NCBI RefSeq assembly: GCF_009649845.1
Contig: NZ_WJIE01000001.1
Coordinates: 791,054 to 855,053 of the forward strand
Direction: 5' to 3'
DNA length: 64,000 bases
Source of the DNA: Polyangium spumosum
Lineage (GTDB): Bacteria; Myxococcota_A; Polyangia; Polyangiales; Polyangiaceae
Both the position numbers and the translations under genes were made by a program. The notes beneath the pieces are model-generated. The model did no database searches. It was not told the origin of the DNA and saw nothing but the letters and a program-made list of their open reading frames with translations. Below are positions 1-64,000 of this stretch, piece after piece. Numbering within the stretch: position 1 is the first letter of the stretch; every line of letters begins with the position of its first letter.

Positions 1-50
1 ACGCCCCGCCCCCCTACCCTTCCGGCCCCCCCGCCGCCCTTCGCGCCGCC

Positions 51-74
51 CGCGCGCCCCCCCCGGGGCGCGCG
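51..74. repeat. GC-only inverted repeat in the left-edge leader
   Basis: Positions 51-60 and 65-74 are perfect 10-bp inverted arms made only of G and C, with a CCCC loop. They lie in an almost pure GC stretch (1-86) upstream of the first gene. It could be a hairpin or terminator of a gene left of the window; no T-run follows on either strand, so the role is open. Confidence 0.4.
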
Positions 75-140
75 CGCGCCCCCTCCTTGACGTCCCCTTC
101 CCCCCTCGATATTCGTTGCACCTCGAACGAGGAGCGCCTC

Positions 141-1001
141 ATGGGCCGTTACATCTGCGGGACCGACGGTTTTTCCTACAAGTACGCCACGGGCGAGCAG
201 GACAACAACCTGACGGATCTCGCTGCGGCTTCGGGTGTGGGCAGCTCGTACGTCCGGCCCGAGTTCTGGGCCTGGATGCCCGAGGTCGAGCAGAACCATG
301 TCTTCGACTGCATCACGCTCGCCAAGGGGATCGTCGCCGAGACCGGCGCCGCGGGCGAGATCACGGCCGTCTCGCGGTATCCCGAGGCTGGCATCTGCCT
401 CGATCAGGGGTACGGCGGGTACGTGCTCGAGTTCGTCCAGTACGCCATGGCCGAGCAGCTCCTCGAGGTCGCGCGTCGCGTGGATCGGGCCCTCTCGCAT
501 CCGGCGCGGCTCATGCCGCTCGTCGGCGTCGCGCGCTTCGTCATGAGCCGCGAGGAGTATCCGCGCATGCTCGCGTACGTGAACGGGTTCTTGCCCGAAA
601 ACCTCGCCGTCTCGGAGGTGAAGATCCTCGCGGCGCGCGCGCGGGGGCTCGACGCCGCATTCGGCAAGCAGCTCCTCGCGCTCCGCGGCAAGTCGGACTT
701 TCTCCCTTTCATGGGCTTTCAGATCCTTTGCCACGCGATCTGGAGGGACCTGCCCCGCGTCGAGGTCTGGGAGAAAGATCCCGCGATCACCGCGACCGGG
801 TTCTGGGAGAACACGCCCGCGTGGGGCCCTCCTTGGTTACGCGCCGCCGACGCGACGACCGCGGAAGAGCGATGGGTTTCGGGCCTGGTGCGCCTCTTCC
901 AGGGCGACGGCGAAGGGGCGCGGACGGAATTCGTGGCGGCGCGTGAGGGCGGCGAGGTGCGGGCGACGCGTTGGGTCGAAATGCTCGCGCGCATCACCTG
1001 A
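141..1001 (+). CDS. hypothetical protein, 286 aa
   Basis: I do not recognise the family. The ATG at 141 is preferred over the TTG at 87 because GAGGAG lies 7 nt upstream and the extra N-terminus is low-quality. No signal peptide or membrane span is evident, so it is probably cytoplasmic. The protein is a mixed, globular sequence with a YGGYVLEF segment, an internal 'VSEVKILAARARGLDAAFGK' stretch, and a C-terminal part (W-A-P-P-W-L, then EGARTEFVAAREGGE) that looks TPR-like, as if counting an 'energy-storage' helix pair. It is followed after 87 nt by a same-strand TPR lipoprotein, but nothing ties the two functionally. Existence is well supported by codon bias; function is unknown. Confidence 0.75.
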   Translation: MGRYICGTDGFSYKYATGEQDNNLTDLAAASGVGSSYVRPEFWAWMPEVEQNHVFDCITLAKGIVAETGAAGEITAVSRYPEAGICLDQGYGGYVLEFVQYAMAEQLLEVARRVDRALSHPARLMPLVGVARFVMSREEYPRMLAYVNGFLPENLAVSEVKILAARARGLDAAFGKQLLALRGKSDFLPFMGFQILCHAIWRDLPRVEVWEKDPAITATGFWENTPAWGPPWLRAADATTAEERWVSGLVRLFQGDGEGARTEFVAAREGGEVRATRWVEMLARIT

Positions 1002-1047
1002 GCGGTCCCCTCGAAAAACCTCTTGTGGGCGGCTCGCGCGAGGTGTA

Positions 1048-1073
1048 GCGAACGTGTTCGGGCATTCGTTCGC
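1048..1073. promoter_or_regulatory. inverted repeat in the leader of the TPR lipoprotein
   Basis: GCGAACG at 1048-1054 is repeated in inverted orientation (CGTTCGC) at 1067-1073, with a 12-nt loop, about 15 nt upstream of the ATG at 1089. It could be an operator or an mRNA hairpin just before the ribosome site (GAGGGG, 1077-1082). No T-run follows, so a terminator is less likely. Confidence 0.35.
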
Positions 1074-1088
1074 CCCGAGGGGTCACCT

Positions 1089-1865
1089 ATGAAGATTCGC
1101 ACCAAGGTCCTGTGGTTCGCCTTCACGCTCGCGCTCGCAGGGGCTCCGGCCTGCAAGGAGGAGCCGAAGGGCCCCGCCGTCACGCACCTCAAGGCGGGCG
1201 ACGAGGCGCTCGCCGCGGGTGATTTCGCCAAGGCGGCCGAGGAGTACGGCAAGTCGCTCGAGGCCGATCCCAAGCAGGAGAAGGTCTGGGAGAAGAAGGC
1301 CGTCAGCCACAAGCAAGCCGGCGACCTCGCGAAGGCCGAGGAGGCCATCCTGAAGACGCTCGACTTCAAGCCCGACGCGGCCAAGAAGGCCGAGGTCTAC
1401 GCGAACCTCGGCAGCGTCTACATGGAGAAGAACGACACGGCGAACGCCGAGCGGAGCTACAACGAGGCCATCAAGCTGAACCCGAACGACAGCATGGCCC
1501 TCGCGTGGCTCGCCGAGTTCGCCGCGCGCCGGGGCGGCGCCCGCGACATGAAGGCCCCGATCGTCGCCGATGAGCTCAAGAAGGCGATCGAGCTCTACGA
1601 CAAGGTGATCACGATCAAGCCCGAGGACCCCGGCACCTACACGAACAAGCGCATCGCCCTCGGCCGGCTCATGGAGAACGAGCGCCTGCAGAAGGAGGCC
1701 GCGGCGAAGGAGGCCGAGGAGGCGGTCAAGGCCAAGGACAAGGCCAAAGAGGACGACGCCAAGGCCCGCGCGGACAAGCACCAGGCGCAGATGGACGACT
1801 ACAAGAAGCAGCTCGACGAGCTCGGCAAGAAGATCGGCGAGGTGATGAAGGCCGCTAGGAAGTAG
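1089..1865 (+). CDS. TPR-repeat lipoprotein
   Basis: The 258-aa protein begins with a hydrophobic signal peptide ending in a lipobox-like APAC (Cys about residue 19), so it is probably a lipid-anchored periplasmic protein. Residues 25-180 form tandem tetratricopeptide repeats (e.g. 'AGDFAKAAEEYGKSLEADP', 'KNDTANAERSYNEAIKLNP'), a protein-protein interaction scaffold. The last 60 residues are an Ala/Lys/Glu-rich helix, likely a coiled coil. GAGGGG lies 6 nt upstream of the ATG. It ends 11 nt inside the 3' end of the opposite-strand transporter gene (tail-to-tail overlap). The partner is unknown; many myxobacterial secreted scaffolds look like this. Confidence 0.8.
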   Translation: MKIRTKVLWFAFTLALAGAPACKEEPKGPAVTHLKAGDEALAAGDFAKAAEEYGKSLEADPKQEKVWEKKAVSHKQAGDLAKAEEAILKTLDFKPDAAKKAEVYANLGSVYMEKNDTANAERSYNEAIKLNPNDSMALAWLAEFAARRGGARDMKAPIVADELKKAIELYDKVITIKPEDPGTYTNKRIALGRLMENERLQKEAAAKEAEEAVKAKDKAKEDDAKARADKHQAQMDDYKKQLDELGKKIGEVMKAARK

Positions 1866-2328
1866 CCTTCACGCCGCCCGGCGAAGGCGCCGGCTTCCCC
1901 GCACGCGCCTCGACGAGCAGGTGCTGCGCCCCCATTCCCACGACCATCGCCGCCACGAACGCCACGGCGCCCAGGTCCCCCGCGAGCAAGTTCACGAGGC
2001 CGGGCCCGGGGCAAATCCCCGCGAGGCCCCAGCCGACCCCGAAGATCGCCGCGCCCACGACGAGGCGCGTGTCGAGGTCCTTCTTCTTCGGGAGCTGAAA
2101 GCCCCCGCCGAGCACGGGCTCGGGGCGCCTCCGGGCGAGCCGGACCGCGAAGAAGTGCACGAGGATGGCGCCCATCATCACGAACGCCAGGCTCGGGTCC
2201 CAGTCGCCCGTGATGTCGAGGAACCCGATCACCTTCGCGGGCAACGTCATGCCCGAGAGCGCGAGCCCCGCGCCGAAGAGCAGCCCGGAGAGGAGCGCGG
2301 CGCCGCGTCGTTGATGTCCGAGGTTCAT
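1855..2328 (-). CDS. YeeE/YedE-family membrane protein, second half
   Basis: A 157-aa polytopic membrane protein with about four hydrophobic spans. It contains 'LSGMTLPAKVIGFLD' near the N-terminus and the GICPGPGLV motif, both typical of the sulphur-transport YeeE/YedE superfamily (DUF6691-type halves). The known full-length homologues import thiosulphate or related sulphur species; here two short genes split the fold. Its ATG overlaps the stop of the upstream half by 4 bp (ATGA), so the two are translated together and probably form a heterodimer. Substrate is not shown by sequence. Loop Lys-rich segment 'FQLPKKKDLD' marks a cytoplasmic connector. Confidence 0.8.
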   Translation of the reverse strand: MNLGHQRRGAALLSGLLFGAGLALSGMTLPAKVIGFLDITGDWDPSLAFVMMGAILVHFFAVRLARRRPEPVLGGGFQLPKKKDLDTRLVVGAAIFGVGWGLAGICPGPGLVNLLAGDLGAVAFVAAMVVGMGAQHLLVEARAGKPAPSPGGVKATS

Positions 2329-2756
2329 CGCAGACCTCCCCCAAACGTGCGGGCCAAGAAGACCGTGAGGATGCCCGTGGCCATGAACGTCAACGTCGCG
2401 ACGAGCGAGCGGGCCGACAGGCGCGAGAGCCCGCAGACGCCGTGCCCGCTCGTGCAACCATTACCGAGCCGGGTCCCGAACCCGACGAGGAGCCCGGCGG
2501 CCACCGCGAACGAGATCGGGATGCTGCCCGCCGGCGGGAAGCTCTCCGGCCGCAGCGCGAGCAGCACGCCGCCGCCGCCGAGCATCCCCAGCAGGAAGAG
2601 CAATCGCTCGGAGCGCTCGCTCGACCCCGGCAGGACGATCCCCGCGACCATACCGCTGATCCCGGCGATTCGACCATTCCAGAGCAAGAGCACCGAAGCA
2701 GACAGACCAATGAGCATGCCGCCCAGGAGGGCGGGCAGAGGCGTGAAGCCTTGCAT
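2325..2756 (-). CDS. YeeE/YedE-family membrane protein, first half
   Basis: A 143-aa membrane protein with about four spans and the hallmark 'GNGCTSGHGVCGLSRLSARS', whose conserved cysteine lies on the transport path in characterised YeeE proteins. The start at 2756 (MQGFTPLPALLGG) is chosen because GAGAGGA lies about 9 nt upstream; an in-frame ATG at 2798 would add 14 polar residues. It is followed by its partner half with a 4-bp overlap. No rhodanese or SirA/TusA-like gene, common companions of this family, is adjacent. It is divergent from the histidine kinase gene, with 235 nt between. Confidence 0.82.
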   Translation of the reverse strand: MQGFTPLPALLGGMLIGLSASVLLLWNGRIAGISGMVAGIVLPGSSERSERLLFLLGMLGGGGVLLALRPESFPPAGSIPISFAVAAGLLVGFGTRLGNGCTSGHGVCGLSRLSARSLVATLTFMATGILTVFLARTFGGGLR

Positions 2757-2991
2757 GACGCTGGATTCCTCTCGAGGGCGCCTCGTTGCAGGCGCCATGC
2801 CACCGCGTACACCCGCGAAACGACTCGATCCTTTCGCGCGACGCAGCGCCGCTGCGACGCGCGTGTTTCAGGGGGCGCAACATCGTGAAACGTCCGCGGC
2901 GGGGGACGGGCGCGCCCTGCCGGCGACACGCGCAAGGCCCGATCCGCAGAACCTCGCTGACGTTTGCCGTTGATATTGTAAATTGTACGAA

Positions 2992-5592
2992 ATGGCGTGG
3001 GAGTCCGATCAAGCTCGACAGCTTCACCTGCATGGCTCCGCAGAGGCTCGGGCGCGCCCCGCCTCCCTTTCCCGCTCGGTCGCGCGCCTGCCCCTGCTCT
3101 TCGGCGCCGCGGTCCTGGTCGTCACCGGCTGCACGCTCCTCGGCTGGGCGCTCGACATCCCGGGCTTGTGCGGCTGGAAGACGCCTTATCCCCCCATGAT
3201 GCCCATGTCCGCCGTGACGCTCCTCCTCCAGGGGCTCGCGGTGCTCTGCGCGCGCCCGGATCCGCGGCAGCAAAGCGGCGGGCGGGCCTTCGCGGGCCGC
3301 GCCTTCGCCGCCGCGTCGCTCGGCCTGACCCTCGTCATCCTCGCCGAATACGCGATGGGGATCGACCTCGTCGACGACCTGCTCTTCCCGGACGCGGTCC
3401 ACCGCCACACGCCCGACCCCTTCCCCGGCCGGATGTCGCTGTACACGGCGCTGGTCGCGAGCTTCACGGCGAGCGCCTTGCTCACCGCTTCACGGCCATC
3501 GCCGCGGGCACGCGCGTGGACGCAGCCCCTCGCGACCGTCGGGGGGTTGCTCTCGCTCCTGGCGCTCATGGGGCACCTCTATGGCGTCATCGTGCTCTTC
3601 GGCGTCACCCGCATCCTCGGCATGGCCATCCCCAGCGCCGTCGCGGTGCTGCTGCTCGCGCTCTCCGCGATCACCCTCACGCCCGAGCGGGGCGTCATGG
3701 CGGCGCTCCTGCGAGGCGGATCGAGCGGCGTCCTCTTGCGCAAGCTCCTGCTCGTGGCGACGTGCTTGCCGCTCGCGCTCGCCGTCGCCTTGCGCCTCGG
3801 GAGCGCCGCGAGCCTCTACAGCCTCCCGTTTTCCTTCTCCGTCTACGTGCTCCTCACGGTCGTCGCGTCGCACGCGATCGCGTTCCTCGCCGCGGCGGTC
3901 GTCGCGCGGATCGAGGAAGAGCGCGTGGAGCGAGCCGTCCTCTCGGTCGCGCGGGCGCAAGCGACCGCCGAGCGCGACCGGGCCCAGGCGCTCGCCGAGG
4001 CGCTCCGGCAGAACCAGGCGCAGTTCCAGGCCATCGTCGATCACGCGCCCGCGGCCATTTACATCAAGGACGCGGAGGGCCGCCTGCTGCTCATCAGCCG
4101 GCACGCCGAGCGCGCTTATGGCAGGCCCCGGGAGGTGATGCTCGGCAAACACGAGCGCAACTTCCTGTCGCGCGAGACGGCCGACGTCTTCGCCGCCAAC
4201 GACGCGGTCGTACGCGAACGCGGCGCCCCGCTGGAGACCGAAGAGATCCTCCTCTTGCCGGACGGCCCCCACACGTACCTCTCCATCAAATTCCCTCTGC
4301 CCGCGCCCGACGGAGGCCCCTGCCTGGTGGCGGGCATCTCGACCGACATCACCGAAAAAAAGCGCTTCGAGGAGCGCCGCGAGTTCTTGCTCGCCCTGCA
4401 AGCCGAGCTCCTGCACCTCGACGATCCCGCGGCGCTCGCGGGGCGCGCGGTGTCGCGGCTCGGAGAGCGGCTCGGCGTGGACGGCGCGGGGCTCGTGCTC
4501 GTGGATCAGGCCGCCCAGGAGGTCGTGCACGTCCCGGGATACGCTTATGGCACGACGCCCCGGGACATCTGGCGTTTTCCCCTCGACGTCTGGGGCCGGA
4601 CGCTCGCCGAGATCCACGAGGGGCACGTGATCGTCGTGAACGATACGGCCACGGACCCGCGGATGCGGGACGATTACGAGCGCGTTCATGGCAAATACGG
4701 CGTCGCGGCGATCCTCATGGCCCCCATCTTCCGTAATGGCGCGTGGGTCGCGTACCTCTCGGCCTACACGGCGACGCCGCGGCGATGGGCGGACGACGAG
4801 GTGAAGCTCTGCCGGGAGGTCGCGAACATCACCTGGCCGCTCTACGAGAATGCGCGCCTCGTCGTCCTCTTGCGGGACGCGGTGCGCGCCCGCGACGATT
4901 TCCTCTCGATCGCCTCCCACGAGCTGAAGACGCCCCTCACCCCGCTGCTGCTCCGGCTCGAGTCCCTGGAGCGCGCGACCACGAAGCAGCCCGATTCGCC
5001 TTACGTGCAGACGGTCAAGGGCGTGGTCGACGTGGCCAAGCGGCAATTGAGGCGCCTGACGGATCTCACGACGGACCTGCTCGACGCGACGCGGATCCAG
5101 GCGGGGAAGCTCTCGGTGGTGCACGAGGAGGTGGACCTCGTCGAGGTCGTGCGCGACGTGTGCCAGCGGTTCGCGCTCGACGCCGCGCGGGTGGGCTCGC
5201 CGCTCGTGATCCACGCGCCAGCCTCGGCGAAGGGCCTCTGGGACAGGCTACGCGTCGAGCAGGTGGTGGACAACTTGCTCTCGAACGCGCTGAAATACGG
5301 CCCTGGAAAGCCCATCTGCATCGAGATCGTGGTGCACGAGCGGACCGCGACCCTCACCGTGAAGGACCAGGGCATCGGGATCCGGGTCGAGGACCAGGAG
5401 CGTATCTTCGGGCGCTTCGAGCGGGCCGTGCCGGAGCGGAGTTATGGCGGGCTCGGGCTCGGCCTGCACATCGTCCGGGCCATCGTGGAGGCGCTCGGCG
5501 GGACGATCGCCGTCCTCAGCGCGCCGGGCGAGGGCGCCACGTTCACGGTGACGTTGCCGTTCGGGTCGGCGAGGGCGACCGAGGCGGCCTGA
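2992..5592 (+). CDS. membrane PAS-GAF sensor histidine kinase
   Basis: The 866-aa protein has an N-terminal block of about seven hydrophobic spans (residues 20-290), a coiled linker, a PAS domain (about 340-460, with 'AIVDHAPAAIYIKDAEGRLL'), a GAF domain (about 480-630), HisKA with the phospho-acceptor in 'IASHELKTPLTPLLLRLE', and a HATPase domain with N-box 'NLLSNALKYG' and G-boxes 'KDQGIGI' and 'YGGLGLGLHI'. It is therefore a transmembrane histidine kinase that integrates a cytosolic ligand or redox cue. No response regulator is adjacent, so it is an orphan. The start is uncertain: TTG 2983 or ATG 2992, neither with a good ribosome site. The AT-rich tract at 2970-2985 could be a -10 region, giving a nearly leaderless mRNA. 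Confidence 0.9.
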   Translation: MAWESDQARQLHLHGSAEARARPASLSRSVARLPLLFGAAVLVVTGCTLLGWALDIPGLCGWKTPYPPMMPMSAVTLLLQGLAVLCARPDPRQQSGGRAFAGRAFAAASLGLTLVILAEYAMGIDLVDDLLFPDAVHRHTPDPFPGRMSLYTALVASFTASALLTASRPSPRARAWTQPLATVGGLLSLLALMGHLYGVIVLFGVTRILGMAIPSAVAVLLLALSAITLTPERGVMAALLRGGSSGVLLRKLLLVATCLPLALAVALRLGSAASLYSLPFSFSVYVLLTVVASHAIAFLAAAVVARIEEERVERAVLSVARAQATAERDRAQALAEALRQNQAQFQAIVDHAPAAIYIKDAEGRLLLISRHAERAYGRPREVMLGKHERNFLSRETADVFAANDAVVRERGAPLETEEILLLPDGPHTYLSIKFPLPAPDGGPCLVAGISTDITEKKRFEERREFLLALQAELLHLDDPAALAGRAVSRLGERLGVDGAGLVLVDQAAQEVVHVPGYAYGTTPRDIWRFPLDVWGRTLAEIHEGHVIVVNDTATDPRMRDDYERVHGKYGVAAILMAPIFRNGAWVAYLSAYTATPRRWADDEVKLCREVANITWPLYENARLVVLLRDAVRARDDFLSIASHELKTPLTPLLLRLESLERATTKQPDSPYVQTVKGVVDVAKRQLRRLTDLTTDLLDATRIQAGKLSVVHEEVDLVEVVRDVCQRFALDAARVGSPLVIHAPASAKGLWDRLRVEQVVDNLLSNALKYGPGKPICIEIVVHERTATLTVKDQGIGIRVEDQERIFGRFERAVPERSYGGLGLGLHIVRAIVEALGGTIAVLSAPGEGATFTVTLPFGSARATEAA

Positions 5593-6474
5593 TCAAGCGC
5601 CGTCGTTCTGGAGAAACGCCGCGATCTCGGCGGTCACGAGCTCGGGGCGCTCGTGGTGGATCCAGTGGGTGGCGCCCGGGACGTGCTGGATACGCACGTC
5701 CGGCACGAGGTCGCTGCCCGGATCGGCGAACTCGCGGCCGAGGTAACGGTCCTCGTCGCCCCAGAGCACGAGCGTGGGGGCGTCGATGCGGCGCGTCCGG
5801 ACCTGGTCTCTCCGGCGAACGGCGGCGCGATAATAGTTGATCATGGCCGTGAGCGCGCCCGGCTCCGCGAAGGCCTCGCGATAACGCTCGAGGTCCTCGG
5901 CGCTCGGCACGTTCGGCCCGCGGACCTCCTTCCGGAGCGCCTCGAGCATCCCGGCGTAGTCGTCGTGGCCGAGCAGGCGCTCGGGCAACGCGGGGAGCTG
6001 GAAGGCGAACATGTACCAGCTCCGCGCGAGCTGCCGCGGCGAGCGGATCCCGTCCCGGAGGAGGCGCGCGGGGTGCGGGCCATTGATCACGCAGAGCCGC
6101 GCGAGGAGCTCCGGATGGGCCATGGCGAAGCACCACGCGACGCCCGCGCCCCAGTCGTGCCCGACGACGGAGGCCCGCGGCTCGCCCAGCGCGCGCACGA
6201 GCCCGGCGATGTCCCCGGCGAGGTGGCGGGTGCCGTAGGCATCAACGCCGGCGGGTTTGTCGGAACGGCCATACCCCCGCATGTCGGGGGCGACGACGTG
6301 AAACCCCTTCTGCGCGAGCGCCGGGAGGATACGGCGCCACGCATACCAGAACTCGGGGAACCCGTGCAGGAGGATGACGAGCGGGCCGCTGCCGGCCTCG
6401 GCGATGTGCAGGCGGACCTCGCCGACGTCGAGGGTGCGGTGGTGGATCTCGGGCTCGGAGGCGGGCGAACTCAT
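5593..6474 (-). CDS. alpha/beta hydrolase (epoxide hydrolase-like)
   Basis: A 293-aa cytoplasmic alpha/beta-hydrolase. It shows the oxyanion-hole HGFPEFWYAW, the strand 'VVAPDMRGYGRSDKP' and the nucleophile elbow GHDWGAGVAW with Asp as nucleophile, which is the epoxide hydrolase/haloalkane dehalogenase type. The C-terminal 'PTLVLWGDEDRYL' and 'GATHWIHHERPELV' supply the acid and the catalytic His. It probably hydrolyses an epoxide or haloalkane. The ATG at 6474 is chosen because the fold starts right after it; no clear ribosome site is visible. Its stop directly abuts the stop of the convergent histidine kinase. Confidence 0.88.
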   Translation of the reverse strand: MSSPASEPEIHHRTLDVGEVRLHIAEAGSGPLVILLHGFPEFWYAWRRILPALAQKGFHVVAPDMRGYGRSDKPAGVDAYGTRHLAGDIAGLVRALGEPRASVVGHDWGAGVAWCFAMAHPELLARLCVINGPHPARLLRDGIRSPRQLARSWYMFAFQLPALPERLLGHDDYAGMLEALRKEVRGPNVPSAEDLERYREAFAEPGALTAMINYYRAAVRRRDQVRTRRIDAPTLVLWGDEDRYLGREFADPGSDLVPDVRIQHVPGATHWIHHERPELVTAEIAAFLQNDGA

Positions 6475-6659
6475 GCGGGGGACTTTACGCGATGTCGGCC
6501 GGCCGCGCGGGGCCGATCGATCACGACCGGGCCCCGTGGCGAACCGAGCCCACACAGACGACTGTAATGGCCTGCGCCCCCGTGCGTCGGCAGGGCAGGA
6601 GGTCGAGCCGAGGGCCCGCGCCCCGGCGGCTCGGCCGATCCGCTCGCGGAGGAACCACC

Positions 6660-7010
6660 TTGAAGTCCACGATCCCGTCCAGCTTGGGCCTCTTCGCCCT
6701 GCTCTTCGCGTCCGCTTGCAGCGGGCCGGAGGTGCCCTCGGCCTTCCAGCCCGATTCGCCCGCGTCTCTCGCGGCGCCGCCGGCGCCCCGCCCCCCCGTG
6801 GCGACCGTCCTCGTGGCCTCGCGTCCGACCGAGGCGAGCGTCTGCGCGCCGGGAAAACCCTGCGTGCTGCCGGAGTCGCAGGAGGCGGCGCCGGGCGGCG
6901 GCGGGCACCCGCACGGCGGGCACGATCATGGCAATCACGCGGGCCACGGAAACCACGACGGCCACAGCGGCCACAGCGGCCACAGCGGCCACAGCGGCCA
7001 CAACCATTGA
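6660..7010 (+). CDS. His-rich metal-binding lipoprotein, TTG start
   Basis: A 116-aa lipoprotein: a signal peptide of about 19 residues ends in SAC, then a Pro/Ala-rich linker, then a His/Gly tail starting near residue 80 (GHPHGGHDHGNH) and ending in four HSG-type repeats and HNH. Such tails bind Cu, Zn, Co or Ni. The only good start is TTG 6660, which has GGAGGA 6 nt upstream; upstream ATGs lack this. It is the first gene of the rightward copper arm, 16 nt before a TolC-type lipoprotein, so it likely acts as a periplasmic metal sponge or donor for the efflux and oxidase proteins that follow. Confidence 0.75.
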   Translation: MKSTIPSSLGLFALLFASACSGPEVPSAFQPDSPASLAAPPAPRPPVATVLVASRPTEASVCAPGKPCVLPESQEAAPGGGGHPHGGHDHGNHAGHGNHDGHSGHSGHSGHSGHNH

Positions 7011-7026
7011 CCCGGTGGAACCTGCC

Positions 7027-8469
7027 ATGACGACGAGGTCCTTTTTTTCGTTCTCCGCGCTCACGCTCGTCCTGGGCCTGTCCGCCGGCTGCGCGAGCGC
7101 GACGCTACCCCAGCACGTGGGCGAGGTGAACGACATCTTCGCGGCGCGAAACCGGCGCGATCTCGCGGCGTCCGTGCCGCAGGACGAAAAAGACTGGGAG
7201 AAGACCGCGGCCGAGGTGCCGAAGCTCCTGTCGAAGCCGCTCGACGCGGACGGCGCCGTGCGTATCGCGCTCGCGCAGAACCGCGACCTGCGGGCGGCCT
7301 TTTACGAGATCGGTATCGCCCGCGGTCGGTTCGTTCAGGCCGGCTTGCCGCCGAACCCCGAGATCGACTTCGGCGTCCGGCGCCCGAACGATCCCGCGCA
7401 GCCGCTCCAGCTCGACATCGGGATCGAATACAACCTCACCGGGCTCCTGATCCTGCCGCTCCGCAAGGGCGTCGCCGAGGCGGAGCTCGCGGCCGAGCGG
7501 CTACGCGTGGCGGGCCGGGTGCTCGATACGGCGTACGGCGCCCGCACCACGTTTTACACGGTCCAGGCCCGGCGGCAGGAGCTCGACCTGCGCGTCCGCG
7601 CGCTGAAGGCGTTCCAGGCCGGTTATGCCGCCGCCGAGGAGCTGCACCGCGTGGGCAACCTGCCCGACGTCGACCTCGCCACGCAGCGGGCGGCGGTGGA
7701 GTCGGCGCGGATCGACGTCGCCGAGGCGGAGAACCGCCTGCTCGACGCCCGGGAAGACCTGAACGTCGCCTTGGGTTTGTCCGGCGAGCAGACCGACTGG
7801 ACGGTCGAGGCGCCGCTGCCAGATCCGCCGGCCGAGGAGGTCGCGCCCGAGCGTGTCGAGCAGCGCGCCGTCGCGGCGAGCTTCGAGCTCCAGGAGCTCG
7901 AGGCGCGTATGCGTGTCGCCTCGAAGCGCGCCGGGCTCGCGCAGACCGAGGGCACCCTGCCCCACGTCTCGGGCGGGTTCCACGGCGAGCGGGACGGGTT
8001 CGCGTGGGAGATCGGCGGCCACGTGACGGTGGGTTTGCCCATCTTCGATCGCAACCAGGGCACGGTCCTGAGCGCCCGTTCGGAGTTCGGCGCCCAGCGC
8101 GAGCGGTACCTGGCGACCGCCACGTCGCTACGCGCGACGGTGCGATCGGCGCTGAACCGCGTCGAATCCGCGGGGCGGCGCGCTCGTCATTACCGCGAGG
8201 CCGTCCTGCCGGCGCGCGAAAAGGCCCTCGCCGAGACGCTGCTGCAATACAACGCCATGCAGGTCAGCGTCTTTCAGGTCCTCGAGAGCCAGCGCCAGGT
8301 CACGCAGACGGGCATCACCTACGTCGAGACGCTGCTCGATTACTGGAATGCGCGCGCGGCCCTCGATCAGATCCTCGCCGGCCGCCACCGCGGCCTCGCC
8401 CTCGGCCCCGCCGGCGCGGCGCCCTCGAACACCCCTTCCGGCGGCGGCAGCGCCGAGGCCGGCCACTGA
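7027..8469 (+). CDS. TolC/CusC-type outer-membrane efflux lipoprotein
   Basis: A 480-aa outer-membrane factor. The signal peptide ends with LSAGC (Cys 22), so it is lipid-modified. Two OEP repeats follow, with the long helices characteristic of TolC tunnels (e.g. 'AAEELHRVGNLPDVDLATQR' and a second half with 'VFQVLESQRQVTQTGITYVE'). It would form the outer-membrane channel for an RND or similar pump, but no adaptor or pump lies on this strand: the nearest CBA-type genes are on the opposite strand and have their own TolC-like protein. It may serve that pump as a second channel. The ATG at 7027 is chosen as the codon directly before the signal peptide. Confidence 0.85.
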   Translation: MTTRSFFSFSALTLVLGLSAGCASATLPQHVGEVNDIFAARNRRDLAASVPQDEKDWEKTAAEVPKLLSKPLDADGAVRIALAQNRDLRAAFYEIGIARGRFVQAGLPPNPEIDFGVRRPNDPAQPLQLDIGIEYNLTGLLILPLRKGVAEAELAAERLRVAGRVLDTAYGARTTFYTVQARRQELDLRVRALKAFQAGYAAAEELHRVGNLPDVDLATQRAAVESARIDVAEAENRLLDAREDLNVALGLSGEQTDWTVEAPLPDPPAEEVAPERVEQRAVAASFELQELEARMRVASKRAGLAQTEGTLPHVSGGFHGERDGFAWEIGGHVTVGLPIFDRNQGTVLSARSEFGAQRERYLATATSLRATVRSALNRVESAGRRARHYREAVLPAREKALAETLLQYNAMQVSVFQVLESQRQVTQTGITYVETLLDYWNARAALDQILAGRHRGLALGPAGAAPSNTPSGGGSAEAGH

Positions 8470-8487
8470 TTGCAGGTGAGAAACCCC

Positions 8488-9798
8488 ATGGACCGCCGTA
8501 AATTCGTTCAGTTCGGAGTCGCCGCGGGCAGCGCCTTGCTCGCCGGAGACGTGTTCGGCCAGGAAACCAAACCGGGCGCCGCGCCCTCGCGCCCCTCGCC
8601 GAAGCGCGCCGTCTTCCCGGGCGGCCAGCCCGCGGTCGTCACGCCGAACGGCGTGACGTTGCCCCTGAAGGAGAAGGGCGGCCTGAAGATCGGCCACCTC
8701 GTCGCCATGCCCGTGAAGCACACCTTCGCGCCGGGGCTCGAGGGGGATTGCTGGGGCTACAACGGCAGGACGATCGGGCCCACGATCGAGGTCGTCGAGG
8801 GGGATCACGTGCGGTTTTACGTGACGAACAAGCTGCCCGAGCCCACGACCGTGCACTGGCACGGCGTGATCCTGCCGAACGGGATGGACGGCGTGTCGGG
8901 CTTGAACCAGCGCCCGATCAAGCCCGGGGAGACGTTCGTTTACGAGTTCACCTTCCGCCACCCCGGGACGTACATGTATCACCCCCATTTCGACGAGATG
9001 ACGCAGATGGCGCTCGGGATGATGGGGATGATCGTGGTGCACCCGAGGCGGCCGAAGGGCCCGCCGGTGGATCGGGATTTCGTGCTGATGACACACGAGT
9101 GGAAGATCACGCCGGGCTCGCGGCGGCCGGATCCGAACGAGATGACCGATTTCAACGTGCTGACCTTCAATTCGAAGGCGTTCCCCGGCACGGAGCCGCT
9201 CGTCGTGGGACGCGGCGAGCGCGTGCGGATCCGTTTCGGCAACCTCTCGGCGATGGATCACCACCCGATCCATTTCCACGGGCTCACCTTCGAGACGACG
9301 TGGACCGACGGCGGCGAGATCCCGGTCTCGGCGCGTCGCCCGGATACGACCGTGCTCGTGCCCGTCGGCAGCACGCGGGTCATCGAGTTCGTCCCCGACG
9401 AGCTCGGCGACTGGGCCTTCCATTGCCACATGACCCACCACGTGATGAACCAGATGGGCCACGGGATGCCCGTCATGGTGGGCGCCGACGCGCGGAAGAT
9501 CGACCCCAAGGTGCAGAGCCTCCTGCCCGGTTACATGACGATGGGACAAACCGGCATGGGCGAGATGGCCGAGATGGGCATGCCCGTGCCGAAGAACTCG
9601 ATCCCCATGGGCGGCGGAGCCGGCCCGTTCAGCTCGATCGACATGGGCGGGATGTTCACGATCCTGAAGGTCCGCGACAACCCCGATACCGCGGATCCCA
9701 AGGGCTGGTACCAGCACCCGAAGGGGACCGTGGCCGATCGCGCGGACGCGGCGGCGATGAAGGCGGATGGTATCGATCCGGACGCGAGATTCGGTTGA
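8488..9798 (+). CDS. multicopper oxidase, Tat-exported
   Basis: A 436-aa cupredoxin enzyme. The N-terminus (DRRKFVQFG plus hydrophobic stretch) is a Tat-like signal, as expected for a cofactor-loaded oxidase. All copper-ligand motifs are present: HWHG (123-126), HPH (165-167), HPIHFHG (259-265) and HCHMTHHVMNQM (312-323), with Met 323 as axial T1 ligand. The region after 325 is Met/Gly-rich (GMGEMAEMGMPVP), as in cuprous oxidases of copper tolerance. The likely reaction is periplasmic oxidation of Cu(I) to Cu(II) with reduction of O2. AGGTGAG precedes the ATG at 8488. It sits 18 nt after the TolC-like gene, clearly in the same operon. Confidence 0.93.
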   Translation: MDRRKFVQFGVAAGSALLAGDVFGQETKPGAAPSRPSPKRAVFPGGQPAVVTPNGVTLPLKEKGGLKIGHLVAMPVKHTFAPGLEGDCWGYNGRTIGPTIEVVEGDHVRFYVTNKLPEPTTVHWHGVILPNGMDGVSGLNQRPIKPGETFVYEFTFRHPGTYMYHPHFDEMTQMALGMMGMIVVHPRRPKGPPVDRDFVLMTHEWKITPGSRRPDPNEMTDFNVLTFNSKAFPGTEPLVVGRGERVRIRFGNLSAMDHHPIHFHGLTFETTWTDGGEIPVSARRPDTTVLVPVGSTRVIEFVPDELGDWAFHCHMTHHVMNQMGHGMPVMVGADARKIDPKVQSLLPGYMTMGQTGMGEMAEMGMPVPKNSIPMGGGAGPFSSIDMGGMFTILKVRDNPDTADPKGWYQHPKGTVADRADAAAMKADGIDPDARFG

Positions 9799-9828
9799 GC
9801 CTGCGCCATCGAGGAAGGAGCTTTTGCC

Positions 9829-10251
9829 ATGAACACGAAGAGCATTTACGAGACGCTCGCCGCCCTCGGGGCCGGAGTGATGATCGCGGGTTGCGCAACG
9901 TCTCCGGCCGAGCCGGGCGGCGCGGAGGTGAAGCCGGTGGCCGAGGTCCCCGCCGCGAGCCCGCCCCCGGCGAAGGCAATGCCCGCAGCCGTGGAGCCCG
10001 CCACGAGCGCGGCGGCCCCGCCCCCCGCAGCTCCGCCGAAGGCAACCGCGGCGGCCCCGCCGGCCGCTGCGCCTCGCGCCACCACGGCGCCGCCCGCCGC
10101 GAAGGTGGCCACCGCAGCGCCCGCGCCTTCGCCCGTGACCGCGACCGCGGCTCCGCCTGCCGAGGAGCCCGCCCCCGCCCCCGCCGCGACCACGACGGCC
10201 GCGAAAAAACACGGCGCGCAGATGAGCTGCGGCGAAGGGTCCTGCGGCTGA
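9829..10251 (+). CDS. low-complexity lipoprotein with EGSCG tail
   Basis: A 140-aa protein: signal peptide ending MIAGC (lipoprotein), an Ala/Pro-rich central region of about 100 residues with no fold, and a short C-terminal motif KKHGAQMSCGEGSCG. The two cysteines near the end in an EGxCG context recall EGKCG-type copper-buffering peptides (bufferin/HvfA group), in which cysteines can be enzymatically modified. The maturation enzymes of that group (DUF692 and partner proteins) are not in this window. AAGGAGC lies about 8 nt upstream of the ATG. It is the last gene of the copper arm, 30 nt after the oxidase, so periplasmic copper binding is plausible. The stop abuts a convergent gene. Confidence 0.7.
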   Translation: MNTKSIYETLAALGAGVMIAGCATSPAEPGGAEVKPVAEVPAASPPPAKAMPAAVEPATSAAAPPPAAPPKATAAAPPAAAPRATTAPPAAKVATAAPAPSPVTATAAPPAEEPAPAPAATTTAAKKHGAQMSCGEGSCG

Positions 10252-10917
10252 TCACGGCGCTTTGAGCCGACGGCGCAAGACCGACGCTGCAAGACCAATC
10301 AGGACGAGCCCCGTAAGCCCCACCACGACGAGCGTCACCGTATCACCACGCAAAAAACTCTCGCCGAGGAACACGCTCCCGAGGGCGAACGGCAGCTCCC
10401 CGACGCCGACCACCACCAGGTAACGAGCGAAGCGATACCGGAGCGTGCCGAGCAAATACCCCGGGAGCTCGGACGGGAGCGCGAGCTGGAGCAAAAGGAC
10501 GACCCAGATCGGCGTGTCGGCCGAGAGCCGGCGCTCGTAGGCGGCGATGCGCTGGCGCGGCACGACCCGCCCGAGCAGCGGGCCAAAAGCGCCGCGGCCG
10601 ACCCCATACGCAATGACGCCGCCGGCGAGCCATCCGAGCCACAGGAGCACGAAGGTCGCCGGGGCGCCCCAGGCGTGGAGGGCCACGGGGATGAGGACGG
10701 TGCTCGAGAAAAAGGTGAGCATCGCGGAGGCCGCCGCGAGCAGGACGAAGAACCCGATCGCCGCGATCGGGTGGCGCGCGAGCATGCCCGTGAGCACGGC
10801 GATGGCCTCCGTCACCATCGCGTGGGCCGCCCCCGAGGCGGTCAGGCCGACGAGCACGCCCAGCAAGAGAAGGGCGCCGATCAAGCGTCGTCGACTCGTC
10901 TCGCGCTCCTCCATCAT
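10252..10917 (-). CDS. VTT-domain (TVP38/DedA-like) membrane protein
   Basis: A 221-aa inner-membrane protein with about six spans. The central part 'TFFSSTVLIPVALHAWGAP' to 'YGVGRGAFGPLLG' matches the VTT/SNARE-associated fold of DedA and TVP38 proteins, which are thought to act as lipid scramblases or ion-coupled transporters. In metal-resistance clusters such genes are often associated with mercury or copper detoxification; the role here is inferred. Two adjacent ATGs (10917, 10914) are possible. It is downstream (114 nt) of the HMA chaperone gene on the same strand and could be the last gene of the leftward metal operon. Confidence 0.8.
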   Translation of the reverse strand: MMEERETSRRRLIGALLLLGVLVGLTASGAAHAMVTEAIAVLTGMLARHPIAAIGFFVLLAAASAMLTFFSSTVLIPVALHAWGAPATFVLLWLGWLAGGVIAYGVGRGAFGPLLGRVVPRQRIAAYERRLSADTPIWVVLLLQLALPSELPGYLLGTLRYRFARYLVVVGVGELPFALGSVFLGESFLRGDTVTLVVVGLTGLVLIGLAASVLRRRLKAP

Positions 10918-11031
10918 GGTCCCCAGGCGACCATGAGGTTCACGGTGGGATCCGGGTAGAGGCCGCGGCGCCAGCGCGAGCCCGCCCGGACGTCTCGAGC
11001 GCCGGGCGGGCACATCGGCGATTGCAGCGTT

Positions 11032-11250
11032 TCAGGCGGCGTTCGGGCGCGCCTCGTAACCGGCGTCGCGCAGCGCCGCGACGAGGGCGCTCATCGGCGC
11101 GCTCGACGGATCGTGCTTCACGACGACCGTGCCCTCGCCGAGCTTCACGTCGACCTCCTCGACGCCGTCGATCCCGCGGAGCGCGTCGTTGATGTGGCGG
11201 ATGCAGGACGGGCAGCTCATCCCGTCGACCTGGAGCAAGGTTTCTTTCAT
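11032..11250 (-). CDS. HMA-domain copper chaperone (CopZ-like)
   Basis: A 72-aa single heavy-metal-associated domain. The metal loop is GMSCPSC (CxxC, residues 10-16), followed by the usual beta-alpha-beta-beta-alpha-beta pattern ('VEEVDVKLGEGTVVVKHD', then 'LVAALRDAGYEA'). Such proteins carry Cu(I) or another soft metal in the cytoplasm to ATPases, regulators or sensors. GGGAGAG precedes the ATG. It lies 71 nt downstream of the sensor kinase gene and likely belongs to the same operon. No P1B-type ATPase is present in the window, so its target is unknown. Confidence 0.9.
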   Translation of the reverse strand: MKETLLQVDGMSCPSCIRHINDALRGIDGVEEVDVKLGEGTVVVKHDPSSAPMSALVAALRDAGYEARPNAA

Positions 11251-11321
11251 GGCGTCTCTCCCTGGTTCGGGCGGCCCTCTTCGCCGCTCACAGCCCTGAA
11301 GACGCGAGCCGCCGCGCTGCA

Positions 11322-12692
11322 TTACACCGTTCGAGGCATCTCCAGGACGAACCGCGCCCCTCGCCCTTGCTTGGCCCCGAGGTACACCCTGCCCCCGTGC
11401 CTCCGCGCGATTTCCCGCACGATCGACAGACCGAGCCCCGCCCCCTGCCCTCGCTTCGCCTTCGCTCCCCGGAAAAATGGCTCGAAGAGCTGCTCGGCCT
11501 CCTCGGCGCGGACCCCCTCGCCAGCGTCCTCCACCGAGATACACCACACCTCGTCCGCCGCCTCGATCCCCACCACGATCATCGTCCCCCGCGGCGCGTG
11601 CGCCATTGCGTTCGACAGCAGGTTGTCGATCGCCTGCCGCGCCGTCTGCGCCTCGAACGCGGCCGGCGCCTCGTCCGGCAAGGAGAGCGAGATCGTCACG
11701 CCCCGCGCCTCCGCCTCCGCTTCACACGCCTCCGCCGCCTCCCGCACGAGCGCCGCGAGGTCACCCGCCTTCGCCTCCCACGTCACCTTGCCGAGCGCCG
11801 CGAGGTCGAGCAGCCGCGCGGCCAGGTTCGACAGGCGCGTCACCTCCCCGCGCGCCTCCGCGAGCGCCGCCCGGAGCTCCTCGGCGCTCCGCTCCTTGCG
11901 CAAGGCGAGGTCCATCTCGGTCCGCATCAATCCGAGCGGCGTCCGGAGCTCGTGCGCCGCATTCGCGATGAGCCGCTCCTGCGCGTCCCGCGCCACCCGC
12001 AGCCGCTCCATGGCCTCCGCCAGCGCGACGCGCAGATCGGCGATCTCGTCGCCCGTCGGATCCGGCGGCAAGCTCCACGAGAGCGCGCCGCCCCGGAGCT
12101 CCGGCAGTTGCGCCGTCATGTCGCCGATGCGCCGGCTCATCCGGCCCGCCTGCGCCCATTGCAAGAAAAACAGGAGCGCCGCCGCCGCCGCCACGAGCCC
12201 CAGCGTCGCTTGCCAGTAGAGCCGCATCGTCGCGTCGATCTCCGCGAGCGAGCTCTCCAGCGTCAGCACGTACGGCTCGCCCCAGGGCGCGCGGACCGCG
12301 ACCACGAGCGACCGCACCCACCGCCCGTCCGAGGACAGATGCGTGGCGAGATGCGGCCCCTCCGCGCCGACGTCCTTCGCGGGTGGATCGGGGATCCAGC
12401 CATTCTCCGGGAAATACGAGACGAGCTTGCCCGCCCCGTCGTAGAGCCCCGCCATCGGCACGAAGGAGCGCACGTCGTCGGCGAGCGGCGATTTGCCGAG
12501 GTGCAAATGCGGCACCCCCGTCGGCCCGTCGAAGAGGCTCACGCTCTCCACCGCCGCCTGCGCGAGCAGCGCTCGATCCAGCGCGCCGAGCAAGCTCCCG
12601 CGGAACACCACGCCCGCCACGACCACCGCGAGCACCATCACGAGCGACGGCAAGGCCGCGCCAAAAAGGACGAGCCGCGCCCGGACCCTCAC
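11322..12692 (-). CDS. metal-responsive sensor histidine kinase (CusS/CzcS-like)
   Basis: A 456-aa two-span sensor: TM1 about residues 8-30, a periplasmic sensor domain of about 135 residues, TM2 about 170-190, HAMP, then HisKA with 'NAAHELRTPLGLMRTEMDLA' and HATPase with 'NLLSNAMAHAP', a D-box 'VEDAGEGV' and 'GAGLGLSIVREIA'. This is the architecture of CusS/CzcS/CopS kinases, which sense periplasmic Cu, Ag or Zn. The GTG start at 12692 overlaps the stop of the response regulator (GTGA), so it is co-translated with its partner. The periplasmic part lacks an obvious His/Cys/Met cluster, so the metal cannot be read off. Confidence 0.9.
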   Translation of the reverse strand: MRVRARLVLFGAALPSLVMVLAVVVAGVVFRGSLLGALDRALLAQAAVESVSLFDGPTGVPHLHLGKSPLADDVRSFVPMAGLYDGAGKLVSYFPENGWIPDPPAKDVGAEGPHLATHLSSDGRWVRSLVVAVRAPWGEPYVLTLESSLAEIDATMRLYWQATLGLVAAAAALLFFLQWAQAGRMSRRIGDMTAQLPELRGGALSWSLPPDPTGDEIADLRVALAEAMERLRVARDAQERLIANAAHELRTPLGLMRTEMDLALRKERSAEELRAALAEARGEVTRLSNLAARLLDLAALGKVTWEAKAGDLAALVREAAEACEAEAEARGVTISLSLPDEAPAAFEAQTARQAIDNLLSNAMAHAPRGTMIVVGIEAADEVWCISVEDAGEGVRAEEAEQLFEPFFRGAKAKRGQGAGLGLSIVREIARRHGGRVYLGAKQGRGARFVLEMPRTV

Positions 12693-13381
12693 GCTTCGCC
12701 CCGCGGCGGCCGCGCCACGACCAGCCGATACCCCACGCCCCGCACGGCCTGGATCGTCACGGCGTCCCCCGAGACGCTGCGCAGCTTGCCCCGCAAATAC
12801 CCCACGTACACGTCCACCACGTTTGGCGCCCCGTCGAACCCCGTCCCCCACACCGTGCCGAGCAGCTCCGTCCGCGTGAGCGCCTCCCCCGCGTGCCCCG
12901 CGAGCTCCGACAGGAGCGCGAACTCCCGCGCCGTCAGGCTCTCCTCGGCCCCGTCCCGCCCGATCACCCGGCGCCGCGCGTCGAGCGTGATCGGCCCGAG
13001 CCGCGTGAGCGCCTCGTGCCCCGCGCCTCTCCGGTGCAGGGCCTCGAGGCGCGCCACGAGCTCCTCGAAATCGAACGGTTTGACCAGGTAATCGTCCGCG
13101 CCGGCCCGCAGGCCCGTCACGCGCTCGCCCACCGTCCCGCGCGCCGTCAGGAGCAGGACCGGCGTCCGGAGCCCGCGCTCCCGCCACCGCCGCAGGAGCG
13201 AGACGCCATCCATCCCGGGCAACGACCAGTCCAGGATGATCACGTCGTAGGCGACCCCGAGGCCCTGCTCGAGCGCCTCGGTGCCGCTCTCGGCGAGGTC
13301 CACCTGATGCCCCTCCTCGCGCAGGCCGCGCTCGAGCAGGCGCGCCATCTTGGCCTCGTCCTCCACCACGAAGAGCTTCAC
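12689..13381 (-). CDS. OmpR-family response regulator (CusR/CzcR-like)
   Basis: A 230-aa regulator: receiver domain with acidic pair 'VVEDEAK', phospho-acceptor Asp in 'VIILDWSLPGMDG', Thr/Ala 'LLLTARG' and Lys in 'YLVKPF'; then a winged-helix DNA-binding domain ('LTAREFALLSELAGHAGEAL', 'VDVYVGYLRGKL', 'VRGVGYRL'). It should bind tandem 7-bp half-sites, such as the pair found at 18859-18876. The GTG start at 13381 overlaps the czcA stop (GTGA), and its own stop overlaps the kinase start. The pump genes and their regulator therefore form one operon. Confidence 0.93.
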   Translation of the reverse strand: MKLFVVEDEAKMARLLERGLREEGHQVDLAESGTEALEQGLGVAYDVIILDWSLPGMDGVSLLRRWRERGLRTPVLLLTARGTVGERVTGLRAGADDYLVKPFDFEELVARLEALHRRGAGHEALTRLGPITLDARRRVIGRDGAEESLTAREFALLSELAGHAGEALTRTELLGTVWGTGFDGAPNVVDVYVGYLRGKLRSVSGDAVTIQAVRGVGYRLVVARPPRGEA

Positions 13382-16300
13382 GACGCCATCGTAGCGCCGG
13401 ACGGGCCGTCCGGCGGCGGAGGCGCGGCGTTCGTCCCGCGCCGGCCCTTGCCGAGCCAGCCGTACAAGCTCGGCACGATGAGCAACGTCAAGAGCGTCGA
13501 GGTCACGAGCCCGCCCACGACCACGGTCGCGAGCGGCCGCTGCACCTCCGAGCCCACGCCCCGCGCGAGCATCATCGGCACGAACCCGAGCGCCGCCACG
13601 AGCGCCGTCATGAGCACCGGCCGCGCCCGCGACCGCGCCGCGTCCTCCGCCGCCTCCGCCGGGGTCAAACCCGCCGCCTCGTTCGCGAGCACGCGCGAGA
13701 GCAAGACCACGCCGTTCAGCACCGCCACGCCCGAGAGCGCGATGAACCCCACGGCCGCGGAGATCGACACCGGCATGTCGCGAATCGTGAGCGCCACCAT
13801 CCCGCCCACGCAGGCGAACGGCACGTTCGTGAAGATCACGAGCGTGGGCTTCACCTTGCGGAACGCCGCGAAGAGCACGCCCAGGATGAGCAGCACCGCG
13901 GCCGGCACGACCAGGAGCAGCCGCCGCGACGCCTCCTGGAACGTCTCGTATTGCCCGCCCCAGACGAGCCGATACCCGCGCGGCGCAGGGACGGCGCGCT
14001 CCACGCGCGCCCGCGCCCGCGCCACGAGATCGCCGAGATCCGCGCCGCGCACGTTGAAGCCCACCACGATGCGACGCTCGCCGTCCTTGCGGCTCACGAG
14101 GCCCGGCGTCGGCAAGGTCTCGACCCTCGCGACACGCGCGAGCGGCACGAGCCCGCCGGCCGGCGTGGGCAAGCTCAGGCTCGGCAGGTCGAACGCGCCC
14201 GAGACGCCCCCGACCCGCAGCACCACCGGGATCCGCAGCGGACCGTCGTACGTCTCGCCGACCTCGATCCCGTTCTTCACCGCCTGCACCGCGTCCATCA
14301 CCTCGCCCACGCCGAGGCCCACCTGGGACGCTTCGAGCGCCTTCGGCTCGACCTCGATGAGCGAGACGTCCGGCGGCGCGAGCACCTTCACGTCGGCCGC
14401 GCCCGGCTCGGCCTCGATCTCGGCCGCGACCTTCTCCGCGAGCGCGCGCAGCGTGGTGAGATCCGCCCCGTAGATGCTCACCGCCACGTCCGAGACCGCG
14501 CCGCCGAGCAGCTCGTTGAACCGCATCTGGATCGGCTGCGTGAACGAGGGATCCGCGCCCGGCGAGGCCGCGTCGATCGCGCGCTGGATCTCCTCGATCA
14601 GCGCCTCGCGCTCGAGCCCCGGCCGCCACGTGTCCCGCGGCGCGAGCGTGATGAACACGTCCGCTTGCTCGAGCCCCATGATGTCCGTCGCCACCGCGGG
14701 GCTGCCCACGCGCGAGACGACCTGCTGCACCTCGGGCACCGCACGCACGGCCGCTTCGAGCTTGCCCGCCTCGATCACCGCGGTCTCCAGGCTGATGTCG
14801 GGGGCGCGCGTCGTCTGCACCACGAGGTCGCCCTCGTCGAGCTGCGGCGCGAGCTCGCTGCCCGCGCGCACGAAGAGCACGAACCCCAGCGCGAACAGCG
14901 AGAGCGCGCTCGCGACCACGAGCCGGGGTCGTTTGACCACGAACGAAAGCGTGGGCCCGTAGATCCGGTCGATCCCCCGCACGAGCCACGGATCCCGCGC
15001 CGGCACGTCCTTCTTGCGGAGCACGAGGCTCATCGCCGCGGGCACGTACGTGAGCGACAGGAGGAGCGACGTGGAGAGCGCGAACACCACGGTCAGCGCC
15101 ATCGGCCGGAACATCTTGCCGTCGACGCCCGTCATCGTGAGCACGGGCAGGTACACGATGAGGATGATCAGCACCGAGAAAAACACCGGCCTCGCGACCT
15201 CGGCGCACACGCGGCTCACCCACGAGATCCGCTCGGGACCACGCTCCGGCACGTCCTTCTGGTGCGAGGCGTGGAAGACGTGCTCGACCATCACCACGGC
15301 CCCGTCCACGACGAGGCCAAAATCGATGGCGCCGAGGCTCATCAGGTTGCCCGGGATCCCGAGCGCCACCATGCCCGAGAGCGCGCCGAGCATCGAGAGC
15401 GGGATCGCCGAGGCCACGAGCAGCCCCGCGCGCAGGCTCCCGAGCATCGCGAAGAGCACCACGCAGACGAGCAAGCCTCCTTCGAGCAAGCTCTTGCCCA
15501 CCGTGCGCAGCGTGGCCCCGACGAGGTGGCTCCGGTCGTACACGACGCGGACCGAGACGTCCTCCGGCAGCGCCGCGCGCACCGCGGGCAAACGCGCGTG
15601 CAGCCGTTCCATCACGTCGAGCGCGTTGTCGCCCCGGAGCATCTGCACCATCACGTAAACGACCTCGCCGCGGCCGTCGGCCGTCGCCGCGCCGATCCTC
15701 GGCGACGCGCCCACGCGTAGCTCCGCCACGTCGGAGACACGCACGGCGCGCCCCTCCTGATCGAGCGGCGACACGATCGCGTGCCCGAGCTCGGAGGGAT
15801 CCTTCGGCCGCGAGACGGCGCGCAGCAGCGCTTGCCCTCGCCCGAGCGGCAAGCTCGCCCCGGGCGCGCTGCCCGTCGATCGTTCGAGCGCCTCGCGCAG
15901 CGCGCCCAGCGTGATCTGCCGCTGCGAGAGCCGCGCCGGATCGGCCACGACCTCGATCGTGCGCCGCTCGCCGCCCCAGGCGTTCACCTCCACGACGCCC
16001 GGCACCGAACGCAGCAGCGGCGCCACGCGGGTCGTCGTGAGCTCCTGCAGCTCCGCGAGTGATCGCGACGGCGAGCTCAACGTGAAATGAAAAATCTCCC
16101 CGAGCCCGCCCGTCACCGGCCCGAGCTCGGGCGCGCCCACGCCGGGCGGCAACGAGCCCGCGACGGCCCCGATACGCTCCGAGACCATCTGCCGCGCGAG
16201 GTAGGGATCCACCGCGTCGTCGAAGACCACCGTCACCGACGAGATCCCGTAGCGCGACAAACTCCGGTGCTCCTCGAGCCCCGGCAGGCCGCCGAGCGCG

Positions 16301-16512
16301 AGCTCGATGGGCCGCGTGACCAGACGCTCGACCTCCTCGGGCGTCCGACCGGGCGCGCTCGTCAACACGAGCACCTGGTTGTTCGTGATGTCCGGCAGCG
16401 CGTCGAGCTCGATCCTCCGGCCGAGCAACGCCCCCACGATCGCGAGGACGAACGTCAACGCCACGACGACGACACGACGGCGGATCGACAGCCTGACGAG
16501 AGCCTCGATCAA
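13378..16512 (-). CDS. czcA: HME-RND heavy-metal efflux pump (CzcA/CusA family)
   Basis: A 1044-aa inner-membrane RND pump, close to the usual length (about 1040-1060). It has TM1 at the N-terminus, two large periplasmic loops and a 12-span layout. The TM4 signature at 397-410 reads D-F-G-L-V-V-D-G-A-V-V-M-V-E, which matches the CzcA-type (Zn/Co/Cd, HME1) consensus rather than the AVGAMVDAA form of CusA (Cu/Ag). It therefore probably exports divalent cations from periplasm or cytoplasm, using the proton motive force. The start is TTG 16512, which overlaps the adaptor stop (TTGA); no better start exists nearby. Substrate assignment rests on the one motif. Confidence 0.93.
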   Translation of the reverse strand: MIEALVRLSIRRRVVVVALTFVLAIVGALLGRRIELDALPDITNNQVLVLTSAPGRTPEEVERLVTRPIELALGGLPGLEEHRSLSRYGISSVTVVFDDAVDPYLARQMVSERIGAVAGSLPPGVGAPELGPVTGGLGEIFHFTLSSPSRSLAELQELTTTRVAPLLRSVPGVVEVNAWGGERRTIEVVADPARLSQRQITLGALREALERSTGSAPGASLPLGRGQALLRAVSRPKDPSELGHAIVSPLDQEGRAVRVSDVAELRVGASPRIGAATADGRGEVVYVMVQMLRGDNALDVMERLHARLPAVRAALPEDVSVRVVYDRSHLVGATLRTVGKSLLEGGLLVCVVLFAMLGSLRAGLLVASAIPLSMLGALSGMVALGIPGNLMSLGAIDFGLVVDGAVVMVEHVFHASHQKDVPERGPERISWVSRVCAEVARPVFFSVLIILIVYLPVLTMTGVDGKMFRPMALTVVFALSTSLLLSLTYVPAAMSLVLRKKDVPARDPWLVRGIDRIYGPTLSFVVKRPRLVVASALSLFALGFVLFVRAGSELAPQLDEGDLVVQTTRAPDISLETAVIEAGKLEAAVRAVPEVQQVVSRVGSPAVATDIMGLEQADVFITLAPRDTWRPGLEREALIEEIQRAIDAASPGADPSFTQPIQMRFNELLGGAVSDVAVSIYGADLTTLRALAEKVAAEIEAEPGAADVKVLAPPDVSLIEVEPKALEASQVGLGVGEVMDAVQAVKNGIEVGETYDGPLRIPVVLRVGGVSGAFDLPSLSLPTPAGGLVPLARVARVETLPTPGLVSRKDGERRIVVGFNVRGADLGDLVARARARVERAVPAPRGYRLVWGGQYETFQEASRRLLLVVPAAVLLILGVLFAAFRKVKPTLVIFTNVPFACVGGMVALTIRDMPVSISAAVGFIALSGVAVLNGVVLLSRVLANEAAGLTPAEAAEDAARSRARPVLMTALVAALGFVPMMLARGVGSEVQRPLATVVVGGLVTSTLLTLLIVPSLYGWLGKGRRGTNAAPPPPDGPSGATMAS

Positions 16513-17582
16513 TCGACGTCTCCTCCGGGCGTGGGCAACACGCGCGACGCGTCCGCGGCCACCTCGTCCCCGGGGCGCAGATCCCCTTCGACGAGCGCGT
16601 CGGCCCCGGAGCTCGCGAGCACCTTCACGGGCAGCGGCGCCCCCGTCTTTCGCGAGAACACCACGGCCACGCCGTCCTTCAGCGTCACGGCCGCCGCGGG
16701 GATGGCCACCGCGCTCCCCGCGGGATCCGGCGTGACGCGCACCTTCCCCAGCGTTCCATGCGGCAAGGCGATCACCTCCGCGGGCTCGAACCACGCGGCC
16801 ACCGTCCCGTCGCGCCCGCTCGTGCTCGGCGCCTCGCGCAGCAGCGTGAGCGCCGTGGTTTGTCCGAGCGGACCCACGAAGACGAACCTCGCGCCCGGCG
16901 GCGGCCGCTGCGAGAACCGCGCCTCCACCCGCGCCGCGCCGCCGCCCTCGATACGCGCGATCGGCGCGCCCGTCGGCTCGCGTGTCTCCCCGATCGCCGC
17001 GTCGATCTCGGTCACCACCCCGGCGACCGGGCTCTTCAGCGTCACCTTCCCGCCCGAGGCCACGAGCGCGGAGGCGTCCTTCGGCCCGAGCCCGGCGATC
17101 TTCAGCGTCGAGAGCGCGATCTGCTGCTCGGCGGTCGCGTCGGCCAGCAGGCCCTCGACCTCGGCGATCTCCGCGAGCTTCGTGAGCCCCTCCTTGCGGA
17201 GCGCCTCGAGCTGCGCCTTGCGTTTGCCCTGCGCCGCGAGCCGCGTGCCCGCCGCCACGTACGCGCCCGCCGCGCGCGCGAGCTCCGGCATCACCACGGT
17301 CGCGATCGCCGCGCCCTCCTCCACGCCCGCGCCGTGCTCGACGTGCACCTTCGTGATCCGCGCCGAGAACGGCGGCATCACCGCGCCCCGCGCCCCCGAG
17401 GGCGGCACGAGCTCGGCCGGCGCTTCGAGCAACGACAACCCGCCCGGCGCGCGCGCCTTCACCCACGGCGTCTCTGCGCTCTTCGGGCCCACGTCGAGGG
17501 CCGCCGCCTGCGGCGCCTCCTCGGGGCGCGAGCACGCGGCGAGCGTCGCCGCCACGAACATCCACGCCACGCGCGCCCTCAT
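16509..17582 (-). CDS. czcB: RND efflux adaptor lipoprotein (CzcB/CusB-like)
   Basis: A 357-aa membrane-fusion protein. The signal peptide ends in LAAC, so it is lipid-anchored. It contains a barrel-sandwich/lipoyl half ('GAVMPPFSARITKVHVEHGA'), a helical hairpin (about 90-140), the returning lipoyl half ('LKSPVAGVVTEIDAAIG') and a C-terminal beta-barrel and membrane-proximal region. It would join the RND pump to the outer-membrane channel. The N-terminal Met/His metal-binding extension of CusB is not obvious. Start ATG overlaps the czcC stop (ATGA); stop overlaps the czcA start. Confidence 0.9.
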   Translation of the reverse strand: MRARVAWMFVAATLAACSRPEEAPQAAALDVGPKSAETPWVKARAPGGLSLLEAPAELVPPSGARGAVMPPFSARITKVHVEHGAGVEEGAAIATVVMPELARAAGAYVAAGTRLAAQGKRKAQLEALRKEGLTKLAEIAEVEGLLADATAEQQIALSTLKIAGLGPKDASALVASGGKVTLKSPVAGVVTEIDAAIGETREPTGAPIARIEGGGAARVEARFSQRPPPGARFVFVGPLGQTTALTLLREAPSTSGRDGTVAAWFEPAEVIALPHGTLGKVRVTPDPAGSAVAIPAAAVTLKDGVAVVFSRKTGAPLPVKVLASSGADALVEGDLRPGDEVAADASRVLPTPGGDVD

Positions 17583-18826
17583 CGCGCCTTCTCCTGCTTC
17601 TTCCCGTCCTCGAGGGCCGAGAGCCAGAGCCACAACTTCACCCGCGCCCACGCGTTCGCCGCGCGCGCCCGCTCGAGCCGGCTCTGCGCGGCCGCGACGC
17701 TCCTCCGCGCCGTGATCACCTCGAGGATCGTCCCCTCGCCCGCCTCGAAAATCTTCACCCGCGCCGCGAGCCCCTCCGACAGCGCCGGCACGATCGCCCC
17801 GGCGAGCGTGTCCACGACGTCCTGCGTGTGCTCCACCTCGTGGATCGCCATCGCGAGATCCGCGGCCGCGTTCGCCGCTTCGCGCTTCGACTCGCCCTCG
17901 AGCTGCGCCGCGCGCGCGGCCATCACGCTGCGCTCGCGCTCGCCCCGATCGAACGCCGGCAGCGTGAGGCCGACGGCGCCGAACCCCACGAATCCCCCGG
18001 GCGAATCGCGCTGCACGAACACGCCGAGCGAGAGCGACGTCCCGCGCGCGGCCTTCTCCTCGGCCTCCCGCGCGCGCTCGACCCGGGCGGCGAGCGCCTT
18101 CTGCTGCACCGACGGCAGCGTCGCCGCGCGGCGCACCGCCTCGCGCAGGCTCGGCCTCGCGGGCAACGTGGGCGCCGGCAGATCTCCACGCGCGGCGAGT
18201 GGATCCGGGCCCGCGGCGAGCGCCCGCGAGAGCGTGAGCCCGCGCTCGAACACCTCGCCCTCGGCCCCGATGACGCCGAGCCGCGCCTCGGCGTGGTAGG
18301 CGCGCGCGTCGGCCGTGTCCGCCTTCGTCGCCGCCGAGGCCTGGGCCGCCTTCTCCACGAGCCGCGAGAACTGCCCGGCGAGCGCGGCCTCGCGCGTGGC
18401 CACGTCGAGCACGCGCGCGGCGGCCCAGAGGTCGATCCACGCCCGCGCCGCCTCGAGCCGCTGCGTGAGCGCGAGCGCGCGCGCCCCGGCCGAGAGCTCC
18501 TGTTCCTCGACCCGCGCCGCGGCCTTGCGGGCCGAGGACAACCCCGCGAGGTTCCACGATTGCGTCACGCTCGCCTGGAGCTCGACCCCCTGGTTCGGCG
18601 TCGGCAGGACGCGGAACCCCGGCTGCACGTAGAGCTGCGGGTTCTCCGTCATCGACGAGATACGGCTGCCGAGCGCGTGTTTTGCCTCCACCGCCCGCTC
18701 GGCGCCGCGCACGTCCGGCGTGGTGACGGAAAGGCCGATGGCCTCGTCGAACGAGACCACCTTCGGCGGCGGCGAGCCCGCGAGCGCGACATTGGCGACG
18801 ATCGGGAGTGCGAGCCAGGAGCTCAT
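17579..18826 (-). CDS. czcC: outer-membrane channel of the metal efflux system (CzcC-like)
   Basis: A 415-aa OEP-family protein with a cleavable signal peptide (about 16-18 residues ending near ALAGS) rather than a lipobox. It has two repeats of long amphipathic helices; 'FEAGEGTILEVITARRSVAA' near the end is typical of CzcC/CusC channels. It is the first gene of the czcCBA-regulator-kinase operon; the order C-B-A is that of czc operons. AGGT lies about 8 nt upstream of the ATG, and the operator-like repeats lie 33-61 nt upstream. Together with the TolC-like protein at 7.0 kb the island has two outer-membrane channels and one pump. Confidence 0.9.
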   Translation of the reverse strand: MSSWLALPIVANVALAGSPPPKVVSFDEAIGLSVTTPDVRGAERAVEAKHALGSRISSMTENPQLYVQPGFRVLPTPNQGVELQASVTQSWNLAGLSSARKAAARVEEQELSAGARALALTQRLEAARAWIDLWAAARVLDVATREAALAGQFSRLVEKAAQASAATKADTADARAYHAEARLGVIGAEGEVFERGLTLSRALAAGPDPLAARGDLPAPTLPARPSLREAVRRAATLPSVQQKALAARVERAREAEEKAARGTSLSLGVFVQRDSPGGFVGFGAVGLTLPAFDRGERERSVMAARAAQLEGESKREAANAAADLAMAIHEVEHTQDVVDTLAGAIVPALSEGLAARVKIFEAGEGTILEVITARRSVAAAQSRLERARAANAWARVKLWLWLSALEDGKKQEKAR

Positions 18827-18858
18827 GCGCCCAACCTAGCGCCGGGCCCCGGGAGAGA

Positions 18859-18887
18859 TCCTGAGGTGGTCCTGAGAGAATTCTCAG
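18859..18887 (-). promoter_or_regulatory. direct repeats and palindrome upstream of czcC (candidate regulator site)
   Basis: TCCTGAG occurs exactly at 18859-18865 and 18870-18876, an 11-bp period (7-bp box, 4-bp spacer), the classic geometry of OmpR/PhoB-family binding sites. The second box runs into the 10-bp palindrome GAGAATTCTC (18874-18883) and a CTCAG arm at 18883-18887. The element lies 33 bp upstream of the czcC start, so it is the natural target of the response regulator encoded at the other end of the operon. Confidence 0.6.
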
Positions 18888-18912
18888 AAAGTCGGTCGGG
18901 CTCGGCCCGATC

Positions 18913-19728
18913 TCAGGTCCGTCCGCGCATCGCCCAGGCGACGCCGCCCTGCAAATCGCGCCGCGTGACGATGTCTTTCATGTCGACGTCCTCGCTCACG
19001 AGCGACTGGGCGACCTCGGGCCGGATCCCGGTCAGGACCACGCCCGCGCCGAGGAGCTGCACCGCCTTCGCGATCTGGAGCAGCGAATTCGCCGCGTGGC
19101 TATCGACGAGCGGCACGCCCGTGACGTCGATGATGGCGACACGCGCCTGCGCCGACACGATTCGACCGAGCAGGTTCTCCATGATCTGGACCGTCCGCTC
19201 CGGGGTCAGCGCCCCGACGAGCGGCATCACCAGCACGTCGTCGCGGATCGGCACGATCGGCGTCGAGAGCTCCCGGATCGCGGCGGCTTGCGCCTCGAGC
19301 GCGTCCTTCAGGCGCTTGCGCTCGGTGATGACCTCCGTGAACATGAAGAGCCCGCCGATCTCACCGGCGCCGGTGCGCCACGGCATGACCTTCCACCGCA
19401 ACCAATCGACGCTCCCGTCGGCGCGCGGGAATGGGTCCTCCTCGGACGACTCGGTCGCGCCGGCGAGGCAACGCTGGTGGATCTCCTTCCACCGCTCGGT
19501 GATCTCGGGGAAAACGTCGTAATGGCTCCGACCGAGGACGTCTCGGACCTCGACGCGGAGATCCGAGAGCCAGGCCTCGCTGGCCACCAGGTAACGTACG
19601 TTCGTATCGAAGAGCGCCGTCGCGGTGGGCGTGTGCTTCACGAACGCCTGCAGTTGCTCCTCGAGCTCACCCACCCGCGAACGCAGTCGCTCGACCTCTC
19701 GCGCCAGATCCCCGTCCCGTTCTCCCAT
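18913..19728 (-). CDS. PAS-STAS protein (RsbR-like), first copy
   Basis: A 271-aa cytoplasmic protein: a short N-terminal coiled coil (ERDGDLAREVERLRSRVGEL), a PAS domain (about 28-140, with a PAC-type end 'GGLFMFTEVITERKRLKD'), and a C-terminal STAS domain (about 160-265; 'VAIIDVTGVPLVDSHAANSL' is the anti-sigma-antagonist strand). STAS proteins with N-terminal sensor domains form stressosome-like complexes in Bacillus; the conserved Ser/Thr of that loop is present as Ser in DSHAA. GGGGGAGG lies 7 nt upstream. No RsbT/RsbS-type partner is adjacent. A homologous protein lies at 21.5 kb, on the other side of the CrtI-like gene. Confidence 0.87.
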   Translation of the reverse strand: MGERDGDLAREVERLRSRVGELEEQLQAFVKHTPTATALFDTNVRYLVASEAWLSDLRVEVRDVLGRSHYDVFPEITERWKEIHQRCLAGATESSEEDPFPRADGSVDWLRWKVMPWRTGAGEIGGLFMFTEVITERKRLKDALEAQAAAIRELSTPIVPIRDDVLVMPLVGALTPERTVQIMENLLGRIVSAQARVAIIDVTGVPLVDSHAANSLLQIAKAVQLLGAGVVLTGIRPEVAQSLVSEDVDMKDIVTRRDLQGGVAWAMRGRT

Positions 19729-19805
19729 CGGATCGCCTCCCCCGTACGGTTGATGCCCCCATACGGACGAATACCCGCGACGATCCGCCGCGTCAATGAT
19801 CCATG

Positions 19806-21341
19806 TCACCGCGGCGAGAGCTTGGCCATCATCGCCGCGGCGAGCCCCGACAGCAGGCACGGCGCCACGCCGCCGCCGAATACGCCCGAGCCCGCGAGGA
19901 AGAGGCCCGTGACGGGCGTGCGCGTGCGGAACCCCTTGGGTCCCCATTGCGAGAGCGTCATCGCCGGGCCGAACGGCGCGCCCGCCGCGTTGCGCGTCCG
20001 ATCCGCGGCCGTGAGCGGCGTGCCGCACGCCTTCACGACCACGTCGCCCACGAGCCCGGGGTAACGCGTATCGAGCTCCTCCAGCATCCACCGCGTGATC
20101 TCGTCGCGATACGCCGCGTGGGCGGGCCCTCGCTCGGCCTCGGGCAGCGATTGCCATTTGCGGAACTTGGCGTGGGGCACGTACGTGAGCACGACCAGCG
20201 ACGAGCTGCCCTCCGGCGCGAGCGCGCCGCTCGGGTCCTTGATCGAGGTTGGCGAGACGAACAGCATCGGCCGCGCCGGGAGCTTCCCCGTGAATCGCGC
20301 GGAGAACCCCTCCTCGACGTCGTAGGACGGGTAGAGCCACACGTTCTGCGCCGAGAGCCCGCGCGCGCGCGCGTCGCCGCGCAGGCCGAGCCCGAGCTGG
20401 AACATCGCCATCGACGGCTCGATCACCGCCGCCTTGCGCCGGAGCGAGGTCGGGAGTTCGGCCGCGGAGACCAGCCTGCCCAGCGTGATCGTGGGATCGA
20501 TGGCCGAGACCACGACGTCGGCCTCGATCCGCTCGCCCCCCGCGAGCACGACGCCGGTCACGCGCCCGCGCTCGGCCTCGATATGCTCGACGAGGGCCCG
20601 CGTCCGGAACCGCGCGCCCTTCGCCTCGGCCGCGCCCGCGAGCGCGTCGCGCAGGCCCCCGCCGCCGCCGCGCGGGAAAAACGCGCCGTCGCTGAAATGG
20701 GCCATGTAGAGCAGCGCCGCGAGCGCGACCACGCGCGAAGGCGGCAGGGCCCACGCGCCGGACTGGCCGCCGAGCACCGCGCGCAGGCGCGGATCCGTCA
20801 CGCTCTGCTCGATGAGCTCGCGCAACGGCCGCTGGCTCCATTGCAAGAGCGCAGGCACGCCCGTGAGCGCGACCAGATCGGAGAGGACGGGCCGGCCGAG
20901 GATGTTCCGGGCGAGCGCCTCGTGCATCCGCGCCGCGCCGTCGAGCAGCCCGAAGAAATGGCGCAAGCCCCTCGTTTCGCCCGGAAAAAGCGCGGTGAGG
21001 CGCTCGCGGTAGGCGGCGAGGGGGCGGCAAACCCGGATATCGAGGTCGGGAAATCGGTAGAGGTCGAATGCGTCCGGATCGAGCTCGTGGAAGAGCTCGG
21101 CCGCGTCGACGCCGAGGGCCTCGAGCAGCTCGTGGACGAGCTGACCGGGGCGGCAGGCGCCGACGTAGTGCAGCCCCTGGTCGAAGACGAATCCGTCCCG
21201 CGAGAAGGGCGCGAGGTAGCCGCCGATCTCGGCGCTCGCGTCGAGGGCGAGCACGTCGAAGCCGTCCCTGGCGAGGAACGCCGCGGACGCGAGCCCGCCC
21301 GTGCCGGTGCCGATGACGATCGCGCGACGCGTGGAGGACAT
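19806..21341 (-). CDS. CrtI-like FAD-dependent oxidoreductase
   Basis: A 511-aa flavoprotein. The N-terminus carries the Rossmann dinucleotide motif 'AIVIGTGTGGLASAAFLARD' (GxGxxG) and a following acidic strand end (LALDASAEIGG). 'FDQGLHYVG' and the C-terminal 'GLFLAGSGVFGGGVAPCLLS' are typical of the phytoene desaturase/carotenoid isomerase/retinol saturase (CrtI/CrtH) group. It is expected to oxidise or isomerise a polyene or related lipid, bound to the membrane. No other carotenoid gene is in the window, so the substrate is open. The ATG at 21341 is placed directly before the Rossmann fold. It is 77 nt upstream of the PAS-STAS gene on the same strand and may be co-transcribed. Confidence 0.88.
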   Translation of the reverse strand: MSSTRRAIVIGTGTGGLASAAFLARDGFDVLALDASAEIGGYLAPFSRDGFVFDQGLHYVGACRPGQLVHELLEALGVDAAELFHELDPDAFDLYRFPDLDIRVCRPLAAYRERLTALFPGETRGLRHFFGLLDGAARMHEALARNILGRPVLSDLVALTGVPALLQWSQRPLRELIEQSVTDPRLRAVLGGQSGAWALPPSRVVALAALLYMAHFSDGAFFPRGGGGGLRDALAGAAEAKGARFRTRALVEHIEAERGRVTGVVLAGGERIEADVVVSAIDPTITLGRLVSAAELPTSLRRKAAVIEPSMAMFQLGLGLRGDARARGLSAQNVWLYPSYDVEEGFSARFTGKLPARPMLFVSPTSIKDPSGALAPEGSSSLVVLTYVPHAKFRKWQSLPEAERGPAHAAYRDEITRWMLEELDTRYPGLVGDVVVKACGTPLTAADRTRNAAGAPFGPAMTLSQWGPKGFRTRTPVTGLFLAGSGVFGGGVAPCLLSGLAAAMMAKLSPR

Positions 21342-21544
21342 GATGCTGCGCGGAAGGGTACACCCGCCCGCCGGCCGGGGCGAGGAAAACGAATCACGCG
21401 CACGCGGGGAGACTACCCGGGAGCCATGTTCTCCCGGCATGCCGATATCTCTTCGCCCGCATCCGCCCGCGCGCCTTGACAGCGCTTCGAGCGGCGCCCT
21501 AGCATCCGAGGTTTGGGGGATTCGAAGGGGGAGCGGGAGACTTC

Positions 21545-22420
21545 GTGAAAGAAAAACGATTGGAAGGGCCGGCGGAGTCCGTGAGCGGCGGGGCGGATCC
21601 GTACCGACGCCTCTTCGAGGTGGCCCCCGCGCTCCTGGGTATTGCCTCGGCAGAAGGTTATCTCGAGGAGCTCTCGCCGTCGTGGGAGCAAACCCTCGGC
21701 CACACGCGCGAGGAGCTCCGCGCGTCTCCGTTCCTCTCCTTCGTGCATCCGGACGACCAGGCGAAGACCCTCGAGATGACCACGAGGGCCGAGCGATCCG
21801 TCGTGCTGAACTTCCAGAATCGATATCGGTGCAAGGACGGCAGCTACCGGTGGATCGACTGGACGAGCGTGCCCACCGACGGACGCGTGTACTTCGTGGC
21901 GCGGGACGTCACCGATCGATACCTGCTCGAAGAGGAGCTCCGGGCGTCGCAGCGCGAGCTCGAGGCGAGGTACGAGCAGCTCGAGCAGGAGATGGGCGAG
22001 CGCCGCCAGGCCGAGGCGGCCCTCCATGAACAAAACGAGGCGGTCCGCGCGCTCTCGGCGCCGATCCTGCAGGTCGCCGAGGGCGTCCTCCTCTTGCCCG
22101 TCATCGGGCAAATCGACGCCCGGCGCGCCGGCATGATGATGGGCAAGCTGCTCGAATCCATCGTGCAATCGGCGGCCGGCGTGACGATCCTCGATCTCAC
22201 GGGTGTCGCCGCCATGGACGCGGAGACGGGCTCACACGTCTTTTCCCTCGTCCACGCGGCGCGGCTCCTCGGCAGCGAATGCCTCGTCTCCGGCATCCGG
22301 CCCGCCATCGCCACGACGATGGTGGAGCTCGGAATCGACACGAGCAGCCTGCGCACGTTCGGCACCCTCGCCGCGGCGCTCTCCCACGCCCTCGGGCTCC
22401 GGACGGCTCGCCAGCGCTAG
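21545..22420 (+). CDS. PAS-STAS protein (RsbR-like), second copy
   Basis: A 291-aa cytoplasmic protein with PAS (about 18-130; 'YLEELSPSWEQTLGHTREEL', ends 'VYFVARDVTDRYLLEEELRA'), a coiled-coil linker and a STAS domain (about 180-285; 'VTILDLTGVAAMDAETGSHV'). The loop residue expected to be a phosphorylated Ser/Thr is Ala/Glu here (AMDAETG), with Thr two residues later, so regulation by phosphorylation is uncertain. It starts at GTG 21545 preceded by GGGAG. It is divergent from the CrtI-like gene (203 nt between), so the two PAS-STAS genes bracket that gene. Both proteins share the 'ALS/TPI' segment before STAS. Confidence 0.87.
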   Translation: MKEKRLEGPAESVSGGADPYRRLFEVAPALLGIASAEGYLEELSPSWEQTLGHTREELRASPFLSFVHPDDQAKTLEMTTRAERSVVLNFQNRYRCKDGSYRWIDWTSVPTDGRVYFVARDVTDRYLLEEELRASQRELEARYEQLEQEMGERRQAEAALHEQNEAVRALSAPILQVAEGVLLLPVIGQIDARRAGMMMGKLLESIVQSAAGVTILDLTGVAAMDAETGSHVFSLVHAARLLGSECLVSGIRPAIATTMVELGIDTSSLRTFGTLAAALSHALGLRTARQR

Positions 22421-22441
22421 AAAAACCGAGGACGGCCTCGC

Positions 22442-22702
22442 TCAGCGAGGCGCGCCGCTCGCCGAGGGCAGGGGCGCGGGGGCGGCGGACGGCGGGGCGC
22501 TCGCGGAGGCCGACGCGCTCGCGGAGGCGGCGGCGGCGTTCATCTTCGCGCGGACCGAGAGCCGCATCGCCACGATGGTCCCGGCGATCGCGGTGGACAC
22601 GACCACGATGACGACGACGAGGATCTTCCCCGTCGATCCGCCGGACGGCCCAGGCGCGGGCGTGGGCGGCGAGGTGCGGGGCGAGGGCGAGGGCGTTTCC
22701 AT
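22442..22702 (-). CDS. small single-span membrane protein
   Basis: An 86-aa protein with a Pro/Ser/Thr-rich N-terminus (about 25 aa), one strong transmembrane segment (ILVVVIVVVSTAIAGTIVAM) and an Ala/Ser/Pro-rich C-terminus with ASASASASA runs. The start at 22702 (METPSPSPRT) is the ATG nearest the coding-like segment. Small proteins of this composition are common in myxobacteria; no function is known. It is convergent with the preceding PAS-STAS gene (21 nt between the stops) and divergent from the esterase gene. Confidence 0.55.
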   Translation of the reverse strand: METPSPSPRTSPPTPAPGPSGGSTGKILVVVIVVVSTAIAGTIVAMRLSVRAKMNAAAASASASASASAPPSAAPAPLPSASGAPR

Positions 22703-22802
22703 GCGGGGCGTTCTATATCGTCCGATCCGCGGCGAGGCAACGAGCGGCGCGAGAACCTGCCATCGGCTTGACGAGCCCGGCGGGCGGGCGTCTCCTACCC
22801 GC

Positions 22803-23681
22803 ATGTCGAACCAAGGTCTCGCCGAGCTCATCACCTATCTTCGAGCCAATGCCCCCACGAGCACCACGCCCGCCGATATGCGCGCCTGGTTCGTGTCGAT
22901 GATGCGTGTCACGCCCCCGCCTGCCGAGGCGCGCCTCGAGCCGTCCGCGTGTGACGTGCCCGCCTCGTGGATCACGCCGCCGGGCGTGGATCCGGGCCGC
23001 GTGCTCCTGTACCTGCACGGCGGCGGTTACATCATCGGCTCGCCCGAGACACACCTCGAGACGATCTTCCGGCTGGCGCAGGCCTCCGGCGCGCGCGCGC
23101 TCGCCGTCGATTATCGCCTCGCGCCCGAGCACGCCTGGCCGGCCTGCCGCGAGGACGCCGTGGCCGCGTATCGGTGGCTCCTCGCGCAGGGCGTCGCGCC
23201 TTCCCGCGTCGCAATCGCCGGCGATTCGGCGGGCGGCGGCCTCACGCTCTCCACGCTCCTCGCGCTGCGCGACGCCGGCCTGCCGCTGCCTGCCTGCGCG
23301 GCCTTCCTCTCGCCGTGGGTCGATTTCACCCTCTCCGGGCCGTCCAGCAAGACGAACGGCGCGCAGGATCCCCTCGTCGATCCGAGCAACCTGGCCCTGA
23401 TGGCCGGCGCCGTCCTCCAGGGTAACGATCCGGCGAAGAGCTCGCCGCTCTTCGCGGAGCTCGGCGGATTGCCGCCCCTCTTCGTGCAGGTGGGCACGGC
23501 CGAGGTGCTGCTCGACGATTCGCACAGGCTCGTCGACCGGGTGAAGGCCGCGGGCGGCGAGGCCGTGCTCGACGCGTGGCAACACATGATCCACGGCTTC
23601 CAGGCGTTCCCGACGTTCCTGCCGGAGGCGATCGGGGCGACGGCCCGCGCGGGGGAGTTCCTCCGGTCGAAGCTCGCGTGA
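22803..23681 (+). CDS. alpha/beta hydrolase, HSL-family esterase
   Basis: A 292-aa enzyme of the hormone-sensitive-lipase group. It shows the oxyanion-hole motif HGGGYIIGSP, the nucleophile GDSAGGGL, the acid 'EVLLDDSHRL' and the catalytic His in 'HMIHGFQAF'. It would hydrolyse short- to medium-chain esters in the cytoplasm. The ATG at 22803 directly precedes SNQGLAEL. No partner gene is in operon with it. Its stop codon lies inside the first of three 24-bp-spaced palindromes (see 23676-23735). Confidence 0.92.
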   Translation: MSNQGLAELITYLRANAPTSTTPADMRAWFVSMMRVTPPPAEARLEPSACDVPASWITPPGVDPGRVLLYLHGGGYIIGSPETHLETIFRLAQASGARALAVDYRLAPEHAWPACREDAVAAYRWLLAQGVAPSRVAIAGDSAGGGLTLSTLLALRDAGLPLPACAAFLSPWVDFTLSGPSSKTNGAQDPLVDPSNLALMAGAVLQGNDPAKSSPLFAELGGLPPLFVQVGTAEVLLDDSHRLVDRVKAAGGEAVLDAWQHMIHGFQAFPTFLPEAIGATARAGEFLRSKLA

Positions 23682-23737
23682 TCACGCAACGTCGCGCCTG
23701 CGTGATCACGTGACCGTGTTCTTGCGTGATCACGCAA
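23676..23737. repeat. three palindromes GCGTGATCACGC(T) with exact 24-bp period
   Basis: GCGTGATCACG starts at 23676, 23700 and 23724: a 24-bp spacing each time. Copies 1 and 3 are perfect 12-bp palindromes; copy 3 extends to a perfect 16-bp palindrome TTGCGTGATCACGCAA (23722-23737); copy 2 ends in GT instead of GC. Copy 1 includes the esterase stop codon. The array lies between the convergent esterase and the secreted-protein gene and could be a transcription-factor cluster or a terminator-like structure; it has no T-run. Confidence 0.75.
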
Positions 23738-23769
23738 CACGCGTGCGGCGCGGCTCGTGGACAAAATGC

Positions 23770-23801
23770 AAAAAAGCCGAGCGGTCGTGGGACCGCTCGG
23801 C
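23770..23801 (-). terminator. Rho-independent terminator of the secreted-protein gene
   Basis: On the minus strand a perfect 11-bp stem (GCCGAGCGGTC/GACCGCTCGGC, 23776-23786 and 23791-23801) with a 4-nt loop is followed by six T residues (plus-strand A-run 23770-23775). It lies 43 nt after the stop of the gene ending at 23844. Confidence 0.9.
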
Positions 23802-23843
23802 GGGGGTGTGGGTGGCTATCGAATGGCCGTTCAGGCCATGATG

Positions 23844-24365
23844 TCAGCAGAGAAGAAAGAACGTGACCCGCGCGAAGTCGCCGCGTTGCTCCTCGGCGCT
23901 GACGCGGACGAGATCCCCGGCGGAGCTCGGGATGGCGCGTGCGCCGGCCGGCTGGAGCTCGAGCTTCGTGTTGATGAGATCGGTCGACTTCTTTCCGATA
24001 CAGTACTTGCCCTGGTTGGTCATCATCACGGCGTTGAGCTGCTCCTTCAGATCACCGAGGGACGCTCCTTTCCACCGGGACACCTCGAGCTCCTCCTTTC
24101 CTTTCACGCGCTCGAAGAAGACGAGCTCGGCGCCCTTGTCCGTCTCGACCGTGTAGAGGTAAAGCCTCCGGTCGTGGATCGGCAGATTCGCCGCGCTCAC
24201 CTTCCTGGCGAGCTCCTCTCCGCTGCCGTAGAACGTATGCGACTCGGGGGTGCGCGAGACGAGCGCGCAAGCGACCGGATCGGCCACCTCCGCGTACGCG
24301 ATGCCGCTCGGAGCGAGCATCGCCGCGGCCAAAACCCACTTCATGATCTGGGGGGAAACGTGCAT
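23844..24365 (-). CDS. secreted protein of unknown function
   Basis: A 173-aa protein with a signal peptide (ATG 24365, GAGGAGGAG about 5 nt upstream; hydrophobic stretch then cleavage near IAYAE), so it is probably periplasmic. It has two cysteines around residues 30 and 127 and one at the extreme C-terminus (FFLLC). No family is recognised; the fold looks like mixed alpha/beta with 'LYLYTVETDKGAELVFFERV'. It is monocistronic, ending at a strong terminator, and is divergent from the methyltransferase gene. The alternative ATG at 24344 has no ribosome site. Confidence 0.75.
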   Translation of the reverse strand: MHVSPQIMKWVLAAAMLAPSGIAYAEVADPVACALVSRTPESHTFYGSGEELARKVSAANLPIHDRRLYLYTVETDKGAELVFFERVKGKEELEVSRWKGASLGDLKEQLNAVMMTNQGKYCIGKKSTDLINTKLELQPAGARAIPSSAGDLVRVSAEEQRGDFARVTFFLLC

Positions 24366-24540
24366 TGACTCCTCCTCGGATGTCGACCCATTGGGCCGTA
24401 CGCGCTCCCCATTCGCAAGGCACATGCCACCGCGGACATATCCCGACGCCTTCGACCGACCCCAGCGCGCCGCTGCTTCGGTCTCTCCGCTCGACGGGAG
24501 GAAGGGCGCATGCATGCTGGAGCGCGAGAGGAGGCGGGTG

Positions 24541-25281
24541 ATGGGTTTCGATTTCGAGGAGGCGAGGCGGAGCTGGGACGCGCATGCGGAGAAGGAGGAG
24601 GCGTGGCTGCGCTCGCCTTCGGTCAACCGAGCGCTGCGCATTCGTGAAATCGAGCGGCGCCTCGACGGCGTGCGGACGATCCTGGACGTCGGCGGCGGTA
24701 CGGGCGCCTTCTCGCTCCCCCTCGCGCAGCGGGGGTTCGAGGTCGTCCACGTCGATTTCTCGCCGGCCATGCTGGACATCGCGCGCCGCAAGGCGGGCGG
24801 GGCGGGCAACATCCGGTTCGTGGAGGCCAACGCGGTGGATCTCTCGATGTTCGCGGATCGATCGTTCGACCTCGTGCTGAACATGGACGGCCCGATCTCG
24901 GCGTCCGGCGCGGAGGCGCCGCGCGTGCTCGGCGAGAGCTGTCGCGTGGCGCGACGAACGCTGATCGTGACGGCGGCCCACGGCGCGTGGGCGTTTTTGC
25001 GGAGGGTGCGTGGTCGTCCCATTGAGGCGGAGATACGCACGTTCCTGGCCGCAGAGCTCCGGGAGACGCTCGAGGCGCACGGAATGACGGTGCTCCGCGC
25101 CGGGGGGCTCGGCTCGCTCGCGCATCTGTGCGGGGACGATTTCGTGAAGGGCGTGCTGGCGGACGCGGGGCGGGTGGAGGCGTTCCTGGACGAATGCGAG
25201 CGGTTCGATGCGGAGGTGTTGCCAGAGGGACCGGGGACCAATGACGATACGGGGCTGATCGGGGTCGCGGAGCGCGGGTAG
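24541..25281 (+). CDS. class I SAM-dependent methyltransferase
   Basis: A 246-aa methyltransferase with motif I ILDVGGGTGAF (47-57), motif II 'EVVHVDFSPAMLDIARRKAG' and a post-motif 'ANAVDLSMFADRSFDLVLNM'. The substrate is unknown (small-molecule or ubiquinone-type methyltransferases look alike). AGGAGG lies 6 nt upstream of the ATG at 24541; an in-frame ATG at 24514 is possible. Codon use is typical of the genome (about 75% GC in a hand-counted 60-bp segment), unlike the next two genes. A decayed copy of its last 140 bp reappears at 27421-27486, beyond the AAA15/RloB cassette. Confidence 0.92.
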   Translation: MGFDFEEARRSWDAHAEKEEAWLRSPSVNRALRIREIERRLDGVRTILDVGGGTGAFSLPLAQRGFEVVHVDFSPAMLDIARRKAGGAGNIRFVEANAVDLSMFADRSFDLVLNMDGPISASGAEAPRVLGESCRVARRTLIVTAAHGAWAFLRRVRGRPIEAEIRTFLAAELRETLEAHGMTVLRAGGLGSLAHLCGDDFVKGVLADAGRVEAFLDECERFDAEVLPEGPGTNDDTGLIGVAERG

Positions 25282-25410
25282 GGCTCGAGGGATACGGCGT
25301 GGCGTGATGAACGCCCGGCGTATGAAACGTCCGAGAGGGAAGAGCGCTTCTGGGTGGCCTTGGCAGACATGGTCGTGGTAGGGAAGACTTCAACGAGGAA
25401 CCGTGTCGCC

Positions 25411-26730
25411 ATGTTGCTGCAGTTCGCCGTCGAGAACTTCCTGTCCTTCCGAGAACCGATGACGCTGAGCTTGCTTGCGACACCAGGTGTCGAGCACGAC
25501 GCTCGGCAGGTGCTCGCCGGGCCAGAAGAGCGAGAAGTTCTCCGCTGTGCAGCGATCTACGGAGCGAATGCTTCTGGGAAGTCGAACCTGGTCAAGGCCA
25601 TCGAGTTCGCAAGGCGCCTGATCCTGACGGGTACGCGGAGCGCGGAGCCGATTGGAGTGAGGCCGTTCAAGCTGGACGAAGCTTGTCGCAATGCTCCTTC
25701 ACGGTTCGAGCTCGAGATTGGCGCAGGAAAATCACGTTACTCGTACGGCTTCGAGGTGTCAGAAAGGCGTGTTCATAGTGAGTGGCTGTTCGTTGCCACG
25801 GATGGCACCGAGGCGAAACTGTTCGAGCGGAGCACGGATGAGACCGACGCGTCCAGCATCGAGATCGGTGACGCATTGTGCTCCAGTGATCACAGACGCC
25901 AATTCTTGAATTTCGTCGCGGAGGGTACGCGACCCAATCAGCTTTTTTTATGCGAAGCCAACGAGCGCAACGCGACGGAATTCAGCCAGCTCATTTCGAG
26001 CGTTCGCGAGTTGATGGTCATATCACCAGTGACCCGGGCGAGACAGCTGGGGCACAGACTCGACGTCGACGAGTCTTTTCGCACGTTCATGGGTTCCCTG
26101 ATGTATGCGGCGGGCACTGGCATCGAAGAGCTGCGCGTCGAGCGCATCGACCCGGACGACATCGATCCGATGACCACGATGCAGATCGCCCTTCGTGGTG
26201 AAACGGTCAACGAGATATCGGCGCATACCGCCGGCCCGGTGGTGCTCGCGTTTCTACAGATAAAGTTCGCGCATCGCGATCGGGATGGGAAGCAGGTTCT
26301 CTTCTCGGCGGAGGAAGAGTCCGACGGTACCAGGCGATTGCTTCATCTCGGCCCATCGATTTATCGTGACGGCTTCTGTTACGTCATCGACGAGCTGGAG
26401 CGTAGCCTGCACCCGCTCCTCACGCGTATGTTCTTGGAACGTTTCCTTGCGCAGGGAGCGATCCCTGACGCCACGCCGAGTCAGCTCATCTTCACCACAC
26501 ACGACACCAACCTGCTCGACCTGTCCCTCTTGAGCCGCGACTCCATCTGGTTCACCGAAAAAGACCCCAGTGGCGCCAGCACACTTTATTCGCTCGCGGA
26601 CTTCAATCCCGAGCAGTTGGCGGACCTCGGAAAAAATCTCGAAAATGGATACCTGCAAGGGCGGTTCGGAGCGATCCCCTTCTTCGGCAATCTCACGCGA
26701 CTGATCTCTCAAGGCGGCAGGGGGAGTTGA
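25411..26730 (+). CDS. AAA15/RloA-like ATPase
   Basis: A 439-aa ABC/SMC-type ATPase of the AAA15 group. It starts MLLQFAVENFLSFRE, the usual beginning of this family, so the ATG at 25411 is chosen over earlier in-frame codons. Visible are Walker A (GANASGKS, 51-58), a signature-like 'EEESDGTRRLLHL' (301-313), Walker B (CYVIDELE, 323-330) and H-loop (FTTHDTN, 361-367). The protein is close to RloA, the ATPase partner of RloB. The gene overlaps no other but its stop lies 2 nt before the next start, indicating one operon. Base composition is far below its neighbours (about 53-55% GC in two hand-counted 60-bp segments), a sign of transfer. Confidence 0.93.
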   Translation: MLLQFAVENFLSFREPMTLSLLATPGVEHDARQVLAGPEEREVLRCAAIYGANASGKSNLVKAIEFARRLILTGTRSAEPIGVRPFKLDEACRNAPSRFELEIGAGKSRYSYGFEVSERRVHSEWLFVATDGTEAKLFERSTDETDASSIEIGDALCSSDHRRQFLNFVAEGTRPNQLFLCEANERNATEFSQLISSVRELMVISPVTRARQLGHRLDVDESFRTFMGSLMYAAGTGIEELRVERIDPDDIDPMTTMQIALRGETVNEISAHTAGPVVLAFLQIKFAHRDRDGKQVLFSAEEESDGTRRLLHLGPSIYRDGFCYVIDELERSLHPLLTRMFLERFLAQGAIPDATPSQLIFTTHDTNLLDLSLLSRDSIWFTEKDPSGASTLYSLADFNPEQLADLGKNLENGYLQGRFGAIPFFGNLTRLISQGGRGS

Positions 26731-26732
26731 AG

Positions 26733-27392
26733 ATGGTCCACAAGATCCGACGCATGGGCCTCGTTCAACGCACCATCGGGGCGCGCAGCGCGCAGCTCTA
26801 CGTCGTCGCGACGGAAGATACGCATGCTGCCGCTCAATACCTCCACGCGCTCCAGGAAAACAACCTCGTCGACCGATCGCGCGTGCGTATCATCGTGCTC
26901 CCCACCGACGAGGGACGTGGCGCGCCCACGCATCTGCTCGAACGGCTGACCGAGTATCGCAGCGGGCTCGATCGGTGCCTCGACGAGGACGAGTTCTGGG
27001 CTGTCTTCGACGTCGATCACCATCGGAGCAAGGAGCTCTCTGATTTCGCGATGCGCGCCAGACAAAAAGGCTTCGATATCGCCGGTAGCAATCCGTGCTT
27101 CGAGCTCTGGCTACTCCTGCACGAAACCGAGGACACGTCGGCGGTCGTTACACACGCGGAGGATGCGCGAGCCGCCACGCTGTGTGAAAAGGAGCTGCGG
27201 CGTGTACTCGGACAATACAACAAGAAGGGCATCGACACGTCGCGAATTTCGCGCGAGACGGTCGCTACGGCGGTCGCCCGTAGTGCAGCGATGGATGACG
27301 GGGCGCCATGGCCCAGCCAGGTCGGCACGCACGTACATCGCCTCGTGAAGCGCCTCCCACCCCCCGCTGTTCACGCTCCCTCGTCGCCCTGA
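26733..27392 (+). CDS. RloB-like Toprim-fold protein
   Basis: A 219-aa protein of the RloB group. The Toprim-like acidic residues are Glu 28 (in YVVATEDTHAAAQY) and the DxD of VFDVDHH (Asp 93, Asp 95); the family motif SNPCFELWLLLH lies at 119-130. Such proteins are probable metal-dependent nucleases that act with an AAA15 ATPase, as in AbiL-type and related abortive-infection modules. GGGGGAG lies 6 nt upstream of the ATG; the stop of the ATPase is 2 nt before it. Like the ATPase it has a lower GC content than its neighbours. Whether it cleaves DNA or RNA cannot be judged here. Confidence 0.88.
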   Translation: MVHKIRRMGLVQRTIGARSAQLYVVATEDTHAAAQYLHALQENNLVDRSRVRIIVLPTDEGRGAPTHLLERLTEYRSGLDRCLDEDEFWAVFDVDHHRSKELSDFAMRARQKGFDIAGSNPCFELWLLLHETEDTSAVVTHAEDARAATLCEKELRRVLGQYNKKGIDTSRISRETVATAVARSAAMDDGAPWPSQVGTHVHRLVKRLPPPAVHAPSSP

Positions 27393-27420
27393 AAGGTATT
27401 TCACTGGCGTCGCGAGCGGC

Positions 27421-27486
27421 TCGTCAAGGGCGTGCTGGCAGATGCGGTGAGTGGATCCGTTCCTCGCAATCGCCGAGCGCGGGTAG
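27421..27486 (+). pseudogene. decayed duplicate of the methyltransferase 3' end
   Basis: Positions 27421-27447 match 25142-25168 at 24 of 27 bases, and 27471-27486 match 25266-25281 (including the TAG stop) at 15 of 16 bases. The intervening 74 bp of the functional copy are missing and the frame is broken. It lies just after the RloB-like gene, so the two-gene cassette is flanked by the intact and the residual copy of the same gene end. Confidence 0.7.
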
Positions 27487-27501
27487 CGCCGGGCGCCGAC
27501 G

Positions 27502-28329
27502 TCAGCCGAGCGGCTCGTGGTGATCGTGCGCGATGACCCCGCGCTTCCAGTGCCCCGAGGCGTGCACGCGTCCGCGCGCCCAGCCGAGCTCGCGCACGAG
27601 CAAGCGCATCACCGCGGCGGTCTCGGAGGCCTCGCCCGCGAGCCAGGCGAAACCCTCCCCTGTTTCGGGTAGCTCGGCCGCGCGCACGATATCCACGAGC
27701 CGCTTCGTTATCTCCCCGGCTCCGCCCGCGTCCGCGCGATAGACCCAGCGGGTCTCCACGCCCGCCCGGACAAGCTCGGGCCACGCGGCCTGATCCTTCG
27801 TGTCCTCCACGAGCGCCACCACGAAATTGCGCACGGCCGGCGGCGTCTCCTCGATACGACGTGTCATCTCCGGCAGCGCCGTCTCGTCGCCGACGAAGAG
27901 CTGCCACGCCGGCTGCAATCGGAGCAGGCGTGATCCACGCGGCCCGGCGAGGCCGAGCACGTCCCCCGGCGTCGCGCGCGCCGCCCAGGAAGAGGCGACG
28001 CCATGCGCATGCAACAAGAAATCGACGTCGATGGTATCCACGTGCCGCGCCCGGACGGTGTAATCACGCGCGATCGGACGCGCGCCCGGCGGCGGTCGAA
28101 TCTCGCCGCGCTCGTCGACGACGGGCAAGACGGGCTCGGACTGTCCCTCGGCGGGGAACAAGAGCTTCACGTGGTCCTCGGGCGCGAGGGACACGAAGCC
28201 CTCGAGCTCGGGGCCGCCGAGCGTGATGCGGCGCATGCGCGGCGAGAGATCACGGACGCGGGCGACGGTCAAACGGCGGACCTTCAGGGGGTGACGAACG
28301 AGGTCGAAGGGTGTGTCTTCACGGTTCAT
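27502..28329 (-). CDS. siderophore-interacting flavoprotein (FAD-binding 9/SIP family)
   Basis: A 275-aa flavoenzyme: N-terminal FAD-binding beta-barrel with 'IARDYTVRARH' (the R-x-Y-T-x-R FAD motif, about 86-96) and 'GDVLGLAGPRGS', then a NAD(P)H-binding SIP domain ending 'HASGHWKRGVIAHDHHEP', which is diagnostic of the family. It would reduce ferric siderophore to release Fe(II) in the cytoplasm. There is no ferric uptake or siderophore gene in the window. It lies 15 nt after the stop of the hypothetical gene 28345-28890, so the two may be co-transcribed; its ribosome site is weak. Confidence 0.92.
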   Translation of the reverse strand: MNREDTPFDLVRHPLKVRRLTVARVRDLSPRMRRITLGGPELEGFVSLAPEDHVKLLFPAEGQSEPVLPVVDERGEIRPPPGARPIARDYTVRARHVDTIDVDFLLHAHGVASSWAARATPGDVLGLAGPRGSRLLRLQPAWQLFVGDETALPEMTRRIEETPPAVRNFVVALVEDTKDQAAWPELVRAGVETRWVYRADAGGAGEITKRLVDIVRAAELPETGEGFAWLAGEASETAAVMRLLVRELGWARGRVHASGHWKRGVIAHDHHEPLG

Positions 28330-28344
28330 GGGAGAGGCTCGGAG

Positions 28345-28890
28345 TCATGCAGGAGAGGTCGAGGGGGACCAATAGGGATCTTGGACGACGGTCCGGATGG
28401 CTGCGCTGAGCTTCGGCTCGATGCGCTTCCGCTCCGCGGCGTGAAGCTCGGACAAGGACTGGCGGATTTTCATCGCGAGATGCCGGAAGCGAAATCGATC
28501 GGGCCCGTTGTAGTTCATCCCGGGACGACAGCGAGCTTGCTTCGCTGCTTCGTCGCGCATGGGCGCGAAGAACGACATGCTCGCCACGAGCGCATCGCAG
28601 ACGGGCTCGTTCCTTTGCGGGTGAAGGGCCGCGAGGAGGAGGAGCATCGCGAATGGATCTTCACTCGCCCCCCAGGCGGCCTCGACCGTGGCGCGATCGG
28701 CTCCCGGGTCCTGAGGCGAAGCCCACCACCCACCACGACAACGCAGGGCCTCCATCAACTCGGAAAGAACCGCCGTGCTCACGTCGATCCAGTAACCCGC
28801 CGGGGCGACACGAGCAAGCTCCTCATTTTTTTGCCCATCCGTTGGAGCCCTTGGTAAGACTGCCGCCTCTCCAAGGAGCACATACCCCAT
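28345..28890 (-). CDS. hypothetical protein, about 181 aa
   Basis: Not recognised. The reading frame is coherent ('RATVEAAWGASEDPFAMLLL', 'MRDEAAKQARCRPGMNYNGP', 'RHLAMKIRQSLSELHAAERK') and ends 15 nt before the SIP gene. It is Trp- and Cys-containing, with no signal or membrane span. The start is uncertain: the ATG at 28890 overlaps the ATG of the divergent gene by two bases, so the true start may lie downstream (e.g. GTG at 28881 or near the codons for VSTAVLSELMEAL). Its presence beside a flavoprotein gives no functional clue. Confidence 0.5.
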   Translation of the reverse strand: MGYVLLGEAAVLPRAPTDGQKNEELARVAPAGYWIDVSTAVLSELMEALRCRGGWWASPQDPGADRATVEAAWGASEDPFAMLLLLAALHPQRNEPVCDALVASMSFFAPMRDEAAKQARCRPGMNYNGPDRFRFRHLAMKIRQSLSELHAAERKRIEPKLSAAIRTVVQDPYWSPSTSPA

Positions 28891-29560
28891 GGAAATGCCC
28901 GGCGAAGACACTTCGCCCAAAGCTTATCCGCCGAAGAGCGCCTATTCGATCTCGCGCGCCGCTGCCGATCCGAAGACCGCGGGCCTCGAAAAGGACCTGG
29001 AGGCGGCGCACGTCGATCTCAAGAAGGCGCTCCGCGAGCAGGAGGACCTCGAGGAGCAGGTGCAGAGGAAGTCTGCCATTCTCGACGTGTGTGACGAATA
29101 CCTCGACGACGACATCGGGGGCTTCCAGCTCGGCCTGCTCACGATCGTGGACAAGAATCGCGAGGCGCCGAAGTACCTCCGGTATTTCCCCAAGGGCCTG
29201 CGCGAGGTCACGACCGCCGAGCCCCGCAAGGAGGAGCCCGAGATCGTCGAGCAAATGCTCGAAGCCATGGTCGAGGACCAGGCGGATCCGGAGCTCGGGC
29301 CCCTCGTCACGACCTGGATGCCGAAGCTCTCGGCCTCCCGCGCCAAGGTCCTCGCGGCCAGCGAGGACCTCACCATCTCCGAGAAGCAGCTCGCCTTCCT
29401 GAACGAAAAAACGCTGCCCGCCCTCATGGCCGCCTGGCGCACGGCTTACAAAACACTCGAAGGTAAGCTCACCGCCGTCTACGCGTCGAACCCGAAGAAG
29501 GTCGACCGCTTCTTCAAGCCGTTCCGGAAGCCCCGGAAGAGTAAGAAAACCGACACCTGA
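28889..29560 (+). CDS. hypothetical coiled-coil protein
   Basis: A 223-aa soluble protein without signal or membrane segment. Residues 30-70 are a heptad-rich helix ('LEKDLEAAHVDLKKALREQE'), residues 70-130 are acidic, and the C-terminal 30 residues are very basic (FFKPFRKPRKSKK), suggesting nucleic-acid or membrane contact. AAGGAG lies about 10 nt upstream. A TTGCCC/TAAGAC pair with 18-nt spacing just before it could be the promoter; it would overlap the N-terminal codons of the opposite-strand gene. Family not recognised. Confidence 0.75.
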   Translation: MEMPGEDTSPKAYPPKSAYSISRAAADPKTAGLEKDLEAAHVDLKKALREQEDLEEQVQRKSAILDVCDEYLDDDIGGFQLGLLTIVDKNREAPKYLRYFPKGLREVTTAEPRKEEPEIVEQMLEAMVEDQADPELGPLVTTWMPKLSASRAKVLAASEDLTISEKQLAFLNEKTLPALMAAWRTAYKTLEGKLTAVYASNPKKVDRFFKPFRKPRKSKKTDT

Positions 29561-29585
29561 ACGCGTCGAACGCGTCCGAAGGTCG

Positions 29586-29863
29586 CTTCGCGCGCGCCTG
29601 ACACGTGTCGGGCGGCGTCGAACCGACCTTCGCGCGTGTTCTACACGCGTCAGACGAGGCCGAAGCCGCCTTCGCGCGCGCCTGGCGCGTGTCGGGCGGG
29701 TCCGAACGAGCCTTCGCGCGCGCTCTACACGTGCAGGATCGCGCCGAACGAGCCTTCGCGCGCGTTCTACACGCGTCGGGTGACGCCGAAGGCGCCTTCG
29801 TGCACGTCTGGCACGTGTCGGGCGGCTCGGGAGGAGCGTTCGGGCGCGTCCGACCAGGCGGAG
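29586..29863. repeat. 42-bp tandem repeat array (six full units plus a part)
   Basis: Between the coiled-coil gene and the next gene, units of exactly 42 bp begin at 29586, 29628, 29670, 29712, 29754, 29796 and (partial) 29838, each starting C-T-T-C-G-Y-G-C (the last one degenerate). The units are diverged. Because 42 is a multiple of 3 the array stays open on the plus strand (29605-29907) and would encode a 14-residue repeat, 'FARVLHASDEAEAA'-like, but no promoter, ribosome site or gene-like start is visible. This region (29561-29881) contains no other gene. Confidence 0.8.
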
Positions 29864-29881
29864 GTGGGGGTTACCCGTGGC

Positions 29882-30970
29882 TCAGGTCTTCTTGCGCAAG
29901 GTGTTGATCTGGATGTGGGGCCAGCGGGTGGTCTTGCCGCTCGAGCCGAACATGAACTCGAAGAAGATGATCTGCTCGTATTGCAGTTGAAGGATCTCCT
30001 TCCCGTCTTCGATCACGGTCTCGATCCACATACGCAGCTTCATGTCGGCGGGGCGGGCGAAGCGCTGGACGAACGGGGTATTCAAGATCCCGCCCTGCGG
30101 GCCGCCGTCGTGCTGGGTGGAGAGCTCGATCAAGGTATACCCCTTGATGTTCTGGTCCTTGATCACGTCGCGCAGGCGCAGGTCCGGGCGGGCCGAGTAG
30201 GGGTAATGGCTGTCCGCCAGGATCCGCTGGAAGTAGGTGCGATTGCCGTCGGGGTCGCGCACCGGCAGCGTCTTGTCATGCACCCAGTCCGGCGCCGGCT
30301 TGTCGAGGTCGATCGGATCCTTCTCGGAGACGCCCATGCTCGACGACATCGAGAGAAACGGGATCTGCCACGCGGCGAGGCCACTCGGAAACTCGGGTTT
30401 CCCGTCACTGACGACCTGGAAGCCCCCGGTCAGCAGGATCGCGTTGCCGTGCGGGATCGTGCCGCTCCGCGCGATGGAATAGGGCGGCACGAAATTGGGG
30501 CCGTTCGAGCCCGCGCCGATCGAGATGCCGGGGTAGCCGTTGTCCTCCAGCACGGATTGTTCGTCCGCCGGGTGGTTGTACATCTGATTCAGCCACAGAT
30601 ACATCCCGTCTTCTTCGTGGATCCCGACCCCGTCCCGGACCCGCTGGATGCTCTGGTTGTACTTGACCGCGCCGACGAACTGCTCATTGGTCCCGCCGCG
30701 GTTGCGAACGCCGCCGTCCACCAGGGTGAAGGTGAGCTCCTCCGTGTAGTCGTCGCAGAGGAAGTGGAAGATGCCGAAGATGGTCTCCGAGTTGGTGCCG
30801 GGGGAGGGCATGCAGGTGGTGTGCAGTCCCCAGCCGACAGGGCTCTTGGTCGGGTTGTTGTTGACCCAGGTGCCTTCGAGCTGCGCGAGCACGCCGTAAT
30901 TGGCCGGCTCGCGCAGGATCGCATCGGTGTACGTGGGATAAGGGGGCTGGGGGGTCGTGGGAATCGACAT
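29882..30970 (-). CDS. beta-barrel-type protein, possibly haem- or ligand-binding
   Basis: A 362-aa cytosolic-type protein (no signal). The N-terminal part 'LAQLEGTWVNNNPTKSPVGW' followed by 'GWGLHTTCMPSPG' is reminiscent of lipocalin/nitrobindin-like barrels (GxW near the start), but the rest ('HGNAILLTGGFQVVSDGKP', 'YFQRILADSHYPYSARPDLR') does not match a family that I can name with confidence. His, Tyr and Trp are abundant. GAGGT lies 6 nt upstream of the ATG. The gene is slightly less GC-rich than most of its neighbours. It could bind a hydrophobic ligand; function is not established. It is adjacent (95 nt) to the sugar ABC operon but has its own ribosome site. Confidence 0.7.
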   Translation of the reverse strand: MSIPTTPQPPYPTYTDAILREPANYGVLAQLEGTWVNNNPTKSPVGWGLHTTCMPSPGTNSETIFGIFHFLCDDYTEELTFTLVDGGVRNRGGTNEQFVGAVKYNQSIQRVRDGVGIHEEDGMYLWLNQMYNHPADEQSVLEDNGYPGISIGAGSNGPNFVPPYSIARSGTIPHGNAILLTGGFQVVSDGKPEFPSGLAAWQIPFLSMSSSMGVSEKDPIDLDKPAPDWVHDKTLPVRDPDGNRTYFQRILADSHYPYSARPDLRLRDVIKDQNIKGYTLIELSTQHDGGPQGGILNTPFVQRFARPADMKLRMWIETVIEDGKEILQLQYEQIIFFEFMFGSSGKTTRWPHIQINTLRKKT

Positions 30971-31065
30971 GGTTGACCTCGTTATCGTCGCATGAACCAG
31001 CGACGGTAAGCGACGGTACGTGAGCGAGGCGACGCATGTCAAGTCGGCCGAGGTATCGGAACGAC

Positions 31066-32037
31066 TTATTCGATGACCTCCCCGCCCTTCTTCCCATCCT
31101 CCTTCGTGAACCGCCGCGACCCGAGCGTGATCCGCTTCGGCACCGCCTCGCCCTTCCGGATTCGCAGGGCCGTCTCCACCGCCTCCCGCCCGCCCGTCGG
31201 ATACTGGAACGTCGCGTCCAGGATCCCCTGCTCGACGTAACTCACCCCCTCGTGGGGCAATGCGTCGATCCCGACGAACTTCATCTCCTTCTCGCGCCCG
31301 GCCGCCCTCGCCGCGAGATATGCGCCGTGCGCGCCCGGATCGTTGTGCGCGTACACCAGATCGATCTTCGACAGCCGCGCGAGCGCCGAATCCATCTCCT
31401 TGCGCGCCTCGGGCTCGAGCCATTTCATGTCGGCCTCGAACGCGATCTCGATCTCGCTGCCCGCGATCCCCTCCCGGAACCCCGCGCTCCGATCCTGCCC
31501 CGGCGTCGAGGTCATGAGCCCCTTCAGCTCGACGACCTTGCCCTTGCCGCCGAGCACCTTCTTCACCCATTCCCCCGCGGCGCGCCCGATCTTCTTGTTG
31601 TCGGCCCCGATGAACGTCGTATACCGCTCCCCGAGCACGGCCCGATCGAGCACGATGACCGGAATGCCCGCGTCGAATGCCTTTCCCACCGGCTCGGTGA
31701 GCGGCTGGGCCTCCTTGGGGCTCACGAGCAGGACGTCGACCTTTTGCGCGACGAGCTCCTCGACGTGCGCGCGTTGCTTCAAGGTGTCGTTCTGCGCGTC
31801 CTTGAAGATCAGCTCGATCTCGGGGTGCTCCTTCGCCGCGGCGGCGATGTCGGCGTTCATCTGCACGCGCCAGGGCTCGCCGAGGTTGCATTGCGACATC
31901 CCGATCACGAGCTTGCCGCCTTTGCCCCCCTCCCCCGCGGCCGCGCCGCCCTTCGATTCACCCTTGCAGGCGCAAGCGAGGACGAGCAGGCCGAGGAGAA
32001 AACCGCGGCGCGTGAATCCAAGCGTATTTCGCAGCAT
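31066..32037 (-). CDS. sugar ABC transporter substrate-binding lipoprotein
   Basis: A 323-aa periplasmic binding protein of the ribose/galactose (PBP1, RbsB-like) type. The signal peptide has an RRGF pair and ends LACAC (lipoprotein). 'VIGMSQCNLGEPWRVQMNAD' and 'PVIVLDRAV', 'FIGADNKKIGRAAGEW' and 'HNDPGAHGAYLAARAAG' are typical of RbsB/YtfQ proteins. It captures a sugar or sugar-like ligand for the permease and ATPase encoded upstream. GGAGG lies about 10 nt upstream of the ATG; the gap to the permease gene is 35 nt, so it is the third gene of the operon (ATPase-permease-binding protein). Confidence 0.93.
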   Translation of the reverse strand: MLRNTLGFTRRGFLLGLLVLACACKGESKGGAAAGEGGKGGKLVIGMSQCNLGEPWRVQMNADIAAAAKEHPEIELIFKDAQNDTLKQRAHVEELVAQKVDVLLVSPKEAQPLTEPVGKAFDAGIPVIVLDRAVLGERYTTFIGADNKKIGRAAGEWVKKVLGGKGKVVELKGLMTSTPGQDRSAGFREGIAGSEIEIAFEADMKWLEPEARKEMDSALARLSKIDLVYAHNDPGAHGAYLAARAAGREKEMKFVGIDALPHEGVSYVEQGILDATFQYPTGGREAVETALRIRKGEAVPKRITLGSRRFTKEDGKKGGEVIE

Positions 32038-32072
32038 GTCGGGACGACCTCCGGGCAGCCTCCAGGCGCCCT

Positions 32073-33098
32073 TCAGGAGTTCTTCTGGGCGACCGCCGCG
32101 ACGATCACGATGGCGCCCGTGAGCATCAGCCGGCTCGCCTCCGGCACGGCGTTGATGCTGAGGATCTTGTCGAGGTAACCAATGGTCAAGATGCCGAGCA
32201 ACGTGAGCCCCATCCCCCCGCGGCCGCCCTTGAGGCTCGTGCCGCCGATGACGACCATCGCAATGGCCGTGAGCTCGTACGTGACGCCCGCCTCGGGGTC
32301 GCCCTGCTGCTCCTGCGCCGCCTGGCAGATGCCGGCAGCCGCCGCGCAGAGGCCGGAGATCACGTAAGCGAGGATCTTCGTGGCGCGCACCGGGACGCCG
32401 GACAATCGCGCAGCCTCCTCGTTGCCTCCGACGGCATACCAGTACCGGCCGATCCTGTGGCGGGCGCAAAAAAAACCCACGACGACGGCGATGGCCAGAA
32501 AGACGAGCGTGACGGCGGCGACGTCGCCGCCGAAGACCTGGGCGTCGAGCGCGCGGAAGAGCGGCGGGACGTCGACATAATGGAGCGCGCCGTCGGGGCC
32601 GGGCACGGCCGTCGCGACCTTGGTTCCGCCGCTCGCCGTCTTCGCGAGGCCCCGCGCGAAGACCATCATCGCGAGCGTGGCGACGAAGGGCTGCACACGC
32701 GCAAACGCGACGACCGCGCCCGAGGCGGCCCCACACGTGGCGCCGATGGCGAGCACGCAAAAGACGGAGAGCCAGGCGGGGGCGCCTTCGTGAATGCTGA
32801 GTTTCGCCGCGACGACGGCCGAGAGGCCGAGGACGCTGCCGACGGAGAGGTCGATCCCACCCGCGAGGATGACGGGGAGCAGGCCACACGCGAGGATGCC
32901 GACGACCGAGGCCTGTCGCCAAGCGCCCTGGTGGGTGCCGAGGCGAAAGAAGGCGCCCTCGGCAGGGAAAACGACGCCGAGGGCGAGGACGAGGGCGAGC
33001 GAGAAGAGGGCACGCGCGAGGGTGGAGCGCGTCCATTGCGCATTTTTTCCGGAGGGACGCGCCGCGGGGGCTTCGAGGGATTGTTCTTTGTTGATCAC
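32073..33098 (-). CDS. sugar ABC transporter permease (RbsC-like)
   Basis: A 341-aa membrane protein with about eight to ten spans. 'ILAGGIDLSVGSVLGLSAVV' and 'FVATLAMMVFARGLAK' are hallmark segments of the RbsC/YtfT/XylH permeases, and the C-terminal part has the EAA-loop-like stretch 'VIGGTSLKGGRGGMGLTLLG'. The start is GTG 33098, overlapping the ATPase stop (GTGA). It forms the membrane channel of the importer with the other two gene products. Confidence 0.93.
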   Translation of the reverse strand: MINKEQSLEAPAARPSGKNAQWTRSTLARALFSLALVLALGVVFPAEGAFFRLGTHQGAWRQASVVGILACGLLPVILAGGIDLSVGSVLGLSAVVAAKLSIHEGAPAWLSVFCVLAIGATCGAASGAVVAFARVQPFVATLAMMVFARGLAKTASGGTKVATAVPGPDGALHYVDVPPLFRALDAQVFGGDVAAVTLVFLAIAVVVGFFCARHRIGRYWYAVGGNEEAARLSGVPVRATKILAYVISGLCAAAAGICQAAQEQQGDPEAGVTYELTAIAMVVIGGTSLKGGRGGMGLTLLGILTIGYLDKILSINAVPEASRLMLTGAIVIVAAVAQKNS

Positions 33099-34648
33099 GC
33101 GTGCGCCTCGTCGTGGCCCATGGCGAGGGCGAGCAGCGCGGCCGGGCTCGCTTCGGGCCGCGCGATCTCGGCGACGATCCGGCCTCGTCGGAGCACGAGG
33201 ACACGATCTGCGAGCTCGGCGATCTCGCGCGCGTCGGAGCCCGCGACGACGACGGCCGCGCCGGAGGCGGCGAGCGCGCGGATCCGGGCGTGGATCTCGG
33301 CCTTGGCGCCGACGTCGACCCCACGCGTGGGCTCGTCGCAAAGGAGCACGCGGGGCCCTTCGAGCAGCCATTTGCCGAGCACGACCTTCTGCTGATTGCC
33401 GCCCGAGAGCGTGGCCACATCCATGGCGAGCGCCTCGGGCCGGAGCCCAACGTCGGTCGCCATGGCGAGGGCCGCGCGCCGCTCGCGCCCGGGGCGGAGC
33501 AGCCCGAGCGGCGAGAGCGCCGGGAGTTTTACCATTGTACCATTGTGCTCGGAGGTCATGCCGGGGACGAGGCCCATGGTCTTGCGATCTGCAGGGACGA
33601 ACGCGACGCCGAGCGCCCTCGCCTCGCGCGGGGATCCCATTCGAACGGGCACGCCGGACAGGCGGATTTCCTTGGCCCGCGCGCGGCCCGAACCAAGCGC
33701 CCCGGAGAGCCCGAGCAGGAGCTCACTCGCGCCCGCCCCGGAGAGCCCAAAGAGCCCCACGATTTCCCCGGCGAATACGGCAAACGAGACGCGGTCGACG
33801 AGCGGCCTGCCGCCGGTGGCCGGATCGACGGAGAGCGCCTCGACCGCGAGGATCTCCGCGCGGGGGGAAGGCGATGGCGGGGCCGGCGCGGCTCCGGACG
33901 CGGCGCCGCGAGGCCCGAGCATCCACGTGATGACCTGCACGAGCGGGACCTCGCTCACCCGCGCAGCACCCACGACGCGGCCGTCCCGCAGCACAGTGAG
34001 CCTGTCGGCGATCCGCTCGATCTCCTCCATGCGATGCGAGACGTACACGACGGCGACGCCACGCGCCTGCAATCCGCGAATCAGCTCGAAGAGCTTTTCA
34101 ATCGCGGGGCCGGCGAGCGCGCTCGTGGGCTCGTCCATGATGAGCACACGCGCGCCGCGGCCGAGGGCCCGCGCGATCTCGACGAGCTGGCGCTCGGGGA
34201 GCGAGAGGCGCTCGACGAGCAGATCCGGGTCGAGATCGAGGCCCACCTCGGCGAGCACCGCCCGCGCGCGAGCCCGCTCTTTGCCGCGATCGATGAGGCC
34301 AAATCGACCGAGGGGCCGCTCGACGAAGAGGTTCTCCGCAATGGAGAGCGCCGGCAGGAGCGAGAGCTCCTGGTGAATGACGGCGATCCCGAGCGCAAGC
34401 GCGTGCGCCGGCGAGCGGGGACGGACGGGCTCGCCGCCCATGAAAATCGTGCCCCCGTGGTCCGTGTACACGCCGGCGAGGATCTTGAGCAGCGTGCTCT
34501 TGCCCGCGCCATTTTCCCCGAGCAACGCGTGCACCTCGCCGGCGCGGAGCTCCAGCGAGACGCCGTCGAGGACGGTCGCCCGGCCGAACCGCTTGGTGAT
34601 GTGCTCCATGCGGACGACCGGGGCGATGGAGGGAGCGGGCTCGGCCAT
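33095..34648 (-). CDS. sugar ABC transporter ATPase (RbsA-like, two NBDs)
   Basis: A 517-aa ATPase with two fused nucleotide-binding domains, as in RbsA. NBD1 has an intact Walker A (GENGAGKST) and 'LSLPERQLVEIARAL' followed by Walker B 'VLIMDEPTSAL'. NBD2 has a degenerate P-loop (GLSGAGASELLLG, lacking the GKS/T) but keeps the signature 'LSGGNQQKVVLGKWL' and 'LLCDEPTRGVDVGAK', as is normal for RbsA. It powers the importer. It is the first gene of the operon, divergent from the GST gene (114 nt). Starts at ATG 34648; 34609 is another possibility. No sugar-catabolic gene is nearby, so the substrate is unknown. Confidence 0.93.
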   Translation of the reverse strand: MAEPAPSIAPVVRMEHITKRFGRATVLDGVSLELRAGEVHALLGENGAGKSTLLKILAGVYTDHGGTIFMGGEPVRPRSPAHALALGIAVIHQELSLLPALSIAENLFVERPLGRFGLIDRGKERARARAVLAEVGLDLDPDLLVERLSLPERQLVEIARALGRGARVLIMDEPTSALAGPAIEKLFELIRGLQARGVAVVYVSHRMEEIERIADRLTVLRDGRVVGAARVSEVPLVQVITWMLGPRGAASGAAPAPPSPSPRAEILAVEALSVDPATGGRPLVDRVSFAVFAGEIVGLFGLSGAGASELLLGLSGALGSGRARAKEIRLSGVPVRMGSPREARALGVAFVPADRKTMGLVPGMTSEHNGTMVKLPALSPLGLLRPGRERRAALAMATDVGLRPEALAMDVATLSGGNQQKVVLGKWLLEGPRVLLCDEPTRGVDVGAKAEIHARIRALAASGAAVVVAGSDAREIAELADRVLVLRRGRIVAEIARPEASPAALLALAMGHDEAHA

Positions 34649-34762
34649 GCGGGCGAGCGAAGGGTAATGCGAGGGGGGCCGGTACGGAAGGGTGGAAGGG
34701 CGCCAGGGCGGGAGACGGAAAGTCGAGCGATCCGTCCAGCGTCGCATGGTACATGACGAGCC

Positions 34763-35524
34763 ATGTCTTCCCCTCTGCTCGTCACGATCACCTTCAGCCA
34801 CTACTGCGAGAAGGCTCGGTGGACGCTCGATCGCGCGGGCATCCCGTACCGCGAGTCCGGCCACCTGCCCGCCTTCCACGCGCTCGCCGTGCGCCGCGCG
34901 GGGGGTCGTCGCAGCGCGCCGTCGCTCATCACGGACGAGGGCGCGATCAACGACTCGACGGACATCGCCAGGTGGGCCGACCGCCGCGCGCCCGAGGCGA
35001 ACCTCTACGGGAAAACCGAGGTCGAGCGCCGCGAGATCGAGGCGCTCGAGGATCACTTCGACGAGGACCTCGGGCCACACACCCGGCGGTGGGTCTACTT
35101 CTACATGCTGCCGGACAGCGACCTCGTGAAACGCCTGTCGGCCATGCAGCCCGCGCCGGCGCTCGAGAAGCGGCTGCTGCCGATCTTTTTCCCCGTCGTC
35201 CGCGTCGGCATGCGCAAGGCCATGCGCATCACGGCCGACGGCGCCGAGCGATCCCTCGGCAAGATCGAGCGGATGTTCGAGGAGATCGGCAAGAAGGTCG
35301 AAGACGGCCGCCCCTTCCTGGTCGGCGACGCCTTGACCATGGCCGACATCACCTTCGCGAGCCTCGCCGCGGTGGTCCTGGCCCCGCCGGAGTACGGCGC
35401 ACCACTCTGCTCGCTCGACGCGTTGCCCGCGGAGGCCACCTCACGGATGCGCGCCTGGCAAGAAACACCCGCAGGGAAGTTCGTGGCCCGGGTGTTCCGG
35501 GATTGGCGGCGGGCGCGAGCCTGA
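34763..35524 (+). CDS. glutathione S-transferase family protein
   Basis: A 253-aa GST-like protein. The N-terminal thioredoxin-like domain has 'FSHYCEKARWTLDRAG' (active-site Ser/Cys near residues 12-15), and the C-terminal all-helical domain has 'FLVGDALTMADITFASLAAV', typical of GSTs. It would conjugate glutathione or act as a thiol-binding scaffold. It lies alone between the divergent ABC operon and a Ser/Thr kinase gene. The start at ATG 34763 directly precedes the fold. Confidence 0.87.
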   Translation: MSSPLLVTITFSHYCEKARWTLDRAGIPYRESGHLPAFHALAVRRAGGRRSAPSLITDEGAINDSTDIARWADRRAPEANLYGKTEVERREIEALEDHFDEDLGPHTRRWVYFYMLPDSDLVKRLSAMQPAPALEKRLLPIFFPVVRVGMRKAMRITADGAERSLGKIERMFEEIGKKVEDGRPFLVGDALTMADITFASLAAVVLAPPEYGAPLCSLDALPAEATSRMRAWQETPAGKFVARVFRDWRRARA

Positions 35525-35615
35525 GCCCCCGCGTGTCTGTCCTCACCGATATTTAGCGCATTGCGGCGAAGCCCCCGTTCCGGAAATTCCCTGATCGGGT
35601 ATCCTCCGTTTCGCC

Positions 35616-38324
35616 ATGCCCCCCTCCGCCGCCCGAGAGCAAGCCGAACGCCGCGTCGGCCGAACGCTCCGGGACAAATACCGCATCGAGCGCGTGCTCG
35701 GCGTGGGCGGCATGGCCACGGTCTACCTCGCCGTGCATCGCAACGGCCACCGGGTGGCCGTCAAGATCCTCCACCCCGAGCTCTCGGCGAGCGTGACGCA
35801 GCGCGAGCGCTTCGTGCGCGAGGGTTACGTCGCGAACTCGATCGAGCACCCCGGCGCCGTGCGCGTGCTCGACGACGACGTCTCCGACGACGGCTGCCCG
35901 TTCCTCGTGATGGAGCTGCTCGAAGGCGAGACGCTCGATCAGCGGCGCAGGCGCGGGGGAGGACACCTCCCCTGCCGCGACGTGCTCGCCATCGGACACG
36001 CGCTCTGCGACGCGCTCGCCGCCGCGCACGACAAGGGCATCGTCCACCGCGACATCAAGCCCGAGAACGTGTTCCTCACGTCCGACGGCACGCTGAAGAT
36101 CCTCGACTTCGGCATCGCGCGCGTGGCCGACGAGGAGGGCCCCGGCGGCGTCGCGGGCACGCCCGCGTACATGCCGCCCGAGCAGGCGCTCGGCGACCGC
36201 GGCTCCATCGACGCGCGCACCGACCTCTGGGCCGTGGGCGCGACGATGTTCACGCTCATCACGGGCAGGCTCGTCCACGACGCGAGCCGCGCGACGGAGC
36301 TGCTCACGAGCACCGCGACGAAGCCCGCCCCGCGCATCGGCGACGTCGCGCCCGAGGTGCCGCGCGAGGTCGCGCGCGTCATCGACGAGGCCCTCGCGTA
36401 CTCGCGCCACGACAGGTTCGAGGACGCGCGCGAGATGCGCGACGCGATCGGCTCGGCCCACGCCGCGGTCTACGGCGAGGCCCTCTCCCTCATGGCGCCT
36501 CGCAGCAGCATGAGCTCGCTGAGCTCGCTCGCCATGCCTTCGTCGAGCCGCATCTCGCTGCAGCCCGCGTCGGCGCGCACGTCACGGCCGCGGCCCGACC
36601 TCGTGGAGACGGTCCTCGACGCGCCGCCTGCCAACGAGGGCACGCCGCGCCCGCCCTCGCTCGCGCCTGCGGCCGCGCCCATCGAGGGAGCGGCGCAGAA
36701 CACGGTCAGCGAGCCGCTGTCGTCGACGCCCACGCGCGAGCCGCCCGAGGATCCCAACCGCGCACGAGGGCTGCTCATGATGTCGGCCGCCCTCGGCATG
36801 ATCGCCACGCTGCTCGTGCTCTTCGTGGCCCGATCGAGCCGCACGGCGCCGACCGAGATGGCGCCGCCTCCCACACACACGAGCGAGTGCACGACGAACG
36901 CGGACTGCGCGGACAAGGCGGGCGGCAAGGCCATCTGCCGCAAGGACCGCGGCGCCTGCGTCGCGCTCGAGACCGATCAGTGCAGCGTGCTCGCCGAGAA
37001 GGGCGACGTCACGAACGACAGCACGATCTGGATCGGCGCGATGTACCCGCACGACGAGGAAAAAGGCTCGTCGTACGGGCAACAAGCCGTGCGCGCCGTG
37101 GACCTCGCCCGGCGCGATTTCGCGAGCCTGACCGGCGGGCTGCCGCCCACGAGCGGAGGGGGAAAGCCGCGCCCGCTCGGGATCGTGCTCTGCGACGACA
37201 CCGAGGACGCCGAGCGCGCGGCGTCGCACCTCGTCGAGGACGTCGGCGTGCCCGCGGTCCTCGGCTTCGCGCGCAGCAAGGAGGTCCTCGACCTCGCGAG
37301 CTCGTTTTTCCTCCCGAAGGGCGTACTCGCGTTCGCCTCGAACACCGCCTCGATGCTCACGGACATCGCCCAGGCGCCGGGAGATCCGCGCCTCGTCCTG
37401 CGCGTGACCACGAGCGCGACGATGTCGACGGGCGCGAAGGCCGCGTTCCTCGAGGGCGTGCTCGAGCCGGAGATCCGCAAGCGCCCCGGCCTCCTGCGCC
37501 CGGGCGAGCGGCTGCGCGTGGCCATCGTGCGCGTGGACAACGCGTCGGGCGTGAGCCACGCGGACAAGCTGCTCTCGGTCCTGCGCTGGAACGGCAAGAG
37601 CGCCGCCGAGAACGGCGACGATCTGCGCCAGTTCGTGGTGGAGGATCGGCTCACGGGGCAATCGGAGGGCTCGTTCGGCCCCGTGATCGAGGCGATCGGC
37701 GCGTTCGCGCCGCACGTCGTCTTCGAGGCGGGATCGGGCGCGCGTTTCCTCGTCGAGCTCGAGCAGCGCTGGCCGAAGCGCCTGCCCTTCCGGCCGTATT
37801 ACGTCATGTCGGGCTCGCTCGCGTCCGACCGCTTCCTCGCGCTCATCGGAGAGCGCCCCGACGCGTCGCGCCGCCTGCTCAGCGTCGACGCCGCCGTGAG
37901 CCCGGCGCTCGCGAAGTTCGTCGTGCACCACAACGAGATCTTCCCCGAGCAGGTGACGCCGTACGGCGCCACGAGCGCCCCGTACGACGCGTTCTACGCC
38001 GTCGCGTACGCCGCCATCGCGCTCGGCGACGAGCCCGTCACCGGCCGGAACCTCGCGCGCGCCGTGCGTCGCCTCGTCCCGCCCGGCGAGCCGATCGAGG
38101 TCGGCCAGGGCGGCATCTACCCCGCGATCAAGGCCCTGCGCGCGGGCAAGAACATCGACCTCGCGGGCGCGCAGACCTCGCTCGACTTCGACGCGGAGAC
38201 CGGCGACGCCACCGTCGATTTCGCGGTGTATTGCCTCGATCCGAAGCGACGCGTCGCGGTCGACGCGGGGCTCGTCTACCGCGCCAGGACCGGCAAGCTC
38301 GAAGGCGCGATGCGTTGTCCGTGA
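35616..38324 (+). CDS. membrane Ser/Thr kinase fused to a periplasmic ligand-binding domain
   Basis: The 902-aa protein has a cytoplasmic Hanks-type kinase (about 20-290): Lys 50 (VAVKIL), HRDIKPEN (144-151), DFG (164-166), a 'GTPAYMPPEQ' activation end. A long Pro/Ser linker leads to one transmembrane span (about 385-405, GMIATLLVLFVA). Outside lies a Cys-rich stretch (CTTNADCAD, CRKDRGAC) and then a type-I periplasmic-binding fold (about 430-900) of the branched-chain amino-acid/amide receptor kind ('YGQQAVRAVDLARRDFASLT', 'GIVLCDDTEDAERAASHLVE'). It looks like a one-protein receptor for small extracellular ligands with a kinase output. No cognate ABC transporter is adjacent. Confidence 0.9.
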   Translation: MPPSAAREQAERRVGRTLRDKYRIERVLGVGGMATVYLAVHRNGHRVAVKILHPELSASVTQRERFVREGYVANSIEHPGAVRVLDDDVSDDGCPFLVMELLEGETLDQRRRRGGGHLPCRDVLAIGHALCDALAAAHDKGIVHRDIKPENVFLTSDGTLKILDFGIARVADEEGPGGVAGTPAYMPPEQALGDRGSIDARTDLWAVGATMFTLITGRLVHDASRATELLTSTATKPAPRIGDVAPEVPREVARVIDEALAYSRHDRFEDAREMRDAIGSAHAAVYGEALSLMAPRSSMSSLSSLAMPSSSRISLQPASARTSRPRPDLVETVLDAPPANEGTPRPPSLAPAAAPIEGAAQNTVSEPLSSTPTREPPEDPNRARGLLMMSAALGMIATLLVLFVARSSRTAPTEMAPPPTHTSECTTNADCADKAGGKAICRKDRGACVALETDQCSVLAEKGDVTNDSTIWIGAMYPHDEEKGSSYGQQAVRAVDLARRDFASLTGGLPPTSGGGKPRPLGIVLCDDTEDAERAASHLVEDVGVPAVLGFARSKEVLDLASSFFLPKGVLAFASNTASMLTDIAQAPGDPRLVLRVTTSATMSTGAKAAFLEGVLEPEIRKRPGLLRPGERLRVAIVRVDNASGVSHADKLLSVLRWNGKSAAENGDDLRQFVVEDRLTGQSEGSFGPVIEAIGAFAPHVVFEAGSGARFLVELEQRWPKRLPFRPYYVMSGSLASDRFLALIGERPDASRRLLSVDAAVSPALAKFVVHHNEIFPEQVTPYGATSAPYDAFYAVAYAAIALGDEPVTGRNLARAVRRLVPPGEPIEVGQGGIYPAIKALRAGKNIDLAGAQTSLDFDAETGDATVDFAVYCLDPKRRVAVDAGLVYRARTGKLEGAMRCP

Positions 38325-38387
38325 CGGCGCGAGCAAGGCGTTGCGCGCGCGGGCCTTGTACGGATACCGTGCGGATCTTCCCGAGCC

Positions 38388-40052
38388 ATGCGAACGCTTG
38401 CCGCCCTCTTCGCCTCGGTCCCTTTGGCCCTCGCCCTCTCGCTCTCCGTGGGGGTGGGAGAAGCACACGCGCAAACCGAGGCGTGGTCCGAGCCGGACAC
38501 GAAGGGCCAGGGCTCGCGTTACGCGCTCGACAAGTTCGGCTTCCGGGCCGGCGCCGAGTACCGCGCGAACCTGCTCTACGTGAACCCGGTCGCGCTGAAC
38601 AGCGAGTCGAACCGGCGCGTGAGCTGGATCGAGCACCGCCTGCGCCTCGACGTCGGCGTCGACTACCTCGACAAGGTGCGCCTCTACGCCTCGGCCGACA
38701 TGCTCGACGGCGTGCTCTGGGGTGACAACGGCACGCTCGCCGGCGGCCCCAAGCCGAACTTCGGGACGAACGTCAACGCCCGCAGCCCCAACGTCACGGC
38801 GCCCTGCGTGGGCCTGAGCGGGCCCGATCCTTTGAACGCCGACCATTACGGCTACACGCTCTGCTCGCAGGAGCAGATCCGGTTCCGCAAGGCCTACGGC
38901 GACGTCGTGCTCCCGATCGGCCTCTTGCGCGTGGGCCGCCAGGCCGCGAACAGCGGCACCGGCATCCAGGCCGCGGACGGTGATGGCCGACCGAACCGCT
39001 TCGGCTTCAGCCGCCAGGGCAACCTCGTCGATCGTGTCCTCTTCGCGACCAAGCCCCTCGAGGCCTTCAAGCCCAAGGAGGAGCGCGACACCTCCGAGAA
39101 CCGGGGCCTGATCCTCGCGCTCGCCTACGATCGGTGGGTCACCGACAGCGTGCAGCTCTTCGCGGACGACGTGCAGCAGTTCGACGTCGCCGTGCGTTAC
39201 CTCGCGCCGCGCCTCGGCCCGGCGCGCGACGTCTTCCTCGGCGGCTACTACGTGCACCGCTGGGACGACGCGAACAGCTCCAGCATCAACAGCTTCGGCC
39301 TGAAGGCGAACGCCCGCTTCGGCGATTTCCACGTCACCGCCGAGGGCGCGATGAACGTGGGCTCGACGCGCGAGATCGCCGTGGCGAACAGCTACATCAC
39401 GAACGATCCCGTCGTCGATCAGCAGATCCTGCAGGGCGGCGCGCGCGCCGTCGTCCGCTACGACAAGCCCAAGTTCACGGCTTACCTCGAGTTCGACTAC
39501 GCCTCGGGCGACGCCGATCCGAACAACCGCACGCCGCTCACGCAGTTCCTCTTCGCCGAGGACGCGAACGTGGGCCTCTTGCTCTTCGAGCACGTCCTCG
39601 CCTTCCAGACGGCGCGGATCGCGGCCGCGGGCACCGAGCTCCTGACCCGCCTCGGCGCGCCGAGCTTCCCCTCCGACTCGGTCTACAACCGCGGCGCCTT
39701 CACGAACGCGATCGCGCTCTTCCCGCAGTTCGACATCCGCCCGATCCGCGGCCTCACGTTGCGCGGCGGCGTGCTCTTCGCGTTCACCGCGGCGCCCGCC
39801 GTCGATCCGATCAACTCCCTGCTCGCCCGCGACGGCAACACGATCGAGGACGACCTCGTGAACTTCTCCGGCGGCAAACCCGGCAACTACTGGGGCACGG
39901 AGCTCGACGGGCGCATCTCCTACCGCTACCTCGATCACTTCCTCTTCGATCTCGAGGGCGCGGTGCTCTTCCCCGGCGACGCCTTGCGGGACGAGGACGA
40001 CGGCGCGGTCCGCAGCGTCCTCCTCCAGGGCCGCACCACGTTTTTCTTCTAG
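38388..40052 (+). CDS. outer-membrane beta-barrel protein
   Basis: A 554-aa exported protein: signal peptide of about 28 residues ending AHAQ, then many amphipathic beta strands ('RRVSWIEHRLRLDVGVDYLD', 'VQLFADDVQQFDVAVRYLAP') and a C-terminal Phe-Phe-Phe, the usual signal for outer-membrane insertion. Fold and length resemble alginate-export or OprB/OmpL-type porins. A Trp- and Asp-rich turn pattern fits this. It would form a channel or surface protein of unknown substrate. It lies 63 nt after the fused kinase; 20 nt before a lipoprotein gene, with which it is probably co-transcribed. Confidence 0.83.
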   Translation: MRTLAALFASVPLALALSLSVGVGEAHAQTEAWSEPDTKGQGSRYALDKFGFRAGAEYRANLLYVNPVALNSESNRRVSWIEHRLRLDVGVDYLDKVRLYASADMLDGVLWGDNGTLAGGPKPNFGTNVNARSPNVTAPCVGLSGPDPLNADHYGYTLCSQEQIRFRKAYGDVVLPIGLLRVGRQAANSGTGIQAADGDGRPNRFGFSRQGNLVDRVLFATKPLEAFKPKEERDTSENRGLILALAYDRWVTDSVQLFADDVQQFDVAVRYLAPRLGPARDVFLGGYYVHRWDDANSSSINSFGLKANARFGDFHVTAEGAMNVGSTREIAVANSYITNDPVVDQQILQGGARAVVRYDKPKFTAYLEFDYASGDADPNNRTPLTQFLFAEDANVGLLLFEHVLAFQTARIAAAGTELLTRLGAPSFPSDSVYNRGAFTNAIALFPQFDIRPIRGLTLRGGVLFAFTAAPAVDPINSLLARDGNTIEDDLVNFSGGKPGNYWGTELDGRISYRYLDHFLFDLEGAVLFPGDALRDEDDGAVRSVLLQGRTTFFF

Positions 40053-40072
40053 GACCCGCGGAGCCCACGGAC

Positions 40073-41134
40073 ATGCGACGTCTCCCCCTCTCGCTCCTCT
40101 TGCTCTCGCTCGCGGCGCCGCTCGCCGGCTGCGAGCTCTACGATGGCCCCCCGCAGCCGCGTATCGTCGGCGCCGAGGACGGCTCGCTCGAAGACGCGAC
40201 GGCGCCGCTCGTCCTCGCGTTCTCCGAGCCCGTCGATCCCGCGACGCTCGAGGTGAAGGTCATCCGCTTCGAGACCGACGTGGAGGGCAACCTCTTCGAC
40301 GAGGACGCCGATCAGGAGAGCGAGCCGGAGAAGTTCTTCTCGTTCACGAAGGGCGTCGTCGAGGGCGGCGAGGCCGAGCTCGTGGACGACGGCGCGACGC
40401 TCGTGATGCGGCCGAGCGCGCCCTTGCCCGTGGGCCCGAAGCTCGCGCTCGTGATCGAGGGCGGCCTCGCCGATCTCGCGGGCAACGTCACGAAGGTCCG
40501 AAAGCGCCTGCTCTTCGGCTACACGTTCAAGCTCGAGTGCGACGCGCCTTCGACCGTCTTCCCGACCGGGAAATACTTCCTGCTCGCGGACATCGAGAAG
40601 CCGCTGCAGACGCAGGTCCAGCTCTGGGCGGCGTTCTACGTCGATCCCGCCACGGGGCGCGTGCGCGGGCAGGCCACGAACGCCGATCGCGACAAGACCC
40701 AGGTCTGCCCGACGCCCTGCAAGAGCAGCGAGGTCTGCCGCCTCTTGCCCGCGCCGCAATGCGTCCCGCCCTCCGAGCGCGCGGGCACGCCGGACGAGCA
40801 TTCGGATTACGTGCCGAACGGCACCCCGCCCACGGGTTACTCGTTCACGATCGACGGCTGCGCCGTGGACCAGGCGGGCGGCAAGGTGGTGTTCGCGACC
40901 GCGCCCACGGACGTGGTCGTGCAGGTCCCGCCGGTCACGCTGCGAAACGTCACGCTCACGGCCGAGTTCGCCCCCGATGCGAACGGTATCTTGCGCGGCA
41001 CGGGCACGCTGGAGGCGGACAACGTGCTCATCGGCACGACGCCGAGCGGCAAGGGCGAAGGGAACCTCGTCGGGCGGATCGTGTCGGCGGACGAGGCGCC
41101 CGCGGACATCCCCGACCCGCCGGCCGCTCCCTGA
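40073..41134 (+). CDS. Ig-like lipoprotein
   Basis: A 353-aa lipoprotein: signal peptide ending LAGC (Cys 20). Residues 30-150 look like an SbsA/Big-type Ig-like domain ('PLVLAFSEPVDPATLEVKVI', 'GDLAGNVTKVRK'). The second half contains two or three disulphide-rich turns (CPTPCKSSEVC, 'CVPPSERAGTPDEHSDY') and beta strands. Such proteins are usually structural or adhesion-type surface proteins in myxobacteria. Co-transcribed with the beta-barrel gene (20 nt apart), so it may be the periplasmic or surface partner of the barrel. Confidence 0.8.
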   Translation: MRRLPLSLLLLSLAAPLAGCELYDGPPQPRIVGAEDGSLEDATAPLVLAFSEPVDPATLEVKVIRFETDVEGNLFDEDADQESEPEKFFSFTKGVVEGGEAELVDDGATLVMRPSAPLPVGPKLALVIEGGLADLAGNVTKVRKRLLFGYTFKLECDAPSTVFPTGKYFLLADIEKPLQTQVQLWAAFYVDPATGRVRGQATNADRDKTQVCPTPCKSSEVCRLLPAPQCVPPSERAGTPDEHSDYVPNGTPPTGYSFTIDGCAVDQAGGKVVFATAPTDVVVQVPPVTLRNVTLTAEFAPDANGILRGTGTLEADNVLIGTTPSGKGEGNLVGRIVSADEAPADIPDPPAAP

Positions 41135-41202
41135 TTCCCTGACCGACTCGTGACACGCGAGCGGGCGTAAACGGCCGGGAAATTTGGTAAAGAGCCGAGA
41201 CC

Positions 41203-42084
41203 ATGACCACGACGACCATCGAGAAGCCCGAGGCCCCGGGGAGACCGACGAGCGCGGCCGTGCCGCCGATGAACCGCTGCATCCAGATGCCGCGCTTCGA
41301 GCTCGGCGAGCGGCTGACGCCGGAGCAGGCGGAGTTCCTCGACACGTTCGGGTTCATCCGCTTCAAGGGCTTCCTGCCGCGGGCCGAGGTGCAGAAGCTC
41401 GTCGAGGAGGTGGAGGCGATCGACGCGCGCCTGGTCGCCGAGGGGCGGACGGTGATCAACGGCGTCCCGCTCATCATCGGCAAGCGCAAGGACGGCCGCG
41501 GCTTCATCCAGCGCATGTGCTTCGCGTCCACGTTCGGCGAGCGCCTGCACACGTTCCTGCAGGATCCACGCTTCAAGGCGATCCTGGAGATCGCGGGCCC
41601 GGGTTACCGGATCGGCGAGCGGGAGCGGGACGGGCTCGTCATCAACCATTACCGGCGCGAGGAGGGGTCGAGCTACAAGCGGCTCGGCTGGCACACGGAC
41701 AGCCTGCGTGATCTCTTCTATTTCGAGATGCCGCGGCGTTACCTGAACGTCGGGTTCTACCTCGACGACTCGCCGCTGACGAAGGGGGGCGTGCGGCTGA
41801 TCCCGTTCTCCCACAACCAGGGCCTCTGGCCGATGCTGACGCGCAAGATCCATTTCATGGATACGGACCCGGATCCGGGCGAATACGCGCTCGAGGCCGA
41901 GGCGGGTGATCTGACGATCCACGACGGCCGCATCTGGCACCGAGTCGCGGAGGCGAGCGTGACGGGTGACGCGAGCCAGCGGCGCGTGATGTACGTGCCC
42001 CTGATGGAGGGGCCGGAGATCCTCAAGCACGAGGACAGCCCGATGCCGGTGTACTTCCGGCTGCGGCGCTTCGCGCGGTTCTGA
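41203..42084 (+). CDS. PhyH-family Fe(II)/2-oxoglutarate dioxygenase
   Basis: A 293-aa cytosolic double-stranded beta-helix oxygenase. The facial triad is visible: His 164 and Asp 166 in WHTDS and His 246 in IWHRV; Arg 260/261 would bind 2-oxoglutarate. It would hydroxylate a small substrate using Fe(II), O2 and 2-oxoglutarate. No secondary-metabolite cluster is adjacent. The next gene begins 8 nt after its stop, with a good ribosome site, so the two are co-transcribed. Confidence 0.9.
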   Translation: MTTTTIEKPEAPGRPTSAAVPPMNRCIQMPRFELGERLTPEQAEFLDTFGFIRFKGFLPRAEVQKLVEEVEAIDARLVAEGRTVINGVPLIIGKRKDGRGFIQRMCFASTFGERLHTFLQDPRFKAILEIAGPGYRIGERERDGLVINHYRREEGSSYKRLGWHTDSLRDLFYFEMPRRYLNVGFYLDDSPLTKGGVRLIPFSHNQGLWPMLTRKIHFMDTDPDPGEYALEAEAGDLTIHDGRIWHRVAEASVTGDASQRRVMYVPLMEGPEILKHEDSPMPVYFRLRRFARF

Positions 42085-42092
42085 GGGAACAC

Positions 42093-42857
42093 GTGACGCC
42101 GCGGCGCACGGATTCACCCCTTCGATTGCTCGCGCGCGCGGCGGGCAGCCCCGCGGCGATGGCCGGGAAGATCACGCGATTCGCGCAGATCCTCTTGGCG
42201 TACGGTGATGGGCGCGAGCTCGACGCGCGCCTCTCGCGCCTCGAGCGGGCGGGGCTCATCGACGCGGCGCCGAGGCGGATCCAGCTCGTCGTGGGCTCCC
42301 TCGACATGTTGCGGTTCTGGATCTCGCCCGCGTCGTCCGAATATTACCGATCCATCGGCATCGATTACACCTTCCACCAGGTCCTGCGTTTCCTCGACGA
42401 GCCGGCCTCCCTCGCGGATCCCGTCGGCTTCTTCAGCACGCGGGACGGCGTGATCGGCCATTTGATGCAGGTCGTGCACGCGAACCCGCGGTACGATCTG
42501 GAGCTGCTCGGCATGTGGGAGGACGGGCTCGTCGAGCTCGAGCGGCAGGTCGAGGCGATGCTCCAGGGGACGCACCCGCGGAGGGAGGCGATCGCCGCGA
42601 TCGTGGAGGAGCCCGAATACCACGGGCGACTGCTCGAATACGTGCGCGCATTCCGGAGGAGCCCGGCGGCGCCCCCGCCCCTGCGCTCGAACGTGGAGGG
42701 CGGGGCGCACTGGGAGGATCTCGAGCGCACGTTCGGGTCGTTGCGGACGTCGATGCGTTATTTCTGCCGATTGCCGGCGGATCCGGCCTCCGCGGCGCGG
42801 CACGTGTTCACGGTGAAGCAGTTCCCGAGGCAACTCGCGGAGCCTGCGCCGGGCTGA
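42093..42857 (+). CDS. hypothetical protein linked to the dioxygenase
   Basis: A 254-aa protein, start GTG 42093 with GAGGGA 5 nt upstream. It is mostly helical and soluble, with a central 'YTFHQVLRFLDEPASLADPV' and a conserved-looking 'RYDLELLGMWEDGLVELERQ'; the C-terminus is basic with 'FTVKQFPRQLAE'. No family is recognised. It lies directly behind the PhyH gene and could act on the same substrate or be a partner. Its stop is 3 nt from the stop of the convergent cytochrome gene. Confidence 0.7.
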   Translation: MTPRRTDSPLRLLARAAGSPAAMAGKITRFAQILLAYGDGRELDARLSRLERAGLIDAAPRRIQLVVGSLDMLRFWISPASSEYYRSIGIDYTFHQVLRFLDEPASLADPVGFFSTRDGVIGHLMQVVHANPRYDLELLGMWEDGLVELERQVEAMLQGTHPRREAIAAIVEEPEYHGRLLEYVRAFRRSPAAPPPLRSNVEGGAHWEDLERTFGSLRTSMRYFCRLPADPASAARHVFTVKQFPRQLAEPAPG

Positions 42858-42860
42858 CGT

Positions 42861-43424
42861 TCATTCGCCCGGTCGCGTGCACGTGCCCGGCTGCGCGGGC
42901 GGGATGGCGCGCAGGTATTCGTACATCGCGCCGAGATCCTGGTCGGACAGGTGCCGATAGAGCGGCCACGGCATGACCCGGAGGACGTGATCGGGCTGGT
43001 GCGGGCTCCTCCCCGTGCGCATGGCCGCCACGAATTGCTCACGCGTGAGCCCGCCGGGCAAGCCGTTCGTATCGGGCGTGAGGCCCGGGGCGACGATCCC
43101 TTGCCCCATCGGCACGCCGCCGCCGAGGTAATTCGCCGCGTCGAGCCGGCCGCGCCCGCCGGTGAACGGGCTCTCGCCCGGCGCGTACGTCGGGCAGCTA
43201 TGGCAATCGACGCACGCGGACGCCGCATTGACGAGATAACTCCCGAGCCCCACGACATCTCGATCCGCGCCCTCGAGCTTCAGCGGCACGGGCGCGATCT
43301 GGAGCCCGATCTCGGCCCGCTCGTCGAGCGGCGTGCTCGTCTCTCCGGGCTCTCCCGCCTCCTCGGCGGCGCACGCGGAGATCAGGCACGAAAGTACGAG
43401 GGTGAGGAGACGTCGCCCGTGCAT
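42861..43424 (-). CDS. monohaem cytochrome c lipoprotein
   Basis: A 187-aa exported protein: signal peptide ends in LISAC (lipoprotein), and a single haem motif CVDCH lies at 71-75. Further cysteines (SCPTY) are next to it. The fold ends 'LYRHLSDQDLGAMYEYLRAI', the normal C-terminal helix of class I cytochrome c. It would shuttle electrons in the periplasm. Starts at ATG 43424 (the ATG at 43439 is possible). It is the last gene of an operon with a tetrahaem cytochrome and a secreted protein. Confidence 0.85.
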   Translation of the reverse strand: MHGRRLLTLVLSCLISACAAEEAGEPGETSTPLDERAEIGLQIAPVPLKLEGADRDVVGLGSYLVNAASACVDCHSCPTYAPGESPFTGGRGRLDAANYLGGGVPMGQGIVAPGLTPDTNGLPGGLTREQFVAAMRTGRSPHQPDHVLRVMPWPLYRHLSDQDLGAMYEYLRAIPPAQPGTCTRPGE

Positions 43425-43494
43425 GCGCCGACCGTCCATGCAAGCGGGGCGCCCGCCCGGCCGTGCGCGCAGGGGACGTGCGCGTTTTACGCGC

Positions 43495-44757
43495 TCACTG
43501 CGGCCTTCCCTGGGCGATCCAGGTCTCCACGAGCTGGATGTCCTCCGGCGTGACCGGGGGCAAGGAGAGCGGCATCCCGCGGAGGGCCGGGTCGGTTTGT
43601 CCGGCCTCCTCGCGGTAGCGGGCGAGCATCGCATAGACGAGGCGCGGGGTGCCGTCGGGCATCGGCGAGAAGACGCTGCGGCGCTCGCCCTTCTCGTCGA
43701 TGTAGCCGGCCTGGATGCCCTCGTATTCGGCGAGGTTCAGGCCCCGGGGCCGATACCCGAACCCGCCCGTGTTGCCCGGCCCGCCGTCGCCGATCGCGTA
43801 ATCGGGCTCGGCGTGGCAATGCCAGCAGGTGTCGCGGAAGACGCGGCGGCTCACCTCCTCGTACGTCACCTTCCGGTCGAGCACGGGCAGGCGCGGCGGG
43901 ATGATCTTCGCGATTTTTGGCGCGAGCTCGACGCGCAGCAGGAAAGCCGCGAGGTCGCGCTGCTCCTCCGACGTGAGCGGCGTCTTCGGCATGAGGGTAT
44001 CGGGCTTTTGCGCCTTCGGATCGTCGAGCCAGCGGACGAGCTCGCCGGGCGCCATCCGATCCCGGACGTACCGCAGATCCGGGGCGAGCGCGCGGGCCAT
44101 CCGTTCGCCTTTTCCTTCGAGGTCCGCCACGCCGGCCGGGAGCGCGGCGCGCGGGGCGCCCGTGTATTCGTGACACTGGCGGCAGCCCTTCGCCTCGAAG
44201 AGCGTATTGCCCTTCTCGATACTCGCGCCGTCGAGCGAGACGGCCGGGGCCTTCGCCGCCGAAGCCGTCAGCCACGCGGCGACGTCACGCGCCTCCTCGG
44301 GCGTGATCTCGAGGCGCGGCATCGTGGTGTCGAGGTGCGGGCGCAGGTCGCGGGGCTCGAGCAGGAACTGTTCGAGGAATCCGCGGCGCAATCGGCCGCC
44401 GATGTTGGCGAGTGACGGGGTCTCGCGGAAGTGGACGATGGTCTTTTGCCACTTCGCCAGCGTCGTCGGCGAGGCCTTGTACGTGCCGGCGTGAATCTCC
44501 TGGTGGCAGCGGACGCAATCCTGATCGAGCGCGGGGTTCTCCAGGCCGGTGCCCTCGTGGCAGCGGTTGCACTGGAACTTGGCGACGAGGGTTTTTCCTT
44601 TTTCGGGGTCGCCGGGCGGGGGCTCGGGAGGCCCATTTGCCTGGGCGAGGGTCGTCCCGCTCGCGGAGGGAGCGGTAGGAGGTGCCTCCGCGCGCTCGTC
44701 CTTGCGACAGCCGAGGAGGAGGAGGACCAGACTGACGAGGACGAGCGCGCGGGGCAC
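43495..44757 (-). CDS. tetrahaem cytochrome c lipoprotein
   Basis: A 420-aa exported lipoprotein (LLLLGC, Cys 17) with four c-type haem sites: CNRCH (63-67), CVRCH (81-85), CRQCH (192-196) and CWHCH (311-315). Between them are tripled cytochrome-like helices ending 'PEEARDVAAWLTASA', 'SEEQRDLAAFLLRV' and 'PEDIQLVETWIAQ', i.e. about three cytochrome modules. It is probably an electron-transfer carrier between periplasmic partners or terminal acceptors. The GTG at 44757 with AAGGTG about 6 nt upstream is preferred; 44766 is possible. The first of two cytochromes in this operon. Confidence 0.88.
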   Translation of the reverse strand: MPRALVLVSLVLLLLGCRKDERAEAPPTAPSASGTTLAQANGPPEPPPGDPEKGKTLVAKFQCNRCHEGTGLENPALDQDCVRCHQEIHAGTYKASPTTLAKWQKTIVHFRETPSLANIGGRLRRGFLEQFLLEPRDLRPHLDTTMPRLEITPEEARDVAAWLTASAAKAPAVSLDGASIEKGNTLFEAKGCRQCHEYTGAPRAALPAGVADLEGKGERMARALAPDLRYVRDRMAPGELVRWLDDPKAQKPDTLMPKTPLTSEEQRDLAAFLLRVELAPKIAKIIPPRLPVLDRKVTYEEVSRRVFRDTCWHCHAEPDYAIGDGGPGNTGGFGYRPRGLNLAEYEGIQAGYIDEKGERRSVFSPMPDGTPRLVYAMLARYREEAGQTDPALRGMPLSLPPVTPEDIQLVETWIAQGRPQ

Positions 44758-44780
44758 GGAGGACACCTTTTCGAGGAGGA

Positions 44781-45440
44781 TCAGCTCTGGCCGCCCTGCG
44801 ACGTGGGCACATCGCAGATCGAGCTGTCCTTCGCCATCGTGCTGCAGCGCTTCACGGCGGCGTCGCGGGCGGCCTCGTTGCCCGCCTCGTGCTGGAGGCG
44901 GCCGAGGGCGGCGTACCCTTGCGGCGTGGCCATCAGATCGCGGTCGGCGAGGCCCTGGAGCAAACCACGCGCCTCTTCCTTCCGGCCGGAGACCTTGGCG
45001 AGCGCCTCGCCGAGATCCGTGTCGACGGACGGATCGTTCTTGCGGTCGGCGCGGAGCCGCTCGAGCGCGGAGACGGCCCAGGCCACGTTCTTGGCGCGTT
45101 GCTCGGGCGTCTTGCCGCGCCAGGTCGGGTCGAGGTCGATGCCGCCGTCGGCGCGCACGAGGGCGACGGCGAGCGTGCGCTGGGCGCGCTGGAGCATGCC
45201 GTTTTTGCCGGGGTTGATGTTCCGGATCTCGGGGAACATGCGCACGATCGACTGCGCCGAGGCCACGATCTTCCCATCCCGCATGGTCTTCTCGGCGTTC
45301 GCGAGGCCCTGGATGCGATGGTCGATCTCGGGGATGAAGACGTCGCCACACGCTCGCGCGTCGTTCGAGACGGCCGGGATGGCGGCGAGAGCAGCGAGAC
45401 CGAGGGCAAAACGAACGGCGAGACCCTTGATGGTGAGCAT
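44781..45440 (-). CDS. secreted helical (TPR-like) protein of the cytochrome operon
   Basis: A 219-aa protein with a signal peptide (cleaved near DARACG). The rest is helical with repeats resembling TPRs ('TPEQRAKNVAWAVSALERLR', 'PQGYAALGRLQHEAGNEAAR'). Two cysteines (Cys 31-32 region, and 'RCSTMAKDSSIC') may form a disulphide. AGAGGAGG precedes the ATG, a strong ribosome site. The gene lies 23 nt before the tetrahaem cytochrome start, so it is probably the first gene of that operon and a periplasmic partner or chaperone. Function unknown. Confidence 0.78.
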   Translation of the reverse strand: MLTIKGLAVRFALGLAALAAIPAVSNDARACGDVFIPEIDHRIQGLANAEKTMRDGKIVASAQSIVRMFPEIRNINPGKNGMLQRAQRTLAVALVRADGGIDLDPTWRGKTPEQRAKNVAWAVSALERLRADRKNDPSVDTDLGEALAKVSGRKEEARGLLQGLADRDLMATPQGYAALGRLQHEAGNEAARDAAVKRCSTMAKDSSICDVPTSQGGQS

Positions 45441-45583
45441 TAAAACCTCCTCTGGCGTGACGAGCGGTTCAGCCGGGTATCGGAGCAGGTGGTTCTTCTG
45501 TGACAGCCTTCGCGCGAAAAAGTTTTGCGAGAAGTTCCGGCGGCGGGGTGCGGAGGAAAAACGCACGCCGAGGCGAGGATCTT

Positions 45584-47002
45584 TCAGGCCGAAGGCAGAG
45601 ACGCGAGCGAGAGGCGGGCGACGGCGGCGAAGAGGAGGTTTCCGCCCAGGGCGACGGCGTCCCGGTAGAGGCGGACCCGCTCGGCAGGGTCGTCGACGAG
45701 GTTGCCGAGCTTGACGAGGAGCTGCGTGCGGACGTCGGGCTCCTCGGCGATGTCGAGGCCACGGCGGTAGGCCGCGCGGGCTTCGAGGTTTTTTCGCTGC
45801 GCGGCGAGGGCGTCGCCGAGGGCGAGGTGGAGCAGGCCGAGGTCGGCCTTGGCGAGGGCCTGCTCGGCGCGGCGGGCCTTTTCGGTCGGGTCGAGGTCGG
45901 GTCGGTCGAGCTCGGAGAGCAGGGCGAAGACCTCGGGATCAACGGCGCCGGCGGCGATCCGCTCGGCGAGGAAGCGGTAGGCGCGGCAGCGGAACCAGCC
46001 CGGGGCGAGCTCTTCGGTCTTGCGGAAGAGCTCGGCGGCCTCGGCCGGGCGGCCCATGAAGAGGCAGGTGACGCCGGCCTGGTAGACGGGCGAAGGGTTG
46101 TGGCGATCGGCGGCGGCGCCGCGGCGGAAGGCCTCGAGGGCGCGGACGAACTCGCGCGCGGCGCCGAGGCGCTCGCCCTCCTCGGTGGCGATGGAGGAGA
46201 CGCGCAGCTCGGGGCGGTTGCGCTCGTAGATGAACTGGACGGAGCCCTGGAGGCCTGCGAGCTCGTCGAGCTCGACGGGCCTGTCGTTGACGATGGCGAC
46301 GACGCGGCAACGAGGCTCGCCGGCCCGGACACGCGCGGCGCGGCGGCGGAAGGCGCGGGCCTCGTCGGCGTCGCCGAGGCGCTCGAGGATGTCGGCGATA
46401 CGCTCGGCGCGGGCGGCGGCCTCGGCGGTTTCGCCGAGGTAGCGGTGGACCTCGAAGAGGGAGAAGAGCGCGGCGAGGGAGCCCTGATCGTCGCCGGACT
46501 CCTCGCAGAGGGCGAGGGTCTCCTCGAAGGGAGCGCGGGCGCCTTCGACGCGGCCGGTGTGGAAGAGGCACTCGCCGAGGCGGCCGGTGAGCATGGCCTG
46601 GTGGCCCCCCTTGTGGCCCTTGCCTTCGAGGAGGGCGGCGCGCGCGGCGAGCTCGGCGTCCTCGTAGCGGCCCTGGGCGGCGAATGCGTCGACGTCGGCG
46701 AGGGCCTGTTCGAGGCGCTTCAGGAGCTCCTGGGTGTCGTCGGGGACGGTGGTGAGCGCGGCGAAGAGCTCGGGGCGGCCTCGCAGGGCGGCCATGTGCT
46801 GGGCCACGGAGGTCAAGCCCTGGATGTACCAGCGGAGCCGAGGGCCGGCGCGAAAAGGCTCGGGGACGGTGCGCCAGCCGGGGAAGGCGTCGCAGATGGC
46901 TTGCTCGTGGGATTCGCAGAGGGCGGAGAGGTGGTCGAGGTCGCCTTCATCGACGGCGTTGAACAGGGCCTCGCGGAGGGCGTCGGGGGTGAGGGGCTCC
47001 AT
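45584..47002 (-). CDS. TPR-repeat protein
   Basis: A 472-aa cytosolic protein without signal. It contains a run of TPR motifs (about 100-240 and 340-450, e.g. 'QGRYEDAELAARAALLEGKG', 'LGDALAAQRKNLEARAAYRR') with a central non-TPR domain. It would scaffold other proteins. The ATG at 47002 has no clear ribosome site. Partners are unknown. It is transcribed toward the cytochrome operon but 143 nt separate them. Confidence 0.82.
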   Translation of the reverse strand: MEPLTPDALREALFNAVDEGDLDHLSALCESHEQAICDAFPGWRTVPEPFRAGPRLRWYIQGLTSVAQHMAALRGRPELFAALTTVPDDTQELLKRLEQALADVDAFAAQGRYEDAELAARAALLEGKGHKGGHQAMLTGRLGECLFHTGRVEGARAPFEETLALCEESGDDQGSLAALFSLFEVHRYLGETAEAAARAERIADILERLGDADEARAFRRRAARVRAGEPRCRVVAIVNDRPVELDELAGLQGSVQFIYERNRPELRVSSIATEEGERLGAAREFVRALEAFRRGAAADRHNPSPVYQAGVTCLFMGRPAEAAELFRKTEELAPGWFRCRAYRFLAERIAAGAVDPEVFALLSELDRPDLDPTEKARRAEQALAKADLGLLHLALGDALAAQRKNLEARAAYRRGLDIAEEPDVRTQLLVKLGNLVDDPAERVRLYRDAVALGGNLLFAAVARLSLASLPSA

Positions 47003-47350
47003 CGCGGGGGGAAGGTAAACGAGGGGGGACGGGAGCGGAAGCGACAAGCAGGAGCGGTCGCGCCGTGGGGGGGTGCTCTCCCGGAGTCCGTCACCCGGGG
47101 AAGGTGGACGGGGGACGACGGAAGGGAAGTGGGGGCGGAGGCGGAGTGGCGCGCCCGTGGATGCGCCTGTGCTGCGCGCTCAGCAGTCCATGCACGCGCT
47201 CGAGGTGGAGAACCCTGGCCTATCCGAAGGAGCGGAGGCGACGGCGTAACGCTCAGCTGTATGCGTCGTGGGCCAAGCGATTGCTATGCGACGTGGGGTG
47301 TGGGCACCTCGATGGGAGGCGCTCTCTGCAACGGAAACAGGAGGATCCAC
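47003..47350. other. 348-bp intergenic region
   Basis: Region between the TPR gene and the secreted protein. I see no convincing gene, terminator or repeat; only an open frame without coding character (47065-47574) crosses it. It should contain the divergent promoters of both neighbours; GGAGGA at 47343 is the ribosome site of the right-hand gene. Confidence 0.6.
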
Positions 47351-47944
47351 ATGTTGAAACGTATTTTTGCAATCGGTCTGGCCGTGTCCGCTTTTGGCTC
47401 GCTCGCTTTCATGGACGCGGCCGGCTCGGACGCGCTCGCCGCGGAGAAGGGCCCTCGAAGTGCCATCCCCTCGTGGTACAAGGAGATGACGTTCGAGCAG
47501 TTCAAGGTGGCCTGCGCGCGCCCGGGCGACATGGGCTTCCAGATCGCACCGGAGAACATCAAAATCAGGTGTGAGCAAACGACGCTTGCGTGGATGGCGG
47601 AGGACGTCGACATCTCGCTGGAAGGATACGCCTCGCTCCGGGCCGAGCTGACATCCACGAAGGGCAATGTCTCCGGGGGGCAGTTCGTGCACGAAACCAC
47701 GGATCAAGGCTGCACGACATTTGTCCAGATCACGCGGAGGAGCAGCCGTGAGGTGACCCCATCCTGCGAGCAGGTCTTGTATGCCGAGAGCGCCGCCGCT
47801 CTCTGCAGGGAGACGATGAAGGGCGCCCGTCAAGCATGGGTCGTCGTGGATGAGCAGGCGACAGGTGCTGCCCTCCAGGTCTGCGCGACGAGAGACAGTC
47901 TGATCGTCAGCTCCAAGGAAGGTGCTGGACTGGAGCAGGAGTAG
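47351..47944 (+). CDS. secreted protein of unknown function
   Basis: A 197-aa protein with a signal peptide cleaved near ALAAE and four to five cysteines (e.g. 'VACARPG', 'CEQTTLAW', 'DQGCTTF', 'SCEQVLYAESAAALC'), so it is probably a disulphide-bonded periplasmic protein. No family is recognised. GGAGGA lies 6 nt upstream. It is 134 nt upstream of the transglutaminase-elicitor-like lipoprotein on the same strand, which may be a partner. Confidence 0.75.
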   Translation: MLKRIFAIGLAVSAFGSLAFMDAAGSDALAAEKGPRSAIPSWYKEMTFEQFKVACARPGDMGFQIAPENIKIRCEQTTLAWMAEDVDISLEGYASLRAELTSTKGNVSGGQFVHETTDQGCTTFVQITRRSSREVTPSCEQVLYAESAAALCRETMKGARQAWVVVDEQATGAALQVCATRDSLIVSSKEGAGLEQE

Positions 47945-48078
47945 GAGGCCGAACCGCCACTCCAGATGACGGACCGCGCCGGGGAGGCCACGAGCAATCG
48001 GCCTCTCCGGCACTTCCCCCCGCGGCTCTCGCAGTCCAGGGACGCCGAAACCAGCCCGCAAGCAGAGGAGCTCTACGG

Positions 48079-49074
48079 ATGGCATCGAATGTTCGTACCT
48101 TCCTGGTCCTGGTGTGTATCGGCGCGGTGGCGCTCGCGGGGTGCGGCGAGGACGGCGCACCGAGCGAGGATGACGCCGTGGAGGTCTCCGCGGAGGAAAT
48201 GGGCCTGCGCGACGCGGATGAGGGCGCACAGAGGCTCGAGGTAATGGCAGGCGAGCGCTCCGGGGAAGCCACGATCAAGCCCTGGTCGTCCTGGTGGTTT
48301 CCGACCTGGGACGATTTCCTCTTCGCCGAGCGAGACGGGGAGCTCTCGCCCCTCCAGAAGTACGATCGCTACAGCAGCACGGTCCTGCGGAAGACGACGA
48401 CGGCAGCAGCTTACGAGCGTGAAAACCTGTACGGCAGGCACGCCAGTTCGTGGTCGGGCCTGTGTTACGCGTGGGCGCTCGCCTCGATCCTGGAGCCGGA
48501 GCCAAAAGGGGAGGTCACCCACGGTTCGCTGCACTTCGCGGTCGGTGATCTCAAGGCGCTGCTCCTCAAGACCTACGAGGCCGTGAAGGACCCGCCGACC
48601 GTCGGCGATCGCAACGACGGCGCATGGGACGACGAATACGAGGACATCTTGCCGCACGTGTTCCACCGCGTTCTCGTCAGGGAGCTCTTCCAGAAGCAGC
48701 GCCCGTTCATCATGGACAAGGACGCGGGATACGAGGTCTGGAACGTGCCCGTCTACAAGGCGATCACGAAGATCGAGCGTGACGCATCGGCGCGCGACGT
48801 CGTCCATGTCCGCACCGTCGTGTTCGTGGCCTCCCCGGACGTGGAATCCTACGATCACGTCGGTACGGAGGCGACGACGCGCGAATACACCTACGACCTC
48901 CGCGGCGTGTGGGTGGGGGACCGCTTCCTGGTACGTGAAGGCGCGTGGACCGAGAACTCGCGCTGGGACCACCCCGACTTCCTGATCCTGCCCCCCGATC
49001 GCGTGACGAGAGCGAGCTTCAATCCCGAAATCGACATCGCGACCGTCGACGCGATCCTCGAACGCCGTCGTTGA
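48079..49074 (+). CDS. lipoprotein resembling transglutaminase elicitor (TGase-elicitor) proteins
   Basis: A 331-aa lipoprotein (LAGC, Cys 22). The core has 'SSWSGLCYAWALASILEPEP' (Cys 129), then 'HFAVGDLKALLLKTYE', then 'DILPHVFHRVLVRELFQKQR' and 'PFIMDKDAGYEVWNVPVYKA'. This order (G-x-C-x-x-W, GDLKAL, FHRVL, EVWN) is that of the fungal/oomycete-type transglutaminase elicitor family also found in bacteria; Cys 129 would be the nucleophile, with a His in the FHRVL region. If real, it would cross-link or deamidate glutamine residues. The assignment is by motif order and not certain. Confidence 0.7.
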   Translation: MASNVRTFLVLVCIGAVALAGCGEDGAPSEDDAVEVSAEEMGLRDADEGAQRLEVMAGERSGEATIKPWSSWWFPTWDDFLFAERDGELSPLQKYDRYSSTVLRKTTTAAAYERENLYGRHASSWSGLCYAWALASILEPEPKGEVTHGSLHFAVGDLKALLLKTYEAVKDPPTVGDRNDGAWDDEYEDILPHVFHRVLVRELFQKQRPFIMDKDAGYEVWNVPVYKAITKIERDASARDVVHVRTVVFVASPDVESYDHVGTEATTREYTYDLRGVWVGDRFLVREGAWTENSRWDHPDFLILPPDRVTRASFNPEIDIATVDAILERRR

Positions 49075-49105
49075 CAGCCTCGTCTTGCATCGTCAACCTC
49101 GACAC

Positions 49106-49795
49106 GTGCGACCACCCGAGCCCACGGCAAGCCGCTCGCTCCGCCACGCGAAGATCGCCGCCGTCGCCGCGGTGGCCCTCGGGCTCTTCGTGGCGCAGCG
49201 CCTCGGCCTGTTCGAGGTCTTCGGTGAGCCCGCGCGGATCAAGCAGGCGCTCGTGGAGCTCGGGCCGTGGGGGTATGTCGCGTTCGTGGCGGCGTACGCC
49301 GCGCTCCAGCCCTTCGGCGTGCCGGGCACGATCTTCGTCCTCGCGGCGCCGCTCATCTGGCCGTGGCCTGTGGCGTTCGTGCTCTCCATGGCCGGCACGA
49401 TGGCGGCGAGCGTGGTGGGCTTCTCGTTCGCGCGTTTCGTCGCGCGTGATTGGGTCGCGAAGCTCGTGCCGGCGCGCTTCCGCGCCTACGACGAGGCCCT
49501 CGCGAAGCGGGCGTTTTTCACCGTGTTCCTGCTGCGCTTCCTCTTCTGGATGCCGCCGATGCTGCACGTGTTCTTCGGCGTCTCCCGCGTGCGGTTCCAG
49601 ACGCATTTCTGGGGCTCTCTGGCCGGGTACTTCCTGCCCCTTTTGGCGACCTCCTATTTTGGCGAGAAGGTCTTCGACGCCATGCGCGACGCGCCTCCCT
49701 CTGCATGGATCGGCGTGGGCGCCGTGCTGGTCGTCGTTTTGGGTCTCTTCTGGTTCTTCACCCGCCGCTCCATGCAGAAGGCTCTCCCCTCGTGA
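49106..49795 (+). CDS. VTT-domain (TVP38/DedA-like) membrane protein
   Basis: A 229-aa protein with about six spans. 'LQPFGVPGTIFVLAAPLIWP' and 'VVGFSFARFVARDWVAKLVP' fit the VTT fold (DedA/TVP38/TMEM64). Starts are GTG 49106 or TTG 49085; neither has a ribosome site. The stop overlaps the start of the next gene (GTGA at 49792), so the two are coupled. This is the second VTT protein in the window (see 10252-10917). Confidence 0.85.
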   Translation: MRPPEPTASRSLRHAKIAAVAAVALGLFVAQRLGLFEVFGEPARIKQALVELGPWGYVAFVAAYAALQPFGVPGTIFVLAAPLIWPWPVAFVLSMAGTMAASVVGFSFARFVARDWVAKLVPARFRAYDEALAKRAFFTVFLLRFLFWMPPMLHVFFGVSRVRFQTHFWGSLAGYFLPLLATSYFGEKVFDAMRDAPPSAWIGVGAVLVVVLGLFWFFTRRSMQKALPS

Positions 49796-50844
49796 ACGAT
49801 CCTCGGCGTCAAAAAGGGCTTCGCCTCGAGCGGGCGCGCGCCTCCGCGCAGTTCAAGGACGGCAGGTTCGTCAATCCCTCGGGCGCGACCCCCGATCTCG
49901 AGGGCTCGAGCTTGCCATTGCTCGGCGAGTTTTTTTTTCGTGGCGGCCGGCGCACGCCGAAGGGCCCCCTGCCCGTCTCGCGCCCTCACGAGGCCTGGGC
50001 CCGCCCGAGCGAGACCGGCCTGCGTGTCACCTGGCTCGGCCATAGCACCGTCCTCCTCGAGCTCGACGGCCGCCGCGTCCTCACCGATCCGGTGTTCGGC
50101 GAGCGTGTCTCGCCCGTCTCGTTTGCCGGCCCGAAGCGCTTCCACCCCGTGCCGGCCGGGCTCGACGAGCTGCCGCCGCTCGACGCCGTCCTCCTCTCGC
50201 ACGACCATTTCGACCACCTCTGCGCCCCCACCGTCGCGGCGCTGGCCCGCACGCGTGTCCCCATCGTCACCGCCCTCGGCGTAGGCGCGCACCTCGAAGA
50301 GCTCGGCGTGGACCCCGAGCGTATCACCGAGCTCGACTGGCACGAGCATATCGAGGTCGGCGGCGTTCGTTTCACGGCCACCCCCGCGCAGCACTTCTCG
50401 GGCCGCGGGCTCACGAGCCGCAACAGGACCTTGTGGGCCTCGTGGGTCGTCGAGACCGAGCGGCGCAAGGTCTTTTTCTCCGGCGACACCGGGCTGACCC
50501 CCGCTTTTGCGGACGTGGGCCGGACGCACGGCCCCTTCGACCTGGTGATGCTCGAGGTCGGCGCATATCACCCGGCGTGGGGCGCCATTCACCTCGGCCC
50601 CGAGAATGCGCTCGCCGCGTTCGAGATGCTCGGGGGCGGCACGCTCCTGCCCGTCCACTGGGGCACGTTCAACCTCGCCCTGCACGACTGGGACGATCCG
50701 GCCGAGACGCTGCTCTCGCTGGCCACCGAGCGGCGCCTGCGTATCGTCACGCCGCAGATCGGAGCGGTCTTCGAGCCCGAGCACGTCGACGCGCCGACGC
50801 CGTGGTGGCGCGCCGTGGACGGCGCTCGCGAACGGGTCGGGTGA
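49792..50844 (+). CDS. metallo-beta-lactamase-fold hydrolase (NAPE-PLD/UlaG-like)
   Basis: A 350-aa cytosolic hydrolase. The metal-binding HxHxDH motif is HDHFDH at 137-142; 'WLGHSTVLLELDGRRVLTDP' and 'PAQHFSGRGLTSRNRTLWAS' are typical of the NAPE-PLD-like and UlaG group, and 'FFSGDTGLTPAF' gives the next metal ligand. It would hydrolyse a phosphodiester or lactone, with a lipid substrate plausible given the VTT gene before it. GTG start, 4-bp overlap with the VTT stop. The 43-bp repeat array lies right after its stop. Confidence 0.9.
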   Translation: MNDPRRQKGLRLERARASAQFKDGRFVNPSGATPDLEGSSLPLLGEFFFRGGRRTPKGPLPVSRPHEAWARPSETGLRVTWLGHSTVLLELDGRRVLTDPVFGERVSPVSFAGPKRFHPVPAGLDELPPLDAVLLSHDHFDHLCAPTVAALARTRVPIVTALGVGAHLEELGVDPERITELDWHEHIEVGGVRFTATPAQHFSGRGLTSRNRTLWASWVVETERRKVFFSGDTGLTPAFADVGRTHGPFDLVMLEVGAYHPAWGAIHLGPENALAAFEMLGGGTLLPVHWGTFNLALHDWDDPAETLLSLATERRLRIVTPQIGAVFEPEHVDAPTPWWRAVDGARERVG

Positions 50845-50863
50845 CTCGTCTCGTTGGACTGCT

Positions 50864-51250
50864 CACAGAAAATAGCCCAAACAGAGGTCGGAGCGACGGG
50901 AGCTGGCTTTGGGGGCACCCCAAACAGGGGTCCGGAGAGCTGGGGTGGTCTTTGGGGGCGCCCCAAATGGAGGTCCGGCGAGCCGGGGTGGTCTTTGGGG
51001 GCTCCCCAAACGGAGGTCCGGCCGGCCGGAGTTGTCTTTGGGGGGTCCCCAAACGGGGGTCCGGTCGGCCGGAGTTGTCTTTGGGGGCTCCCCAAACGGA
51101 GGTCCGGGCGGCCGGAGTTGTCTTTGGGGGCTCCCCATACGGGGGTCCGGGCGGGCGGACCTCTCTTTGGGCAAGCCCCAAACGTGACTTCAGGTGGCCG
51201 GACCTCTCTTTGGGCAAGCCCCAAACGTGACTTCAGGTGGCCGGACCTCT
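50864..51250. repeat. 43-bp hairpin tandem repeat array (eight units plus a degenerate one)
   Basis: Between two convergent genes (stops at 50844 and 51273) units of exactly 43 bp begin at 50907, 50950, 50993, 51036, 51079, 51122, 51165 and 51208; a degenerate unit precedes (50864-50906). Each unit starts C-T-T-T-G-G-G and contains a short palindrome TTTGGGG-N3-CCCCAAA (variants TTTGGGCAAGCCCCAAA). The last two units are identical. 43 is not a multiple of 3, so all frames are interrupted as proteins. No gene is visible in 50845-51272. Confidence 0.88.
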
Positions 51251-51272
51251 CTTCACCGCCCTCCCCTCGACC

Positions 51273-51854
51273 TCAGAACAACCCCCGCACCCCGAGCACC
51301 GTCCGATCCGGCCGGACGTCGATCATCGGCGTGATCGATTCGAACCCGCGCGGCAGCAACGCGGCCTCTCGCGGCTCGGGCGGCTCGTACTTCGAGAGGA
51401 AGGCCGCGTCGATGGCCACCCCGATGAGCGCACCCAGGTAGCTCCCGGCCCAGAGGTACTGGAAATAGATCCCGTCACATTTCTCGAAGACGCAGCCGAC
51501 CGGCATGGAGAGGCCCATCCCCAGCGCCGCCCCGCCCACGTTCATCCCGAGCACCGCAAAACCCCGCCCGACCCGCCCGTGCTTCCAGTGGACGATGGGC
51601 CCACCCAAAACGACGCCCCCGAGCCCGAGCGGCCAGACATAAGGATGCACGCCGAACAACGCCGCAGGAAACGTCCCCACGCCGAGCGACGCGCCCGCAA
51701 TGGTCAACGTCTGCCAGCCATACCAGACCTCGCGAGGCGCAGGGGATGGGAACACCTTGGCGGCAGGCGGCGCGGTGGGCTCCTCGGCAAGCCCAGCCGC
51801 AGGCGCAAGGAGGAGCGCCAGCAGGGCGGAGAGGGAGAGGACGCGGGCTTGCAT
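51273..51854 (-). CDS. secreted/membrane protein of unknown function
   Basis: A 193-aa protein with a signal peptide (cleaved near GLAEE) and about four to five hydrophobic, Gly-rich segments ('TLTIAGASLGVGTFPAALFG', 'VGGAALGMGLSMPVGCVFEK'), so it is probably an integral membrane protein. Cys residues flank a short loop (CVFEKCDG). No family is recognised; similar Gly-rich four-span proteins occur in myxobacteria. GTGAGGC lies before the ATG. Confidence 0.7.
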   Translation of the reverse strand: MQARVLSLSALLALLLAPAAGLAEEPTAPPAAKVFPSPAPREVWYGWQTLTIAGASLGVGTFPAALFGVHPYVWPLGLGGVVLGGPIVHWKHGRVGRGFAVLGMNVGGAALGMGLSMPVGCVFEKCDGIYFQYLWAGSYLGALIGVAIDAAFLSKYEPPEPREAALLPRGFESITPMIDVRPDRTVLGVRGLF

Positions 51855-52080
51855 GTTCGCCTCACGGGCAGGGTCCTCGTGGGCGGTTCAGATGTCAAGC
51901 CGCCGACCCGACCCCGCTCCGCGAAATCTTGGCGCGTGGCCCGAGGGACGAGACCTGACGAGAGCTCGTCACGCTGCGGGCTGCTCGCAATGTTCGGGTC
52001 GAGCGTGACCGGCGCCGATCGATGCGACACGCGCGGGCTGGCGCCGGCGCCGGCAGCACGGAAGATTACCGAGCACGCCG

Positions 52081-53628
52081 ATGAAGCCGACGCTGTGGGA
52101 GACGCTGAAGCGCCTGTTCTCCGCGGATTTCATGCCGCACGGACATTGTTATTTCTGGGAGCCGGGCCTCGTATGGCTCCAGGTGCTCTCGAACCTCGCG
52201 ATCGGCGCGGCTTACCTCTCGATCTCGCTCACCCTCGCGTACATCGTCCGCCGCATCCGGGACATACCTTTTCAATGGATGTACCTTTGTTTCGGGGTCT
52301 TCATCATCACGTGCGGGTTCACCCACTTCATGGACGTCTGGGTGATATGGACGCCCGTCTACTGGCTCGACGGATCCATCCGCGCCGTCACGGCCGTCGC
52401 GTCGGTGGGCACGGCCGTGCTGCTCTTTCCGCTCGTGCCGAAGGCCATCGCGCTCGCCGGCGCGGCGCGCCTGGCGCACGAGCGCGGCGTCCGCGTCGAG
52501 CAGCTCAACGTCGAGCTCGCGGCCCTCTACGAGAACACGCGCGAGACGCTCGCGGAGACGATCCCGCACCTCGTCTGGACCACGTCCCCGGACGGCACGC
52601 CGGACTATTTCAATCGACGGTTCATCGAGTATGCCGGGCCGGAGGTGGACCTCGAGACGGAATGGCACACGATCGTGCATCCCGACGACGTGGAGAGCGT
52701 GCTCGCGGGCTGGAGAGAGAGCCTCCGGACGGGTGACGCGTACGGGGTCGACGGCCGGCTGCGGCGCCACGACGGCGTCTACCGCTGGTTCCTCGTTCGC
52801 GGGCTGCCGCTCAGGGACAAACACGGCCGCATCGTGAAATGGTTCGGCACGTGCACGGACGTCGAAGAGGAGAGACGCATCGCCGAAGAACGCGAGCGGC
52901 TGCTCGCGCGGTCGCAGGAGGCCGTCCGGAGCCGCGACGTCTTCCTCGCCGTCGCCGCCCACGAGCTGAAGACCCCGCTCACCCCGCTGCGCTTCGAGGC
53001 CGAGCTGCTGCTCGAGTCGGCCCGGGAGCGGCGCCTCGACCGCTTGACGCCGGAGCGGCTGGAGAAACGCGCCGCCGTCCTCGAGCGGCAAACCCGGCGG
53101 CTCGAGGAGCTCGTCAGCGTATTGCTCGACGTCGCCCGCATCGCAGGCGGAAAGTTCGAACTCGCCCTCGCCGACGTGGACCTCGGCGAGGTCGTCCGCG
53201 AGGTCGTCCAGCGGCACAAGCAGGCGGCGAGGAGCGAAGGCGCCGAGCTCGAGCTCCACATCGCGGAGGGCGCCGTCGGGCGCTGGGATCGTCTGCGGCT
53301 CGATCAGATCGTCACGAATCTTTTCACGAACGCCCTGAAATACGGTCAAGGCAAGCCGATCACGGTGGAGGTGGAGGCGCGCGAGGACGTCGTGATCCTC
53401 CGGGTGAAGGACCGGGGGATCGGCATCGCGGAGGCGGATCAGGGGCGCATCTTCGAGCGGTTCGAGCGCGCGGCCTCCGAGCGGCACTATGGCGGCCTCG
53501 GCCTCGGGTTATGGCTCAGCCGAGAGCTCGTCACGGCGCTCGGCGGGACCGTCCGCGTGCAGAGCGAGCTCGGCGCAGGCGCGACGTTCACCGTGGAGCT
53601 GCCGCGCGCGCCGCGCTCTCCCGCCTGA
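52081..53628 (+). CDS. ethylene-receptor-like PAS histidine kinase
   Basis: A 515-aa histidine kinase. The N-terminal three-span domain (residues 20-110) matches the plant/cyanobacterial ethylene-binding domain: PHGHCYFWEPGLVWLQ, AAYLSIS, and ITCGFTHFMDVW with Cys 78 and His 82, the copper ligands of ETR1 (Cys65/His69). The residue corresponding to ETR1 Asp25 is Asn 38 and Pro36 is Ser 49, so ethylene affinity is uncertain. A PAS domain (about 155-275), HisKA ('AVAAHELKTPLTPLRFEAEL') and HATPase ('NLFTNALKYGQG', 'YGGLGLGLWLSR') follow. A single-domain response regulator is 59 nt downstream. Confidence 0.9.
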   Translation: MKPTLWETLKRLFSADFMPHGHCYFWEPGLVWLQVLSNLAIGAAYLSISLTLAYIVRRIRDIPFQWMYLCFGVFIITCGFTHFMDVWVIWTPVYWLDGSIRAVTAVASVGTAVLLFPLVPKAIALAGAARLAHERGVRVEQLNVELAALYENTRETLAETIPHLVWTTSPDGTPDYFNRRFIEYAGPEVDLETEWHTIVHPDDVESVLAGWRESLRTGDAYGVDGRLRRHDGVYRWFLVRGLPLRDKHGRIVKWFGTCTDVEEERRIAEERERLLARSQEAVRSRDVFLAVAAHELKTPLTPLRFEAELLLESARERRLDRLTPERLEKRAAVLERQTRRLEELVSVLLDVARIAGGKFELALADVDLGEVVREVVQRHKQAARSEGAELELHIAEGAVGRWDRLRLDQIVTNLFTNALKYGQGKPITVEVEAREDVVILRVKDRGIGIAEADQGRIFERFERAASERHYGGLGLGLWLSRELVTALGGTVRVQSELGAGATFTVELPRAPRSPA

Positions 53629-53687
53629 CGACGCAGGGCACCTCAAAACCGTAGAGCGCGAGAGCTCGAGGGGGCTATAGTCTCGTA

Positions 53688-54050
53688 ATGTGCCAGGTTC
53701 TCGTCGTGGACGATAACGAGGATATTCGCGAGACGATGCGGGATTTCCTGGAGGAAGAGGGGTACCACGTCGTGACCGCGAAAAACGGAGCGGACGCGCT
53801 CTCGCGGCTCGAGCAGCTCGAGGCGGGCAAGCTCCCCTGCCTCATGCTGGTGGATCTCCTGATGCCGGTGATGGACGGCGTCGAGTTGATCCGCCGGCTC
53901 CGTGAGAGCGCGCGGTTCGCCCCGGTCCCCGTGATAGCGATCTCGGCCGCCTCGACGGTGGATCCTCCCCCCGGGACACGGCTCTTGCCCAAACCCGTCG
54001 GCCCGACGGTGATCCTGGAGGAGGTGCGCAACGCCTGCGGCGCGCCCTGA
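53688..54050 (+). CDS. single-domain response regulator
   Basis: A 120-aa receiver domain without output domain: acidic pocket VDDNED, phospho-acceptor Asp in 'LMLVDLLMPVMDG', Ser/Thr 'VIAISAAS' and Lys in 'LPKPVG'. It is the likely phosphorylation target of the ethylene-receptor-like kinase encoded just upstream and may act on a flagellar, gliding or enzyme partner, as CheY/SpoF-type proteins do. Confidence 0.9.
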   Translation: MCQVLVVDDNEDIRETMRDFLEEEGYHVVTAKNGADALSRLEQLEAGKLPCLMLVDLLMPVMDGVELIRRLRESARFAPVPVIAISAASTVDPPPGTRLLPKPVGPTVILEEVRNACGAP

Positions 54051-54065
54051 AAGCGCGATCGAGGC

Positions 54066-54500
54066 TCATCCGTCGAGGCGTCTCGCGAGCTCCTCCAGGC
54101 GAGCCTGGATCTGCCCGCGGGCCGCGCGGAAACGCTCGATCATCTGCTCGCGTGATAACGTCGGGTCGTCACTCGCGGGATCGGGGATGGGCCAGTGGAG
54201 CCGCGGGACCTTGCCCAGAAAGACGGGACAAACCTCCTCGGCGCAGAGCGTGATGACGAGATCGACCGACACTGGCTCGATCGTGTCCACCGATTTCGAG
54301 GCGTGCGTGGTCAAGTCGATGCCGAGCTCGCGCGTCACTTCGATGGCGAAGGGGTTGACGCGGGACGGGCGGCTGCCGGCGCTCTGGACCCGGACGTGAT
54401 CACCAAAGAGCTTGCGCGCGAGGCCTTCCGCCATCTGGCTGCGGGCCGAGTTCGCGACGCAGAGAAACAGAATGCTCCTGGGGGTGGACATGGGCGTCAT
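54066..54500 (-). CDS. arsC: arsenate reductase, low-MW phosphatase fold (ArsC)
   Basis: A 144-aa reductase. The P-loop CVANSARS (Cys 14-Ser 21) carries the nucleophilic Cys and the Arg. Cys 86 and Cys 91 (CAEEVC) could form the redox relay, though spaced 5 apart rather than 7 as in Bacillus ArsC. Reaction: arsenate to arsenite, coupled to a small thiol reductant. Its ATG overlaps the acr3 stop (ATGA), so it is translated from the same transcript. It ends 15 nt from the stop of the response regulator. Confidence 0.92.
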
Positions 54501-55645
54501 CCGTGGGCCTCCGATTCCGTGGGGGTCTGCGCGCAGGGCGCCGGTACGACATCGACCCCGCCCGGGAAAAACCGCTTGCCCAGCCAGAGCGCGACGTGGA
54601 CGAGCCCGATCAGGACGGGCACCTCGACGAGCGGACCGATGACGGCCGCGAACGCCGCTCCGCTATGGATCCCGAACGTCGCGATGGCGACCGCGATGGC
54701 GAGCTCGAAGTTGTTCGACGACGCGGTGAAAGACAACGTGGCGGCCTGCTTGTAATTCGAGCCGACGCGCTTGCTCAGGAAAAACGAGACGAAGAACATC
54801 ACGACGAAGTAAATCAGGAGCGGCGCCGCGATCCGGAGCACGTCGAGCGGGAGCTCGACGATGGTCTCGCCCTTCAGGGAGAACATCACCACGATGGTGA
54901 AGAGCAACGCGACGAGCGTGATCGGCCCGATGCGCGGGACGAAGCGCTGCTGATACCAGTCGACCCCCCTGGAAGACACGAGCACCCGGCGCGTGAGGAA
55001 CCCGGCCGCGAACGGGACGCCCAGGTAAATGGCGACGCTCTTCGCGATCTCGAGGATGGTGATGTTCACGACCGCGCCCTCGAGCCCGAGCCAGGAGGGC
55101 AGGAGTGTCGCGAAGAAATACGCGTACACCGAGAAAAACAGCACCTGGAAGATCGAGTTGAAGGCGACGAGCCCGGCGCAGTATTCGGTGTCGCCCTTCG
55201 CGAGGTCGTTCCAGACGATGACCATCGCGATGCAGCGCGCGAGCCCGATGAGGATGAGCCCCAGCATGTATTCGGGTTTGTCGTGCAGGAAGAGCACGGC
55301 GAGGCCGAACATCAAGGCCGGGCCGATGATCCAGTTCTGCACGAGCGAGAGCGCGAGCACGCGATTGTTGCGAAATACCTGCCCGAGCTGCTCGTAGCGG
55401 ACCTTCGCGAGCGGGGGATACATCATCACGATGAGCCCGATGGCGATCGGGATCGAGGTCGTGCCCACGCTGAGGCGATTCAAGAACGCCGTGAAGCCGG
55501 GCGCCGCGTAGCCGAGGGCCACGCCGAGGCCCATGGCGAGGAAGATCCACAACGTCAGGTAACGATCGAGGAACGAGAGCTTGCCGGCGATGCCGGCGTT
55601 CGCGGATTGCATGTCGTCAGCTCGTCCTTGCTTCCGTTCGTTCAT
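54497..55645 (-). CDS. acr3: arsenite efflux permease (ACR3)
   Basis: A 382-aa polytopic permease (about ten spans) of the BASS/ACR3 group. The conserved Cys is in '[20 protein letters not shown]', and the segment '[20 protein letters not shown]' is family-typical. It exports arsenite across the inner membrane, using proton motive force. Start ATG 55645 (or 55612). The upstream 11 nt around the start (TCGACGATGAA in the coding sense) is the same as at arsR, suggesting co-regulation. No ArsA ATPase is present. Confidence 0.95.
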
Positions 55646-55677
55646 CGTCGATGATCGATGAAGAAGGCAAAAAAAAC

Positions 55678-56025
55678 TCAGAGCCCACCCACGAGCGCCT
55701 TGAGGCGCCGGAGGGCGGCGGGTTCGATGCAGTAACAGACACGCGGCCCGTCGACCTCGCCACGGACGAGCCCGGCTTCCTTCAGGATCTTCAGGTGTTG
55801 CGAGACGGTCGACTGCGCGAGCGGCAGCTCGTCCACGATGTCCCCGCAGATACACGAGGTCTTCCGGGCGAGGATGCGGAGGATCTGCACCCGGGCAGGG
55901 TGAGCAATGGCCTTGGCCAGCGCCGCCAGCTCCTCATCGGCCTCCCGCCCTTCCACCGGGCGCAGGTCCTGCGCGGTGTTCGGCGCAGGACAGCAGGAGG
56001 GCCCGGGGGGTGCGTCACCTTTCAT
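55678..56025 (-). CDS. arsR: ArsR-family repressor
   Basis: A 115-aa winged-helix repressor. The recognition helix is '[20 protein letters not shown]'. Cysteines are at 11-12 (SCCPAP), 58 and 60 (TSCICGD), and 97 and 99 (VCYC); the CxC in helix 3 is the classical arsenite site, and the C-terminal CxC may add a ligand. It should derepress the operon when As(III) binds. The inverted repeat ATCGTC/GACGAT just at its start codon is a candidate operator. It is the first gene of arsR-acr3-arsC, 32 nt before acr3. Confidence 0.93.
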
Positions 56026-56039
56026 CGTCGAAGGACGAT
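56024..56039. promoter_or_regulatory. inverted repeat at the arsR start (candidate ArsR operator)
   Basis: ATCGTC (56024-56029) and GACGAT (56034-56039) are perfect 6-bp inverted arms with a 4-bp spacer; the ATG of arsR is embedded in the first arm. The sequence TTCATCGTCGA occurs again at the acr3 start (55641-55651), which supports a regulatory site rather than chance. Confidence 0.5.
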
Positions 56040-56062
56040 ATAACGGCAGGGCGCAGGTCGCG

Positions 56063-56734
56063 TCAAGCGCCCTCGGCAGGACCGGCGATCGGCCCCTCGC
56101 GTGGGCCTCGAAGCAAACGCAGCGAGAGCTCGACATGCACGTCGGCCAGCGCGTCGACGGGGAGCTGCTCGGACGGCTCGTACCAGTATGGAATGCGCAC
56201 GCCCATCGCAGAGAGCGCCGCCAAGGTCGCCCCCTTGTCGGGGAGGGAAAAATGCCCCAATGCCACCCCTCGCTCGACGACCTGGAGGACGAGCGCCCTG
56301 GCCTCTTCACGAATCGCGAGCGCTGGAGCGGCGAGCTCGGCGCTCAACGAATAAATCTCTTCATTGACCACCACCGCCAGGTGCGGATACGTCGCGTGCA
56401 AGACGGTGTGGACACGAATGAGCGCGCACAGTTGATCGACCGGATCGGCGCCCGCGTCCAGGAGCGCCGCCCGCAAGGCGGATGCATGCACCTCGTGGCC
56501 CACGCGGACGAGCTCCGCGAGGACGTGATCCTTGGAGGGAAAGTGCGCGTAGAGCGCGCTCGGCTGCAGGTTCAGCGCCTTGGCCATGTCGCGGACCGAG
56601 GTGCCGTGAAAACCTCTGTTCGCGAAGAGCTGCAGGGCCACCTCCAGGATCCGTCGCCGCGTGCCCTCGGGCACGGAGGACGGCGGGAGGGTCGCCTTTC
56701 CAGCCCGCAGACGTGAGGCCCTGAGTGCGCTCAT
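56063..56734 (-). CDS. TetR-family transcriptional regulator
   Basis: A 223-aa TetR regulator: helix-turn-helix at about 25-70 ('[20 protein letters not shown]', '[20 protein letters not shown]') and an all-helical ligand domain of the kind that binds acyl-CoA or similar ('[20 protein letters not shown]'). It is transcribed divergently from the next gene and upstream of arsR, whose start is 37 nt beyond its stop. GAACGTTC (56752-56759) lies just before its start codon and may be its own operator. The target genes are unknown. Confidence 0.88.
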
Positions 56735-56751
56735 GACGGGATTTTCTGAAG

Positions 56752-56759
56752 GAACGTTC
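56752..56759. promoter_or_regulatory. 8-bp palindrome before the TetR gene
   Basis: GAACGTTC lies about 17 bp upstream of the TetR start (56734, minus strand). TetR regulators frequently bind short palindromes in their own promoter, so this is a candidate operator; single short palindromes are also common by chance. Confidence 0.3.
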
Positions 56760-56925
56760 GTCCAGGCTGGCGTAGCAGGAGTCTCCCAGGTGGGTCAACG
56801 GGAACCGTCCGCGGTCCGAGCGCTGGCCCAGGCGAGCGGCGATTGTCTCGCGCGCGGAATCTTGCCGACCTTCCGCCCCTGCTTCTATGCTGCCGCTGTT
56901 CTGCTGGATTTTTGCGCGGAGAGCC

Positions 56926-57477
56926 ATGTACGCGACGCTGGTCGAGCACGTTGGGACGGGGAACATGATTCGCCTCGAGCGGCGCCTGTCGGGCGAGCCG
57001 TCGCTGCATGGGTACCTCCTGGGCCTCGGCTCCGAGCTCGGGCTCATCCACTGCTTCGATGACTTCGAGCCCGACGGCTACACGCTCTTCCGCGTGGAAG
57101 ACGTGCTGGCGTACGAGCGCGGCCCCCACGAGGAGCACTGGGACCGCATGCTCACCGGCGAGGGCCTGCTCGGAGGGCTGCGCCTGCCCTTCGAGGTCGA
57201 CCTGCGCGGCTTCCCCGCCGCGCTGCGCTCGATCCAGATGCACTACGCCGACGTCATCATCGAGTGCGAGGACGAAGGCGACAGCGACGGCGACTTCTAC
57301 CTCGGCCGGCTGCTCGAGATCGGCGAGGACACGGTGCTCTTGCACTACGTGGACGCGCTCGGGCGCTGGGACGAGGCGCCGACGATGATCCCCGTGCAGC
57401 GGATCACGAAGGTGCAGTTCGACACGCCCTACCTGCGGCGCTTCATGCGGTACACGGCGCCGTTCCCGACACACTGA
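56926..57477 (+). CDS. hypothetical protein, 183 aa
   Basis: Not recognised. The soluble sequence has 'LLGLGSELGLIHCFDDFEPD', 'IIECEDEGDSDGDFYLGRLL' and 'GRWDEAPTMIPVQRITKVQF', which reads like a small beta-rich domain with acidic loops. The ATG at 56926 is chosen because GGAGAG lies just upstream and the preceding in-frame codons are hydrophobic and gene-unlike. It overlaps the 3' end of the opposite-strand GlgA-like gene by 35 bp. Confidence 0.75.
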   Translation: MYATLVEHVGTGNMIRLERRLSGEPSLHGYLLGLGSELGLIHCFDDFEPDGYTLFRVEDVLAYERGPHEEHWDRMLTGEGLLGGLRLPFEVDLRGFPAALRSIQMHYADVIIECEDEGDSDGDFYLGRLLEIGEDTVLLHYVDALGRWDEAPTMIPVQRITKVQFDTPYLRRFMRYTAPFPTH

Positions 57478-58819
57478 GCCGGCCGTAGAGGTGCGCGTAG
57501 AGGCCCGCCGGGCGCTCCCAGCCAGGTGAGAGGCGAAGGACGCGGCGGCGCAAGGAGGCGCCGTCCGGGCCGCCGAGGTGCGCCATGGCGCGGCGGACCG
57601 CGAGGACGAGGGCGTCGGCAGCAGGCGCGTCGAAGAGGAAGGCGGTGCCGCGGCCCGGATGGGCCGTTTCGTCGACGAGGGTGTCGGCGAGGCCGCCGGT
57701 GCGCCGAGCGACGGGCACGGCGCCGTAACGCTGCGCTTCGAGCTGCACGACGCCACAAGGCTCGAAGCGGGAGGGCATGATCAGGAGGTCGGCCGCGGCG
57801 AGCAAGCGGCGGGCGCGTGGATCGGAGACGCGGCCGAGGTAACACGCGTGGGCCGGGTGCGCGGCGGCGGCGGCGGCGAGGGCGCGTTCGAGCGGCGCGT
57901 CGCCGGCCCCGGCCACGACGACGGTCGCGCCGGCGCGGCAGAGAGGCGCGATCGACGCGGCGATGAGGTCCGCGCCTTTTTGCGGGACGATCCGGCCGAG
58001 TGAGGCGACGAGCGGGCGCGCGTCGTCGACGTCGAGCCCCTCTTCCGCGAGGAAGGCGCGCTTGCAGACCCGCTTGCCTTCGAGATCGTCGGGGCCAAAG
58101 GGCGCGGCGAGCGCGGGATCTCGCGCAGGATCCCAGGCGTCGAGGTCGATGCCGTTGAGGATGCCGAGCACGCCGCGGCCCTGCCCTGCCCGCGCGCGCA
58201 ACACGCCGTCGAGCAGCTCGCCGCAGGCGGGGTCGAGGATCTCGCGGGCGTACGTGGGCGAGACCGTGGTGACGGCGTCGGCGGCGAGGAGGCCGGCCTT
58301 GAGCAGGTTCACGCGGCCATGGAACTCGAGGGCGCCCGGGCGGAAGTGCGAGGGGCCGAGGCCGAGGAGCTCCACCGTCTCCGGCGGGAAGACGCCCTGA
58401 AAGGCGAGGTTGTGGATCGTGAGCACGCTGCGAGGGCGCGAGGCGCCGGCCTCGCGGAGCAGGTACGGGACGGCCGCGCCGGGCCAGTCGTGCACGTGCA
58501 CCACGTCGAAGCCCGCGGCCATGGCGGCGGCGGCGCGCGCGAAGAGGGCGAAGCGCCGCGCGTTTTCGTGCTCGCCGTCGCCCTCGCGGCCGTAGACGCC
58601 GAGGTGCGCGGGGACGTCGGGGATCACGACGACGCGGGCGCGGAGGCCCGGCGCGAGGGAGAGCTCGTGCTCGAGCGCTACGCCCGGAGGCGCGGGGATC
58701 ACCACGGTGACGTCGTGGCCGAGGCGCGCGAGGGCGCGGGCGAGCCCGGCGACGCCGTCTGCGATGCCGCCAAAACGAACGAGCGGCGCGAGCTCGGCCG
58801 CGACGTGGAGGACCTTCAT
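57443..58819 (-). CDS. glgA: glycogen/starch synthase-like glycosyltransferase (GlgA)
   Basis: A 458-aa GT5-family enzyme, close to the usual 470-500 aa. N-terminal ADP-glucose-binding motif: 'VLHVAAELAPLVRFGGIADG' (the canonical KxGGLAD is RFGGIAD here). Other GlgA features: 'VHVHDWPGAAVPYLL', 'LTIHNLAFQGVFPPE', 'GRIVPQKGADLIAASI' and the Glu-containing 'MPSRFEPCGVVQLEAQRYGA'. It transfers glucose from ADP-glucose or UDP-glucose to an alpha-1,4-glucan. No other glycogen gene is visible. It begins 4 nt after the stop of the cysteine-rich lipoprotein, so the two are coupled. Confidence 0.9.
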   Translation of the reverse strand: MKVLHVAAELAPLVRFGGIADGVAGLARALARLGHDVTVVIPAPPGVALEHELSLAPGLRARVVVIPDVPAHLGVYGREGDGEHENARRFALFARAAAAMAAGFDVVHVHDWPGAAVPYLLREAGASRPRSVLTIHNLAFQGVFPPETVELLGLGPSHFRPGALEFHGRVNLLKAGLLAADAVTTVSPTYAREILDPACGELLDGVLRARAGQGRGVLGILNGIDLDAWDPARDPALAAPFGPDDLEGKRVCKRAFLAEEGLDVDDARPLVASLGRIVPQKGADLIAASIAPLCRAGATVVVAGAGDAPLERALAAAAAAHPAHACYLGRVSDPRARRLLAAADLLIMPSRFEPCGVVQLEAQRYGAVPVARRTGGLADTLVDETAHPGRGTAFLFDAPAADALVLAVRRAMAHLGGPDGASLRRRVLRLSPGWERPAGLYAHLYGRLSVSGTAPCTA

Positions 58820-58823
58820 CCCA

Positions 58824-60002
58824 TCAAGGCGGACAGACGCCGCAGTCCTGCGGGCAGGAGCAAGCGTTCTCGCTGCCGGGTACACATGCGCCGTCGCCGC
58901 AGATGCTGGCGCAGAGGCCACAATCGTCGGGGCAGTCGCATCCGGTCTCGTAGGGCGCGCACACGCCGTCGCCGCAGAAGCTCACGGGGCAGTCGCTCGG
59001 GCACGTCAGGATCTCGCTGCAGTGACAGGCACCGTCGCCGCACGTGGGGCCGCAGTCCTCGACGCAGCTCGCGCACGTCTCGCCGAAGTCACACGCGCCG
59101 TTGCCGCAGCAGTCGCCACAATCGCCCGGGCAAGTCGCGCACGTCTCGTCGTCCGCGCAGGTGCCGTCGCCGCAGCACTTGCCGCAGTCTTCCTCGCAGG
59201 TGGAGCAGGTCTCGCCGGAGTCGCACTTGCCGTTGCCGCAGCACTCGCCGCAGTCCTCGACGCAGCTCGCGCACGTCTCGCCGAAGTCGCACTTGTCGTT
59301 GCCGCAGCACACGCCGCAGTCCTTCGAGCAGCTCGCGCACGTCTCGCCGAAGTCACACGCGCCGTTGCCGCAACACTTGCCGCAGTCGAGCGAGCAGCTC
59401 GAGCACGTCTCGGTGCCTTCGCAGACGCCGTCGCCGCAGTCGCAGCCGCAGTCCTGCGGGCAAGGGCCACACGACTCGCCAGGGACACACGCGCCGTCAC
59501 CGCAGTTCAACTGCGGAACGCAGGTGGTCTCGCCGCTGCCCGGAGGATCCTCGGTGCAGAGGTATCCCTTCTGGCAATCCTGGCCGATGCACACACACGG
59601 CAAGATGAGCGGGATGCGGCCCGTGGTGCCCGCGGCGAAGGTGATGTCGCGCGTCGAGGCGACGCTCCCGCCTCCCTCGACGGCGAACTCGAACGTGGCG
59701 AGCGCGTTGTGGCTCGCGCCCGCGGGCGCCGCGAGCAGGATCCGCCGCGGGACAGGCAGCGCCGCGACGCCCTCGATGGGGATGGTCTCGGAGACGTCGA
59801 GGTGATCCCCCGTCTCGACGTCGAGCGCGATCGCGCGGAGGTCCGCGGCGCACTCCGGCCCGACGCCCATGACGAGCGTAACGTCGGTGGACGCGAGCGT
59901 CACGACGTCGCTCCCGCAATGCAAGCCGCAGACGACGAGGAAAAAAGCGAGCGCCACGAAAGCGACGCCGCGGAGCGCGAGAGGTGCAGGCCGCCGGGAC
60001 AT
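58824..60002 (-). CDS. lipoprotein with cysteine-rich repeats
   Basis: A 392-aa exported protein. The signal peptide ends in VCGLHC (lipoprotein). Residues 40-170 form a beta-rich domain ('GRIPLILPCVC'). From about residue 180 to the end it has nine or ten Cys-rich repeats of about 21 residues, of the kind C-G-x-G-x-C-D-x-G-E-T-C-x-x-C-x-x-D-C-G, with about six Cys per repeat, typical of myxobacterial Cys-rich surface proteins. It is expected to be a disulphide-knotted surface/periplasmic protein. The stop lies 4 nt before the GlgA-like start, an unexpected coupling. Confidence 0.85.
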   Translation of the reverse strand: MSRRPAPLALRGVAFVALAFFLVVCGLHCGSDVVTLASTDVTLVMGVGPECAADLRAIALDVETGDHLDVSETIPIEGVAALPVPRRILLAAPAGASHNALATFEFAVEGGGSVASTRDITFAAGTTGRIPLILPCVCIGQDCQKGYLCTEDPPGSGETTCVPQLNCGDGACVPGESCGPCPQDCGCDCGDGVCEGTETCSSCSLDCGKCCGNGACDFGETCASCSKDCGVCCGNDKCDFGETCASCVEDCGECCGNGKCDSGETCSTCEEDCGKCCGDGTCADDETCATCPGDCGDCCGNGACDFGETCASCVEDCGPTCGDGACHCSEILTCPSDCPVSFCGDGVCAPYETGCDCPDDCGLCASICGDGACVPGSENACSCPQDCGVCPP

Positions 60003-60056
60003 GGAATCATCGTCGCGCCGATCGCGGCGCGGGCGCAATCCGAACGGGCGTCCTCG

Positions 60057-60803
60057 TCAAGTCTCGAGCGCGCAGGCGGCCGATAGCGTCGTCACACAAC
60101 ACATGGCCGGGCCGCAGCTCTGGCCAGCGCTCGTGAGGCCTGCGCCGCAGGTGAAGCCACCCGCACATCCACAAGGGACCTCGCCCGCGTCGGGGACGCC
60201 CGCGTCACCCGCGCCCGCGTCACCCGCGCCCGCGTCACCCGCGCCCGCGTCACCCGCGCCCGCGTCACCCGCGCCCGCGTCACCCGCGCCCGCGTCCTCT
60301 TCGGCGCACGCGCAGACCGCGCCGACGTGAAAGACGAGCCGGCGTGTCTGCGCCTCGCAGAAGTCGGTCTCGATGACCTGCGCGCCGGTGAGGGCCGGCG
60401 GGAGCGTGGCCGGGCAAGCGAACTCCTTGCCGAGCGCAGCGGTCTCCTGGCCGCTCAGGGCCGCGAACGCGAGGACCTCGACGGTGATCCGATCGGAGGC
60501 AGATTTGCCCGCGCCACGCTCGAGGACGAAGCTCGCAGGGGTGTCGCCGCCGAGGCGGACGCAAAACGTGGCGATGTCGCCCGCCGCGCCCGAGACCACG
60601 ACACGCGCCGCGGCAGGCTCCGCGGAGGCGCTCTCGGCGGGGACGAGCTCGACGAGGAGGTAACTCGGGTTCGCCGCTGTCTCGGGGCCACACGCGGTGA
60701 CGAGGCCGCTCGCCGCGAAGGCACCACAGACCGAGACGACGGAGCCCGCGGCGAGCAGGGCCGCCGCCCTGCGACGGGGACGAGGCGCAGGACGCGGGCG
60801 CAT
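60057..60803 (-). CDS. lipoprotein with DAGAG repeats
   Basis: A 248-aa exported protein. The signal (about 38 residues) ends in a lipobox-like LVTAC. The middle is beta-rich ('RRLVFHVGAVCACAEED'), then come six to seven DAGAG units, and a Cys-rich end ('CGCAGGFTCGAGLTSAG'). The ATG overlaps the stop of the upstream TPR-PEGA gene (TGATG), so it is the third gene of the STK operon. Function unknown. The pentapeptide repeat lies in a 15-bp tandem repeat. Confidence 0.82.
   Translation of the reverse strand: MRPRPAPRPRRRAAALLAAGSVVSVCGAFAASGLVTACGPETAANPSYLLVELVPAESASAEPAAARVVVSGAAGDIATFCVRLGGDTPASFVLERGAGKSASDRITVEVLAFAALSGQETAALGKEFACPATLPPALTGAQVIETDFCEAQTRRLVFHVGAVCACAEEDAGAGDAGAGDAGAGDAGAGDAGAGDAGAGDAGVPDAGEVPCGCAGGFTCGAGLTSAGQSCGPAMCCVTTLSAACALET
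60196..60300. repeat. 15-bp tandem repeat inside the DAGAG lipoprotein
   Basis: GCGCCCGCGTCACCC repeats exactly at 60211, 60226, 60241, 60256 and 60271, with variants on both sides. In the coding frame each unit encodes the pentapeptide DAGAG, so copy-number change would keep the frame. Confidence 0.88.
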
Positions 60804-61582
60804 CAAAACCTCACGACCGCAGGGAAGACACGATCGACGGTGCTCGTCGGAGGCGCAGCCGCGGGCGTCGCGTCGGGGCGCGTGGCCACCACGATGACGG
60901 TGACCGCGACGCCACCCGCGACGACGGCGCCGACGGTGCCCCAGAACCAGCCGCGCTTGTAGAAGGGCTTCTCCTTGGGCGCCTCCACGACCGCGGAGCG
61001 CGGCGCCGTGAGCACGAGGACGCTGTCCTCCTGCGAGAGCGTCTTCGTGAGGGTGGTCGTGTCGTGGCCCTTGGCGCTGATCACGAAGACGTGCTTGCCC
61101 GGGTCGAGCTCGACGCGGCCGTCGCCCGCGAGCTTCACGGGGCTGCCGTCGAGGTTCACGTCGGCGTCCGCGGGGCTCTTCCGGAGCTCGATGCGCACGA
61201 TCTTCGCCGCGACGTCTTCACGCAGCTTGTCGATCTCCGTCTTGAGCGCGGGCTTGATGGGCGTCTTGTTCGACTCGGCGTCGGCGATCGCGCCGTCGAG
61301 GCTGTCGCGCGCCTCGACGTAGCGGCCGAGCGCGCGGAGCGAGGCGGCGATGTTGAAGCGCACGCTGATCGAGGGGACGAGATCGTCGGACTTGCGGAAG
61401 ACCTCGAGCGCCTCGGCCCACTTGCCCTCGTCGCTGAGCGCGAGGCCCTGGTCGAAGAGGGCGCGCGCCTGGCGCTGCTCGGGCGTGGGTTTGGCCGGGC
61501 CCGCGCCGAGCGCGACGGGCGTGACGAAGAGGCAAGCGACGACGGGGGCGATGGCGAGCCATCGCAGCGGCGAACGACGCAT
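60803..61582 (-). CDS. exported TPR-PEGA protein
   Basis: A 259-aa protein: signal peptide (cleaved near ALGAG), two to three TPRs (about 35-105; 'EGKWAEALEVFRKSDDLVPS'), a PEGA domain (about 128-185; 'RIELRKSPADADVNLDGSPV') and one TM segment (about 205-230; 'WGTVGAVVAGGVAVTVIVVA'). PEGA domains are small beta domains of surface-layer and secretion proteins. The gene starts inside the stop of the kinase gene (TGATG) and overlaps the start of the next one. It is probably a membrane-anchored partner of the kinase. Confidence 0.88.
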   Translation of the reverse strand: MRRSPLRWLAIAPVVACLFVTPVALGAGPAKPTPEQRQARALFDQGLALSDEGKWAEALEVFRKSDDLVPSISVRFNIAASLRALGRYVEARDSLDGAIADAESNKTPIKPALKTEIDKLREDVAAKIVRIELRKSPADADVNLDGSPVKLAGDGRVELDPGKHVFVISAKGHDTTTLTKTLSQEDSVLVLTAPRSAVVEAPKEKPFYKRGWFWGTVGAVVAGGVAVTVIVVATRPDATPAAAPPTSTVDRVFPAVVRF

Positions 61583-63201
61583 CAGTCGTAGCTCCGAACG
61601 AGAGGTCCGCCCTTCTTCGTGGAGTACGAAGTCGAGCCAGTCTTGGGGGCCGTCGTGGGGGCCTTGAAGGCGGGCCGGGCAGACGCGGCCGGCGCAGCAG
61701 AAGCCGAGGCCGAGGCCGAGGGCGCGGTGAGCGCCGCCGGCACGATCGAGGGAGAGGGCGAGGGCGTCGGCGTGGGGACGGGCGACACGGCGGAAGGCGT
61801 CGGCGACGCGGCCGCGGTTTCGGTGTCCGCGTCGCCGCCTCGCGTGCTCAAGAAGACGAGCGCGCCGCCGCCGATCAGCAGCGTGACGAACACGCCGATG
61901 AAGACGTACCCCATCGACACCGAGCTGCGCGGAGGCCCGAACGCCTGCGGATCGCCGTGCGCGAAGCCCGGGATCGACGCGCTCGACGTGACGCCGGGGT
62001 TGGTGGACGGCGGAGCAAAAGGCACGTAGCTGCTCGGCGCGGGCGTCATGACCTGGAGGCCGGGCGTCGACTGCGCCGAGCCCGGGGTCGGCGTCAGGAT
62101 TTGCGTGGGCTCGATCGGCGCCGCCGGGAGGCCCACGCGCTGGGAGGCCGGGAGGAACGAGCCCGAGCCCGACGTGCCGAGGCGCGGCGAGGAGCCGATC
62201 GCGCTGCGCTCACGCGGCGCGCCGCTCGCCACACGCGCGAGCAGGCCTCTGCGCCACGCGCATCGGTCGGGGAACGTCTCGACGATCCACGCGGCGGCCG
62301 CGGCGGCGTCGTGCGGAGCGCCGCGAGCGCGCGCCCAGGCGCGGAGCTCGTTCTCCACGGCGAGGGCCGTCGGATATCGCTCGGCGCGATCCCGCGCCAT
62401 CGTGCGCATCACGATGGGATCGAGCGAGGCGTGGATCACGTCGCGCAGGCGGCTCGGCGCCTCCACCACGGCGCTCTGCAGCGCCATGATCGTCTCGAGA
62501 TCGGAGTCCCGCGCGAAGGGCGACTGGCCCGTGCAGAGCTCGTAGAGCATCACGCCGAGGCTGAAGACGTCGACCGTGCGATCCACGACCTCGCCGCGGA
62601 ACGTCTCGGGGGCCATATACGGGAGCTTGCCCTTCAGCTCGCCGTGCGACGTCTGCACCAGGCGCTGCTTCGCCTTGGCGACGCCGAAGTCGAAGAGCAT
62701 CGGGTGACCCGCGTCGGAGAGGATCACGTTGGAGGTCGAGACGTCGCGGTGGATGATCTCGAGCGACTCGCCTTCGAGGGTCTTCGCCTCGTGCGCGGCG
62801 TGCAGCGCGGACGCGACCTCGGCGCCGATCCACGCGACCATCCAGTCCGGGAACGCGGCGCCGTGGTGCTTCTTGAGGTCGCGCAGCATGCGCTGCAGCG
62901 GATCGCCGTTCGCGTAGTCGAGGACGACGAAGTGGTTGCCCGCCTCGTGGCCGACGTCGATCGTCGAGATGATGTTCGGGTGACGGATGGCCGCGGCGAC
63001 GTTGGCCTCGTCGTGCAGCATGTGGATGAAGGTCTCGTCCTCGGCCAGAAACGGGTGGATCCGCTTCACGGCGACGGGCTTCACGAAGCCGCCGGGCGCG
63101 ACGAAGCGCGCGATGAAGACCTCGCCCATGCCGCCGGACGCGAGCCGCTCTACGATCTCGTAGCGACCGAGGCGCTCGGGGACGTCCTGGGACTCCGACA
63201 T
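61582..63201 (-). CDS. membrane Ser/Thr protein kinase
   Basis: A 539-aa kinase. The N-terminal Hanks domain (about 12-290) has 'LASGGMGEVFIARFV' (P-loop), Lys in VAVKRIHP, catalytic HRDVSTSN (in place of the common HRDIKPxN; Asp kept), FDFGVAK (DFG) and 'GKLPYMAPETFRG'. A Pro/Ser-rich linker and one TM (about 430-450, 'VFIGVFVTLLIGGGALVFLS') lead to an Ala/Ser/Pro/Thr-rich extracytoplasmic tail. It phosphorylates Ser/Thr substrates, probably signalling across the membrane. First gene of an operon with TPR-PEGA and DAGAG proteins; the TGATG overlaps show close coupling. Confidence 0.93.
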   Translation of the reverse strand: MSESQDVPERLGRYEIVERLASGGMGEVFIARFVAPGGFVKPVAVKRIHPFLAEDETFIHMLHDEANVAAAIRHPNIISTIDVGHEAGNHFVVLDYANGDPLQRMLRDLKKHHGAAFPDWMVAWIGAEVASALHAAHEAKTLEGESLEIIHRDVSTSNVILSDAGHPMLFDFGVAKAKQRLVQTSHGELKGKLPYMAPETFRGEVVDRTVDVFSLGVMLYELCTGQSPFARDSDLETIMALQSAVVEAPSRLRDVIHASLDPIVMRTMARDRAERYPTALAVENELRAWARARGAPHDAAAAAAWIVETFPDRCAWRRGLLARVASGAPRERSAIGSSPRLGTSGSGSFLPASQRVGLPAAPIEPTQILTPTPGSAQSTPGLQVMTPAPSSYVPFAPPSTNPGVTSSASIPGFAHGDPQAFGPPRSSVSMGYVFIGVFVTLLIGGGALVFLSTRGGDADTETAAASPTPSAVSPVPTPTPSPSPSIVPAALTAPSASASASAAPAASARPAFKAPTTAPKTGSTSYSTKKGGPLVRSYD

Positions 63202-63283
63202 GGGACGCCCAAGGTACACCTTTGACGCGCGCGCCACAAACACCCGGCGTTCGCCGCGCGCCGGACGAGCCTGCACCTCGCCT

Positions 63284-63307
63284 CCCCGGTAACTGGAGTT
63301 TCCGGGG
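63284..63307 (-). terminator. imperfect hairpin downstream of the FGE-like gene
   Basis: CCCCGGTAACT (63284-63294) and AGTTTCCGGGG (63297-63307) pair over 11 bp with one mismatch and a 2-nt loop, 13 nt after the stop of the edge gene. No T-run follows, so it would be a weak or Rho-assisted terminator. Confidence 0.45.
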
Positions 63308-63319
63308 CTGACCCGCCGG

Positions 63320-64000
63320 TCAGTGTTTCGCGTCGACGGCGCCGGGGCCGAGCAACGTGCCGCACATGGTCTTGCAGAGGATGTCTTTCTCCGCGCAGGT
63401 GCACTGGCCCTGCTTCTTCAGCTCGAGCTTCTTCTGCATCTCGGCGATGGTGAACCCGGCCCGCTTCTCGACCTTCTCGATGGTCCACTTGTCGCGGACC
63501 TGCCACGGCGTGCGAGGATCGGTGGGTTTGCCGTCGGCCTCGGCGCAGCAGCGGAAGCTCAAGAAGTAATAATAAAAGTCCTCGTCGTGCGTGTAGACCT
63601 TGGGGCGGCACTGGTTGCGCACGCCCTTGTACCAGGGGCCGCCGGTGTGGACGCTGTCGAAGTGCGCGCGCCGCGAGCCCTTGGGTTGCTCGCTGGCGAC
63701 GACCTCGTCGGTGTTGGCCGGCATGTCGGCGACGCCGAAATCGCTGATGCAGCTCGGCTGCGAGCCGCTCGGCACGCCCTTCCAGAGGCGCGCGAGCTCG
63801 CCGGGATCACGCGCGGCGACCTTCTTCATGTTGGGGCCGTCCCAGAGATGGTCCCCGTTGCACTTGGCCGCGTCGCGGACGTAGCCGTGCGGGAAGGGCT
63901 TCATCTCGGGGCCCTCGCACGCGAAGTTCCACTCGGACTCGGTGCACATGCGCTTGCCGACGGAGGCGCATTTGATCTGCGCCTGGTGGAAGCGGTTCAT
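63320..64000 (-). CDS. formylglycine-generating enzyme-like (FGE-sulfatase) domain protein, cut by the window edge
   Basis: The 3' part (at least 226 codons) of a protein on the minus strand; the 5' end lies outside the window, so the Met at 64000 is probably internal. 'KCASVGKRMCTESEWNFACE' is the core of the FGE/SUMF-type fold, followed by 'MKPFPHGYVRD' and the C-terminal FGE pattern 'FYYYFLSFRCCAEADGKP'. About nine cysteines occur, including 'CTCAEKDILCKTMCG'. FGE-like proteins may be enzymes or structural C-type-lectin-like domains; the catalytic Cys cannot be judged from this part. It is same-strand upstream of the STK operon (118 nt). Confidence 0.7.
   Translation of the reverse strand: MNRFHQAQIKCASVGKRMCTESEWNFACEGPEMKPFPHGYVRDAAKCNGDHLWDGPNMKKVAARDPGELARLWKGVPSGSQPSCISDFGVADMPANTDEVVASEQPKGSRRAHFDSVHTGGPWYKGVRNQCRPKVYTHDEDFYYYFLSFRCCAEADGKPTDPRTPWQVRDKWTIEKVEKRAGFTIAEMQKKLELKKQGQCTCAEKDILCKTMCGTLLGPGAVDAKH

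Follow-up and report, generated by a model that had tools for sequence, protein, structure and literature searches.

The closest described relative in terms of layout is AzoEtr1 of Azospirillum brasilense, which in excerpts of its published description is a 525-aa EBD-PAS-HK protein with a lone 135-aa receiver downstream, and whose first 130 residues give saturable ethylene-binding sites in Pichia (PLoS Genet 2025, PMC11819568). The reference point for the membrane domain itself is ETR1 of Arabidopsis, for which excerpts of two papers give seven residues for ethylene binding, D25, I35, P36, I62, C65 and H69 among them (PMC11819568, PMC6586836). D25 is predicted to hold H69 in position and to form a pair with K91, and the excerpts state that mutation of either D25 or C65 eliminates ethylene binding (PMC11819568); a 2026 Plant J review, citing Aman 2025, instead describes the Asp-to-Asn form of ETR1 as a functional receptor with about 100-fold lower affinity (PMC13012798). 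The review also notes that natural variants at the Asp25 position exist, and it treats the propagation of copper-site changes across the helices as an open question (PMC13012798). Because AzoEtr1 shares the layout, the architecture of a kinase plus a lone receiver is already known as far as its excerpted description goes, and because natural Asp25 variants are already covered in the excerpted review, an Asn at that position alone is not new as such. What is new here, judged by alignment, is that the Asn of the locus described below belongs to a linked set of residues. Our search for myxobacterial ethylene receptors or Asn variants in the open-licence PMC literature, with subscription papers outside its scope, found no paper on this class. 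Azhar 2023 and Aman 2025 reportedly dealt with ETR1 D25N and with variants that occur naturally at this position.

We analysed a stretch of 64,000 nucleotides from Polyangium spumosum, referred to here as the window. A sensor histidine kinase of 515 aa with an ATG start is encoded at 52081-53628 (+), and a lone receiver of 120 aa at 53688-54050 (+), the two ORFs being separated by 59 nt. Pfam places the kinase in the ETR1_N family (PF25487, 120.7 bits, E 3.3e-35, against a cut-off of 27) and also matches PAS_3, HisKA and HATPase_c. All on the plus strand, the three-helix ETR1_N sensor domain covers residues 30-125 (52168-52455; helices from AlphaFold2), the PAS domain residues about 160-266 (52558-52878), HisKA with its AHELKTP H-box residues 285-356 (52933-53148) and HATPase_c residues 403-510 (53287-53610). 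The receiver matches Response_reg with 70.1 bits, and Pfam found no output domain in it. With HisKA, HATPase_c and a partner receiver that is conserved in a second genus, the protein has the make-up of a two-component histidine kinase, and the order of domains and genes given in a preliminary description of this DNA is borne out by the ORFs and Pfam. The same description had supposed a myxobacterial origin, with which the best named relatives of the kinase part, from Sorangium and Pyxidicoccus (49-52% identity), are consistent. A search of genome contigs with the whole protein returned 80 loci, all of them matching from query residue 126 onward, which is the kinase part, and a profile scan of these loci found no ETR1_N domain. 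The window's own ETR1_N domain is the sole one above the cut-off in its genome (10.76 Mb, 61 contigs), where two more places reach 13 bits, under the cut-off.

The surroundings of the two genes were also inspected. Convergent with the receiver are arsenic genes at 54066-56310 (-), namely an ArsC-like gene, an ACR3 gene (TIGR00832, 457.7 bits) and an ORF reading as an ArsR-type regulator. Upstream of the sensor there is a repetitive stretch at about 50850-51230, the frames of which read as GGSPNGGP..SLGAPQ-like repeat units.

The sensor residues were compared with ETR1 by alignment to the corresponding stretch of its sequence. In this alignment, Cys78 (52312-52314, +) and His82 (52324-52326, +) align with Cys65 and His69 and would thus be the Cu(I) ligands, Asn38 (52192-52194, +) aligns with Asp25, Ser49 (52225-52227, +) with Pro36 and Arg101 (52381-52383, +) with Lys91, while the Tyr32, Ile35 and Ile62 positions of ETR1 are kept as Tyr45, Ile48 and Ile75. 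With Tyr32, which we take to be the seventh residue of the ethylene-binding list, the window keeps five of the seven, D25 being replaced by N and P36 by S. The polar pair that Asp25 and Lys91 are predicted to form between helices 1 and 3 is absent as such; its positions hold Asn38 and Arg101, and there is an additional Asp97 (52369-52371, +) on helix 3, four residues ahead of the Lys91 position. Gln34 (52180-52182, +) corresponds to ETR1 position 21, and the lead PHGHCYFWEPG occupies residues 19-29 (52135-52167, +). The kept copper ligands, the Asn and Ser replacements and the lead are therefore as the preliminary description had them. Arg101 and Asp97 have no mention in it. Its interpretation is supported in part, the sequence agreeing with a domain of the ethylene-receptor type that retains both Cu(I) ligands.

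A structural model of the sensor was obtained with AlphaFold2 from four sequences (mean pLDDT 77.5, pTM 0.51); the single-sequence model was poor (pLDDT 60, pTM 0.33). The four-sequence model has helices at residues 28-58, 65-90, 94-115 and 118-159, of which helix 1 holds N38, helix 2 C78 and H82, and helix 3 D97 and R101. In such a helix 3, D97 and R101 would stand at i and i+4 and could pair with each other, and we propose that this pairing would put the pair inside helix 3 in place of the pair from helix 1 to helix 3. A sequence search for a PDB relative of the sensor domain found none, the four matches (E 0.28-0.72) being antibody chains.

We then surveyed ETR1_N domains at E values up to 0.001. 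In the window's phylum 25 of 377 genomes have one (24 above the cut-off); the corresponding counts are 26 of 183 genomes of its order, 45 of 146 in the phylum of a Leptolyngbya genome, 29 of 398 in the phylum of a Methylomonas genome, 11 of 149 in a search centred on an Acidobacteria MAG, 26 of 144 in the phylum of a Bdellovibrionales MAG, 4 of 301 in a search centred on a Chloroflexi MAG (2 above the cut-off) and 4 of 12 mixed genomes; two class-level searches of the same class (6 of 57 genomes each) gave nothing new. A plasmid search returned 19 records, all below 60% identity, and a phage collection had no match to three queries. Group labels such as "cyanobacterial" refer below to the search that yielded a locus. 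Removal of 2 duplicates from 184 scanned matches gave 182 distinct domains; 15 of these had less than 60 bits or a gap at a key column and were excluded, so that 167 were counted. Outside that scan were L001, L003, L004, L031-L110 and L207-L218, which are repeat places, lie under the cut-off or lack ETR1_N. The Leptolyngbya-phylum set is without 15 places (two with 127 and 139 bits and 13 that do not exceed 62.3 bits), the Methylomonas-phylum set without one 29-bit fragment and the Bdellovibrionales-centred set without 8 of its 28 places. A later set, comprising 22 of 23 matches, was examined after the 167-domain counts.

Among the 167 domains (at least 60 bits, key columns filled), position 25 is D in 145, N in 21 and E in 1. 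Column 97 was counted within helix 3, four residues ahead of the Lys91 position, because MAFFT gaps ETR1 there. The window has Q21, N25, D97 and R91 together (its Q34, N38, D97 and R101), as do, the window included, seven of the eight myxobacterial N25 domains, which come from seven genomes. All four residues occur in 9 of the 21 N25 domains overall, and the cyanobacterial L260 and L264 have them with Pro36 kept. The eighth myxobacterial N25 domain, L027 (genome G362), shares D97 and R91 but differs in its Glu at position 21, and its copper Cys is replaced by Ala. In the 145 D25 domains, position 21 is His in 126 and Gln in 2, R91 occurs in 9, and D97 is never found with R91; D97 itself is present in 5 of these domains, compared with 14 of the 21 with N25. 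Outside Myxococcota, D97 is found in 6 of 13 N25 and 4 of 114 D25 domains (Fisher test with shared ancestry ignored, p 5.7e-5). This association is weaker when either Asp or Glu is counted (6 of 13 vs. 20 of 114, p 0.026, by the same test and again with shared ancestry ignored), because Glu97 is common among D25/K91 domains (21 domains). Furthermore, N25 does not require the other changes, since five cyanobacterial N25 domains (L147, L165, L242, L256 and L272) keep Pro36, Lys91 and Ser97. In the later set of 22, the sole N25 domain, L298, has Q21, Ser36, C65, H69, D97 and R91, and the 21 D25 domains include D97 in 3 (L288, L290 and L308), R91 in 1 (L290) and Q21 in 1 (L297). L290 thus combines D25 with both D97 and R91, which means that this pair does not need N25.

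The history of these substitutions was followed on a quick tree built without the trait columns, which implies at least 12 changes of N25 and 8 of D97. By parsimony on this tree, five of the ten branches that gain N25 also gain D97, where 0.42 are expected and none of 20000 random placements reaches 5. Gains of N25 also coincide with loss of K91 on 3 branches (p 0.0125) and with Q21 on 2 (p 0.049). Among the ten N25 gains is one that belongs to a deep pair of gain and reversal, invoked by parsimony to account for two rows. When the seven myxobacterial rows were constrained together, the log-likelihood rose 70.6 above that of the free quick tree (p-AU 0.923). A better tree than the quick one therefore exists, and branch counts from the quick tree are approximate; they overstate the number of coincident gains if, as the data prefer, the myxobacterial rows form a single clade. 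With 9 and 8 gains placed at random, at least 3 shared branches arise in 1.3% of draws and at least 4 in 0.065%. The starred branches alone yield 3 independent pairs, too few for significance; on average D97 changes in the same direction in 1.9 of them and in the opposite direction in 0.0. A more careful tree of 45 rows has a starred group of 17 rows with L260/L274, L264 and L249/L257, and another starred group in which L202 joins L200 and L007, both apart from the myxobacterial N25 rows. This tree does not resolve most of those rows or L298, and many other forks are open.

Ser49 was considered as a further member of the linked set and was rejected. On the quick tree the class is adjoined by D25/K91 domains that have Ser36 (L011, L198, L199, L134, L259 and L262, from acidobacterial, cyanobacterial and myxobacterial searches; an 18-row group with support 92, not starred), and since Ser36 is common to these neighbours, Ser49 looks older than Asn38. 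Consistent with this, gains of a residue other than Pro36 coincide with N25 gains on 2 branches where 0.97 are expected (p 0.24), which does not support linkage. Asn38 and Ser49 had been listed earlier as separate oddities; Ser49 looks older, and Asn38 goes with Q34, D97 and R101. The cyanobacterial L263, with D25, D97, K91 and Gly for the copper Cys, also falls among the class on the quick tree.

The nearest ortholog of the sensor lies at L210:5595-6869 (-) in G475, a genome from another genus of the same family, as part of an operon with 68.7% identity to the window in the sensor, 59.7% in the kinase and 58.8% in the receiver. In this ortholog Gly (GGT) stands at the position of the window's Cys78 (TGC), while the His is kept, as is the remainder of the operon; the kinase has no PAS match by Pfam. 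The absence of the copper Cys from this ortholog indicates that the lineage is not bound to the use of copper. Comparison of window positions 43001-64000 with the G475 locus, about 6 kb on each side of the sensor genes, found nothing else in common, and the window's arsenic genes had no match in the 13 kb surrounding the operon in G475. Other loci gave weak matches to the same part of the window, or matches to the kinase and receiver only. L207, L208, L209 and L211, all from Myxococcota, share the sensor class of the window but are proteins of about 840-860 aa with the order sensor-HK-receiver-HK by Pfam, so that the receiver is inside the protein; their sensors are 52-64% identical to that of the window and their kinases 28-37%. 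L313, from the genome of L298 in the Bdellovibrionales-centred search, has the same sensor class and, by ORF reading, the same order of domains.

In canonical receptors, Asp25 of helix 1 is thought to position the copper-ligating His and to bridge to Lys91 of helix 3. The window has Asn at position 25, Arg101 as the base and, one turn earlier on helix 3, the carboxylate of Asp97, with which the base could pair instead. The reading we prefer, although we rate it at somewhat below an even chance, is that the window encodes a Cu(I) sensor kinase with weakened ethylene affinity and a carboxylate relocated to helix 3, which signals to the lone receiver. As the alignment suggests, Cys78 and His82 would coordinate Cu(I) within the three membrane helices. 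The small ligand that binds this copper would most likely be an olefin, ethylene or another, at a concentration higher than canonical receptors need. Movement of helix 3 would then pass through the PAS domain to the HisKA/HATPase kinase, and this kinase would phosphorylate the receiver of the adjacent gene, as its conserved domains and the conservation of the operon in a second genus suggest.

A wider reading of the class is that Q21/N25/D97/R91 represents a natural rewiring of the ethylene-receptor switch that evolved more than once, the carboxylate that pairs with the base having moved from helix 1 to helix 3, and that these receptors, in Myxococcota, in one genome of the Bdellovibrionales-centred search and in two genomes of the cyanobacterial search, sense a different or much more concentrated ligand, in places dispensing with the copper Cys. 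We consider this rather doubtful as a whole and rate it lower because of L290, in which D25 stands with D97 and R91.

It is also conceivable, if unlikely, that the protein is a sensor of copper or copper availability, in which the fold and ligand pair would read Cu(I) occupancy and olefin binding would have been lost with Asp25 and Pro36. The copper ligands are intact while the Asp, mutation of which in ETR1 eliminates binding according to the excerpts (PMC11819568), is changed, and all seven Myxococcota members of the class have the HGHC lead, which lies outside the membrane helices. However, this lead is common outside the class too (99 of the 167 domains), the genes downstream are for arsenic and not copper, and the G475 operon is without the Cys yet keeps kinase and receiver. 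The same loss of Cys with the rest intact would suit a sensor of some other small ligand, such as a larger olefin or another gas, for which the N, R and D changes together with Ser for Pro would reshape the pocket and copper would be optional. That the four substitutions occur jointly in seven myxobacterial domains, each from a different genome, and recur in L298, L260 and L264 points in this direction as well, but the copper pair C65 and H69 is kept in 17 of the 21 N25 domains (and in 137 of the 145 with D25), and nothing seen in the neighbourhood points to a ligand, so that we hold this to be just as unlikely as a copper sensor. Finally, a decaying receptor, the sensor of which binds nothing while the kinase is driven by PAS or constitutive, is the least probable: two binding residues are lost, occurrence is patchy (G367, G369, G466 and G467 of the window's genus have no ETR1_N match) and relatives are broken or odd in G403 (where the sensor frame ends in helix 2 and runs straight into the receiver), G362 (L027) and G437 (L212, only the sensor of which matched the window kinase), but sensor identity exceeds kinase identity both in G475 and in L207, L208, L209 and L211, which is not expected from sensor decay, and G475 has kept the sensor without a PAS match.

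ETR1_N domains without a kinase were encountered in the survey as well. Frames of 124-172 aa with this domain and no kinase are L216:5863-6378 (G372), L294, L295 and L300, all with D25. Three IMG/VR contigs carry stand-alone ETR1_N proteins, at L281:1995-2489, L282:1932-2381 and L283:2016-2423 (PF25487 at 72, 55 and 71 bits, respectively), with the copper Cys and His kept and no kinase in frame; none of the three had a PHROG match at E 0.01. The L281 contig has ORFs that, by reading alone, appear to encode a tape-measure protein and an integrase, with a beta-helix ORF just upstream of the ETR1_N gene and a PAS-like ORF just downstream. In L282 the gene adjoins an ORF weakly matching hol-like/spanin PHROGs, and in L283 it is near an ORF weakly matching an endolysin PHROG. 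An ethylene-receptor-like membrane protein of phage is noteworthy.

Returning to our preferred reading of the window as a Cu(I) sensor kinase of weakened ethylene affinity, we note that this fold and the copper pair are not by themselves sufficient grounds for calling a bacterial kinase an ethylene receptor. The proposed Asp-Lys partners change together in this natural class, where a new Asp also appears beside the base, and the class therefore offers a direct test of the model of signal propagation. Of the systems already described, AzoEtr1 is alike in its EBD-PAS-HK layout, lone downstream receiver and similar length, and its copper Cys and His align with those of the window; in the excerpted description it keeps D35 and K98 (ETR1 D25 and K91) and all seven binding residues, whereas the window has Asn38, Arg101 and Ser49, plus Asp97. 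Arabidopsis ETR1 shares the three helices and the C65/H69, Y32, I35 and I62 positions, and differs from the window in the latter's Asn for Asp25, Ser for Pro36, Arg for Lys91 and added PHGHC lead. ETR1 has a GAF domain where the window has PAS. The D25N form of ETR1 resembles the window in the Asn at the Asp25 position, but the window's class adds to it an Arg for the bridge partner Lys91 and an Asp one turn ahead.
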